Positions 1 through 43,343 of a DNA stretch of 43,343 nt are shown in pieces. The stretch is from positions 1-43,343 of the forward strand of contig JAFWVX010000008.1 in assembly GCA_017523785.1 (NCBI GenBank). The letters are read 5' to 3'. Positions within the stretch are counted from its first letter, which is position 1, and the number at the start of each line of letters is the position of its first letter. The notes below the pieces were generated by a model. The model was given only the letters and a program-made list of their open reading frames with translations, made no database searches and was not told the origin of the DNA. The stretch is from Lachnospiraceae bacterium (GTDB lineage: Bacteria > Bacillota > Clostridia > Lachnospirales > Lachnospiraceae). Made by a program: the position numbers and the translations under genes.

Positions 1-1
1 C

Positions 2-1399
2 AACGTTGGTGACAATGTTGGTGATGTCGCTGGTATGGGTGCAGACTTATTTGAGTCATATGTTGGCGCAATAATTTCTGCTATAACTCTTTCTGTTGCA
101 GCACCAGCAATCGGAAATAGAGGAGTTATATTCACATTTGTTCTCGCTGCAGCTGGAATACTTGCAGCTATCATCGGTGCACAGTTTGTAAGAGGAAATG
201 GTAATCCTCAAAAGGCACTCAACACTGGAACATATGTTTCATCAGCTATAGTTGTAGTAGCAGCAATTTTATTCTCAAACACTATTTTAGGAAATGTAAA
301 ATATGGAATTGCTATCATAGCTGGACTCTTAGTTGGAGTTATAATTGGAAAGATTACAGAGGTTTATACTTCTGCAGATTATAAATCAGTTAAGCATATT
401 GCAGAGCAATCAAATAAGGGTGGAGCAGCAACTACTATAATTTCAGGTATAGCAGTTGGTATGAAATCTACTTGGATTACAATTGTTCTTATATGTCTTG
501 CAACAATCATTGCATATAATTTCGGAAGTCAAGTTGACGGAATGGCAGGAGGACTTTATGGTATCGCACTTGCTGCAGTTGGAATGCTTTCTACTACAGG
601 TATCACTGTAGCAGTTGATGCTTATGGACCAATAGCAGATAATGCTGGTGGTATCGCAGAGATGTCTGGGCTTGAAGAATCAGTTAGAGAAATAACTGAT
701 ACGCTTGACTCAGTTGGAAATACAACAGCTGCTATGGGTAAAGGTTTTGCCATTGGTTCAGCTGCACTCACGGCACTTGCACTCTTCGTATCATATGCAA
801 ATGCAGTTAAATTATTTGAAAGTGGAATTAATATATTAGAGCCAAACACTGTTGTTGGACTTTTAATCGGAGCAATGCTTCCATTCTTATTCTCAGCATT
901 CACTATGGAATCTGTGTCTAAGGCAGCAGGTGATATGGTTACTGAAGTAGTTAGACAGATGCAGCAAATCCCAGGTCTTAAAGAGGGAAATGCAAAGGCT
1001 GATTATAAGAGATGCGTAGAGATTTCTACTCATGCTTCACTTAGAGAAATGGTTCTTCCAGGTCTCCTTGCAGTTCTTGTTCCTATAATTGTAGGATGTA
1101 TTCCATTCCTTGGAACTAAGGCACTCGGCGGTGTTCTTGCAGGAAGTCTTGCATCAGGAGTTTGTATGGCTATCTTTATGAGTAATGCAGGCGGAGCTTG
1201 GGACAATGCTAAAAAGTATATTGAGCAAGGAGCATTTGGTGGAAAAGGTTCAGATACTCATAAGGCAGCAGTTGTAGGTGATACTGTTGGTGATCCATTT
1301 AAAGATACTTCAGGACCATCAATCAACATTTTAATAAAACTCATGACCATTGTTTCGCTTGTCTTTGCACCATTATTTTTAAAATTTGCAGGGGCATAG
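2..1399 (+). CDS. hppA: K+-dependent membrane-bound ion-pumping pyrophosphatase (5' truncated by window edge)
   Basis: Integral membrane pyrophosphatase that couples hydrolysis of pyrophosphate to H+ and/or Na+ export. The reading frame is open from base 2 and begins inside the hallmark motif [18 protein letters not shown], so roughly the first third of the protein lies outside the window. The second hallmark, [15 protein letters not shown], is near the C-terminus (bases 1277-1321), followed by the last membrane helix. The segment [10 protein letters not shown] (bases 716-745) has Ala where K+-independent enzymes carry Lys, which by established family rules marks the K+-dependent class. Whether it pumps H+, Na+ or both depends on residues upstream of the window. 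About a dozen hydrophobic segments are visible. A good hairpin terminator follows directly. Confidence 0.95.
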
Positions 1400-1405
1400 T
1401 TAGTT

Positions 1406-1440
1406 AAAAAAGGGGAGGAAATAAACCACCCCTTTTATTA
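1406..1440 (+). terminator. Intrinsic terminator after hppA
   Basis: AAAAGGGG (1408-1415) pairs with CCCCTTTT (1429-1436). GG/CC pairs continue inward past a single A/A mismatch to a 7-base loop. The stem ends in a T-rich run, 8 bases after the pyrophosphatase stop codon. Confidence 0.8.
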
Positions 1441-1451
1441 TATAATGCATT

Positions 1452-2084
1452 ATGATTAAAAATGGATTAAAAAAAATATATATTGCATTAGTTTTGTTAA
1501 TACTTGTTAGTTTAAATATAGTTCCTGCGTATTCAGCAGCTTATTTTGATTTTTATCCTGCTAAGGATATCAATAATAAAACCATTACCTTAACTGGTGA
1601 TTCCTATGCTGGATATTTTGCTACCTTTGAATGCCACAAAGATTACAACATTTTAATTTATGCAGAAGCAGGAAAAAGTACAAAAGAAAATTACGAAATA
1701 ATGAAAACTGCCGTTGGGCTATATCCTGATACGATTGTAATTTCAGTAGGGGTAAATGACCACAACAAGAATGAAACGCCAGAGGGTTTCAGAGAAAGAC
1801 TTGATGAGATTCTCTCATTATGTAAACGCTATGGCAAAAAAGTGATTTTACATACCTATATGAGTTATGATGTTCAAGAATTTGCTGATAAGAAACATGA
1901 GTATGATGTAAAAGACTATGACGAAATCTTAAAAGACTTGGGCAAAAAATATAGCAATGCATTTTATATAGATATGTCAGACTATAATAATAAAGAGTTT
2001 TGGCAGAATGATAAAATTCACTACAACATAATATTTTATGATGAACTATACAATAGGATAAGTACAGCACTTATGTTGTTTTAA
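1452..2084 (+). CDS. Secreted SGNH/GDSL-type hydrolase
   Basis: Predicted exported esterase or acyl hydrolase of the SGNH fold; its substrate cannot be read from sequence. A basic N-terminus and hydrophobic segment (residues about 8-28, ending PAYSA) look like a signal peptide. The catalytic blocks are in order: GDS at 49-51 (nucleophile S51), GVND at 100-103 (oxyanion N102) and DKIH at 187-190 (D187, H190). At 210 residues it has the usual single-domain size. No clear Shine-Dalgarno sequence precedes ATG 1452; it sits just after the hppA terminator. The gene lies 3 bases before a second, related secreted hydrolase, so the pair is probably co-transcribed and may act on the same cell-surface ester. 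No acyltransferase partner is adjacent, although an MBOAT/AlgX pair occurs about 21 kb downstream. Confidence 0.75.
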   Translation: MIKNGLKKIYIALVLLILVSLNIVPAYSAAYFDFYPAKDINNKTITLTGDSYAGYFATFECHKDYNILIYAEAGKSTKENYEIMKTAVGLYPDTIVISVGVNDHNKNETPEGFRERLDEILSLCKRYGKKVILHTYMSYDVQEFADKKHEYDVKDYDEILKDLGKKYSNAFYIDMSDYNNKEFWQNDKIHYNIIFYDELYNRISTALMLF

Positions 2085-2087
2085 TAG

Positions 2088-2849
2088 ATGAAGAGATTTA
2101 TTTCTAAAATATTAATATTTTGTATGCTTGCATTGATAATGCCAAATAATAGTTTTGCTATAGAGATTACACCAGAATTTTTAGCAAAAGAGATGTTGCG
2201 TCTAAATAAGGAAGCTAGGATACCTGAGCTAAAAGCTGCCTACTATGCATTTGGTAACTTGATTGAGACAAAAGGAAAATTTGAAAATTTGGATATAGGC
2301 TGGCTTTCCTTTGACAAAGAGAATGACAAATTATTAATTGGTTGCTCTGGTGCAGTTTATTGTGGATATACATTGCAGGATGAAGGACTAAAAAAACTTG
2401 GCTATGACCTAATTGGATTTGGCGGAGTGTTTGATGATGAACTCATAGAGTTAATGCAGTCACTTGGAGATAAAAAGTATAAGAAAATAGTTATTTTCGG
2501 TGGAGTCAATGATTTAAATATTAGAGCAATGTATGAATTTACAGACATAGATTTATACTACTGCGAGATACTAAACAAGATGCTTGCTGAGGCAAAACAA
2601 CATTTGATAGACGAGAGCGGTGAAGTGTATTATGTGAAGGTTAAACCTATGATATATGGAATTGACTCAGGTGATGAATTATTTGTATATAGATACAATA
2701 ATATGGCTAAAGAGATAAATGACAATATTGAACTATTTGGCTATAAATCGTATGAGTTTCCACAGGATACAAGTGCGGAATATACCGAGCATTATGTGCA
2801 TTTTAATAATGCAACTGTGTATGAGGCAATGTTTAATGCCATAGGATAG
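2088..2849 (+). CDS. Secreted SGNH-like hydrolase with altered block I (GCS)
   Basis: Exported protein with a signal peptide (residues 1-24, ending NSFA) and an SGNH-like layout. Block I reads LLIGCSGAV (residues 82-90), so the usual GDS is GCS, with Ser87 kept and Asp replaced by Cys86. Block III is FGGVNDLN (N141), and a late EHYVHFNN supplies candidate catalytic His235 or His238. It starts 3 bases after its neighbour stops, with no obvious ribosome binding site, which suggests translational coupling. The length of 253 residues fits a single domain. The protein could be an active variant hydrolase or a binding protein that has lost turnover. The tandem arrangement suggests old duplication and divergence, but similarity outside the motifs is low, so this is inference. 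Confidence 0.6.
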   Translation: MKRFISKILIFCMLALIMPNNSFAIEITPEFLAKEMLRLNKEARIPELKAAYYAFGNLIETKGKFENLDIGWLSFDKENDKLLIGCSGAVYCGYTLQDEGLKKLGYDLIGFGGVFDDELIELMQSLGDKKYKKIVIFGGVNDLNIRAMYEFTDIDLYYCEILNKMLAEAKQHLIDESGEVYYVKVKPMIYGIDSGDELFVYRYNNMAKEINDNIELFGYKSYEFPQDTSAEYTEHYVHFNNATVYEAMFNAIG

Positions 2850-2860
2850 TTGATCAATTC

Positions 2861-2889
2861 TTTTAAAAAGTAATAAAATGTGTTATAAT
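2861..2889 (+). promoter_or_regulatory. Extended -10 promoter for gmk-rpoZ operon
   Basis: TATAAT at 2884-2889 is preceded by TGT, giving the extended -10 form TGnTATAAT. The -35 position (TTTTAA, 2861-2866, spacer 17) is weak. The Shine-Dalgarno AAAGGAG (2895-2901) and ATG 2906 follow, so the untranslated leader is only about 10 bases. Confidence 0.65.
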
Positions 2890-2905
2890 CTTATAAAGGA
2901 GAAAC

Positions 2906-3526
2906 ATGGAAGGGAAGCTTTTAGTAATATCGGGCTTATCTGCGGCTGGTAAGGGGACAATTGCAAAAGAACTCGTAAATAGATTTGATAATTTTGTCCT
3001 TTCTGTATCGGCTACCACAAGAGAAAAAAGAGGAAATGAAGTTGATGGCAAAGACTATTTTTTCATCTCAAAAGAGAAATTTGATGAGATGATAGATAAG
3101 AATGAGTTCCTCGAGTATGCCAAATATGTAAATAACTATTATGGCACGCCTAAAAAGTATGTGGAAGATAAGATAAGAGAAGGAAAAAATGTAATACTCG
3201 AGATTGAAATGCAGGGAGCTTTGCAGGTTAAGAAGATTTATGAAAAAGCGGTGTTGGTCTTCTTCCTTCCAAAAGATGCTAAGACTCAGAGAGAAAGACT
3301 TATAAATAGAAAAAGAGAGACGATTGAACAGATTGAGGAGAGAATTAGTCAGGCAGTAGTTGATGCGGAATATGCAATTCACTATGACTATGTACTAGTA
3401 AATGAGAATCTAGAAGACTCAATCAAAGATATGCAAGAAATTGTAGAAGATAAATACGACAAAACAAAAAATAAAACTGCTTTAAATATATTAGAAAAAA
3501 TAGTAAAGGATATTAAGGGGGAGTAA
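2906..3526 (+). CDS. gmk: Guanylate kinase
   Basis: Cytosolic enzyme converting GMP and ATP to GDP and ADP, essential for GTP supply. The P-loop GLSAAGKGT (residues 10-18) has the family's GxxxxGKG form. Further guanylate kinase signatures include SATTREKR and GxDYFFISKEKF (GMP-binding region, residues about 33-56) and LEYA. The length of 206 residues is standard. The start is supported by AAAGGAG five bases upstream. The gene is the head of an operon with rpoZ, whose ribosome binding site lies in the last codons of gmk. The gmk-rpoZ order is widely conserved in Firmicutes. Confidence 0.97.
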   Translation: MEGKLLVISGLSAAGKGTIAKELVNRFDNFVLSVSATTREKRGNEVDGKDYFFISKEKFDEMIDKNEFLEYAKYVNNYYGTPKKYVEDKIREGKNVILEIEMQGALQVKKIYEKAVLVFFLPKDAKTQRERLINRKRETIEQIEERISQAVVDAEYAIHYDYVLVNENLEDSIKDMQEIVEDKYDKTKNKTALNILEKIVKDIKGE

Positions 3527-3527
3527 A

Positions 3528-3752
3528 ATGTTTGAACCATCAGGACAAGAATTAATCAATATTGCAAATGAGAGCATATTGAATGACAATGAGAAAATTA
3601 AGAGCAAGTATACTGTTATTATTGCTGCAGCAAAGAGAGCAAGACAGTTAGTTGACGAAAAGGACTTCAGAGTAGAAGAGGGTGCAAACCCACTTACTGT
3701 TGCTATTGATGAGATTAAAAATAAAGAAGTTAAGATTGAACCGGAAGTATAG
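3528..3752 (+). CDS. rpoZ: DNA-directed RNA polymerase omega subunit
   Basis: Small subunit that assists assembly and stability of RNA polymerase by clamping the beta' C-terminus. The 74-residue protein carries the family core: KSKYTVIIAAAKRARQL followed by NPLTVAIDEI, which pairs with the polymerase tail. A GGGGGAG ribosome binding site is embedded in the last bases of gmk, and only one base separates the two genes, so translation is likely coupled. Confidence 0.95.
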   Translation: MFEPSGQELINIANESILNDNEKIKSKYTVIIAAAKRARQLVDEKDFRVEEGANPLTVAIDEIKNKEVKIEPEV

Positions 3753-3758
3753 TTAATC

Positions 3759-5051
3759 ATGAAATGCTGTTTCATAACTTTAGGATGCGATAAAAATACA
3801 GTTGATTCTGAAAAGATTTTTAAGTTATTTATTGATAAGTATAAGTGTGAAATAGTATTAAAGCCAGAAGATGCTGATATAGTCATTTTAAATACCTGTG
3901 CATTTATAAAAGATGCAAAGCAAGAAAGTATTGACTATATCAACTATCTAGTTTCATTAAAGAAAAAGAATAAAATTAAGAAGATACTCGTGACTGGCTG
4001 TCTTGTGTCTGAAAATAATAAGACAGGACAGTATGATGAACTATTTAAAGATGTAGATGTATCTTTGAAACTTTCAGAGTATGTATCTGATTTAGATAAG
4101 GTAAATGATAGGGTGAATGATATCCTATCATTTTCTTCGTTTTTGAAGGTTTGTGATGGATGCAATAAGTATTGCTCTTACTGTATCATCCCATATCTTA
4201 GGGGAAGTCTAAAAAGTAATACAATCGAAAATCTCGTAGCTGAAACTAAGAAACTCGCGAAGAATGGTGTAAAAGAATTAAATATAGTTGGCCAAGATGT
4301 TCTCGCATATGGAATGGATATTAAAGATGACAAAAACTTTAATCTTGCAAAAGAGAAGCCAATAGTCACTTTGATTAACGAGATATCTAAAATAGACGGC
4401 ATAGAGTGGATTAGACTTTTATATTGCTATCCAGAAGAGATAGATGACTCAGTTATCGATTTGATTAAGAATAATGACAAGGTTCTTCCATATATAGATA
4501 TTCCTATTCAGCATGCAAATGATAAAATATTAAAACTTATGAATAGGAGGACTACTAAGGCTGAGGTAAAAGAACTTATCAATAAACTTAGAGAAAATAT
4601 TCCAAACATCTGTATAAGAACAACTCTTATAGTTGGTTTCCCTGGTGAGACAGAAGAGGATTTTGAAGAACTTGCCGACTTTGTGAAAGAGATTAGATTT
4701 GATAAACTTGGAGTATTTACATATAGTAGAGAAAAACTTTCTAAGTCATATGATTTACCTAATCAGGTAGATGAAAATGTAAAAAATATAAGAAGAAAGA
4801 AAATCTTAGATATTCAGAAAGACATAGTTAAAGATTTAAATCACGAAAAAGTCGGCTATGTGTATAATTCTATAGTTGAAGGCAAAATGCCAAATAAGAA
4901 AGATGAGTATTTAGTTAGACCTTATTTCAATGCAAGAGACATAGATGATAAAGTTATAGTTAAGTCAAAAGAATTACTTTTATCAGGCTCTTTTGTAAAT
5001 GTAGAAATTACAAAGTCAAAGGGTTATGATTTAGAAGGAAAAATTATATAG
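3759..5051 (+). CDS. rimO: Ribosomal protein S12 methylthiotransferase
   Basis: Radical-SAM enzyme that adds a methylthio group to the conserved aspartate of ribosomal protein S12. The N-terminal UPF0004 domain has three cluster cysteines (C10 in TLGCDKN, C47 in NTCAFI, C81 in TGCLV). The radical-SAM motif CNKYCSYC (C135, C139, C142; CX3CX2C) binds the second 4Fe-4S cluster. A C-terminal TRAM domain (residues about 365-430) would bind RNA or the substrate. RimO is favoured over MiaB because of the IPYLRG/QDVLAYG context and a length of 430, but the two families are close. The gene follows rpoZ by 6 bases without a strong ribosome binding site, and the pgsA ribosome binding site overlaps its stop. 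Confidence 0.92.
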   Translation: MKCCFITLGCDKNTVDSEKIFKLFIDKYKCEIVLKPEDADIVILNTCAFIKDAKQESIDYINYLVSLKKKNKIKKILVTGCLVSENNKTGQYDELFKDVDVSLKLSEYVSDLDKVNDRVNDILSFSSFLKVCDGCNKYCSYCIIPYLRGSLKSNTIENLVAETKKLAKNGVKELNIVGQDVLAYGMDIKDDKNFNLAKEKPIVTLINEISKIDGIEWIRLLYCYPEEIDDSVIDLIKNNDKVLPYIDIPIQHANDKILKLMNRRTTKAEVKELINKLRENIPNICIRTTLIVGFPGETEEDFEELADFVKEIRFDKLGVFTYSREKLSKSYDLPNQVDENVKNIRRKKILDIQKDIVKDLNHEKVGYVYNSIVEGKMPNKKDEYLVRPYFNARDIDDKVIVKSKELLLSGSFVNVEITKSKGYDLEGKII

Positions 5052-5060
5052 GAGATGCAG

Positions 5061-5627
5061 ATGAATTTACCAAATAAGTTGACATTATCAAGGGTAATAG
5101 CTATTCCAATATTCATAGTATTTTTTGTACTTGGAACTTTAAACAAAAGAACAGGCTATGATGCAATAAATATATATAGAGCGATGGCTGCAGCTATTTT
5201 TGTAGTGGCATCTATAACTGACTATTTCGACGGAAAAATTGCAAGAGAGAGAAATCTCATAACGAATTTTGGTAAACTTATGGACCCACTTGCTGATAAG
5301 ATGCTCGTCGTTACTGCGATGATACTATTAACTGAAAGTAAAGAGATACATTATCTCTGCACTCTCGTTGTGGTTCTGCGAGAATTGACTATCTCATCTA
5401 TTAGACTTATAGCACTTGAAAAGGGAATAGTAATTGCTGCATCTATCTGGGGAAAATTAAAAACTGCCACACAGATGGTTTCGCTTGTTCTTATTCTATT
5501 TAACTTTTATAAGATAAACGAACTTGCATTCTTCCTAACTTATGGCTTGTTTTATATATCAACTGTATTCGTAATCATTTCACTTATAGATTATATTGTA
5601 AAGAGTAAGGAAGTATTTTTATCATAA
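5061..5627 (+). CDS. pgsA: CDP-diacylglycerol--glycerol-3-phosphate 3-phosphatidyltransferase
   Basis: Membrane enzyme making phosphatidylglycerol phosphate, the committed step to phosphatidylglycerol and cardiolipin. The CDP-alcohol phosphotransferase signature DGx2ARx8Gx3Dx3D is complete: DGKIARERN, then NFGKLMDPLADK. Four to six hydrophobic segments are visible. I chose ATG 5061, not the ATG at 5055: the Shine-Dalgarno ATAGGAG (about 5048-5054) abuts 5055 but is properly spaced from 5061, and MNLPNKLTLSR is the typical family N-terminus. The rimO-pgsA-cinA order is common in clostridial and bacillar genomes. Confidence 0.94.
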   Translation: MNLPNKLTLSRVIAIPIFIVFFVLGTLNKRTGYDAINIYRAMAAAIFVVASITDYFDGKIARERNLITNFGKLMDPLADKMLVVTAMILLTESKEIHYLCTLVVVLRELTISSIRLIALEKGIVIAASIWGKLKTATQMVSLVLILFNFYKINELAFFLTYGLFYISTVFVIISLIDYIVKSKEVFLS

Positions 5628-5628
5628 T

Positions 5629-6087
5629 ATGTATGTAAATGTAGTTAAAAAATTAATAGCAAAGCAAATTAGTATATCTGCATTTGAGTCAATGACTGGA
5701 GGACTTATTACTAAACTTATAACCGATGTGCCAGGAAGTTCTTCTATCTTGTCTGAAAGTTTTGTCTTGTATTCAAATGACGCAAAGGTGACGGTGCTTG
5801 GCGTAGATGCAGGTTTGATAGAGAGGTATGGTGTCGTATCTAAGGAAGTTGCGAAAGATATGGTTGTGAAACTTAAGATGTTTACTGGCAAAGACATTTG
5901 CATCTCTACTACTGGAAATGCAGGACCTGATATCTGTGACAATAAACCAGTTGGAAGAGTGTATGTGGGAATTAATTATTTTGATGATGTAAATGTCTAT
6001 GAGTTAGATATTGATGGTGATAGAGATAAAGTTAGAAATAAGACTGCAGAGTTCGTATTTGATAAATTAGATGAATTGGTAAAATGA
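5629..6087 (+). CDS. Stand-alone CinA C-terminal domain, nicotinamide-nucleotide amidase-like (PncC)
   Basis: The 152-residue protein matches only the C-terminal (PncC) domain of CinA, which deamidates nicotinamide mononucleotide in pyridine-nucleotide recycling. It lacks the N-terminal MoaB-like/COG1058 domain. Visible motifs are FESMTGG at residues 19-25 (normally AESCTGG; Ser21 kept, Cys replaced by Met), VPGSS, LYSNDAK (Tyr48 and Lys53 kept) and STTGNAGP. The Ser-Tyr-Lys set assigned to catalysis in this family is therefore present. It follows pgsA by one base, in the position where full-length cinA normally sits, so it is probably a domain-reduced cinA. Its stop overlaps the next start (ATGA). 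Confidence 0.85.
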   Translation: MYVNVVKKLIAKQISISAFESMTGGLITKLITDVPGSSSILSESFVLYSNDAKVTVLGVDAGLIERYGVVSKEVAKDMVVKLKMFTGKDICISTTGNAGPDICDNKPVGRVYVGINYFDDVNVYELDIDGDRDKVRNKTAEFVFDKLDELVK

Positions 6088-6866
6088 TAATTTTAAAAAC
6101 AATTTTATATGTGTTGTTGTTTATAATATTGGCAGTTTTGCTCATAGTATTTCTATTGTTAATTATTCCATTTAAATACACACTAAAGTTGTATAATGAA
6201 AATGACGAGCTCTATGGCCTTGACTTTAACTATATTGTTGTTAATCTAAAAGGCGAACTTAGATTTAAACCAAAGTTTCTTTTGAAGATGACTATATTTA
6301 ATAAGACCATTGTAGATACAAGTGTCAAGAAAGAAAAGAAGAAGAAAGATAGCATTGAAGATACTGACTTCATAAAGAATAAAGGACTTGAGAAAGAGAT
6401 AAGTGCTGGATCTAAGGAAATCAAGAAATTATTCCTAAGTGCCAAAAAGTCAGAACTAAGAATCAAGAAAGAAAATAAGGAAGCTTTAACTAAAAAAGAG
6501 AAGCGAGAAAAGATTAAGGCAAGTAATTCTATAATAGATTCATTTAAGAAATTGCTGCCAAGTGATTTAATCTATGTCATAAAGAGATTTGTAGCTGAAG
6601 GAATCTGTGTATTAGAAAAAATTAAACCTAATACCTGCGAGATAGATTTTAAATATGGAGAGAAAGACCCATATAAAAAAGGACTTATGCTTGCTGTTAT
6701 GTCGCCGCTATATGCTATGATGGGTGACAAATTGAAAATTAATCAAAACTCAAAAAAGGGCGATTATTATAAAGTAACTTATACGAGAAGACCCGTGCTT
6801 ATAACTCTACTTGGACCAATTATAAGATTGCTACTTGATAGTAAGGTCAGAAAATTCATATTTTAA
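6084..6866 (+). CDS. DUF2953 membrane protein (YtfI-like)
   Basis: Predicted single-pass membrane protein. One strong hydrophobic helix (residues about 2-28) is followed by a very Lys/Glu-rich middle (about 75-150) and a C-terminal part with the DUF2953 features (GICVLEKIKPNTCEIDFKYGEKDPY, then YTRRPV near the end; only the general pattern is used here). In Bacillus subtilis the homologue ytfI lies beside ytfJ (gerW). The same neighbour order here supports the call and suggests a sporulation-linked role, though the biochemical function is unknown. The start codon overlaps the upstream stop by four bases. Confidence 0.75.
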   Translation: MIILKTILYVLLFIILAVLLIVFLLLIIPFKYTLKLYNENDELYGLDFNYIVVNLKGELRFKPKFLLKMTIFNKTIVDTSVKKEKKKKDSIEDTDFIKNKGLEKEISAGSKEIKKLFLSAKKSELRIKKENKEALTKKEKREKIKASNSIIDSFKKLLPSDLIYVIKRFVAEGICVLEKIKPNTCEIDFKYGEKDPYKKGLMLAVMSPLYAMMGDKLKINQNSKKGDYYKVTYTRRPVLITLLGPIIRLLLDSKVRKFIF

Positions 6867-6884
6867 AAGAAATAATATTTGATA

Positions 6885-6913
6885 TTGTAAAAATCTTAAT
6901 GATATTTTATAAT
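6885..6913 (+). promoter_or_regulatory. Sigma-A-type promoter for gerW
   Basis: TTGTAA (6885-6890), 17-base spacer, TATAAT (6908-6913). Transcription would start near 6920, just before the ribosome binding site GGAGGAA (6922-6928), leaving a leader of about 12 bases. No sporulation-sigma consensus was recognised here. Confidence 0.6.
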
Positions 6914-6931
6914 ACATATATGGAGGAAGCC

Positions 6932-7312
6932 ATGGATAATAAGATGAAAGAGAATATAAAAGCAGTATTTGATGGAATCGCTGCCATTTCTAATACTAAG
7001 CAGGTAGTAGGAGAGCCTTATACAGTGGGCGACACTACTATAGTGCCATTTTTAGAGACAAGCATGGGTGCTGGCTTTGGTGCCTTTAACTCTGAGAAAG
7101 ATGCAGGTGGTATGGCTTGCAGTGTGAAACCAGTAGCCTGCCTTATAATTCAAAATGGCTTCACAAAGGTTGTAAGTATCACTAATCAAGACCCTATAGC
7201 AAAGGCACTTGATATGATACCTGATTTGGTTGACAAAATGACCCAAAAAGGCGTGCACGACCCAGAGGTATCAGAGGCGATAGAAGAGATTAAGGACAGC
7301 TACGAGGGCTAA
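6932..7312 (+). CDS. GerW family sporulation/germination protein (YtfJ)
   Basis: Small protein of the GerW/YtfJ family, known in Bacillus for a role in lysozyme-dependent spore germination. The visible family pattern is VVGEPYTVGDTTIVPF, then a Gly-rich SMGAGFGAF, a central AGGMACSVKPVACLIIQNG segment and a C-terminal acidic helix. An upstream ATG at 6899 is open in the same frame, but the strong GGAGGAA at 6922-6928 fixes the start at 6932 and gives 126 residues. The gene has its own promoter. Together with DUF2953 it suggests the organism descends from or still is a spore former; clostridial relatives that do not sporulate can retain the gene. Confidence 0.88.
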   Translation: MDNKMKENIKAVFDGIAAISNTKQVVGEPYTVGDTTIVPFLETSMGAGFGAFNSEKDAGGMACSVKPVACLIIQNGFTKVVSITNQDPIAKALDMIPDLVDKMTQKGVHDPEVSEAIEEIKDSYEG

Positions 7313-7321
7313 TTTTTGCTA

Positions 7322-7350
7322 TTGCAATAGTGTTTTCAATATGCTATAAT
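7322..7350 (+). promoter_or_regulatory. Strong sigma-A promoter for rpmB
   Basis: TTGCAA (7322-7327), exact 17-base spacer, TATAAT (7345-7350) preceded by TGC (extended -10). The leader to ATG 7399 is about 42 bases and ends in AGGAGGTG (7387-7394). Confidence 0.75.
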
Positions 7351-7398
7351 AAGTTGCTCACAAAAGATTATATTTTCATAATATATAGGAGGTGCCAT

Positions 7399-7584
7399 AT
7401 GGCAAAGTGTGCGGTTTGTGAAAAGGGAGTGAAGTTTGGCAATGCCGTTAGTCACTCTCACAGAAGATCTAATAGAACATTCAAAGCTAATCTTAAACAC
7501 GTAACTATAAAGACTGAAGAAGGAAATAAGAAATGCTATGTATGTACTAGATGCCTTCGCTCAGGTAAAGTAGAAAGAGCATAA
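7399..7584 (+). CDS. rpmB: 50S ribosomal protein L28 (zinc-ribbon, C+ form)
   Basis: Large-subunit ribosomal protein of 61 residues. The motif MAKCAVCEKG supplies the first CxxC pair (C4, C7) and CYVCTRC near the C-terminus supplies the second, so this is the zinc-binding C+ paralogue. The core HSHRRSNRTFKANL matches L28. An ATG 69 bases upstream is open in frame, but AGGAGGTG five bases before ATG 7399 and the family N-terminus decide the start. The gene is monocistronic between its own promoter and a strong bidirectional terminator. Confidence 0.96.
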   Translation: MAKCAVCEKGVKFGNAVSHSHRRSNRTFKANLKHVTIKTEEGNKKCYVCTRCLRSGKVERA

Positions 7585-7585
7585 T

Positions 7586-7615
7586 AAAAAAACACACTAT
7601 AAAGTGTGTTTTTTT
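7586..7615. terminator. Bidirectional terminator between rpmB and the TRAP operon
   Basis: AAAAAACACACT (about 7587-7598), a 4-base loop, then AGTGTGTTTTTT (7603-7614). The A-run upstream and T-run downstream make it work for rpmB on the plus strand and for the converging TRAP permease on the minus strand. Confidence 0.9.
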
Positions 7616-7639
7616 ATTTAATACATTTATCTTTTAGTA

Positions 7640-9588
7640 CTAACGTCTAACTTTAACTGTCTTAGCCTGTATAAATACGATTATTGCAACTGCTACAAGT
7701 CCAACAGCATCTGTTATAATTCCTGGATAGATTAACAAGAGACCGCTTACTATAATGAAGAATCTTTCAACTGTATTCATTGATCTAATTACATATCCTC
7801 TTATACCAGCAGAAACTCCAAATATTCCAACAAGTGATGTTATGATGATAAGAATTACTTCAAGTGCATTAGTATCTATAAATAACATCGCAGGATTTAA
7901 TCCAAATACATAAGGAACTATAAATGCAGCGATAGCAAGCAGTGTAGCATTGATTGCAGTCTTAATTGGTGAAGCATTACAATAGCAGAACCTGCATATG
8001 CTGCGAGAGCAACAGGTGGAGTGATGTCAGCAACGATACCGAAGTAGAATACAAACATATGTGCTGCGAAAGCATTCATATTCATTCCAATTAGTATTGG
8101 TGCACAGGTAGTTGCCATTATTACATAGTTAGCAGTTGTTGGAACACCCATGCCGAGTATTATACAAGTAATCATAGTTAGGAACATTCCGACTAAAATA
8201 TTTCCCTTTGACAAACTTACAATTGCAGATACGAGTTCAGATCCAATACCGGTTGTAGTGATGATGCAAGCAATTATACCAGCGACAGAACAAGCGATAC
8301 CAACTGAGATAACTGATTTAGCACCAGCAGCAAGAGATTCAACTACAAGTGTTGGAGTGGTTTTTGTTATAACAAGTAATTTATGTTTCCTTTTCTCATC
8401 TATGATATGCTTGCCATCATAGTCAAGGAACATATCTCTAATCATACTGAGACCTATAGCTACAAGGATTGCAACGATTGCAGCCATTGCCATAGTTGAT
8501 TTAATTATGAGATAAGTAAGTATCACAAGTGGCATAATGAGATACCAAGACTTTATAACATCTGAAAACTTTGGAAGTTCTGACTTTGGAATTCCTTTAA
8601 GCCCAAGTTTTCTTGCTTCCAAGTGAACTGATATAAATATTCCTGCAAAGTAAAGAAGGGCAGGAAGGCAGGCGCGAAGTGCTATGAATGAATATTCTTT
8701 ATTAGTATATTCAATCATAAGAAAGGCTGCAGCACCCATAATAGGTGGCATTATCTGACCACCGGTAGATGCAGCTGCTTCTACTGCACCAGCGAACTCT
8801 GGTCTATATCCATTTTTCTTCATGAGTGGAATGGTGATGGCGCCAGTTGTAACTGTATTTCCAACTGATGAACCAGAAACCATTCCGCAAAGTGCGCTTG
8901 ATATAACTGCAACCTTAGCAGGGCCGCCAACTGAGTGACCTGCGATTGAGTTAGCAAGATTTATAAAGAAATCTGAGATACCAGTTCTCTCTAAGAATGC
9001 ACCGAAGATTACGAAGAGCGAGATAAATGCAGTGCAGGCTCTTATAGGAGTTCCGATAACACCCTCAGTTGTGTAGAATAAATCATAAATAACTCTACGA
9101 GGAGCATTATTCATAAATCCATAAATAATGAAAAGTGATGCCACAATTACGATAGGAATACCAGTTGCTCTTCTACAAGCCTCAAGTGTGAGTAATACTC
9201 CAAGACCACCAATTACCATCATAAGTGGACTAAGTCTCATTCCAGCTTCTATAATGTATTTACAGTTAAATACAAAATATCCATAGCAAATGAGTGCAAG
9301 TGCAGCAAGTATAAAATCATAAATTGGAATATGATTTGTGCGCTTTTCAAGTTTTTGACTGATAGGGTATAGAAGATAGATACAAGATACTATCATACCT
9401 ACAAATGCAGCCCTGTTAATTCTTGTGTCAAAAGGTGAAAGAAAAACGATGTAAATACTTAAGAGTGAAAAGAAAACTAAAATACAAGTCATAATTATGT
9501 TTGGAACACCCACAAAGGTCCTTGTCTTAGAGTTTTCATTTTTAAATATTTCTTCGCCTCTAGATAATTTCTTTTTTGTTTTTTCCAT
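7640..9588 (-). pseudogene. TRAP transporter fused permease (DctQ-DctM, TAXI type), one-base frameshift
   Basis: Membrane permease of a TAXI-type TRAP transporter, normally one protein of about 640-650 residues that imports organic anions or amino acids using an ion gradient. The first 540 or so residues read in one frame from ATG 9588, with several family motifs: GMVSGSSVGNTVTTGAITIP, AASTGGQIMPPIMGAAAF, and MGVPTTANYVIM. After AYAGSAI (near 7981) the frame switches to a non-family tail and stops at 7918. The lost frame gives NASPIKTAINAT and continues through IDTNALEV to a natural stop at 7640. Two bases lie between ATT (Ile) and AAT (Asn) where three are expected, so one base is missing near 7979 (no homopolymer there). 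Alternatives are a real inactivating mutation or an assembly error. A GGAG ribosome binding site precedes the start. Confidence 0.88.
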
Positions 9589-9600
9589 AACTACTCCGTA

Positions 9601-10101
9601 TTATTTTATAATTATATTTATTAATATATTTTGTCCACAGACTTCCCAAAGGCTTATCTCTTCATTTCCGTTAATACTAAGTTTGTGGTCATAAATGTTA
9701 CTTAAATAGTATGTTAAAGGTTCTATTTTTTTATTTATATTGTCTATAATCATAGAGCCATCAGAGCCATAACTTAGAGATTCGTCATTTTCTAGCTCGG
9801 TTTCTACACCGGCCCCATAGTTATAGTAAATGGTCTTATATACGAAAATTTCGTTATCTTCATTGAATCTATAATAGTCAATTACTGGGCTCATATTGAC
9901 AGAATGATTAAATTTGACATAAAAGTAATCATCTTTGCCTATTGGGTAATTCGCTATTTTCTCACCCGACTTATAATTATACAAGATTAAGTTCTTATTT
10001 TCAACTTTTGAAATATTGCAAGATGATAAAAATAATAATGCCATAGTGGATATTACTATGGCATTAATAATCATTTTATAGGTTTTATTAATTGAAATCA
10101 A
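9601..10101 (-). CDS. DUF1850 lipoprotein of the TAXI TRAP operon
   Basis: The 166-residue exported protein sits between the TAXI binding protein and the fused permease, the usual place for DUF1850. The hallmark FNHSVNMSPVIDYY (the THSVxxTPVxE-like motif) is present at about residues 68-81, together with a later WEVCGQN segment. A hydrophobic segment ending LSSC (about residues 24-28) looks like a lipobox, so it is probably a lipoprotein. The start is TTG at 10101, directly after the upstream stop codon. The in-frame ATG at 10074 is an alternative but would remove the basic N-region. The function of DUF1850 is unknown; it is thought to accompany TAXI transporters. Confidence 0.75.
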   Translation of the reverse strand: MISINKTYKMIINAIVISTMALLFLSSCNISKVENKNLILYNYKSGEKIANYPIGKDDYFYVKFNHSVNMSPVIDYYRFNEDNEIFVYKTIYYNYGAGVETELENDESLSYGSDGSMIIDNINKKIEPLTYYLSNIYDHKLSINGNEEISLWEVCGQNILINIIIK

Positions 10102-11067
10102 TTAATTTAAAACACCTTGCTCTTTGTAATACTTTTCAGCTCCCTTGTGGAAAGGAATTGAAATACCTTGAATGCCAGTCTTGATATCAAGGAGTGCAGC
10201 CTTTTGGTGAATTATTTTGTCTTTCTCTTCAAATAATGCCTTAGTAAATTTATAAACTGTATCCTCATCAAGAGTGTTATTTGCAATATATGTTGCCATA
10301 ACTGCAACAGTTTGAACGTCATTATTTAATACAGTGTAAGAATCCTTCTCGATATTAACCTTTGCATAGAATTGATACTTGCTCATAAGCTTAGCAGCAT
10401 GCTCATTGTCAACAGGTAAGATGTTGAAGTCAAAATTAGTAGCAAGTTCTGTAACAGCTACAGTTGGATGTCCAGCTGTGATAAATGCTGCATCGAGAGT
10501 TCCGTTCTTTAAAGAGTCACAAGAATCTGCGAAACTTTGGTTGTTCTTTACGATATCTTTTTCAATATCCATTCCATAAGCCTCAAGGATTTGCTTTGTG
10601 TTAAACTCTGTACCTGAACCAGCATCACCAACAGATACTCTTTTACCTCTTAATTGATCAATGCTTGTGATTGACTTATTTGCTATGATTTGAATTGACT
10701 CAGGATAAACTGAAGCGATAGCAGAGAATGAGTTCATAGGTTGTTGACCTGCAAACATATCTGTTGCCTTATAAGCATAATCCATAACGTCATTTTGAAT
10801 TATAGCAATCTGTGCATCATTAACATCTATCATTTGAGCATTTGCCTTTGAAGCACCAGTTGAAACGACATTGATTTTCATATCGTTGTTTAAAACTTCA
10901 TTTAATCTTGAAGCTACAGCTCCAGAGAAACCATAATATGTTCCTGATGTTCCGCCTGAAGCAAGAGTGATTTTCTTTACTGAACCAGCCCCATTTCCGC
11001 AAGCGAAAATTGATAGTGTCATAACACTAACTAATAATAGGCTAATTACCTTTTTAATGTTTTTCAT
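10102..11067 (-). CDS. TAXI family TRAP transporter substrate-binding lipoprotein
   Basis: Extracytoplasmic binding subunit that delivers substrate to the fused permease downstream. The signal sequence ends in a lipobox-like IFAC (Cys23), so it should be lipid-anchored, a step needing the lgt gene found in this window. Mature-protein hallmarks of the TAXI (NMT1-like) family include ITLASGGTSGTYYGFSGA at the N-terminus, NDAQIAIIQNDVMDYAY, GKRVSVGDAGSGTEFNTKQIL and LDAAFITAGHPT. The 321-residue length is typical. The AAAGGAGAA ribosome binding site (11071-11079 on the complement) supports the start. It is the first gene of the operon. The family binds glutamate-like or other organic acids, and the substrate here cannot be deduced. 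Confidence 0.93.
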   Translation of the reverse strand: MKNIKKVISLLLVSVMTLSIFACGNGAGSVKKITLASGGTSGTYYGFSGAVASRLNEVLNNDMKINVVSTGASKANAQMIDVNDAQIAIIQNDVMDYAYKATDMFAGQQPMNSFSAIASVYPESIQIIANKSITSIDQLRGKRVSVGDAGSGTEFNTKQILEAYGMDIEKDIVKNNQSFADSCDSLKNGTLDAAFITAGHPTVAVTELATNFDFNILPVDNEHAAKLMSKYQFYAKVNIEKDSYTVLNNDVQTVAVMATYIANNTLDEDTVYKFTKALFEEKDKIIHQKAALLDIKTGIQGISIPFHKGAEKYYKEQGVLN

Positions 11068-11099
11068 AAGTTCTCCTTTAACAATAAATATATCATTAT

Positions 11100-11127
11100 A
11101 TTATACTACTAAAATCAAAAAATACAA
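11100..11127 (-). promoter_or_regulatory. Promoter for the TRAP operon (minus strand)
   Basis: On the minus strand: TTGTAT (11127-11122), 16-base spacer, TATAAT (11105-11100). It lies 33 bases upstream of the TAXI start and is divergent from the subtilase promoter. The rest of the 11068-11261 intergenic stretch is AT-rich, with several loosely repeated ATTGC/ATGCC words and no clear hairpin. Confidence 0.5.
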
Positions 11128-11223
11128 TATTTTATATACTATATTTGTATCTAGGTTATAGTATAATATCTTAAAATGCCATTAAATTGCCACATTTTTG
11201 GGGCTCAAAATATGCCTAAAATA

Positions 11224-11252
11224 TTGCAAAATTGCGATAAATTGTATATAAT
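11224..11252 (+). promoter_or_regulatory. Promoter directly before the subtilase gene, predicting a near-leaderless mRNA
   Basis: TTGCAA (11224-11229), exact 17-base spacer, TATAAT (11247-11252). The expected start near 11259 is only about three bases from ATG 11262. A stop codon (TAA, 11256-11258) in frame just upstream rules out an earlier start, and there is no Shine-Dalgarno sequence. A second TATAAT at 11162-11167 without a good -35 could give a longer transcript. Confidence 0.5.
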
Positions 11253-11261
11253 ATATAAAAT

Positions 11262-12500
11262 ATGCAATTAAGTAATAAACATGCCTTTAGGGCTACTAAA
11301 TATATAAGTAGACTCCTACTTGTAGTGCTATTGTTGTGTCAAGTAGCAGTTTTTGGTTTCAATGAACATGACAGCGATAATTTGTACTCATATCAGTGGG
11401 GATTAAAAAATAACGGAAATTTTATGGTGGATAGAACAATACTTGCAAATGATTATTTACCATTTTATTTTAATAAGACTTTAAATGACACAATATTTTT
11501 TGAAAGTAAAGAAATTATCGATTATTATAGAACACTTGGCAATACTATGTATACTGCTTTTGCAGTTAAAGATATAGATACACATTGGGAAGAAGGATAT
11601 AATTTTTTTAAAAACAGCCCTGCAAAGAGAGATGCAATTATAGCAATCATTGATACAGGTGTGGATATAAACCATTATGAATTAACTGATAGCATATGGG
11701 TAAATTCAAAAGAGATACCAGGAAATAATGTCGACGACGATAAAAATGGTTATGTCGATGACATTTACGGCTATAATTTTCATCACAAAAATGGAATGGT
11801 ATTTACAAATGCTTCAATAGATGTTCACGGAACACATGCAGCAGGTATAATGGTTGCGAAGCACAACAACAATGGTATAAAGGGACTTGCATATGATGAA
11901 AATATAAAAATTATGCCATTAAAAGTTTTGGACTTAAAAGAAAATGGTTATGTGTCATCAGTTGTTTCTGCAATCTATTATGCAAGAGACAATGGAGCGA
12001 AGATTTGTAATTTGTCACTTGGCTCTTACAAGTATGAGGCAAGCATCGACCAAGCAATTAGAAATTGTCCTGAAATGGTTTTCGTAGTGTCTGCTGGAAA
12101 TGGTGCTAACTTTAATGGCTATAGCCTCGATGAAAAAGATGTATATCCAGCTAAACTTAATTATTCAAATGTTATAACAGTTTCAAATATTTGTTTTGAT
12201 CAAGATAGATATGTATCTGCTAATTATGGAACGTATGTCGATGTGTTTGCACCTGGAACATTTATACTAAGCACTACACCTGAAAATAATTTTGCATACT
12301 TGACAGGGACAAGTATGGCTGCACCATTTGTATCTGCTGTGTGTGCAATGATTTACAGTAGGTTTCCAGATGCACCGATTGAACTATATAAGAATATAAT
12401 AATTAATGGGGCAACTCCAATATATACATTGTTGGGGTTAAGTAAAAGTTCTGGCATATTAAATGTTTATAATTCATTGATTATTGCCAGTAACTTTTAG
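11262..12500 (+). CDS. Secreted S8 family (subtilisin-like) serine peptidase
   Basis: Exported subtilase. After a signal peptide (basic residues 6-17, hydrophobic about 18-33) comes a short YQWGLKNNG segment typical of subtilases, with no obvious long propeptide. The catalytic triad is intact: D131 in AIIDTGVD, H189 in DVHGTHAAG and S351 in LTGTSMAAP, with the oxyanion Asn280 in VSAGNG. A segment rich in Asp and Asn (NNVDDDKNGYVDDIYG, 155-170) resembles the calcium-associated loop of the family. At 412 residues it has no extra C-terminal domain or wall anchor, so it may be released or act at the membrane. It starts a run with a wall-repeat protein 11 bases downstream, which suggests processing or display of surface proteins. 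Confidence 0.93.
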   Translation: MQLSNKHAFRATKYISRLLLVVLLLCQVAVFGFNEHDSDNLYSYQWGLKNNGNFMVDRTILANDYLPFYFNKTLNDTIFFESKEIIDYYRTLGNTMYTAFAVKDIDTHWEEGYNFFKNSPAKRDAIIAIIDTGVDINHYELTDSIWVNSKEIPGNNVDDDKNGYVDDIYGYNFHHKNGMVFTNASIDVHGTHAAGIMVAKHNNNGIKGLAYDENIKIMPLKVLDLKENGYVSSVVSAIYYARDNGAKICNLSLGSYKYEASIDQAIRNCPEMVFVVSAGNGANFNGYSLDEKDVYPAKLNYSNVITVSNICFDQDRYVSANYGTYVDVFAPGTFILSTTPENNFAYLTGTSMAAPFVSAVCAMIYSRFPDAPIELYKNIIINGATPIYTLLGLSKSSGILNVYNSLIIASNF

Positions 12501-12511
12501 GAGGAAGATTA

Positions 12512-13804
12512 ATGAAAAATAAAATTTTAAAAACAATCATGCTTACACTAATTATTACTATGGTAAATGTCATAGGAAGTTTTGCTGCGAAATTAGATCC
12601 AAGTATACCTGCATTTGATGCTGATACTTTGGCACTAAGTGCAGATGGTACTGCTACTTATACAGCTCCTACTTATGCTGAAAAGTGGAAAAGATTTGAT
12701 TTGCAGTTAATGAAAAGAGTTACAACTGTAAGTGCATCAACTGGAACTGTATATACATATAAGACACAAGGAAGCATTCAGCATGTAGACCCAACTGAAA
12801 GTAATTTTGAGTTTACTATTTCTTCAACAGGCTATTATCAATTCCAGATAAGAGGTGTCAACCTTGAAGGAAATTATGGTGAGTGGGTTGCAATATATGA
12901 CAATAGCATTTGGAAAAATGTAAAGTCAAGTTATCCAGGTGTTGCAGTTTCTGAAGATGATATAAGTGCTGGTGGAAGCACAAGTTCTGGTAGTGGGATA
13001 GGAAGCGGCACTGATTACAATTATGGACCAGGTGTTGTAAATCAAGGATATTTGCCATATGGATATCAGTATGCAATAATAGGTCCAAATGGTCAGATAT
13101 TATATAACTACGGAAATAACAACAACTATCAGCAACAAGGTGCTGGAATGCAGTATGGTCCAGGATATATAACAAATGGGGGATATAATAATTTATATCC
13201 AAATACAGGTATTTCAAATTATCAACAAGTCCCATCACCTTTCGGTGATAATGCAGGGCAGTCAGGATATAATTATTCACAAGGAAACCAAGGGGCTCAA
13301 GGCAATCAGCAGACAAATCCAAACTACTATAGCGGTGGTTCAAGTTATTCGCCAGGTACCAATATAAGTAATGCAAGTCCACAAATTACTCAAGGATTAG
13401 AAATTGGTTGGCATATTGATGCAAATGGAAGATTCTATTATCAAGGTAACGGAGTTGTATTAAAGGGAACTTGGTATTATATAGATGGAAGTTATTATAG
13501 ATTTTCAGATAGCGGATACATTTTAGCAAATCAATGGTTCCAAGATAACACAACAGGATATTGGTATTATCTTGGCGGCGATGGCAAGATGCTTCTTGGT
13601 TGGCAGTGCTTAAATGGTACTTGGTATTATTTCAAACCTGAAAATGGAAATGGATACGGAACCATGTATAGAAACACAACACTTCAGATAACTGACAATG
13701 CTTGGGGAACAGGAATTTATGCGTTTGATTCAAATGGAGCAACAGTTATGAATGCATGGTATGGTGGATATTATTACGGCAAAGATGGAAAGAGATCAAA
13801 TTAA
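12512..13804 (+). CDS. Secreted cell-wall-binding-repeat protein with Gly/Asn/Tyr-rich linker
   Basis: Surface protein of 430 residues. A signal peptide (1-26, ending GSFAA) is followed by a beta-rich domain of about 100 residues resembling an Ig/fibronectin-like fold (inference). Then comes a low-complexity linker rich in Gly, Asn, Tyr, Gln and Ser (about 150-290). The C-terminus carries choline-binding-type repeats: GWHIDANGRFYYQ, GTWYYIDGSYYRF, GYWYYLGGDGKMLLGW and GTWYYFKPENGNG. These aromatic-Gly repeats bind wall teichoic components in other Gram-positives. The same repeat type ends the giant protein at 33295-38829, so both probably use the same ligand. AGGAGG at about 12499-12505 supports the start, 11 bases after the subtilase. 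The subtilase may act on this protein. Confidence 0.8.
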   Translation: MKNKILKTIMLTLIITMVNVIGSFAAKLDPSIPAFDADTLALSADGTATYTAPTYAEKWKRFDLQLMKRVTTVSASTGTVYTYKTQGSIQHVDPTESNFEFTISSTGYYQFQIRGVNLEGNYGEWVAIYDNSIWKNVKSSYPGVAVSEDDISAGGSTSSGSGIGSGTDYNYGPGVVNQGYLPYGYQYAIIGPNGQILYNYGNNNNYQQQGAGMQYGPGYITNGGYNNLYPNTGISNYQQVPSPFGDNAGQSGYNYSQGNQGAQGNQQTNPNYYSGGSSYSPGTNISNASPQITQGLEIGWHIDANGRFYYQGNGVVLKGTWYYIDGSYYRFSDSGYILANQWFQDNTTGYWYYLGGDGKMLLGWQCLNGTWYYFKPENGNGYGTMYRNTTLQITDNAWGTGIYAFDSNGATVMNAWYGGYYYGKDGKRSN

Positions 13805-14666
13805 TGATAAGAAAAAGCTTGTAAAGATTTTTTATATAGCGATGATAGCCATTATGGCTGTCATTGCTATTATTTTAGTAAACCTAATAAGTAAGGATAG
13901 AGAGAGAAGTATTAGTGAAAAGGGAATGATAGACTACGGCATTAGCAATATAAATGTAGTTCCTAATACGGATGAAAAGATAGATAAGTTTATAAGAGAT
14001 TATTTTAAAGCAAGAACAGATTTAAACTTCTCTAAAATATTTATGGCATACAATAGAGATTACTACAAAGAAGAGAGAGAAAGTAGAGACGATACATTTA
14101 AGAACATAATTGACAACATAAGATATGAAAGAATATTTGTAAAAAGTTACGATGATATAAAGATATATACTGAAAAAGGATTTTACGATGACGAGATAGT
14201 ATGCATAGTGACCTACGATATGACATTTGGCTTTACTACAGACAAAGCACCGATGATTATAGTATTTTATATTAAGAAAAATGGTGATTCATTTATAATT
14301 AAAGATGACTTAGATGTTGGCACAAGTAAGTATGTTGTAGATGTAGTAAATACTGACTTCGTAAAAGAATTGTATAATGACACATATGTCAGACTTAATA
14401 GAGTACTTACAAGTAATGAAAGTTTGAAATTAGTCTATAATTCTTTTAGACAGTCTGAAATGAATATGAAGTCGAGTCTTGGCTCAATGCACAAAAAAGA
14501 AATTATAGAAAAAATCACTGCAAATAAAATAGACCCAATTAAAGATGCAAAAAAGATTTATGATGAGATAGTAGAAAAGAAGGAAGAAGAGTCAAAGCAA
14601 AAAGAATTGGACGAATATTTAGATAGAGTAATTGCATCACTAAGCGACACTCAGAGGGCATATTAA
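13785..14666 (+). CDS. Unknown membrane-anchored extracytoplasmic protein
   Basis: I do not recognise this gene. From ATG 13785 it encodes 293 residues. A short basic N-terminus is followed by one strong membrane helix (about residues 15-38) and an extracytoplasmic domain with alternating strands ([34 protein letters not shown]) that could be an NTF2-like fold. A charged coiled-coil-like C-terminus rich in Lys and Glu (about 250-290) ends the protein. The frame is open back to 13752, but ATG 13785 gives the expected N-terminus. It overlaps the preceding wall-repeat gene by 20 bases in another frame, so translation is probably coupled. The context with subtilase and wall-repeat protein points to an envelope role. 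Confidence 0.65.
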
Positions 14667-14667
14667 T

Positions 14668-15774
14668 ATGAAGTTGTCTGATTTTGAATATTATTTGCCA
14701 AAAGAACTAATCGCCCAAGACCCAATTGCAAAAAGAGATGAGTCAAAACTTTTAGTAATAGATAAAAAAACTGGAGAACTTTCACATCACATATTTAAAG
14801 ACATTATTAATTATGTAAATAGTGGCGACACACTGGTCCTAAACGAAACAAAAGTAATTCCTGCTCGCTTAATTGGAAACATTGTAGGAACGAGCGAAAA
14901 CGTAGGGGAGGATATCATCCGCCCGCATGTAGGGGCGAGCACTGCGAGCCCGACATTAGGACGAGTTTGCGAAGTATTCTTAGTAAAACGAATAAGCGAT
15001 AAAACTTGGGAATGCCTCGTCCGCCCAGGCAAAAAACTAAAAGTCGGAGCTAAGGCAAGTTTCGGTGATGGAAGACTTACCTGCGAGATTAAAGATATAG
15101 TTGAAGATGGCAACAGAATAGTAGAGTTTAGTTTCGATGGCATATTTGAAGAGATACTTGATTCACTCGGAGAGATGCCACTTCCACCATATATCACTCA
15201 TAAGTTAGTTGACAAAAACAGATATCAAACTGTATATGCAAAAAATGAAGGCTCTGTCGCAGCACCAACTGCAGGACTTCATTTCACAAAAGAGTTACTT
15301 AAGGAACTTGAAGATAAAGGTGTAAATGTTGTATATGTGACCTTACATGTGTCGCTTGGAACTTTTAGACCAGTGCATGTTGAAAATGTTGAAGAGCATC
15401 ATATGCACACAGAGGAATTCCATGTTCCACAGATTGTCGCAGACAAAGTCAATGAGGCAAAACTCACTGGGCATAAAGTAATCTGTGTAGGAACTACAAG
15501 TGTGAGAAGTATAGAGTCAGCAGCATACTACGATGAAGATAAAAAAACTTATCTCTTAAAAAAATATGATGGCGAGACAAATATTTATATTTACCCAGGT
15601 TATGAATATAAATTAGTTGATTCACTTATTACAAATTTCCACCTGCCAGGCTCAACACTTATAATGTTGGTATCAGCACTTTCAACTAGAGAGATAGTTC
15701 TAAAAGCATATGAAGAGGCAGTAAAAGAAAAATATAGATTTTATAGTTTCGGTGATGCCTGTTTCTTTCATTAA
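14668..15774 (+). CDS. queA: S-adenosylmethionine:tRNA ribosyltransferase-isomerase, with 24-codon in-frame repeat insertion
   Basis: Makes epoxyqueuosine in tRNA by transferring and isomerising the ribosyl group of SAM onto 7-aminomethyl-7-deazaguanine. Family landmarks are [14 protein letters not shown] at the N-terminus, [30 protein letters not shown] and [10 protein letters not shown], with FGDACFF at the end. The protein has 368 residues, against about 342-345 in the usual family. The excess lies between RLIGNI and [12 protein letters not shown] (residues 73-96), where the DNA is clearly more GC-rich and forms palindromic repeat units. Removing 72 bases restores an ordinary QueA. The reading frame is kept, so the enzyme is probably functional. 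The gene starts one base after its neighbour and is followed three bases later by a pseudouridine synthase. Confidence 0.96.
14884..14955 (+). repeat. Palindromic repeat insertion inside queA
   Basis: A GC-rich 72-base block of GTAGG-headed units (unit heads at 14884, 14902, 14929 and, degenerate, 14957). Unit A (14902-14928) folds as GGG..GGAT / ATCC..CCC with one A/G mismatch. Unit B (14929-14954) folds as GGGC..GCA / TGC..GCCC around tandem G/A mismatches. Short near-direct repeats flank the block: TAGGAACGAG at 14885-14894 and TAGGACGAG at 14957-14965. The length is a multiple of three and contains no stop in the gene frame. The reverse complement of unit B recurs before lgt at 18458-18474. 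Confidence 0.8.
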
Positions 15775-15777
15775 ATT

Positions 15778-16470
15778 ATGAGATTAAATAAAAAATTAGT
15801 AGAGCTCGGCTACTGTTCGAGACGAAACGCAGACAAATTAATAGAAGAAGGCAGAGTAAAAGTCAACGGTAAAGTTGCAGTCCTTGGTGAACAAGTTGAG
15901 GCAAGTGACGACATAGAGATTGACGGCGAGCTGATTGCAAAAGATGATGAGAAGATATTACTTGCCTACAATAAACCTCGTGGTGTAGTCTGCACTGAGA
16001 GTATTATTGAAAAAGCTGAAAAGATAAGTGATAAGATAAATGAATTTGGATTTGGAAAGAGATTATTTACTATCGGTAGACTTGATAAAGATTCTACAGG
16101 TCTCATACTCATAACCAATGATGGTGACTTGGCAAAAGAGATTACTAACACTCATAAAGATTACGAAAAAGAATATGAGGTGAGAGTAAATAAACCAATC
16201 ACTACCGACTTTATAAAGAAAATGCAGGCAGGGGTTACACTAACTGAGATAAATAAGAAAACAAAGCCTTGCAAGATTCATAGATATGGAAAAGAACTTT
16301 ATAGATTTTCAATCATAATTACTCAGGGATTAAATAGACAGGTTCGTAGAATGTGCAAGGAACTCGGATATCATGTGGTCGACTTAAAAAGAATTCGTAT
16401 AATGAATTATAAACTTGGCAATTTGAAGTTTGGTGATTATAAAATTATTAGCAAAAAAGATTTAATGTAG
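15778..16470 (+). CDS. RsuA/RluF family rRNA pseudouridine synthase
   Basis: Isomerises a specific rRNA uridine to pseudouridine. An N-terminal S4 RNA-binding domain (MRLNKKLVELGYCSRRNADKLI and VNG, residues 1-60) precedes the catalytic domain with IGRLDKDSTGL (Asp103 is the catalytic aspartate). The C-terminal motif TQGLNRQVRRMCKELGYHVVDLKRIRIMN resembles RluF more than RsuA or RluB, so the 23S rRNA loop near U2604 is the likely target (inference from family resemblance). The length of 230 residues is normal. The gene starts three bases after queA, placing two RNA-modification genes together. Confidence 0.88.
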   Translation: MRLNKKLVELGYCSRRNADKLIEEGRVKVNGKVAVLGEQVEASDDIEIDGELIAKDDEKILLAYNKPRGVVCTESIIEKAEKISDKINEFGFGKRLFTIGRLDKDSTGLILITNDGDLAKEITNTHKDYEKEYEVRVNKPITTDFIKKMQAGVTLTEINKKTKPCKIHRYGKELYRFSIIITQGLNRQVRRMCKELGYHVVDLKRIRIMNYKLGNLKFGDYKIISKKDLM

Positions 16471-16474
16471 TGCA

Positions 16475-18454
16475 ATGAATAAAACCGAAGCAAAAAAAAG
16501 AATAGAAGAGTTAAACAAGATTCTACTCGCTGCTAGCGAAGCATATTACAATGAAGATAGAGAGATAATGTCTAATTTTGAGTATGACAAACTCTATGAC
16601 GAATTAAAAGAACTTGAAGATAAATTTGACATCCATATGTCTAACTCTCTAACTCAAAATGTTGGATACAAAGCAGCTGAGTTTTTACCAAAGGTTCGCC
16701 ATGAGAAGCCGATGCTATCACTTGATAAAACAAAAGATAGAGAGGTGCTTAAAGATTTTTTGGGAGATAAGGACGGAGTTCTTTCATATAAACTTGATGG
16801 GCTTACTATAGTCTTATCATATGAAAACGGTGAATTAAAGCAAGGTGTAACAAGAGGAAATGGTGAAATTGGTGAGGATGTATCAAATAATATACCTGCA
16901 TTTACAAATGTTCCGATGAAAATTTCTTATAAAGGTCATCTTGTGCTTAGAGGTGAGGCAATAATAAGCTACAGTGACTTTAAGAAAATAAATGATGAGA
17001 TGAGTGATGGACTAGAGAAATATAAAAATCCAAGAAATCTCTGCTCAGGTTCTGTTAGACAACTTGACCCAAATATCACAAAAAAGAGAAATGTAAAATT
17101 GGTTATCTTTTCACTTGTAGAAATCGGTGGCGACAAGAAAACTAAGGAAGAAGAAAAAGTAAATGCTACTTATGAGAGTCAACTCAACTTTTTAGATGAT
17201 TTGGGATTTGAGACAGTAATACATAAGCCAGTTAATAAGAATAATATACTTGATACAATAGAGTGGTATGCAAAAGATGTAGTTACTAATGATTATCCAT
17301 CTGATGGATTAGTATTAATGTTTAATGATATAAAATATGGTCTCTCACTTGGAAATACTTCAAAGTTTCCACGAAATGCATTAGCATTTAAGTGGCAGGA
17401 TGAAACTGCAGAGACAACATTAAGAGAGATAGAGTGGTCGCCAAGTAGAACAGGACTCATAAATCCAGTTGCAATATTTGATACAGTAGAACTAGAAGGC
17501 ACAAATGTGTCAAGAGCATCACTTCATAATATCTCTATTATGGAAGAATTGAAACTTGGCATTGGCGATAAGATAAAAGTATTTAAGGCAAATATGATTA
17601 TTCCTCAGGTTGAAGAGAATCTGACTAAGAGCAATTCCTTTAAGGTTCCAAAGACCTGCCCAGTCTGTGGAAGTAAGACAGTAGTTAAAGATAATGATGG
17701 AGTTAAAACATTATTTTGTGAAAACCCAGACTGTCCAATAAAAAATATAAAAGGCTTTGAAAATTTCGTGTCAAGAAACTGCATGAATATAGAGGGCATA
17801 AGCATAGCAACCATAGAAACTTTTATAGAGAAGGGATTTATAAAAGAGTATGCAGATTTATATAAGCTTGAAAAACATAAAGAAAAAATCATTGAGATGG
17901 ATGGCTTTGGTGAGAAGTCATACAACAATATAATAGATGCAGTTAATAATAGTAGAGAGACAGAGTGCTATAGAGTTATAAATTCACTTGGAATACTCGG
18001 CATCGGAACTGCAAATGCAAAAATACTTGCAAGGCATTTCAATGATGACATTGAGGCACTAAGAAAGGCTGATGAAGAGATATTGACAGGTATAGATGAG
18101 ATAGGACCAGTGCTTGCAAAATCTATTAGAGATTATTTTACAGATAAGAAAAATATTAAAGTAGTAGATGACTTGCTTAAGGAACTTAAGATAAAGAAGG
18201 TAAAAAAGACTGGAAAGCAAAAACTTGAAGGTATGACTTTTGTAATTACGGGTTCGCTTGAGAATTATGCTAATAGAGATGAGTTAGTTAAGGTTATAGA
18301 GGATAATGGTGGTAAGACTGCAAGTTCAGTAAGTAAAAATACTAATTATCTTATAAATAATGACATCAATAGCAATTCATCAAAGAATAAAAAGGCGAAA
18401 GAGTTGGGAGTTAAAATTATAAGCGAGAGTGACTTCAATTCGTTAATAAAATAA
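16475..18454 (+). CDS. ligA: NAD+-dependent DNA ligase
   Basis: Seals nicks in duplex DNA during replication and repair using NAD+. The adenylation motif YKLDG has Lys106 as the nucleotide acceptor, followed by VTRGNGEIGEDVS. A four-cysteine zinc finger is at C395, C398, C415 and C420 (CPVCG ... CENPDC). Helix-hairpin-helix segments (IEGISIATIE, LGILGIGTANAKILA) and a C-terminal BRCT domain (from about residue 585, GMTFVITGSLENYANR) complete the standard order. At 659 residues it is full length. It lies four bases after the pseudouridine synthase, with no strong ribosome binding site. Confidence 0.97.
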   Translation: MNKTEAKKRIEELNKILLAASEAYYNEDREIMSNFEYDKLYDELKELEDKFDIHMSNSLTQNVGYKAAEFLPKVRHEKPMLSLDKTKDREVLKDFLGDKDGVLSYKLDGLTIVLSYENGELKQGVTRGNGEIGEDVSNNIPAFTNVPMKISYKGHLVLRGEAIISYSDFKKINDEMSDGLEKYKNPRNLCSGSVRQLDPNITKKRNVKLVIFSLVEIGGDKKTKEEEKVNATYESQLNFLDDLGFETVIHKPVNKNNILDTIEWYAKDVVTNDYPSDGLVLMFNDIKYGLSLGNTSKFPRNALAFKWQDETAETTLREIEWSPSRTGLINPVAIFDTVELEGTNVSRASLHNISIMEELKLGIGDKIKVFKANMIIPQVEENLTKSNSFKVPKTCPVCGSKTVVKDNDGVKTLFCENPDCPIKNIKGFENFVSRNCMNIEGISIATIETFIEKGFIKEYADLYKLEKHKEKIIEMDGFGEKSYNNIIDAVNNSRETECYRVINSLGILGIGTANAKILARHFNDDIEALRKADEEILTGIDEIGPVLAKSIRDYFTDKKNIKVVDDLLKELKIKKVKKTGKQKLEGMTFVITGSLENYANRDELVKVIEDNGGKTASSVSKNTNYLINNDINSNSSKNKKAKELGVKIISESDFNSLIK

Positions 18455-18457
18455 TAA

Positions 18458-18477
18458 GGGCTCGCAATGCTCGTAGG
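18458..18477 (-). repeat. Second copy of the queA palindromic repeat, reverse orientation
   Basis: GGGCTCGCAATGCTCG (18458-18473) matches the reverse complement of unit B in queA (14935-14951) at 15 of 17 positions. It fills most of the 29-base gap between ligA and lgt. Its edge (TAGG) runs directly into the lgt ribosome binding site AGGAGG (18475-18480). Confidence 0.6.
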
Positions 18478-18483
18478 AGGAAT

Positions 18484-19422
18484 ATGGTTGCAACAATTTC
18501 ACAGTTAGCAAGTACCAAAGTTGGATATGATATTGCATTTCCAAATCTTGGAATATTTATTACAAATTTAAGAAATACTATAACAATCGGTAATTTCACT
18601 ATAGCGTATTATGGAATTATAATTGCTATTGGAATGCTAATTTCATTTACAGTTGTGTCAAAACTTGCAAAAAAGATTGGCATAGATGATGACATATTTT
18701 ATGATATTTTCATCATAGTCATTGTCTTTGGTATCATTGGTGCAAGAGCATACTATGTAATATTTAGATGGGACTATTATCAGATAAGACCATATGAGAT
18801 TTTAGATGTGAGGGCAGGTGGACTTGCTGTCTTCGGTGGAATCATTCTTGCAGGTGCTGCCATAGTTGCATATTGCATATGGAAGAAAATTAACTTTTTG
18901 AAAATCCTAGACTTGACTATGATAGGTGTTACTCTCGGTCAGGCAATAGGTAGATATGGAAACTTCTTCAATATGGAAGCATTTGGCGAATATACTAATA
19001 ACTTACTTGCAATGAGAATGAGAACTATGTATTTAGACCCTGCGAGTATCACATTTACTCAATCAATTAACACTATTACAGAAAATGGAATAGAATACAT
19101 ACAAGCTCATCCAACTTTCTTATATGAGTCAACTTTAAATTTAATTTTATTCGCAGCATTGATATATATATTATTGAAGAAACATAAATTTGATGGACAG
19201 ATATTGGCAACTTATTTAATTGGCTACGGTGTTATAAGATTTTTTGTAGAGATGCTTAGAACTGATAGTTTGATGATGGGAAATCTCAAGGTATCGCAAA
19301 TTGTTGCAGTTATCTGTGTCCTCGCTGGAATAGTTATATATGTTTTACATTATAAAAAAATAGAGCCTTTCAAGAAGGTCGCAAAGATAAGTAAAAGTAT
19401 GAAAAAGAAAAAGGAAGTATAA
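18484..19422 (+). CDS. lgt: Prolipoprotein diacylglyceryl transferase
   Basis: Polytopic membrane enzyme that transfers diacylglycerol from phosphatidylglycerol to the lipobox cysteine of prolipoproteins. The family signature GRYGNFFNMEAFG spans residues 156-168. AHPTFLYES and YGVIRFFVEMLRTD are also diagnostic, and about seven membrane segments are visible. The length of 312 is normal. AGGAGG four bases before ATG 18484 supports the start. The predicted TAXI and DUF1850 lipoproteins in this window would be substrates. Confidence 0.96.
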   Translation: MVATISQLASTKVGYDIAFPNLGIFITNLRNTITIGNFTIAYYGIIIAIGMLISFTVVSKLAKKIGIDDDIFYDIFIIVIVFGIIGARAYYVIFRWDYYQIRPYEILDVRAGGLAVFGGIILAGAAIVAYCIWKKINFLKILDLTMIGVTLGQAIGRYGNFFNMEAFGEYTNNLLAMRMRTMYLDPASITFTQSINTITENGIEYIQAHPTFLYESTLNLILFAALIYILLKKHKFDGQILATYLIGYGVIRFFVEMLRTDSLMMGNLKVSQIVAVICVLAGIVIYVLHYKKIEPFKKVAKISKSMKKKKEV

Positions 19423-19423
19423 T

Positions 19424-20521
19424 ATGAAGCTTGGTATTGTCGGATTGCCAAATGTTGGCAAGTCAACGCTATTTAATTCAATAACAAAGGCTGGAGCAGA
19501 GTGTGCAAATTATCCATTTTGTACCATAGAGCCAAATGTTGGAGTGGTTCCAATTCCTGATAAGAGACTTGAGGAACTAGCCAAACTTTATAGTTCTAAA
19601 AAAATCACTTATGCGACTATTGAGTTCGTAGATATTGCTGGACTTGTAAAAGGCGCATCTAAGGGTGAAGGACTCGGGAACCAATTCTTGGCAAATATTA
19701 GAGAGACGGATGCTATAGTTCATGTTGTTAGATGTTTTGAAGACTCAAACATCGTCCATGTTGATGGAAGTATAGATCCACTTCGTGACATCGAAGTTAT
19801 AAATATGGAGTTAGTATTTGTTGACTTAGAAACTTTAGAAAAAAGATTGTCAAAACTTAAACATAAGATGAATAATGATAAAGAGGCAAAGGTTGAGCAT
19901 GATATTCTTGATAGATTAAAAAAACATCTTGAAGAGGGCAAACTGGCTATCTCATTTGAGACTAAAGATGAGGACGAGGAAAAAGTTGTTAAAGATTTAA
20001 ACTTACTTACATATAAAAAAGTAATTTATGCACTTAACGTATCTGAAGAAGATATTGCAAATGACGGTGCAAATAATGATAATGTAAAAAAAGTTAAAGA
20101 CTATGCAGCAAAAAATGGTTCAGAGACATTTGTACTCTGTGCAAAGGTAGAAGAGGAACTTGCTGGTCTTGAGGATGCTGAGAAGGAAGAGTTCTTAAAA
20201 GAACTTGGGCTTAAAGAATCAGGACTTGATAAATTAGTTAAGGCAAGTTATAAACTTTTAAACCTCATGTCATTCCTAACTGCAGGTGAAACTGAGACAA
20301 GAGCTTGGACTATCACTATAGGAACTAAGGCACCTCAGGCAGCTGGAAAGATTCACACTGATTTTGAAAAAGGATTTATAAAGGCAGAAGTTGTTAATTA
20401 TAAAGATTTGTTAGAACTTGGTTCACTTGCTAAGGCTAAAGAAAAAGGACTTGTTAGAATGGAAGGCAAGGACTATGTAGTAAAAGACGGAGATGTAATG
20501 CTTTTCAGATTTAATGTATAG
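19424..20521 (+). CDS. ychF: OBG-type GTPase/ATPase YchF
   Basis: Ribosome-associated P-loop NTPase that in studied bacteria hydrolyses ATP and affects translation and stress responses. G1 is GLPNVGKST (residues 6-14), G3 is DIAGLVKGASKGEGLGNQ, and the G4 position reads NVSEED, the non-canonical NxxE that explains ATP preference in this family. A coiled-coil hairpin (about 130-170) and a C-terminal TGS domain ending KDYVVKDGDVMLFRFNV complete the protein. At 365 residues it is full length. It starts one base after lgt and is followed by ftsK. Confidence 0.96.
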   Translation: MKLGIVGLPNVGKSTLFNSITKAGAECANYPFCTIEPNVGVVPIPDKRLEELAKLYSSKKITYATIEFVDIAGLVKGASKGEGLGNQFLANIRETDAIVHVVRCFEDSNIVHVDGSIDPLRDIEVINMELVFVDLETLEKRLSKLKHKMNNDKEAKVEHDILDRLKKHLEEGKLAISFETKDEDEEKVVKDLNLLTYKKVIYALNVSEEDIANDGANNDNVKKVKDYAAKNGSETFVLCAKVEEELAGLEDAEKEEFLKELGLKESGLDKLVKASYKLLNLMSFLTAGETETRAWTITIGTKAPQAAGKIHTDFEKGFIKAEVVNYKDLLELGSLAKAKEKGLVRMEGKDYVVKDGDVMLFRFNV

Positions 20522-20526
20522 AATTA

Positions 20527-23328
20527 ATGGCAAAGAAGAAAAAAACAAAAATCAAAACGAGAGTCACAAAGGCTGAGAAGGTATCGAAAAGAGAGTTGGC
20601 TGAGAGAAACTCTTTTATTAGAGTTATTGGAACTATCATAGCCATCTTTATAACAGTATTTATAACACTATCGAATTTTTCTCTTTGCGGAAGTATTGGA
20701 AATATAATTCGCTCGGCTGTTTTGTCGCTATTTGGTACTATGGGTTATTTCTTTCCTATTGTTATAGGAATATCAATACTTATTTCACTCTTTAATAGCC
20801 AAAAGAAGTCAAATATAAAAATTTACTCATTGATTTTTCTATATATATCACTGATAAGTTTAATAGAAAGTTTTATACATGATTTTTCACTAGAAAATGA
20901 TTTCACAAATGCATTGAATGGAAGTATTATCCGTGCAAAAAATTTGTTTTCATTTTCCGCAAGTAATTTCAGCGGTGGAGTGGTTGGAACAGCACTTTCG
21001 TATCTTTCATATAACTCAGTTGGCAAGGCAGGTTCACTCGTATTATATGGGACGCTTTCGCTTATTACTTTTATACTTTTATTTGGACTTGGTATTTCAA
21101 AAGATATATTGAGTTTTTTTAGAGCGATTATAATGTTTATCCCTAATATAATAGCTGGATTTAATGAGAGAAAAGAAGAGGATAGACGAATAGAGATAGA
21201 TAATGAAAATATATTAAGGAGCACTATTGAAAAGAGCAAAAAAACTAATATGCAGGTCTCTTTTGATGGTGTGACTAATGGAAATAGACTGGTGTTAGAA
21301 CCTATTGAAGAAACTAAAAAAAGAACTTTGGATACCTCAAATGTAAATATCACTGCTAAAGATATTCAATCAAGATTTTATACTCAGGAAAAAGATGAAG
21401 AGCATATAGACTCTCATAAAACTCATCTATTGAATGAGATGAAAAAGAAGAGCATCAATGAGATACTATTTGAAGAAAAAGAAAAAGGAATTAAGAATTC
21501 TTCGTTCTTTTATACTGATGGAATGAAACCTATTGATGAACTTGAAAATATCAATGTACCTAAGGTGGATGACAATGTATTTAAGAATTCATATATAAAT
21601 GTTGGAGATACAAATCAAAATAATGACTCGACAAATGTTGATGAAAATTTTGAGGACGAAGACTCTATATATAATGATGATGAAAAATCTTTTGCAAGTG
21701 GACTAAGTGATTTAAAAGGCGACAATAGAATTGAAAATAGCAAAGATGCGAAAGACTTATTGACTAATATTAAAAATAAAGAAATTGAGTTAAAGAATAA
21801 TGCATTAAAAGACGATGATTTAATAGCAAGACCAAAGAAGAGAACTAAAAAATATAAATTCCCACCTACTAGTCTACTCAATAGAAGTGAGAGAAGTTCT
21901 AAATCTACAGATCCAAGTTTGAATGAGAAGGCTCAAGTCTTAGTTGAGACTTTAAAACAATTTGGTGTAGGTGTGACAGTAACCAATATCACTGTAGGAC
22001 CTAGTGTAACAAGATTTGAATTAAAGCCTGACATTGGTGTAAAGATTTCTAAGATTTTATCACTTGAAAATGATGTAAAACTTGCACTTGCTGCAAGTGA
22101 GATAAGAATAGAAGCACCTATACCTGGTAAGTCTGCTATAGGTATAGAAATTGCAAATGCAAAAAGTAGTGGAGTCTTGCTCGGAGATATAATTGCAACA
22201 ACTGATTTTAAGAATGCAGCTTCAAAGCTTACTGTTGCAATTGGAAAAGATATTTCTGGTAGAGCAATTATAACTGATTTGAGAAAGATGCCACACCTAC
22301 TTATAGCAGGTGCGACAGGTTCTGGAAAATCTGTCTGTGTAAATAGTTTAATAACTTCATTAATTTATAAATCAAGCCCTGAGGATGTGAGACTTATAAT
22401 GGTAGACCCTAAGGTTGTGGAATTACAAATCTATGATGGTATACCACATCTACTTATACCAGTTGTCACTAATCCTAAGAAGGCTGCTGGTGCTCTTAAC
22501 TGGGCAGTCTCAGAGATGACAAGAAGATATAATTTAATTCAAGAAAAAAGAGTAAGAGATATAGAAAGTTATAATCAGGCAATTGAAGGCGACATAAATA
22601 AGATTGCAGTAAATGAAGATAATGAGGCAGCACTTGAACCAGTTAGCAAACTTCCTTATATAGTTATAGTGATTGATGAGTTTGCTGACTTGATGATGGT
22701 TGCATCAAAAGAAGTTGAAAACTCAATTATGAGAATTGCTCAACTTGCAAGAGCATGCGGAATCTATCTTGTTATTGCGACTCAAAGACCTACTGTAAAT
22801 GTCATTTCAGGAAGTATCAAGACCAATGTTCCAAGTAGAATTTCATTTGCTGTTTCATCTGGAATTGATTCGCAAACTATTTTGGATAGAAGAGGTGCAG
22901 AAAAATTACTTGGTCATGGAGATATGCTATATTTCCCACAGGGCATACCTGAGCCGATAAGAGTGCAGGGCTGCTATGTGTCAGAGGAAGAGATACTCAA
23001 TATAGTTAATTATGTAAAAGATGATACAGTTTTATATGACGAAGCTGCAGAAAATGCAATTGATAAAAGTGTAGTGATAGATGGTTCTGGCGGTAGCTAT
23101 GACCCAAATGAGAAGGATGAAATGTTCTTAGAGGCAGGACGACTTGTCATAGACCAACAAAATGCATCAATAGGAATGTTGCAGAGAAGATTTAGAATGG
23201 GCTTCAATCGTGCAGCACGTGTGATAGACCAACTTGAGTCAGAAGGTGTAATATCAAGACAGGATGGTAAAAAGCCAAGAGAAGTTTTAATGAGTGCAGA
23301 AGAATTTGAAAATAAATTTGGAGGATAA
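20527..23328 (+). CDS. ftsK: DNA translocase FtsK/SpoIIIE
   Basis: Hexameric ATP-driven DNA pump that clears chromosomes from the division septum, and in spore formers packs the forespore chromosome. A basic N-terminus is followed by about four membrane helices (residues 35-210), then an acidic, Asn/Glu-rich linker of about 230 residues. The motor domain has Walker A GATGSGKS at 595-602 and Walker B IVIVIDEFAD with D717 and E718. The C-terminal gamma winged helix (about 860-925, RRFRMGFNRAARVIDQLE) reads KOPS/SRS guide sequences. The length of 933 is within range. It lies five bases after ychF. The last codons carry the ribosome binding site for the next gene. Confidence 0.96.
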   Translation: MAKKKKTKIKTRVTKAEKVSKRELAERNSFIRVIGTIIAIFITVFITLSNFSLCGSIGNIIRSAVLSLFGTMGYFFPIVIGISILISLFNSQKKSNIKIYSLIFLYISLISLIESFIHDFSLENDFTNALNGSIIRAKNLFSFSASNFSGGVVGTALSYLSYNSVGKAGSLVLYGTLSLITFILLFGLGISKDILSFFRAIIMFIPNIIAGFNERKEEDRRIEIDNENILRSTIEKSKKTNMQVSFDGVTNGNRLVLEPIEETKKRTLDTSNVNITAKDIQSRFYTQEKDEEHIDSHKTHLLNEMKKKSINEILFEEKEKGIKNSSFFYTDGMKPIDELENINVPKVDDNVFKNSYINVGDTNQNNDSTNVDENFEDEDSIYNDDEKSFASGLSDLKGDNRIENSKDAKDLLTNIKNKEIELKNNALKDDDLIARPKKRTKKYKFPPTSLLNRSERSSKSTDPSLNEKAQVLVETLKQFGVGVTVTNITVGPSVTRFELKPDIGVKISKILSLENDVKLALAASEIRIEAPIPGKSAIGIEIANAKSSGVLLGDIIATTDFKNAASKLTVAIGKDISGRAIITDLRKMPHLLIAGATGSGKSVCVNSLITSLIYKSSPEDVRLIMVDPKVVELQIYDGIPHLLIPVVTNPKKAAGALNWAVSEMTRRYNLIQEKRVRDIESYNQAIEGDINKIAVNEDNEAALEPVSKLPYIVIVIDEFADLMMVASKEVENSIMRIAQLARACGIYLVIATQRPTVNVISGSIKTNVPSRISFAVSSGIDSQTILDRRGAEKLLGHGDMLYFPQGIPEPIRVQGCYVSEEEILNIVNYVKDDTVLYDEAAENAIDKSVVIDGSGGSYDPNEKDEMFLEAGRLVIDQQNASIGMLQRRFRMGFNRAARVIDQLESEGVISRQDGKKPREVLMSAEEFENKFGG

Positions 23329-24810
23329 ATGCTTTTTAGTTCTATGATATTTCTATGGGTGTTTCTACCTGTAGTAATCATCGTAAATTATCTGCTTAAC
23401 TTAATACCTGACAAAGAAAAAAGAATTGGCATTAAAAATGTCTTCCTTTTGTTTGCAAGTTTATTCTTTTATGCCTGGGGCGGGATATATTTTCTCACTA
23501 TAATGATATTTTCTATAGTGGTGAATTTTACTGGTGGATTTATAATTTCAAATCTAAAAGCAAAACACAAATTCCTACGCAAACTTACTTTATTTATAAC
23601 TGTTCTATTAAATATTTTAAATCTCGGATATTTTAAATATTTTAATATGATAGTTGCCATTATAGAACAGGCAATGACTAAAAGCGACACACAGACTTTC
23701 TGGACAAATATTTTATATATGAGAGGCACTGGCGAACTTGGATTTAGTAAAGTAATTCTCCCAATAGGAATTTCATTTTTCACTTTCCAAGCGATGTCAT
23801 ATGTTATAGATGTATATAGAAATGATGCAAAGAGTCAAAAAAATATTTTGAACTTTGGATTATATGTTGCATTATTCCCTCAGTTGATTGCAGGACCTAT
23901 AGTTAGATATTCAGATGTAGCACTGCAGATAAATAATAGAACTGAGACAATGGACAAGTTTACTAGGGGTATAAAAAGATTCTGTTACGGTATAGGAAAG
24001 AAGGTTTTACTTGCAAATACATTTGCCCTAGTTGTTGATAGGATATGGGAACTTGATTTTAATAACTTGGGATTTTATCTAGTCTTACTTGTAACTATAT
24101 CTTATGCATTTCAGATATATTATGACTTCTCAGGATACTCAGACATGGCTATAGGACTTGGACTTATGTTCGGATTTGAGTTTAAAGAGAACTTCAACTA
24201 TCCATATATGGCTCTTTCTATAACTGAGTTTTGGAGACGCTGGCATATATCACTTTCTACTTGGTTTAAAGAATATGTATATATACCACTAGGTGGAAAT
24301 AGAAGTGGATTGCTTAGAACCTGTGTTAATTTGATGATAGTATTTTTACTTACTGGTATATGGCATGGGGCGAATTTCACATTTATAATTTGGGGACTAT
24401 CATACGGCATTATTCAAATTATAGAGAAGTTATTTTTGCTTAAAGTATTGAACAAGAATCCACTTAAGATTATAAACTGGATTTACACCTTTGTAATTGT
24501 CGCTATTTTGTTTGTAGTATTTAGAAGTAACAATATATTTGAGGCAATAGATTTAGTAAAACAGTTTGGAACCTTTGATTCTAAATATAATATTATGACT
24601 TATATATCAATGAAATTTATTATCACTTTAATTGTAGCAATACTTTCTATGGGAATCATACAGTCAATTTTTGGTGGTGTCTATAAAAAGATAAATAATG
24701 TATTTATAATAAGATTTATAGATGCTGTATTGCAACTTGCAATACTTGCATTTTCAATATTAAGTATAGTGGATGGCACATATAATCCATTTATTTATTT
24801 CCAATTCTAA
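23329..24810 (+). CDS. MBOAT family O-acyltransferase (AlgI/DltB-like)
   Basis: Polytopic membrane protein of 493 residues that moves acyl groups across the membrane for O-acylation of a surface polymer. Family marks are LPIGISFFTFQAMSYVIDVYR, LFPQLIAGPIVRY, WRRWHISLSTWFKEYVYIPLGG and the catalytic His346 in TGIWHGANFTF. About ten membrane helices are visible. The gene begins directly after the ftsK stop, with GGAGG at 23320-23324. It overlaps by one base an AlgX/AlgJ-like SGNH partner, the usual two-gene acetylation cassette. The polymer modified is unknown. The lack of DltA/DltC neighbours argues against D-alanylation. Peptidoglycan or an exopolysaccharide are the likely targets. Confidence 0.9.
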   Translation: MLFSSMIFLWVFLPVVIIVNYLLNLIPDKEKRIGIKNVFLLFASLFFYAWGGIYFLTIMIFSIVVNFTGGFIISNLKAKHKFLRKLTLFITVLLNILNLGYFKYFNMIVAIIEQAMTKSDTQTFWTNILYMRGTGELGFSKVILPIGISFFTFQAMSYVIDVYRNDAKSQKNILNFGLYVALFPQLIAGPIVRYSDVALQINNRTETMDKFTRGIKRFCYGIGKKVLLANTFALVVDRIWELDFNNLGFYLVLLVTISYAFQIYYDFSGYSDMAIGLGLMFGFEFKENFNYPYMALSITEFWRRWHISLSTWFKEYVYIPLGGNRSGLLRTCVNLMIVFLLTGIWHGANFTFIIWGLSYGIIQIIEKLFLLKVLNKNPLKIINWIYTFVIVAILFVVFRSNNIFEAIDLVKQFGTFDSKYNIMTYISMKFIITLIVAILSMGIIQSIFGGVYKKINNVFIIRFIDAVLQLAILAFSILSIVDGTYNPFIYFQF

Positions 24811-26204
24811 TGTTTAGGAAATTTCAAAACTTTATATTTATAGGACTTTTTGTCATTGCCATTGCTGGACCAATGATTTCTTGGTCTGTGCTTTCGCATA
24901 TGAATGAAAGTAATCCAAAGATTATGGAAGTTTTAGATTTTGATTTAAATGAGAAAAGAAGCAAGGCTACTATGAGTGAGCCTATTGACCTATCAAGAGT
25001 TACTTATGAGGCTGAGAATTATTATAATGATAGAATTCCATTTAGGTCAGTTTTAATTTCTTTCAAAAGATTTTTAGATGCAAAAATTGAAGAGCCATAT
25101 AAGGCAAACATGGAAGGAGTACTCCTTAAATTTTTCTCTAAGAAGAGAGATTCAGTTGGAATTGAGGAAGATGATTTAGAAGAGAAAACTGAAAAGTTTA
25201 TGGATGATGCAGTAGATAAATATTTAAATCACGGACTCTATAAAGAAGAGATAGACCCTTATGATAGCACAATAGAGTTTCCTATAAAATATTTGAATAA
25301 TCACAAGGTATTAGTTGGACAGAGCGATTGGCTTTATCTAAATGAAAATAACATTCCATACTATCAAGGAATAAATAAGATTGCGACTGAGTCTGAAATT
25401 AGAAAGCATGTTGAATCTTATTTGAAACTAAAAAAAATGTGCGACAAGGTAGGAAAGCGACTTGTTATACTCATTTGCCCTGAGAAAGAAGAAATATATC
25501 CAGAGTATATGCCTACTATGGAAATAGTGGATGAAGTAGAGGTGCCTATTGATATAAGAGATTACTTGATTAAGAATACTGACATCCAATACATCTATCC
25601 AAAGGAAGAGTTGCTCAAACATAAAAAGAATTATCTTGTATATAAAAAATACGATAGCCACTGGAATTCAATAGGTGGATTTGTAGCTGCAAATGAACTT
25701 AAAAAAGCACTTGGTTTCAAAACTGAAAATCTTAGAGATTTCAAATTGAAAAAGGAAGAAACACTTGATGCTGATTTGGCATATTATGGAAATACTTCTA
25801 TAGATTCATTGCCAATGACTTTCAAATATGTTTTTGAAAATTATAAACCAAATCATATACCAGAGAGAATCTTTGTAAAAAATCCAGTTACACTCGATTC
25901 ATTTTCAACTCACTGTGAACAGGGATTTGACCGCAAGGTATTCTTAATCGGTGATTCATTCAGAGAAGCACTTCAAGAGTTTTTAATTAAAGATTTCAAA
26001 GAAGTATATTTTAACACATTTACAAATGCGGCAGAAGGATTTATCAAAGAGGAAATTAAAAGAGCAGATGACATAGTTATAACTCTTGTTGAGAGAAATG
26101 AAGGAATAGTATTACCTGAATTATGTAAGATTATAAATTTTGTATTAGAGGAGTATCAACTTGAAATTAATTCATTCCTTGCAAAAAATAATAGCCAACC
26201 TTGA
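24810..26204 (+). CDS. AlgX/AlgJ-like SGNH (DHHW-type) O-acetylation partner
   Basis: Membrane-anchored extracytoplasmic protein of 464 residues. One N-terminal helix (about 9-29) is followed by an SGNH-like domain with the AlgJ/AlgX arrangement. GQSDWLYLNENN is the characteristic early motif, DSHW is at residues 282-285 (Asp282, His284) and IGDSF at 380-384 contains the nucleophile Ser383. Proteins of this family take acetyl from the MBOAT partner and place it on the polymer. The start overlaps the MBOAT stop by one base (TAATG), and the 3' end overlaps the murE start by 44 bases. The acidic stretch at residues about 105-135 is unusual and may be a spacer. Confidence 0.82.
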   Translation: MFRKFQNFIFIGLFVIAIAGPMISWSVLSHMNESNPKIMEVLDFDLNEKRSKATMSEPIDLSRVTYEAENYYNDRIPFRSVLISFKRFLDAKIEEPYKANMEGVLLKFFSKKRDSVGIEEDDLEEKTEKFMDDAVDKYLNHGLYKEEIDPYDSTIEFPIKYLNNHKVLVGQSDWLYLNENNIPYYQGINKIATESEIRKHVESYLKLKKMCDKVGKRLVILICPEKEEIYPEYMPTMEIVDEVEVPIDIRDYLIKNTDIQYIYPKEELLKHKKNYLVYKKYDSHWNSIGGFVAANELKKALGFKTENLRDFKLKKEETLDADLAYYGNTSIDSLPMTFKYVFENYKPNHIPERIFVKNPVTLDSFSTHCEQGFDRKVFLIGDSFREALQEFLIKDFKEVYFNTFTNAAEGFIKEEIKRADDIVITLVERNEGIVLPELCKIINFVLEEYQLEINSFLAKNNSQP

Positions 26205-27588
26205 TTACAAAGTCCTAAATGGTGATATTGATGGCGTTGAAATCAATAATGTAATTTATGATTCAAGGAAGGTTTCTAAGAATGATTTATTTGTATGCTT
26301 AAATGGTTCAAGATTTGATTCTCATACTAAAATTAATGAGGTAATTAAGAGTGGAGCAAAAGTAATAGTAGTAGAAGATGGGAATCCAAATCTTAAAGGA
26401 TTAGAGTTTGATAAAGAACTAGTTGTCATTTCTACTAAAAATACTAGAGAGGCACTATCAATTATTTCAAAGGCATATTTTGATAATTCGCCTGACAAAC
26501 TTAAAATTGTAGGAGTTACTGGAACAAAAGGAAAGACAACCACTTCGTTTATGATTAAAAATATACTTGAGGCAGCAGGACACAAAGTTGGAATGGTGGG
26601 AACAATAGGTATATTTTTAGGTGACGAACACATAATCACTGACAATACAACACCTGAAAGCTTTGTCTTATATGAAAGTTTTGCAAAAATGTTGGATTTG
26701 GGAATTGACTATGTTGTTATGGAAGTATCATCGCAGAGTCTTAAATATAATAGAGTTGATGGCATAACATTTGAATATGCAGTATGGACCAATATAGCAC
26801 CGGAGCACATTGGTGAAAACGAGCATACTGATTTTGAAGATTATATCAGTTCAAAATTAAAAATTTTTTCAAAATGTAGAAATGCAGTTATAAACTCTGA
26901 TACTGAATATTATGATAGAGTAATAGCAGAGTGTAAAAAATATAATGTCCCAACATTTGAAAAGAAGGGAAGAAGACATTTTAATCTTACAATGCCAGGC
27001 GGATATAATATAGATAATGCAAATCTTGCATGGACCTTTGGTAAGGCATTAAATATTGACGAGAGTACAATCATAAAAGCCTTAGAGAACACAATCGTTC
27101 CAGGTAGATGTGAGTTAGTATATAAGGATGATAATTTTAAAGTTATAGTTGATTTCTCTTATGAAAATAATGGTGCGCTTAAATTTTTAAATACTATAAG
27201 AGAAGAGAATCCAAAGAGAGTTGTCGCAGTATATGGCTGTGGCGGAAATAGATCTAAAGATAGACGATATGGAATGGGTGAGGTGACTGGAAAACTTGCA
27301 GACTTCATAGTACTAACTGCAGATAATTCGAGATTTGAAAAAACTATAGATATAATTGCTGATATAGAGACCACTCTTACAAAATATAAAAAGAGAGATG
27401 ATTTAGAGAATGGCTATATTATAAGAGAAGACAGAAGAGAGGCAATAGAGTATGCCATAAAGAATCATAAGAAGGGCGATGTCATCTGCGTAATGGGCAA
27501 GGGACATGAGCCACTTATGGAAATGAATGGGGAAAAGATTAGATTTTTAGATAGAGAAGTGATACTTGATATAATTAGTAAAATGTAA
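26161..27588 (+). CDS. murE: UDP-N-acetylmuramoyl-tripeptide synthetase MurE
   Basis: ATP-dependent cytosolic ligase adding the third amino acid to the peptidoglycan stem. The ATP loop GVTGTKGKTTT (residues 118-128), TTPES, EVSSQ and GKGHEPL near the end are Mur ligase landmarks. The amino-acid-selecting motif reads DNSR (388-391) instead of the DNPR of diaminopimelate enzymes. The Arg is kept, which favours meso-diaminopimelate but is not conclusive. The start is TTG 26161. GAGGAG at about 26149-26154 is well spaced from it and MKLIHSLQKI is the normal family N-terminus. That places the start 44 bases inside the upstream gene. The length of 475 is normal. Confidence 0.92.
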   Translation: MKLIHSLQKIIANLDYKVLNGDIDGVEINNVIYDSRKVSKNDLFVCLNGSRFDSHTKINEVIKSGAKVIVVEDGNPNLKGLEFDKELVVISTKNTREALSIISKAYFDNSPDKLKIVGVTGTKGKTTTSFMIKNILEAAGHKVGMVGTIGIFLGDEHIITDNTTPESFVLYESFAKMLDLGIDYVVMEVSSQSLKYNRVDGITFEYAVWTNIAPEHIGENEHTDFEDYISSKLKIFSKCRNAVINSDTEYYDRVIAECKKYNVPTFEKKGRRHFNLTMPGGYNIDNANLAWTFGKALNIDESTIIKALENTIVPGRCELVYKDDNFKVIVDFSYENNGALKFLNTIREENPKRVVAVYGCGGNRSKDRRYGMGEVTGKLADFIVLTADNSRFEKTIDIIADIETTLTKYKKRDDLENGYIIREDRREAIEYAIKNHKKGDVICVMGKGHEPLMEMNGEKIRFLDREVILDIISKM

Positions 27589-27600
27589 TAAAACAATTAA

Positions 27601-29670
27601 ATGGAAAAGACATTTGCAAGTATAATAGTAGATATCACGACAGACGCCTTAAATAAACCATTTTTATATGTGGTGCCTGATAAATTTATTGATAAGATTA
27701 AGTTGGGCGATAAGGTGGTTTTCCCATTTGGAAAAAATAATGCTGATAAAGAAGGCTTTGTTTTAGAATTACTTAACCTTGAGCAGCTAAAAGAAAAAAG
27801 TTTTTATCAAAAAGATGCTTACTTTAAAAAAGAAGATGCAATAGAAAATTTAAAATCAATAAAGGCAATAGCTACAAATAAAATAGCTGTAAGCCAGATT
27901 TTATTAAAGATTGCAATCTTCTTATGCAGAGAGTATAGTGCACCACTACCAAACTGTCTGAAGACTGTGCTTCCTGTAAAAAGGATAGTTCGGAAAAACA
28001 AAAAGCAGGTTGATGCAATATCAAAGTATAAAATTAATGATAGCGAGAAAAAGACTAGAGATGAGATTCAGCTAAATGAAGAGCAGAACTCTGTTATAGA
28101 TAGCATTGTAAATGCATATAAAACAAATGAATTTAGCGAGCATCTTATCTATGGTGTAACTGGTTCTGGGAAGACTGAAGTTTATATAAAAGTTATTGAG
28201 GAAGTGTTAAAAGATGGCAAACAGGTGATAGTTATGATACCTGAGATTGCACTGACTCATCAGACAGTCATAAGACTTAAAGAAAAATTTGAAGATAATA
28301 TTGCCATAATTCATTCTAGAATGAGTGAAGGCGACAAATATATACAGTATAAAAAATGTGAAGATAAAGAGACAGCTATACTTGTAGGACCAAGAAGCGC
28401 GATGTTTGCACCATTTGAAAATCTTGGACTTATAGTAATTGATGAGGTTAATGACCACTCATATAAATCTGACACTGTCCCAAGATATAATACTATAGAT
28501 GTGGCAAGATTTAGATGCAAGGAACAAAATGCGACTCTGATTTCACTTTCTGCAACTCCAAACATTGATTTATACTTTGAAGCAAATAAAAAAGATAGCG
28601 AAATTAAATTACATAAATTATCTAAGAGAGCAAATTCAAGCTTGCCTGAAGTAACCATAGTGGATATGAAGAGAGAGGAAAAGAACGGAAACAAATCTCT
28701 TTTTTCAAAACTGCTTATAGATAAGATAAATGATAGATTAGAAAAAAAAGAGCAGGTGATGCTCTATATGAATCGAAGAGGATACAATACAATTTTTACT
28801 TGTAAAGAGTGTGGGAAAACCTATAAATGTCCACACTGCGATGTGGCTCTTGTGTCACACTTTGATGGCATGCTTAAATGTCATTACTGTGGATATGAGA
28901 TTAGAGAGCCGATGACATGTCCAAATTGTAAATCTAAAGAGATTGAAAAATATGGAATGGGAACTGAGAAACTTGAAGAGATGTGCATAGACTTATTTCC
29001 AAATGCAAGAGTTTTAAGGATGGATAAAGATACAACCATTGAAAAGGATGGACATGATAAAATTGTTGAAAAATTTAGAAATGGTGATGCTGACATATTA
29101 ATTGGGACTCAGATGATAGTAAAAGGACATGATTTTCCAAATGTTACTCTTGTTGCTATTATGAGAGCAGATTTATCATTATATTCAGAAACATATAGGT
29201 CTGCGGAAGATACTTTTTCACTTCTTACTCAATGTGTAGGTAGAAGTGGTAGAAAAGTAAGAGGAGAGTCAATAATACAGTGTTATGATACTGATAGCTT
29301 TGTATATGAGTTAGTAAGAGAGCAAAATTTTGAAAAGTTCTATGACGATGAAATTAAAATTAGAAAAAAATTAAATTATCCACCATTCAAAAAACTTATG
29401 ACTGTTAGAGTTGGATCTGAAAACGAGGGAATGTTGAGCACCTTTATGAAGGATTTGAAAACAGTGCTTGACAATAAAAATGATACTGAGGCTATAATAC
29501 TTGGACCTACTAAAACTAATCCTGAGAAAGTTAAAGATATACATTTTAAGAAAATTATAGTAAAATGTAATACTATAGAAGAGGCTAAAAAATATAGGAC
29601 TATTTGTAGAAAGTTTAAAGAATATGCTGATAAGAAGAATTATTTAAAAATGATTTATGATATAGAATAA
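27601..29670 (+). CDS. priA: Primosomal protein N', replication restart helicase
   Basis: 3'-5' helicase that reloads the replisome at stalled forks. Order of parts: N-terminal DNA-binding region (about 1-160), Walker A GVTGSGKTE (185-193), motif II VIDEVNDHSYK, zinc-binding cysteines starting CKECGKTYKCPHC (from residue 401) and CHYCG/CPNC, then GTQMIVKGHDFPNVTLV and QCVGRSGR in the second motor lobe. At 689 residues it is shorter than the commonest size (about 730-800), mostly through a reduced N-terminus. Motif II, normally DEEH, reads DEVN (281-284), with Asp and Glu kept and the His replaced. It starts 12 bases after murE and overlaps the ABC gene by one base. Confidence 0.93.
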   Translation: MEKTFASIIVDITTDALNKPFLYVVPDKFIDKIKLGDKVVFPFGKNNADKEGFVLELLNLEQLKEKSFYQKDAYFKKEDAIENLKSIKAIATNKIAVSQILLKIAIFLCREYSAPLPNCLKTVLPVKRIVRKNKKQVDAISKYKINDSEKKTRDEIQLNEEQNSVIDSIVNAYKTNEFSEHLIYGVTGSGKTEVYIKVIEEVLKDGKQVIVMIPEIALTHQTVIRLKEKFEDNIAIIHSRMSEGDKYIQYKKCEDKETAILVGPRSAMFAPFENLGLIVIDEVNDHSYKSDTVPRYNTIDVARFRCKEQNATLISLSATPNIDLYFEANKKDSEIKLHKLSKRANSSLPEVTIVDMKREEKNGNKSLFSKLLIDKINDRLEKKEQVMLYMNRRGYNTIFTCKECGKTYKCPHCDVALVSHFDGMLKCHYCGYEIREPMTCPNCKSKEIEKYGMGTEKLEEMCIDLFPNARVLRMDKDTTIEKDGHDKIVEKFRNGDADILIGTQMIVKGHDFPNVTLVAIMRADLSLYSETYRSAEDTFSLLTQCVGRSGRKVRGESIIQCYDTDSFVYELVREQNFEKFYDDEIKIRKKLNYPPFKKLMTVRVGSENEGMLSTFMKDLKTVLDNKNDTEAIILGPTKTNPEKVKDIHFKKIIVKCNTIEEAKKYRTICRKFKEYADKKNYLKMIYDIE

Positions 29671-31403
29671 TGTTTAATGTTTTTAAAAATAGTATAGCTA
29701 AAGTAAAGAAAGAATCCATATTGTCAATGGTTTTCATTTTATTTGAGACTGGATTTGAGATAATTGTTCCTTTTATGATGGCAAAATTAATTGACCTAGG
29801 CATCGAAAGTAGCAATATGTCTAATGTTATTAGATATGGATTAATTATTATTGCACTTGTCATTGGACAATCACTTTCTGGAATTTTCTGTGCAGTATTT
29901 GCAGTTAAGGCTGGAACAAAATTTGCATATGATTTAAGAGAAAGATTGTTTAGAAAACTACAAACTTTTGCATTTGCTAACATTGATAAGTTCTCAACAG
30001 GATCGCTTGTTACAAGAAGCACTACTGATATTGCAAATGTTCAGAGGTCGTTTCAGATGGTTATAAGAGGTGCGCTTAGATCTATATCTATGTGTATCTT
30101 TTCATTATATTTTGCTTATAGGGTAAATGCTGAGATTGCAAGATGTCTTACATTTTTGATTCCGATTATAATTATTTCATTTGTATTTTTATCAAAACTT
30201 GCGATGCCTATTTTTGAAAAAATGTTTAAGGCATTTGACTCACTCAATAATATAATGTCTGAAAATATTCATGGTATAAGAGTTGTAAAAACATTTAATA
30301 GAGAAGATTATGAATTTCATAAGATGGAGAAATCAGCTGATGATATATATAATTATTCAGTAAAAGCTGAATCGTATGTTGCCCTTTGGGACCCATTTAT
30401 GAATATAACAGTTTATACCATATTGATAATTATTTCTTGGCTTGGGGCAAAAGCAATCATCGCATCAGGAAATAATCCAGATCTTGGGCTAACTACAGGA
30501 AAACTTATGAGTTTAATAACATATGGTTTGCAAATGCTTATGAGCCTTATGTTTATGAGTATGATATATGTAATGCTTATTATTTCTTCTGCATCAATAC
30601 TTAGAGTTAAAGAAGTGCTTGTTGAAGAACCGCTCATAAAAGATCCTGAAAATCCGATATATAATGTTGAAAATGGTGAGATAGAATTTAGAAATGTAAG
30701 TTTTAAATATCGAGAAAATGCAAAGCATAGAACATTAAAAGATATTAATTTAAAAATCAATAGTGGAGAGACTATAGGTATAATAGGTGGGACTGGGTCA
30801 GGAAAATCAAGTATAGTAAATCTTATACCAAGACTTTATGATGTTACAGATGGTGAAGTTATTGTGGGTGGTCATAATGTAAAAGAGTATGATTTAAATG
30901 TTTTGAGAAAATCTGTAGGTATAGTTCTTCAAAAAAATATTTTATTTTCAGGAACAATAGCAAGCAATTTAAGATTTGGAAATGAAAATGCGACTATAGA
31001 AGATATGAGAGAAGCCTGCGATATTGCATCTGCTCTTGAATTTATAGAAGAAAAGCCTGAAGGCTTTGATGCAAAGGTAGAGCAAGGAGGGACTAATTTT
31101 TCGGGAGGCCAGAAACAAAGACTTTCTATAGCAAGAACTATACTTAAGAAACCAAAGATTATTATATTTGATGATTCTACTTCTGCGGTTGATACAAAAA
31201 CTGATGCAAGAATACGAAATGGACTTAAAACAAAGTTGCCTAACACTACAAAAATTATTATTTCACAAAGAATTATATCTATAAAAGAATGTGACAAGAT
31301 TGCTGTTGTTGATAACGGAAGAATTATTGCATATGATAGTCATGAGAATTTATTAAAAAATTGCGAATTATATAAAGAAATAAATGAGGTTCAAAATAGT
31401 TAA
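29670..31403 (+). CDS. ABC exporter half-transporter, degenerate ATPase site subunit
   Basis: Type IV ABC exporter half of 577 residues, with six membrane helices (about 15-310) fused to a nucleotide-binding domain. Walker A is GGTGSGKSS (373-381) and the signature is FSGGQKQRLS. The Walker B end reads IFDDSTSAVD, so the catalytic Glu is Asp502, and the switch histidine is replaced (SQRIIS, Gln533). This half therefore contributes the inactive site of a heterodimer, as in TM287/288- or BmrCD-like exporters. The partner follows after five bases. The substrate is unknown. The position just before a giant secreted surface protein is notable, but that protein has an ordinary Sec signal, so a lipid or drug substrate is equally likely. 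Confidence 0.9.
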   Translation: MFNVFKNSIAKVKKESILSMVFILFETGFEIIVPFMMAKLIDLGIESSNMSNVIRYGLIIIALVIGQSLSGIFCAVFAVKAGTKFAYDLRERLFRKLQTFAFANIDKFSTGSLVTRSTTDIANVQRSFQMVIRGALRSISMCIFSLYFAYRVNAEIARCLTFLIPIIIISFVFLSKLAMPIFEKMFKAFDSLNNIMSENIHGIRVVKTFNREDYEFHKMEKSADDIYNYSVKAESYVALWDPFMNITVYTILIIISWLGAKAIIASGNNPDLGLTTGKLMSLITYGLQMLMSLMFMSMIYVMLIISSASILRVKEVLVEEPLIKDPENPIYNVENGEIEFRNVSFKYRENAKHRTLKDINLKINSGETIGIIGGTGSGKSSIVNLIPRLYDVTDGEVIVGGHNVKEYDLNVLRKSVGIVLQKNILFSGTIASNLRFGNENATIEDMREACDIASALEFIEEKPEGFDAKVEQGGTNFSGGQKQRLSIARTILKKPKIIIFDDSTSAVDTKTDARIRNGLKTKLPNTTKIIISQRIISIKECDKIAVVDNGRIIAYDSHENLLKNCELYKEINEVQNS

Positions 31404-31408
31404 GATTT

Positions 31409-33277
31409 ATGTCAGCTAGAAGAAGAATATCAGGGGAACCTGAGAAAAAAATTAAGAAAGGAACATTACTAAGACTAATAAGCTATGTTACTCGCTATAA
31501 AGTGAGACTAGTGTTTATTTCTATTGGAATGATGGGTTCTATACTTGTAAATGTTGGCTCAAGTTTATTTCTTAAAATTGCTATAGATAATTATATAACC
31601 CCAATGCTCATGCAAGATAAAAACAATGTTGATTTTGGACCATTTAAGACTGCTATATTTGCATTTGCTGGAATGCTGGCAATTGGAGTTGTGTCGACTT
31701 TGATTTTTAGACTTTTGATGGTAAAACTTTCAAATGGAATTTTAAGAGATATAAGGGAGCAGATGTATGCAAAAATGCAAAAGCTTCCGCTGAAATATTT
31801 TGATACAAATAATGCTGGGGATATAATGTCAAGATATACCAATGACCTTGATACTTTAAGGCAGGTTATATCAGAAGCTCTGCCTCAGACTGTTAGAGGA
31901 GTAATAACATTTACAACTATTTTTATAAGCATGATGATGCTGAGCATAAACTTATTTTTAGTAGTTTTATTTATGTTTTTCGTGATGGTGCTATTTGCGA
32001 AATGGTCAGGAGATAGGTCACTAAAATCATATAGAAAAACTCAGTCAGCAATAGGCGGTCTCAATGGATATGTAGAAGAGATGGTTCTTGGTGCTAAAGA
32101 AGTAAAAGTATATTGTTATGAAGAGAGAAACATAGATGCCTTTGGTGATAAAAATAGCGAATGGGCTAAGGCTGTTGTGAAAGCGGATACATTGAGTAAT
32201 ATTGTATTTCCATTTATGAATAGTTTAGGAAATGTTTTATATGTATTTATTGCATTTGCTGGCGGTGCAATGGCTCTTAAAGGTGTAACTAATTTTACAC
32301 TTGCAGGACCCACTATTTTAACTATAGGAACAATTACTTCATTTATGACATTTACTAAAACTTTTTCATCACTAATTGGAGAACTTAGTTCACAACTTCC
32401 TTATCTTATGCAATCACTTTCTGGAGCAGAGAGAATATTTTCACTCATTGACACAAAAGAAGAGATTGATGATGGAACTTATAGACTTGAAAAAGTTGGA
32501 AAGAACACTTGGCAGTGGAATAATGGAGAGAAGACAGTTCCACTTGTCGGTAATATTGTTTTAGAAGATGTAAACTTCTCATATGTTGAGAATAAACCAG
32601 TGCTTAAACATATAAATGTGTATGCTGATAAAGGGCAAAAGGTTGCGCTTGTAGGGGCAACTGGTGCTGGGAAAACAACTATTACAAATCTCATAAATAG
32701 ATTTTATGAGATCGATAATGGAACAATAACTTATGATGGAATAAATGTCAGAGACATAAATAAAAAAGATTTGAGAGATTCGCTTGCAATAGTTCTTCAA
32801 GATGTTAATCTCTTCTCTGGAACTATAATGGAAAATATAAGATACGGAAAGCTAACTGCTACTGATGAAGAGTGTATAGCGGCGGCAAAACTTGTCTATG
32901 CAGATTCATTTATAGAGTTACTTCCTGATGGATATAATACAGTTATAAAAGGCGATAGTGGAGGGCTATCTCAAGGGCAAAAGCAATTAATATCAATTGC
33001 TAGAGCTGCAGTTGCTGACCCACCTTGTCTCATACTTGATGAAGCAACTTCAAGCATAGATACAAGAACAGAAAAACTTGTGCAAAAAGGTATGGACTCA
33101 ATTATGAAAGGAAGAACAGTTTTCATAATTGCACATAGACTTTCAACTATTAGAGATGCTGATGTGATAATGGTTATGAGAAATGGTGAGATAATTGAAA
33201 GAGGAAATCATGAGTCATTGCTTGAGAAAAAAGGACATTATTATGAACTTTATACTGGGATAGTGGAAATAGATTAA
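31409..33277 (+). CDS. ABC exporter half-transporter, catalytic subunit
   Basis: Second half of the heterodimer, 622 residues, with six membrane helices after a basic N-terminus and then a nucleotide-binding domain. Walker A is GATGAGKTT (416-424). Walker B LILDEATSSID has the catalytic Glu545, and the switch His576 lies in AHRLST. The signature reads LSQGQ instead of LSGGQ, the usual departure in the partner of a degenerate subunit. The complementary losses in the two proteins indicate a functional asymmetric pair. No clear ribosome binding site precedes ATG 31409, so translation probably depends on the upstream gene. Confidence 0.92.
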   Translation: MSARRRISGEPEKKIKKGTLLRLISYVTRYKVRLVFISIGMMGSILVNVGSSLFLKIAIDNYITPMLMQDKNNVDFGPFKTAIFAFAGMLAIGVVSTLIFRLLMVKLSNGILRDIREQMYAKMQKLPLKYFDTNNAGDIMSRYTNDLDTLRQVISEALPQTVRGVITFTTIFISMMMLSINLFLVVLFMFFVMVLFAKWSGDRSLKSYRKTQSAIGGLNGYVEEMVLGAKEVKVYCYEERNIDAFGDKNSEWAKAVVKADTLSNIVFPFMNSLGNVLYVFIAFAGGAMALKGVTNFTLAGPTILTIGTITSFMTFTKTFSSLIGELSSQLPYLMQSLSGAERIFSLIDTKEEIDDGTYRLEKVGKNTWQWNNGEKTVPLVGNIVLEDVNFSYVENKPVLKHINVYADKGQKVALVGATGAGKTTITNLINRFYEIDNGTITYDGINVRDINKKDLRDSLAIVLQDVNLFSGTIMENIRYGKLTATDEECIAAAKLVYADSFIELLPDGYNTVIKGDSGGLSQGQKQLISIARAAVADPPCLILDEATSSIDTRTEKLVQKGMDSIMKGRTVFIIAHRLSTIRDADVIMVMRNGEIIERGNHESLLEKKGHYYELYTGIVEID

Positions 33278-33294
33278 ATTATGGAGGCAGTTTT

Positions 33295-36200
33295 ATGAAA
33301 AGCGTTAAAAAGCGATTAGCAATACTTTTAAGTATTGCAATGGTAATGTGTAGCACATTGCCAAGTTTAGCATCTAAAAGTGATGTTTTAGACGAAACTG
33401 CTGAGTCTAAAGTTACAGAGGAATTGTGTGAAGACTTAGGACAAAATGCTGCTGAAGATATTTTAGACATTAAGACTTTGAGTGAGACTGAAGAAGAGTT
33501 AGAAGAAAAGTTAGCTGAACTAGAAGAAGATCAGGAAGAAAAGATAGACGAGGAACCAGAAGAGGACCAAGAAGAAAAGACGATAGAAGAGATTGAAGAG
33601 GAACAGGAAGAAAATACGGAGATAGAAATAGAAAATGATCTAGATGAAAAAGAAATAGAAAATAATGAAGAAATTGCAGAAGGGTCTGAAACAGAAAAAA
33701 CTGTAGAAGAGACTGACGAAACTTCAGAGATTGATGATACGTCAAAAAGTGAAGAAATCGAAGAGACTACAGAAATAAGTGAGGCAGAAGAGACAAAAAA
33801 TAATGATAATGAAACTACAACAGAAGAAACTTCAAGTGAAAATAAAGAATCATTAGATGAAGATATTGTAAAAGTTGAAGACGAAAATGTCATAGTTAGT
33901 GAAGAAAACTTGCTTGGAGCATCAACTCCTTGGTGCTATTGGTATGTTGATGAAACAGATCCAGAAAATGTAACTATTCATTATAGTAGTACTGAACCTG
34001 CCAATTATAGTTCATACCCATCGGGAAAAAAAGGAAGTGTTAGCGGTACTATGGCTTTACCAAACCCAAGTTCTGCCACTGTAAAACAATCAATTAAAAC
34101 AGCTGTGTTTGATAATGTAATAAATACTTCTGTTTATAGCGGCTGGTTTAATAGTTATTCAAATTTAACTACTATAATTAATCTTTCATATTTAAATGCT
34201 AGTAATGTGACTTCAATGAAAAATATGTTTAAGTCATGCACATCACTTACAAGTATTGATTTTCCAGCTATTAATGCAGAAAATGTAACAAATTTAAGTT
34301 ACATGTTTAGTGGTTGTACAAGTCTTGTTAGTGTAAATTTAAGCCAAGTTACATTTGACAAAGTGGAAGATATGTCATATATGTTTAAAGATTGTACAGC
34401 ACTCACAACAGTCAATTTGTCAGGTGTGTTGTCAAACTCTGTCACAAATATAAATACATCTTATATGTTTCAAAATTGTACATCACTTACTTCAATCGAT
34501 GTTAATTCAATGAATCTTAGCAATGTGTCGAATATGTCAAATATGTTTGAAGGTTGTACTGCACTTGAGTCATTAGATTTTTCAGCTACAAGTATAGCTG
34601 CTGTTAATAGAATTTCATACATGTTTAAGAACTGTATAAATCTTAAAAGTCTTAATCTTAGTAGTTTTAACACATCAAACGTAACTTATAAAACAAATAC
34701 ATTTGAAAATTGTAATGCCTTAATATCGCTTAATCTAAGTCAAAGTTTTGCAAGCATTATAAATGGATTAAAATTAACTGGTAATTGGAAAAAAACGACA
34801 TCAGACACAATATATGAATATACATCTAATAAAACCACTATACCAGCTGAGGCAGCTGAATATGAAAGAGCGTTCAAAATAACATTTGATACTAAAGGTG
34901 GTAATGCAATTACTCCAGTGTTTAAAACATATAACTCAAATTTAGATTTGCCAAATGCTGTGAGGCCTGGATTTACTTTTGAAGCTTGGTATAATGAAAG
35001 TGAGTTAAGTACACCGGTAGCGTCTCCTATTACAGTTACTCAAGATAGAACAGTATATGCTAAGTGGAGTGGTGGTGAAGGCGCTCAACTTATTTACTGG
35101 GGTATAGGCAAGAGCAGTAATACATCTAGTGGAAAGGTAAGAAGATTATATATTGCTTCTAGCGAATCTGGTGTAAGTATCTATAGTACCGAATTTAGAG
35201 GGTCGTTTGCTAATACAGCTGATTTTAATAGTGCGGAAGAAGTTCCATGGCACTTATATAGATCTGAAATTAATTATTTTAGCGTGAGTAGCAGTCAAAC
35301 ATATCCATTAATTTTTAAATCAATGGCATACTGGTTTAAAGATATGACAAAACTTATATATGCATCTGGACTTCAACAATTAACTAGATATAATGATATG
35401 CTTGAAAATATTTCTTATGCTTTTGAAGGTTGTACAAATATTAAATACGCTGGTTTTTATGTAACAAATAATTTAAAAAACATGGAATGCGCATTTAATA
35501 ATTGCAGTAGCATTAAATATGTCAATACATTAAAACGCTCTGGTGTAGCTAGTGATAGTATAAATGTTCAGTTAGAAAGTGGTGGATTTAAAGATGCTTT
35601 TAGTGGCTGCACTAGTCTTAGAAGATTAAATTTGAGATTCTTAGATTTTAGTAGTTACACAGGCGATGTATTTTCTTGTATGGGATTGTCTAATCTTGTA
35701 AGAATAAGAATAAAAGATAGTGGAAATATATTTAGTAGAATTGGTTTAAGTGGTGAATGGTGGGAATATGATTCGGGTAATAAATATACATCAAGTAATA
35801 TGCCAAATAATGTAAGACAGATTAGAAAATATGAAACATTTTCTAATACAATTTACTGGTATGTTCAAGGCAATGAAGTTCACTTATCAAGTTCAAAACC
35901 ATCTAATGCTAACTATAAAGAGGGGCACTATTTTAATGGTGATGAACCTAATGTATATGGAATGCTGCCACTTGATGAGCCAGATGATAGTAGGATAGTG
36001 CTTGATAATAACATTGTGCTTAGAAATGATGCAGGAAGTTCATTCTTTTGTAATCTTGCTAGCGCAAGAGAAATTGTCAATATGAACAAACTTAATACTA
36101 GTGCTGTAACAGACATGGAATCAATGTTTAGTGACATGGCTTTAACAAGTGTTGACTTAAGTTCTTTGGATACAAGAAATGTTGAAATTATGAATTCAAT

Positions 36201-38829
36201 GTTTTTCGCATGTGAAAATCTATCATCATTAGATTTGAGCAATTTTAACACAAGTAAAGTTCTAGATATGGGTTACATGTTTTATGGCTGTACATCGTTA
36301 CAATCATTAGTTTTGACAAGTTTTGATACTTCTAAGGTGCAAACAATGGATGGTATGTTTGGAGATTGCTCGTCAATAACTAGTATAGATATTTCATCAT
36401 TTTCTTCTGCAGGCTTAGAAGATGATGGCAATGGATATAATGATACTTCAATTGATAGTATGTTTTATGCTTGTTCTTCACTTAGAACAATATATGCATC
36501 AGATAGTTTTGACATAACATTTGATTCTAGTTATACATATGTAAGTGGAGATGATATCTTTACTGATTGTGTTCAACTCGTAGGTGGAAATGGAACAAGA
36601 TATAATGAAAATCATGTAGGAGCTGAGTACGCTAGAATTGATGCCGCAGGCACACCAGGATATTTCACTCGTGGAACAGGCACTCCACCAACACCAGTTA
36701 AAGTCTTAACAAGTATCACAGTTAATACTGCTCCAACAAAAGTAAAGTATAAAGTTGGAGAGAGTTTTGACCCTACAGGACTAAAAATAAATTTAAATTA
36801 TGGCATCGGAGCAAGTGAAGTAGTGACATATAATAATTCAACAAGTAACTTATTTTCATTTAATCCATCACTTGTAGATACTTTTTCAACTGCTGGATCT
36901 TCAATAGCAGTTGAAATCACATATAGTGGTAAGACTTGCACTCAGTATGTTGATGTAATTGAGCCACAAACAATTTCGGTAAAGACTGCACCAAGTAAAG
37001 TTAAGTATCTTGTAGGAGAGTGGTTTGATCCTACTGGACTTGAATTGGAGTTAACATATAGCGATAATATTACGAAAGAAACAATACTATATTTGGGTAA
37101 TGAATTTGATATTAGCTTTGATCCATCTAGAGTTCTTGCAATTAGCGATGATCACATTACTATAACATACAATTTTAATGGAAATGATTATTCTTGTAAT
37201 TTAAGTATAAATGTACTTGAATTATCTTCAATTGCTGTGAAGGTTCCGCCTACAACACTTAAATATGCAAAGAGAAGCACTTTCAATCCAATAGGATTAT
37301 CTATTGAACTTACATATAGTGATAATGTAACAAAGGAAACCGTTACATATGCTGGAAATGAAGCATACTTCACATTTAATCCTTCACTCGGGCAGTCGCT
37401 TAATACTGTCGGTAGTTCAATACCAGTGACTATTACATATGGCGGTAAATCTTGCGTTCAAAATATAGAAGTGGTTGAATTGTCGAGTATAGAGATTGAT
37501 ACACCGCCGTCAAAAGTGGTTTACGATGTTGGAGAGAGATTTGACTTGACAGGACTTAAGTTAAAATTAATATATAGTGATTCGTCAAATCAGGTTGTGA
37601 CATATTCAAGTAGTAATTCATCAAGTTTTTCTTTCACCCCAAATACTGCTTATGGCTTGACTTCTGCAGATACAACAATCACAATTAATTATGCGGGTAA
37701 ATCATGCACACAGAACTTGACGCTAAGAGATTTGTCAAGCATTGTTATTAATACAAATCCTACACGAGTAAACTATGCTACGGGACAATCATTAAATCCA
37801 AATGGATTGACATTAACTTTAAATTGGACATATTATACTGTATCAGGAACTACAACTGACTCAAATAATGTAGCCTACAACTCTACAACTCAAAGTAAAT
37901 TTGAGTTTAATCCAAGTGGAGCTCTTATGAGCAGTGGGAATATAACAGTAACTTATGATAGAAAAACTGGAGCAAATCGCCAACCTTCATTTGCAGTTAC
38001 TGTTAGAACAGTTGCATCTATAAGTGTAATTGATAGACCAAATAAAACAACTTATAGAAGTGGAGAAAAATTTGCACCAGCTGGTTTATCTATAAATGTA
38101 GAGTATGAAGATGGAACCGATACAGTAGTTTCTTATTCTTCAGAAAATGCAAGAGACTTTTCATTTAATCCAAGTCCATCACTTAGTTTGAATACTGGGC
38201 ATAGTAGTGTTACTATAACTTATGGTGGAAAGTCAACTAATTTTGCAATATCAGTCATATCTAATAGTTATAGTGGTGGTGGAACTTCTAGCAGTGGAAG
38301 TGGTAGTAGCCGTGGCGGTGGCGGAAGTGGAGGTGGAGGAAATTCAGTACCGCCAGCAGGATATATTCAATATAATAATCAGCCATCTACTACTCAAACT
38401 TCCACAAACAAGCAAATATTAGCAGTTATGAATAGCAAAACCAGTACATGGGCAGTAGATCCAACATCTGGGAAGTGGAAACTTAATGCAGTTGATATGA
38501 ATGGTCAAGCATTATCAGCGTCAAACGGATTCTACTTACTTACAAATACCGTTACTGCAATAGTAAATAATGTTCCAGTTCAAGTTGAAGTTAACAATAC
38601 ATATTATTTTGACGCACAAGGAAATATGGTTACTGGATGGGTTCAGACAGCAGACAATAAGTGGTATTTCTTTGATACTGCTAAGACAGCAGATGAGGGA
38701 AGGATGGTAATTGGTTGGAAAGTGGTTGATGGTGCATGGCGCTATTTCAATGCAGATGGTTCGATGATGGTAAATGGAGTTACACCAGGAGGATTTATAA
38801 TTGGTGCAGATGGAAAGTGGATAGCATAA
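33295..38829 (+). CDS. Giant BspA-like leucine-rich-repeat surface protein with Big_3 domains and wall-binding repeats
   Basis: Secreted modular protein of 1844 residues. Order: signal peptide (1-27, ending LPSLA), a Glu-rich acidic stretch (about 35-200), then a first block of BspA-type repeats (about 290-490; units like NVTNLSYMFSGCTSLVSVNL). An InlB-type beta repeat follows (about 528-592, FDTKGGNAITPVFK to YAKW), then a degenerate repeat block (600-845) and a second clear block (about 930-1080, NTSKVLDMGYMFYGCTSLQ). Six Ig-like Big_3 domains come next (about 1138-1660; heads at bases 36709, 36967, 37227, 37485, 37735 and 38018, each with a VKYxVGExFDPTGL-like start). A Gly/Ser linker (about 1660-1685) and choline-binding-type repeats to the C-terminus (GWVQTADNKWYFFD) end it. 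There is no LPXTG; attachment is likely through the repeats. GGAGG at 33283-33287 fixes the start. Its role is probably adhesion. Confidence 0.93.
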   Translation: MKSVKKRLAILLSIAMVMCSTLPSLASKSDVLDETAESKVTEELCEDLGQNAAEDILDIKTLSETEEELEEKLAELEEDQEEKIDEEPEEDQEEKTIEEIEEEQEENTEIEIENDLDEKEIENNEEIAEGSETEKTVEETDETSEIDDTSKSEEIEETTEISEAEETKNNDNETTTEETSSENKESLDEDIVKVEDENVIVSEENLLGASTPWCYWYVDETDPENVTIHYSSTEPANYSSYPSGKKGSVSGTMALPNPSSATVKQSIKTAVFDNVINTSVYSGWFNSYSNLTTIINLSYLNASNVTSMKNMFKSCTSLTSIDFPAINAENVTNLSYMFSGCTSLVSVNLSQVTFDKVEDMSYMFKDCTALTTVNLSGVLSNSVTNINTSYMFQNCTSLTSIDVNSMNLSNVSNMSNMFEGCTALESLDFSATSIAAVNRISYMFKNCINLKSLNLSSFNTSNVTYKTNTFENCNALISLNLSQSFASIINGLKLTGNWKKTTSDTIYEYTSNKTTIPAEAAEYERAFKITFDTKGGNAITPVFKTYNSNLDLPNAVRPGFTFEAWYNESELSTPVASPITVTQDRTVYAKWSGGEGAQLIYWGIGKSSNTSSGKVRRLYIASSESGVSIYSTEFRGSFANTADFNSAEEVPWHLYRSEINYFSVSSSQTYPLIFKSMAYWFKDMTKLIYASGLQQLTRYNDMLENISYAFEGCTNIKYAGFYVTNNLKNMECAFNNCSSIKYVNTLKRSGVASDSINVQLESGGFKDAFSGCTSLRRLNLRFLDFSSYTGDVFSCMGLSNLVRIRIKDSGNIFSRIGLSGEWWEYDSGNKYTSSNMPNNVRQIRKYETFSNTIYWYVQGNEVHLSSSKPSNANYKEGHYFNGDEPNVYGMLPLDEPDDSRIVLDNNIVLRNDAGSSFFCNLASAREIVNMNKLNTSAVTDMESMFSDMALTSVDLSSLDTRNVEIMNSMFFACENLSSLDLSNFNTSKVLDMGYMFYGCTSLQSLVLTSFDTSKVQTMDGMFGDCSSITSIDISSFSSAGLEDDGNGYNDTSIDSMFYACSSLRTIYASDSFDITFDSSYTYVSGDDIFTDCVQLVGGNGTRYNENHVGAEYARIDAAGTPGYFTRGTGTPPTPVKVLTSITVNTAPTKVKYKVGESFDPTGLKINLNYGIGASEVVTYNNSTSNLFSFNPSLVDTFSTAGSSIAVEITYSGKTCTQYVDVIEPQTISVKTAPSKVKYLVGEWFDPTGLELELTYSDNITKETILYLGNEFDISFDPSRVLAISDDHITITYNFNGNDYSCNLSINVLELSSIAVKVPPTTLKYAKRSTFNPIGLSIELTYSDNVTKETVTYAGNEAYFTFNPSLGQSLNTVGSSIPVTITYGGKSCVQNIEVVELSSIEIDTPPSKVVYDVGERFDLTGLKLKLIYSDSSNQVVTYSSSNSSSFSFTPNTAYGLTSADTTITINYAGKSCTQNLTLRDLSSIVINTNPTRVNYATGQSLNPNGLTLTLNWTYYTVSGTTTDSNNVAYNSTTQSKFEFNPSGALMSSGNITVTYDRKTGANRQPSFAVTVRTVASISVIDRPNKTTYRSGEKFAPAGLSINVEYEDGTDTVVSYSSENARDFSFNPSPSLSLNTGHSSVTITYGGKSTNFAISVISNSYSGGGTSSSGSGSSRGGGGSGGGGNSVPPAGYIQYNNQPSTTQTSTNKQILAVMNSKTSTWAVDPTSGKWKLNAVDMNGQALSASNGFYLLTNTVTAIVNNVPVQVEVNNTYYFDAQGNMVTGWVQTADNKWYFFDTAKTADEGRMVIGWKVVDGAWRYFNADGSMMVNGVTPGGFIIGADGKWIA

Positions 38830-38830
38830 A

Positions 38831-38866
38831 ATAAAAAACGGGTCATGTGACCCGCTTTTTTAGTTT
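38831..38866 (+). terminator. Strong terminator at the end of the long gene run
   Basis: CGGGTCA (38839-38845), a two-base loop and TGACCCG form a perfect 7-bp stem, flanked by AAAAAA and TTTTTT. It is the first convincing plus-strand terminator after the 11262 promoter. Confidence 0.92.
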
Positions 38867-38876
38867 TCTTCAAATA

Positions 38877-39050
38877 TTGGAAGTGTATCTACATATAGCA
38901 AATATTGATGGTCATCATCACTCTCTTGAATATTGTATAAAAGGAAGGCCCTTTTGTTTAGAAGAAGTGAGTAGAGAAGAAATAGATAGGTTGTTAAGTG
39001 AAGTTAAGAATAATGGAAAGTTAATGAAAAGTTTAATTAAATTGTATTGA
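38877..39050 (+). pseudogene. Possible remnant of a gene 3' end
   Basis: An open frame ends at 39050. It reads like real protein in its second half, with IDGHHHSLEYCIKGRPF followed by LEEVSREEIDRLLSEVKNN. The only upstream start codons (GTG 38847 inside the terminator, TTG 38877, GTG 38883) lack a ribosome binding site. It therefore looks like the surviving tail of a lost gene, not an expressed small protein. I do not recognise the family. Chance is a real alternative. Confidence 0.35.
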
Positions 39051-39074
39051 AAAATTAGCAAATTTTGTTATAAT
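39047..39074 (+). promoter_or_regulatory. Promoter for candidate toxin mRNA
   Basis: TTGAAA (39047-39052), 16-base spacer, TATAAT (39069-39074) preceded by TGT (extended -10). Transcription would start near 39081. Confidence 0.65.
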
Positions 39075-39080
39075 ATCTTT

Positions 39081-39198
39081 GGGATATTATTAGCCTAAAA
39101 GGTAGAAAGAAAACGGCGACAGTAAGAGATTACTTTAACCGGGCGGTGATGCCACAAAACTTCCAAGTGTTGCATAAACGAAAGGAGGTGATGTGGAG
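39081..39198 (+). promoter_or_regulatory. Structured leader of the candidate toxin mRNA
   Basis: A leader of about 118 bases without a gene. AGTAA/TTACT (39121-39134) closes a GAGA tetraloop. CGGTGATGCCA (39144-39154) is an exact inverted match to TGGCATCACCG at 39311-39321, on the far side of the coding region. The word GGTGATG appears again across the ribosome binding site (39187-39193). The distal CATCACC could therefore pair with either copy and hide or free the translation start. Confidence 0.5.
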
Positions 39199-39267
39199 AT
39201 GGATAGAACATTCATCATTTGTTATTTGATATTAGTTTTTCTAATCATTCTCGTAACAAAAAAGTAG
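39199..39267 (+). CDS. 22-residue hydrophobic peptide, candidate type I toxin
   Basis: Tiny open frame preceded by AAAGGAGGTG (39181-39190), one of the best ribosome binding sites in the window. The peptide begins MDRTF, has one continuous hydrophobic helix (ICYLILVFLIILV, residues 8-20) and ends TKK. This is the profile of membrane-acting type I toxins of Firmicutes: short, single helix, charged ends. The gene has its own promoter, a long folded leader and a terminator whose stem overlaps the stop codon. An antisense transcript with a strong promoter converges on its 3' end. I found no named-family match by eye (it does not resemble the Fst or TxpA sequences I know), so the assignment rests on architecture. 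A leader peptide or small membrane regulator are alternatives. Confidence 0.6.
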   Translation: MDRTFIICYLILVFLIILVTKK

Positions 39268-39343
39268 CCGACCGATCGCTAATGGTATTGGCTACTTTTA
39301 GCTAAAACATTGGCATCACCGTTAGATTTCTGCCTTTTTCATT
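39257..39343 (-). ncRNA. Candidate antisense antitoxin RNA
   Basis: Predicted RNA of about 87 bases, starting near 39343 from the minus-strand promoter at 39378-39350 and ending in the T-run after the shared hairpin. It overlaps the toxin mRNA 3' region, including the last codons and the terminator stem. It also covers the CATCACC segment able to pair with the toxin leader. The convergent 3' overlap resembles TxpA/RatA and BsrG/SR4 of Bacillus. Confidence 0.5.
39258..39299. terminator. Bidirectional terminator shared by toxin mRNA and antisense RNA
   Basis: AAAAGTAGCC (39260-39269) pairs with GGCTACTTTT (39290-39299), with a 20-base loop. The A-run on the left and T-run on the right allow termination in both directions. 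The stem includes the toxin stop codon. Confidence 0.8.
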
Positions 39344-39349
39344 AACTGT

Positions 39350-39378
39350 ATATTAGCATAATATTTAGTATTTGTCAA
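39350..39378 (-). promoter_or_regulatory. Strong minus-strand promoter for the antisense RNA
   Basis: On the minus strand: perfect TTGACA (39378-39373), exact 17-base spacer, TAATAT (39355-39350) with TGC directly before it (extended -10). It is the only exact TTGACA -35 I noted with good spacing in the window. Confidence 0.7.
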
Positions 39379-39404
39379 ATATAACTCTGAGCCAACGAAA
39401 AAAG

Positions 39405-39622
39405 AAAAAATAGGGACGGACTTAAACGAAAAAATAGGGAAGGACTTAAATATATTTTACACAAAAAAGACATAAAAGCTGTATAAATGTGCTATTTTAT
39501 CAGTGCTAATTTATATATTTACAGTAAAATGTATATTTTTAATTATATTTGCATAAAACCAATTTGCTAAATATGTGCAAAATGTGATAAAAATATGAAA
39601 AAAATAATAAAGTCCGTCCCCA
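39405..39622. repeat. Small inverted-repeat element (MITE-like), no coding capacity
   Basis: Bounded by GGGACGGACTT (39413-39423) and its exact inverse AAGTCCGTCCC (39610-39620). The left end is a 24-base tandem duplication (39405-39428 and 39429-39452, 21 of 24 identical), both copies with a run of A and then TAGGGA. The interior is very AT-rich with no gene. CCATTCATT is repeated twice directly after it (39620-39637). It abuts the truncated sirtuin gene. Confidence 0.5.
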
Positions 39623-39637
39623 TTCATTCCATTCATT

Positions 39638-40132
39638 CTTGCTCTTGCAAAACTTGAAAAAGATGGTAAAATAAAAGCTATAGTCACTCAAAACATTGAC
39701 GATTTGCATCATAGGGCTGGGAATAAAAATATTTATGAGTTGCACGGAACTTCATTTAAGAATCATTGTATGGAGTGTGGGAAGAGTTTTACTATAGAAG
39801 ATATTTTGAAAGCTGATGGAGTTCCTCGTTGTAGTTGCGGCGGTATAATAAAACCTGATGTAGTTTTATATGAGGAGGGACTTGACCAAAACACTATTGC
39901 AAAAAGTATAGATGCAATTAGTAAGGCTGATGTGCTTATAATTTCAGGGACAACATTAGTAGTTCAGCCTGCAGCATCATTTATAAATTATTATAGAGGC
40001 AATAAAATGATTCTCATAAATCTTTCCGAAGTTCCAAATGAAGAAAGGATTGACTATGTGGTCCACTGCAAGGCTGGGGATGTGTTTGGAAAAATGTTGT
40101 TAGATTTAAATAAAAAATTTGAGGAGATTTAG
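39638..40132 (+). pseudogene. Sir2 family NAD-dependent deacylase, 5' truncated
   Basis: C-terminal two thirds of a sirtuin. Reading in frame from about 39638: LALAKLEKDGKIKAIVTQNIDDLHHRAGN, with TQNID and catalytic His in YELHGTS, then zinc ligands CMEC and CSCGG. ISGTTLVVQPAA and VHCKAGDVF follow to a natural stop at 40132. The NAD-binding N-terminus with the GAGxS and PDFR motifs (about 80-100 residues) is absent. The frame becomes unrelated repeat DNA at 39637, with a stop at 39608-39610. No normal start is available (TTG 39704 would cut further into the core), so the product should be inactive. Deletion linked to the adjacent inverted-repeat element is the simplest explanation. Translation through its end may still help the next gene, whose ribosome binding site overlaps it. 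Confidence 0.85.
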
Positions 40133-40133
40133 T

Positions 40134-40988
40134 ATGTTAAAAAAATTAATTTATGTAACAACTTTTACAATTTTGATGAATTGTGCAGTAACATTTTCAA
40201 GCAATATGACTGCACTTGATTATGCAACTATTTCTAAAGAAGAAAGGGGCGCACTTGATGTGCAAAAAGAGCTTGAAGAAAGTTTCAAAAAGGAAAGCAA
40301 AAAAAGAACAGCGAAACAAAGAAACCAAGACAGAATATCTGGACCTGGAGCAATAGAAACTTCCGGTAATTATGTTGTAAATCAAGATAGCACTGAATAT
40401 TTTTCAAATGTAGTTCCAGCAGAAAATCAAACTGAATTTTTGGAAGCCATTGATACCAAATATGGAATAGTGTTTAAAAGTAAAAGGCATTTTAAAACAA
40501 ATTTAGGTGAATTTGATTTGAATACTGCAACATTTGAAACAGTTGATTTAGGTGACAGGCAAAAATATAGATTCAAATTAAATATTGGAAAAGTGAATAA
40601 AAAATCAAAAAGTTATGCTTTGTATTTGAAAGCATATGATATATTTGGAAATTTTGTAACCTATAATAGAACAGTTATAGACCCTTCACATACAGTAAAC
40701 AAAGATATTACATTAGATATATTTGGAAATAATGATGCACATATAGCAAGAATAGATTTTGGTTTAGATACGAGTGGGATGGTTGCTGAAGCAATAGCAA
40801 ATTATAATGTATCTACAGCATATTTTAATTGTGCAAATGCATTAATTAAAATCAACGATCCTGCAAATGGGTATGATGATGAAACAAAACAAAAATTGTT
40901 AGAATCATATAATAATTATTATAAAGACCATCTAGAATATGCAAAAGAATATGTAAAAGAAAAAGCTGACATATATGAGGTAGAATAA
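40134..40988 (+). CDS. Unknown secreted protein
   Basis: I do not recognise this gene. From ATG 40134 (GAGGAG at 40121-40126) it encodes 284 residues. The hydrophobic N-terminus (about 4-22) looks like a signal peptide, although no clean cleavage motif is visible. A strongly charged Lys/Glu/Gln segment (about 30-70) follows. The middle (about 75-210) contains alternating hydrophobic strands (YRFKLNIGKV, SYALYLKAYDIFG), suggesting a beta-sandwich. The C-terminus is helical and charged, with ADIYEVE at the end. The frame extends five codons upstream to 40119, but the ribosome binding site decides for 40134. The gene lies one base after the sirtuin remnant. Confidence 0.6.
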   Translation: MLKKLIYVTTFTILMNCAVTFSSNMTALDYATISKEERGALDVQKELEESFKKESKKRTAKQRNQDRISGPGAIETSGNYVVNQDSTEYFSNVVPAENQTEFLEAIDTKYGIVFKSKRHFKTNLGEFDLNTATFETVDLGDRQKYRFKLNIGKVNKKSKSYALYLKAYDIFGNFVTYNRTVIDPSHTVNKDITLDIFGNNDAHIARIDFGLDTSGMVAEAIANYNVSTAYFNCANALIKINDPANGYDDETKQKLLESYNNYYKDHLEYAKEYVKEKADIYEVE

Positions 40989-41142
40989 ATTAATTATACT
41001 CCTTTTATTCGAAAAGACTTGTAATATATTAAAGAATTCTAAGTTATATAAAATTAAAAATGGTGGTCATGGATTTAGAGGTACTACTTTTGTTATTGCA
41101 GTAAGAGAACTTTTGAAGTTTTTAAATAATAAAACTGTATAA
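40984..41142 (+). pseudogene. Short gene remnant (possible hydrolase C-terminus)
   Basis: The 167-base gap before the PepSY gene contains an open frame of 52 codons with no start and a protein-like tail: LYKIKNGGHGFRGTTF, then VIAVRELLKFLNN and a stop at 41142. The GGHGF segment followed by a final helix resembles the end of alpha/beta-hydrolase esterases, but this is only a weak resemblance. It is most likely debris of a deleted gene. Its last bases supply the AAGGAG ribosome binding site of the next gene. Confidence 0.4.
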
Positions 41143-41155
41143 GGAGATAAAAAAT

Positions 41156-41692
41156 ATGAAAAAATTATTATTTTGTATTATAACTCTTATAATGATGTTT
41201 ACAAACATTGCTTTTGCAAATCCTTTAACATTAAATGAAGCAAAAAATAATGCTTTAAAGTTTTTTTCTTTAGAAAATAAATCTATAACATGGGTAAAAG
41301 AAAAACAAGAATTTGAAAAAAAGTATAACTATACAAAATTTGAATTTGAATTTATTGATGATATTACAAAACATGAATATGAAATTGAAATAGATGTAAA
41401 TACAGGAGAAATAATAAAGTATAGTTGTAATAAAGAAAAAGCACTTTATGAAAAAACTTTAAATAATTATACAAATAATTCTGATATATCTTTAAATAAA
41501 GTTAAAGAAATCATAATGAATGACCTTACAAATAGAAACATTAAAAACATAAATAGTGATAATATCATCATCAAAATAGACGAAGAAGATAATAGATATG
41601 TATATGAAGCAAAGTATTATGTTGATTCTAAAGAATACAAATACAAAATAGATAAAAACTCAGGAAATATATTAAAATTTGAAATAGATTAA
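41156..41692 (+). CDS. Secreted tandem PepSY-domain protein
   Basis: Exported protein of 178 residues. A clear signal peptide (1-21, ending IAFA) is followed by two PepSY-like domains, each with an N-terminal helix and a closing strand pair. The first ends YEIEIDVNTGEIIKYS (about 79-94) and the second YKYKIDKNSGNILKFEID at the C-terminus. PepSY domains are thought to inhibit or chaperone secreted peptidases; the secreted subtilase of this window is 29 kb away, so a link is speculative. AAGGAG (41141-41146) supports ATG 41156. The codons are more A-rich than those of the main gene run. An insertion sequence begins 25 bases downstream. Confidence 0.82.
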   Translation: MKKLLFCIITLIMMFTNIAFANPLTLNEAKNNALKFFSLENKSITWVKEKQEFEKKYNYTKFEFEFIDDITKHEYEIEIDVNTGEIIKYSCNKEKALYEKTLNNYTNNSDISLNKVKEIIMNDLTNRNIKNINSDNIIIKIDEEDNRYVYEAKYYVDSKEYKYKIDKNSGNILKFEID

Positions 41693-41747
41693 TATAAAAG
41701 TGGAAATAAAGGGGACGTGTACTTAAACCCTAAAGTTGGACCTAGTT

Positions 41748-42680
41748 TTAATTCAATAAAGAAAAGTATTGTTGTCTATATTCTAGTGGACTCAATCCTT
41801 TTCTTTTTTTATTTATTCTTTTGTGGTTGTAGTAATTTATATATTTAACCATAGCTGATTTAAGTTCCTCAAGTGTTTTAAAATCTTTTTCATATCCATA
41901 AAACATTTCTTTTTTCATTATACCAAAGAAATTTTCCATTATGCTATTATCCATACAATTTCCTTTTCTGGAAAATGATTGTCTTATGTTTCGTTTTTTT
42001 AACTCGTTTTGATAATAAACTGATTGGTATTGCCATCCTTGATCGGATTGAAATATCAACCCATCTAAATTTCTGTGTTTTCTAAATGCTTTGTTTAGCA
42101 TTCGTTTAGTTTGTTCAAAGTTTGCTTTTGTTGATATATCATAGCTTATTATTGAGTTATCATACATATCTAGTATTGGAGATAAATATATTTTACCACT
42201 TGAAATTCTAAACTCTGATACATCTGTAGTCCATTTTTGATTTGGTTTATCAGTGCTGAAATTTCTAGTATATTGAATTTTATTTGTGTTATTATTTACT
42301 ATGCTGTCTAATAACAAATTCTCTTTATTGTTACCATTATCACCTTTATAAGTATGAAATTTAGAACTCTTTCCCTGAAATGCTTTTAAACTATATTTTC
42401 GCATTAGTTTCTGTGTCTTCTTTTGATTTATATGTATTTCTTTATTTAATTCCATATTAACCCTAATATAGCCGTATCTACAATGGTTTTTATAAAATAT
42501 TAAAGATATTCGTTTTATTAACTCTTTCTCTTCTTTCTCGATTCTCTTGACATACTCAATATGCTTTTTGCTTTTATAATACTCATATGTTGATTTCTTA
42601 ATGTTCGCAACTTTTAAAAGAACCTTTAGTTTATATTTATGCCTTAGTTCATCAATAATTATTACTATTTCTGATTTTTT
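41748..42680 (-). CDS. IS3-family transposase OrfB (DDE integrase), made by -1 frameshift from orfA
   Basis: Catalytic part of the transposase. The DDE residues lie in TTDVSEF, IFQSDQGWQYQ and NSIMENFFGI, with the C-terminal YNHKRINKKRKGLSPLEYR. The first in-frame ATG is 42455, but the frame is open upstream without stops to the orfA slippery run and encodes the expected HTH_21-like N-terminus (HKYKLKVLLKVANIKKSTYEYY and HCRYGYIRV). The A7 run at 42681-42675 reads A AAA AAT in the orfA frame, a classic -1 slip site. The normal product is thus an OrfAB fusion, as in IS150 and IS911. No disabling stop was seen. Confidence 0.9.
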   Translation of the reverse strand, partial: KKSEIVIIIDELRHKYKLKVLLKVANIKKSTYEYYKSKKHIEYVKRIEKEEKELIKRISLIFYKNHCRYGYIRVNMELNKEIHINQKKTQKLMRKYSLKAFQGKSSKFHTYKGDNGNNKENLLLDSIVNNNTNKIQYTRNFSTDKPNQKWTTDVSEFRISSGKIYLSPILDMYDNSIISYDISTKANFEQTKRMLNKAFRKHRNLDGLIFQSDQGWQYQSVYYQNELKKRNIRQSFSRKGNCMDNSIMENFFGIMKKEMFYGYEKDFKTLEELKSAMVKYINYYNHKRINKKRKGLSPLEYRQQYFSLLN

Positions 42681-43165
42681 TGGTTCTTTTCCTGAACTAA
42701 GGCATGAAGTTTTTTTAAATATTCATTCTCGGCTAAAATATATTCTATTTCTTCTTTTGTGTAGCTTGATTTATTATCTTTAGATTTTAATATATTTTTT
42801 ATCTCTTTTTCTTTCTTTGACATAAGCACCTTCCTTTTATTAACTAATTTTAAACCACTTATGCCTTTTTGTCTATACAGATTTACCCAGTCCACTATAG
42901 ATTTTATAGGAATATTTCTGTTAATTGATACTTGATTTATAGAATTCCCCTTAATTACTTCTTTAACAACATCTAATTTTTCTTTATATGTATGCCATCT
43001 ATATTGTCTTTTCAAGCCATTTTCACCATGCAAATCGTATATTTTTTCCCAATACTTTACCCTATCTCTCCATTGCCTACTAATCTTATTGTATGGTTCA
43101 TCAATTAATATCCCTTTCTTAATTGATTTTACTGCCTCAAGTTTGATTTCATATGTGTACTTCAT
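42665..43165 (-). CDS. IS3-family transposase OrfA (helix-turn-helix)
   Basis: DNA-binding part of 166 residues. Two helix-turn-helix-like segments are visible: YEIKLEAVKSIKKG with the following helix, and EKLDVVKEVIKGNSINQVS with SIVDWVNLYRQKG. A basic region and a leucine-zipper-like C-terminal helix (IEYILAENEYLKKLHALVQEKN) support oligomerisation. The slippery A7 lies in its last codons and its TAG stop is at 42667-42665. Without slippage OrfA alone would act as a regulator of transposition. Confidence 0.9.
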   Translation of the reverse strand: MKYTYEIKLEAVKSIKKGILIDEPYNKISRQWRDRVKYWEKIYDLHGENGLKRQYRWHTYKEKLDVVKEVIKGNSINQVSINRNIPIKSIVDWVNLYRQKGISGLKLVNKRKVLMSKKEKEIKNILKSKDNKSSYTKEEIEYILAENEYLKKLHALVQEKNQKNQK

Positions 43166-43232
43166 AAAAAATTAGACCTCCAATTATTATTATGTTATAA
43201 TTATTTGGTCTAACTTTAGGGTTTAAGTACAC

Positions 43233-43343
43233 CGCTTACGAAATTGTGACTCTATCATTTTATTATTAAATTTTACTGTATCGAAAAACACAGTAATTTA
43301 AATTACCAATTAAAAGGGATACCTCTTTTCACTATAGGTAGGA
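43233..43343. other. Non-coding tail after the insertion sequence
   Basis: There is no gene in these 111 bases. TTACTGT (43273-43279) and ACAGTAA (43290-43296) form a 7-bp hairpin with a 10-base loop. AAAAG and CTTTT further on could make another weak hairpin. The stretch is too short to assign a function and may be the leader of a gene beyond the window. Confidence 0.4.

What the first reader, a model, noticed from the sequence alone, without database searches (positions are those of the whole stretch)
39040..39380. Candidate type I toxin-antitoxin locus with foldback-controlled toxin mRNA
Seen: a plus-strand extended -10 promoter and a 118-base structured leader, then a near-perfect ribosome binding site and a 22-residue one-helix peptide ending in KK. 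The terminator stem contains the peptide's stop codon. A minus-strand promoter with perfect TTGACA, 17-base spacer and extended -10 drives a short converging RNA that shares this terminator. Known: TxpA/RatA and BsrG/SR4 have the same convergent 3' overlap. Inference: the peptide is a membrane toxin and the minus RNA its antitoxin. The peptide does not look like Fst or TxpA, so this could be an undescribed family.
Basis: partly seen in the sequence, partly recalled or inferred. Interest (0 to 1): 0.8.

Follow-up and report, generated by a model that had tools for sequence, protein, structure and literature searches.

The report
Likely toxin-antitoxin locus with foldback mRNA
A bacterium carries a tiny membrane-peptide gene and a facing small RNA that together look like a self-poison and its off-switch, and the same layout turns up in many related bacteria.

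Summary
In detail: promoters, 118-nt leader, ribosome-binding site, 22-aa peptide (39199-39267, +) and a converging minus RNA are there. The locus recurs in its genus with a constrained frame. An RNA model of the minus RNA matches 82 of 397 sampled genomes of the family; a broader one matches 181 of 397. At 73 of 107 hit rows opened, a short hydrophobic ORF ends in the minus RNA's terminator stem. Some relatives encode Pfam Hol_Tox peptides and resemble Rfam BsrG/rli28, so this is best read as a divergent branch of TxpA/BsrG-type loci; the window peptide itself matches no family. The shared terminator is probably half right: it serves mainly the minus RNA, and the plus RNA probably runs to a U-run opposite the minus RNA's 5' end. 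It can then close 5' to 3' (-85 kcal/mol, z -6.5). Closure is predicted in 65 of 66 loci and is largely locus-specific, which explains why the minus RNA's 5' end copies the toxin leader. Transcription and toxicity are untested.

The parts
39047..39074 (+). toxin-mRNA promoter, TTGAAA-16-TATAAT with TG
   Evidence: 11 of 12; relatives
39081..39198 (+). structured toxin-mRNA leader, about 118 nt (start predicted)
39097..39108 (+). leader arm 1 (AAAAGGTAGAAA), pairs with 39327-39338 in the predicted fold
   Evidence: repeated at the antitoxin 5' end
39121..39134 (+). leader hairpin AGTAA-GAGA-TTACT
   Evidence: seen in several genus copies
39142..39153 (+). leader arm 2 (GGCGGTGATGCC): complementary to 39312-39321; in relatives also complementary to the stop-codon region
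39152..39196 (+). predicted hairpin that buries the Shine-Dalgarno sequence
39184..39188 (+). Shine-Dalgarno GGAGG
39199..39267 (+). 22-aa hydrophobic peptide MDRTFIICYLILVFLIILVTKK, candidate toxin
39260..39299 (.). hairpin T1 that contains the stop codon; terminator of the antitoxin RNA, weak terminator for the toxin mRNA
39312..39339 (+). 3' closing segment and U-run (T2), proposed end of the toxin mRNA
39350..39378 (-). antitoxin promoter, TTGACA-17-TAATAT with TG
39257..39343 (-). antitoxin RNA, about 87 nt (ends predicted)
39312..39335 (-). antitoxin 5' motif whose two arms repeat those of the toxin leader

Best explanation
A type I toxin-antitoxin locus of TxpA/BsrG-like architecture. 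The plus RNA encodes a 22-aa one-helix membrane peptide. Its Shine-Dalgarno sequence sits in a hairpin, and the finished mRNA (to about 39340) folds back: leader arms 1 and 2 pair with the last about 28 nt, keeping it untranslated. The minus RNA (about 87 nt, strong promoter) is complementary to the whole 3' end of that mRNA (end of the ORF, hairpin T1, closing segment). The arms of its 5' end therefore repeat those of the toxin leader, and it competes with the leader for the same 3' segment. Pairing would make a long duplex for RNase III and remove the message. If antitoxin supply falls, the message persists and the peptide damages the membrane. Shown by sequence and comparison: anatomy, conservation, coding constraint, foldback potential, largely locus-specific 5'-3' complementarity. 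Inferred: transcription, the mRNA end at T2, lack of translation when closed, RNase III, toxicity.
For: Genus homologues of the whole locus. RNA model hits in 82 of 397 family genomes with R1 and 181 of 397 with R2. ORF with Shine-Dalgarno ending in the hairpin at 73 of 107 rows. pN/pS below 1 in 14 of 15 pairs. Antitoxin promoter 10/12 or better in 59 of 65. Antitoxin hairpins covary: 98 double-change cells against 37.5 shuffled, 0 of 500 shuffles as high. mRNA to 39346 z -6.5. Predicted 5'-3' closure in 65 of 66 loci; own 5'-3' duplex mean -39.9 against -27.5 for swapped loci and -19.1 for shuffled segments; of 25 same-genome pairs 19 own-stronger, 3 tied, 3 cross-stronger. Among RNA relatives 9 of 47 peptides scanned match Hol_Tox, and some loci resemble Rfam BsrG/rli28.
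Against: No expression or toxicity data. The window itself matches no Rfam, Pfam or NCBIfam model. 34 of 107 rows lack a recognised ORF. The own 3' segment is the single best partner of the own leader in only 24 of 66 loci (median rank 2). The antitoxin 5' motif paired with the leader itself is not locus-specific (own rank 31 of 70). The leader-to-stop-codon pairing that is strong in relatives is weak in the window (rank 59 of 71). Burial of the Shine-Dalgarno is only modestly above shuffled leaders (46 of 66 against 43%). Relatedness of loci inflates the coupling statistics. Outside the genus the window-type peptide profile finds essentially one relative in 295 genomes of the order.
Confidence: 0.8

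Rival explanations
1. Fst-like version: both RNAs end at the shared hairpin T1, overlap only there, and the antitoxin acts through terminator loops and its 5' motif on the leader.
For: T1 has a U-rich tail on the toxin strand in 45 of 68 loci. The Fst/par locus has convergent promoters, a bidirectional terminator, repeats, a buried Shine-Dalgarno and a 5' helix (PMC7472228 passages).
Against: In Fst the repeats are direct and give complementary RNAs; here they are inverted and give like-sequence arms. Antitoxin-to-leader pairing is not locus-specific, while 5'-to-3' complementarity within the mRNA largely is. The window's T1 tail is weak on the toxin strand.
Confidence: 0.15
2. The peptide is a small membrane protein with some other role (signalling, stress), controlled by an antisense RNA, and is not toxic.
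For: No toxicity test exists. Not every small membrane peptide is a toxin (general knowledge).
Against: Architecture, predicted buried ribosome-binding site, KK tail and Hol_Tox relatives all fit type I toxins.
Confidence: 0.12
3. The left and right motifs agree because one host factor (RNA- or DNA-binding) recognises both, not because they pair.
For: The motif consensus is strongly conserved across the family.
Against: Variants tend to track the locus, not the genome: of 28 same-genome pairs the own match was better in 18, tied in 5, worse in 5, and the energy test gave 19, 3 and 3 of 25. Coupling is concentrated in the arm columns, with two columns just before arm 1 and, weakly, one loop column also above permutation.
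Confidence: 0.06
4. A miniature mobile element whose inverted ends are the motifs, with the ORF incidental.
For: Several copies per genome, some in tandem or solitary.
Against: Promoters, coding constraint and RNA covariation. Target-site duplications were not looked for.
Confidence: 0.03

Closest known systems
TxpA/RatA, BsrG/SR4 and BsrE/SR5 of Bacillus subtilis (Pfam Hol_Tox PF16935; Rfam BsrG RF01412, RatA RF01776, rli28 RF01492)
   Same: Convergent toxin mRNA and antisense RNA with 3' overlap, buried Shine-Dalgarno in txpA and bsrG, hydrophobic peptide (PMC7430163). The Rfam BsrG consensus structure has a leader helix with the sequence just after the stop codon and an outer 5'-3' helix, the same topology as predicted here.
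   Different: Window peptide (22 aa) is outside Pfam Hol_Tox. The antitoxin is about 87 nt against 222, 180 and 163 nt for RatA, SR4 and SR5. The arms at its 5' end repeat those of the toxin leader; I did not test whether B. subtilis loci do this. No Rfam match in the window.
Hol_Tox loci on lactic-acid-bacterial and enterococcal plasmids ('putative holin-like toxin')
   Same: An annotated Enterococcus faecalis plasmid locus (L203) has a hydrophobic peptide ending KK before a hairpin with UAACC, and matches rli28 (153.4 bits) and RatA (65.0 bits).
   Different: R2 matches it only weakly (21.3 bits) and two Lacticaseibacillus loci not at all.
Fst/par of pAD1
   Same: Convergent promoters, hairpin shared by both strands, short antitoxin, repeats, 5' helix and buried Shine-Dalgarno (PMC7472228 passages).
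   Different: Repeats here are inverted, not direct. The peptide lacks the PXXXG(C) motif given for Fst. No profile match.
Clostridioides difficile CD2517.1-RCd8, CD2907.1-RCd9, CD0956.2-RCd10
   Same: Convergent type I loci in Clostridia (PMC6563280 passages).
   Different: Toxins of 50-53 aa without similarity to other type I toxins according to that review; not compared by me at sequence level.

Membership tests
TxpA/BsrG (Hol_Tox) type I toxin-antitoxin | Toxin peptide matches Hol_Tox PF16935 | tested here: not met
   Window peptide: no Pfam match; none over cut-off in 12 genus genomes; hhalign of the window group against a Hol_Tox-type group negative. RNA relatives: 9 of 47 peptides match.
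TxpA/BsrG (Hol_Tox) type I toxin-antitoxin | Rfam BsrG, RatA or rli28 match | tested here: not met
   Window none (L031 none). Relatives: L102 rli28 45.7 bits (cut-off 45) and BsrG 53.5 (cut-off 55), L058 BsrG 44.1, L180 BsrG 36.9.
TxpA/BsrG (Hol_Tox) type I toxin-antitoxin | Convergent antisense RNA overlapping the toxin mRNA 3' end, own strong promoter | tested here: inconclusive
   Promoter, hairpin and their conservation support it, but no transcript was observed.
TxpA/BsrG (Hol_Tox) type I toxin-antitoxin | Toxin mRNA with long-range 5'-3' helices and buried Shine-Dalgarno | tested here: inconclusive
   Predicted strongly: z -6.5 in the window, closure in 65 of 66 loci; no structure probing.
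TxpA/BsrG (Hol_Tox) type I toxin-antitoxin | Toxicity of the peptide and RNase III decay of the duplex | not testable with these tools
   Needs experiments.
Fst/Ldr (par) type I toxin-antitoxin | Direct repeats DRa/DRb giving complementary 5' regions | tested here: not met
   Repeats are inverted, so the RNAs carry like-sequence arms.
Fst/Ldr (par) type I toxin-antitoxin | Fst-type peptide (PXXXG motif, profile) | tested here: not met
   No proline or glycine in the peptide; no Pfam or NCBIfam match.

The most novel reading that the evidence does not exclude
A Clostridia-wide, largely undescribed branch of type I toxin-antitoxin loci, present in close to half of sampled genomes of this family, in which three RNA segments are locked together: the toxin leader, the toxin mRNA's 3' end and the antitoxin's 5' end. 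The antitoxin is a mimic of the toxin's own leader. The message is closed by its leader and the antitoxin competes for the same 3' segment, so the arms can drift per locus and insulate paralogues from one another.
Probability: 0.4. Interest if true: 0.75.

Novelty: new variant of a known kind. Interest (0 to 1): 0.55.

Why it matters
A 2019 review that I read in passages says a large homology search found known type I toxins in few clostridial species (TxpA-like and Fst-like in C. bolteae, Fst-like in C. asparagiforme), with further feature-based candidates in several Clostridium species, and that knowledge was restricted to C. difficile (PMC6563280). An RNA model rather than a peptide model finds this layout in close to half of 397 sampled genomes of one family, with peptides too short and diverse for protein profiles. 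If the foldback-and-mimic logic is right, it gives a simple, testable rule for how several paralogous toxin-antitoxin copies in one genome could avoid cross-talk, and a way to annotate such loci.

Tried and rejected
Antitoxin 5' motif acting directly on the toxin leader: duplex energies do not favour the own pair (own -20.6, cross -20.0, median rank 31 of 70); set aside as the reason for the likeness. Wobble direction as a test of strand: left/right mismatches were T/C 24 and G/A 13 against C/T 8 and A/G 4, permutation expectation 86.8 to 61.0 (L077, L104, L106, L113 and L125 left out because they were shifted in the alignment); leans towards pairing in the toxin mRNA but is also explained by looser hairpins on the left, so not decisive. 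Leader to stop-codon pairing: strong in relatives (52 rows, 89.7% of cells paired against 86.7%, 16 double changes against 4.1) but weak in the window; kept as a secondary feature. Known RNA family: none reached a gathering score at these loci (the one hit is a cobalamin riboswitch elsewhere in L074). Window-type peptide in viral contigs: none by an exact-pattern scan; broad motif in 2 and 10 viral stretches. Relatives of the common peptide type in phage records: 2 hits at E 5, not informative. Window-type peptide beyond the genus: profile over 295 genomes of the order gave 35 genomes at E 0.1 or better, about the number expected by chance; one clear relative, a 21-aa MKNFIICYLILIFFILIIIKK in G049 (L017, also hit), which lacks the second half of hairpin T1. 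Solved structures: 3 weak hits, E 0.089 or worse. Literature: searches showed no paper on such loci in Lachnospiraceae among the rows listed (20 of 23, 20 of 512, 19 of 19, 20 of 78, 20 of 2,065, 8 of 8 and 20 of 58); most subscription papers are not held, so this is not proof of absence.

Rows dropped: the 107 rows hold 106 different loci, L116 repeats a copy in L058, and 21 of the weaker hits listed were not opened. One search left out L111, L116 and the second L058 copy. One search left out 4 loci without a clear leader match and 20 of other subtypes. One search found no arm by pattern in L093, L094, L119 and L051. A7 used 52 distinct rows chosen by hand from those, without L079 and L132, with L119 added and the BsrG-like rows shifted by one base to keep register. 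A3 holds 47 of the 68 distinct peptides. One search left out L072, L093, L098, L102, L111 and L116.

Full report
What is there. The plus strand has a promoter (39047-39074), a 118-nt leader, GGAGG 10 nt before ATG 39199, and a 22-codon ORF ending KK-TAG at 39267. The stop codon lies in a hairpin with 10-nt arms (T1, 39260-39299). The minus strand has TTGACA-17-TAATAT with TG (39378-39350) and would give an RNA of about 87 nt ending at the same hairpin. Taken alone the promoter matches are not beyond chance (8 against 6.0 expected).

It is a repeated, conserved unit. The window is contig C32 of a 1.2-Mb, 56%-complete genome. The same genome has two further copies of the minus RNA with T1 but without an ORF (L002, L003/L044). 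Among 60 genomes (own included) 9 gave a DNA match at E 0.001 or better: six of the genus and three outside it. Of the three, L016 and L018 are short matches of 25-36 bases; L017 (another family of the order) encodes a 21-aa relative of the peptide but lacks the second half of T1. A model of the minus RNA built from 11 sequences (R1) gave 14 hits with E of 1e-7 or better in the 12 genus genomes: 10 with an intact ORF, one cut by a contig end (L045), three solitary (L002, L044, L040). Six of the 12 genomes have such a hit. Contigs with the window-type start region bear the titles Lachnospiraceae bacterium UBA3633 and uncultured Clostridiales RUG14839 and RUG816; that RUG stands for rumen genomes is recalled. 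Among six window-type ORFs pN/pS ran from 0.13 to 0.59 in 14 pairs and was 1.0 in one.

The wider family. R1 matched 82 of 397 sampled genomes of the family (own included) at E 0.01 or better; about 4 would be expected by chance if the rough E-values hold. I opened 107 hit rows: 73 have an ORF of 20-35 codons (72 ATG, one GTG) with a Shine-Dalgarno and a hydrophobic stretch ending inside or beside the hairpin; 34 do not. A broader model (R2, 63 sequences) matched 181 of 397 genomes of the family, 159 of 392 of the order (own family included) and 37 of 398 of the phylum sample at E 0.001 or better. Of 27 hit positions opened from the last two samples and from viral contigs, 19 showed an ORF and 8 did not. 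Of 47 distinct peptides given to Pfam, 9 match Hol_Tox; the window peptide does not. Some Hol_Tox-type relatives resemble Rfam BsrG and rli28 (L102: BsrG 53.5 bits, below its cut-off of 55, rli28 45.7, above its cut-off of 45; L058: BsrG 44.1). An annotated Enterococcus plasmid Hol_Tox locus matches rli28 and RatA well above cut-off, while R2 sees it only weakly. The window is thus tied to the TxpA/BsrG class through RNA, not through its peptide; hhalign of the two peptide groups is negative. The window-type peptide is close to genus-restricted: over 295 genomes of the order its profile gave one clear outside relative, L017.

The two RNAs share a 5' motif. Leader and antitoxin start with the same two arms (window: GGTAGAAA and CGGTGATGCC in the leader; GGCAGAAA and CGGTGATGCC in the antitoxin). 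Over 70 loci the antitoxin motif matches its own leader with mean score 15.5 against 10.1 for other leaders and 8.7 for shuffled ones; the own leader is unsurpassed in 23 of 70, median rank 2. Position by position the coupling is concentrated in the arms (12 of 16 arm columns above permutation; the rest hardly vary). It is also above permutation in two columns just before arm 1 and weakly in one loop column, and absent after arm 2 (46 loci). Among 28 same-genome pairs the own combination was better in 18, tied in 5, worse in 5. Relatedness of loci inflates such figures; the flank after arm 2 is the internal control.

Why alike. Like sequences on opposite strands mean that the leader is complementary to the plus strand opposite the antitoxin's 5' end, so a plus RNA that runs past T1 can close on itself. 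Four results support this. T1 has a U-rich tail on the antitoxin side in 68 of 68 loci (6 or more T of 10) but in 45 of 68 on the toxin side; the window has 8 against 5. A T-run follows the right arm on the toxin strand in 63 of 68 loci, and an A-run precedes the right arm in 57 of 66 but the left arm in 22 of 66. The window mRNA to 39346 folds at -85.0 kcal/mol, z -6.5, 0 of 200 shuffles as good, with both arms paired to the 3' end and the Shine-Dalgarno in a hairpin; ended just past T1 at 39306 it is -61.5, z -3.7. Across 66 loci the own 5'-3' duplex averages -39.9, swapped loci -27.5, shuffled -19.1; 60 of 66 lie below the first percentile of shuffles; the own 3' segment is the best partner in 24 of 66 and among the best five in 53; the minimum-energy fold closes in 65 of 66 (L132 does not); of 25 same-genome pairs 19 were own-stronger, 3 tied, 3 cross-stronger. 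The Rfam BsrG consensus has the same topology.

A second long-range contact. In relatives the leader's GGCGGUUA is complementary to UAACCGCC, the stop codon plus the first bases of T1; several BsrG-like loci have GGGUGACU with AGUCACCC instead. On 52 hand-aligned rows 89.7% of cells pair against 86.7% in shuffles, with 16 double changes against 4.1, and slid versions reach at most 63.9%. In the window this contact is imperfect. The antitoxin's own hairpins covary strongly.

Mechanism. Shown computationally: anatomy, conservation, coding constraint, closure potential. Inferred: the closed mRNA is untranslated; the antitoxin, complementary to its whole 3' end and repeating the leader's arms, binds that 3' end in place of the leader; RNase III removes the duplex, as reported for txpA and bsrG (PMC7430163 section 6 part 1 and passages; PMC3531473 passages); the peptide acts on the membrane. 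A direct action of the antitoxin on the leader is not supported by specificity. Burial of the Shine-Dalgarno is only modestly better than with shuffled leaders.

Comparison and novelty. The Fst/par locus has a similar plan but direct repeats and another peptide (PMC7472228 passages). A review of clostridial type I systems says an earlier homology search found TxpA-like and Fst-like sequences in C. bolteae, an Fst-like one in C. asparagiforme, and otherwise feature-based candidates (PMC6563280 passages). The searches listed no paper on this family of loci in the rows shown; that is no proof. I rate it a new variant of a known kind.

Noticed in passing
39704-40132 (+): SIR2 family protein with the first half of the domain missing (profile positions 89-180 only); by eye the sirtuin frame continues upstream to about 39630 and stops there.
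   Followed up: partly
39413-39621: AT-rich stretch bounded by inverted GGGACGGACTT / AAGTCCGTCCCC (by eye); 39428-39628 has a 94% copy at G000:C29:4309-4510 and a short piece at C31. It abuts the broken SIR2 gene and may have caused the break.
   Followed up: partly
41748-42455 (-): Integrase core (rve) protein, a transposase or its remnant.
   Followed up: no
33295-38829 (+): 1844-aa protein with DUF285 and BspA leucine-rich repeats, Ig-like and choline-binding repeats, followed by a terminator-like hairpin on both strands at 38833-38860.
   Followed up: no
L058 1501-2397 (G081:C1:1653069-1653965): Three tandem copies of a BsrG-like toxin-antitoxin unit at about 401-bp spacing; G009:C176 holds an intact copy and a solitary antitoxin.
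   Followed up: partly
L002 (G000:C25:59406-59490) and L003/L044 (G000:C28:879-959): Solitary antitoxin RNAs in the window's own genome; L002 still carries the last codons of a peptide before T1.
   Followed up: partly
L145, L146, L152, L154: Four viral contigs with different sample numbers carry an antitoxin of equal model score (66.6 bits); L145 and L146 encode the same 31-aa peptide. This suggests that phages carry such loci.
   Followed up: no
L017 1505-1570 (G049:C23): 21-aa relative of the window peptide, MKNFIICYLILIFFILIIIKK, in another family of the order, after a GCGGTAGG-type leader but without the second half of hairpin T1.
   Followed up: partly
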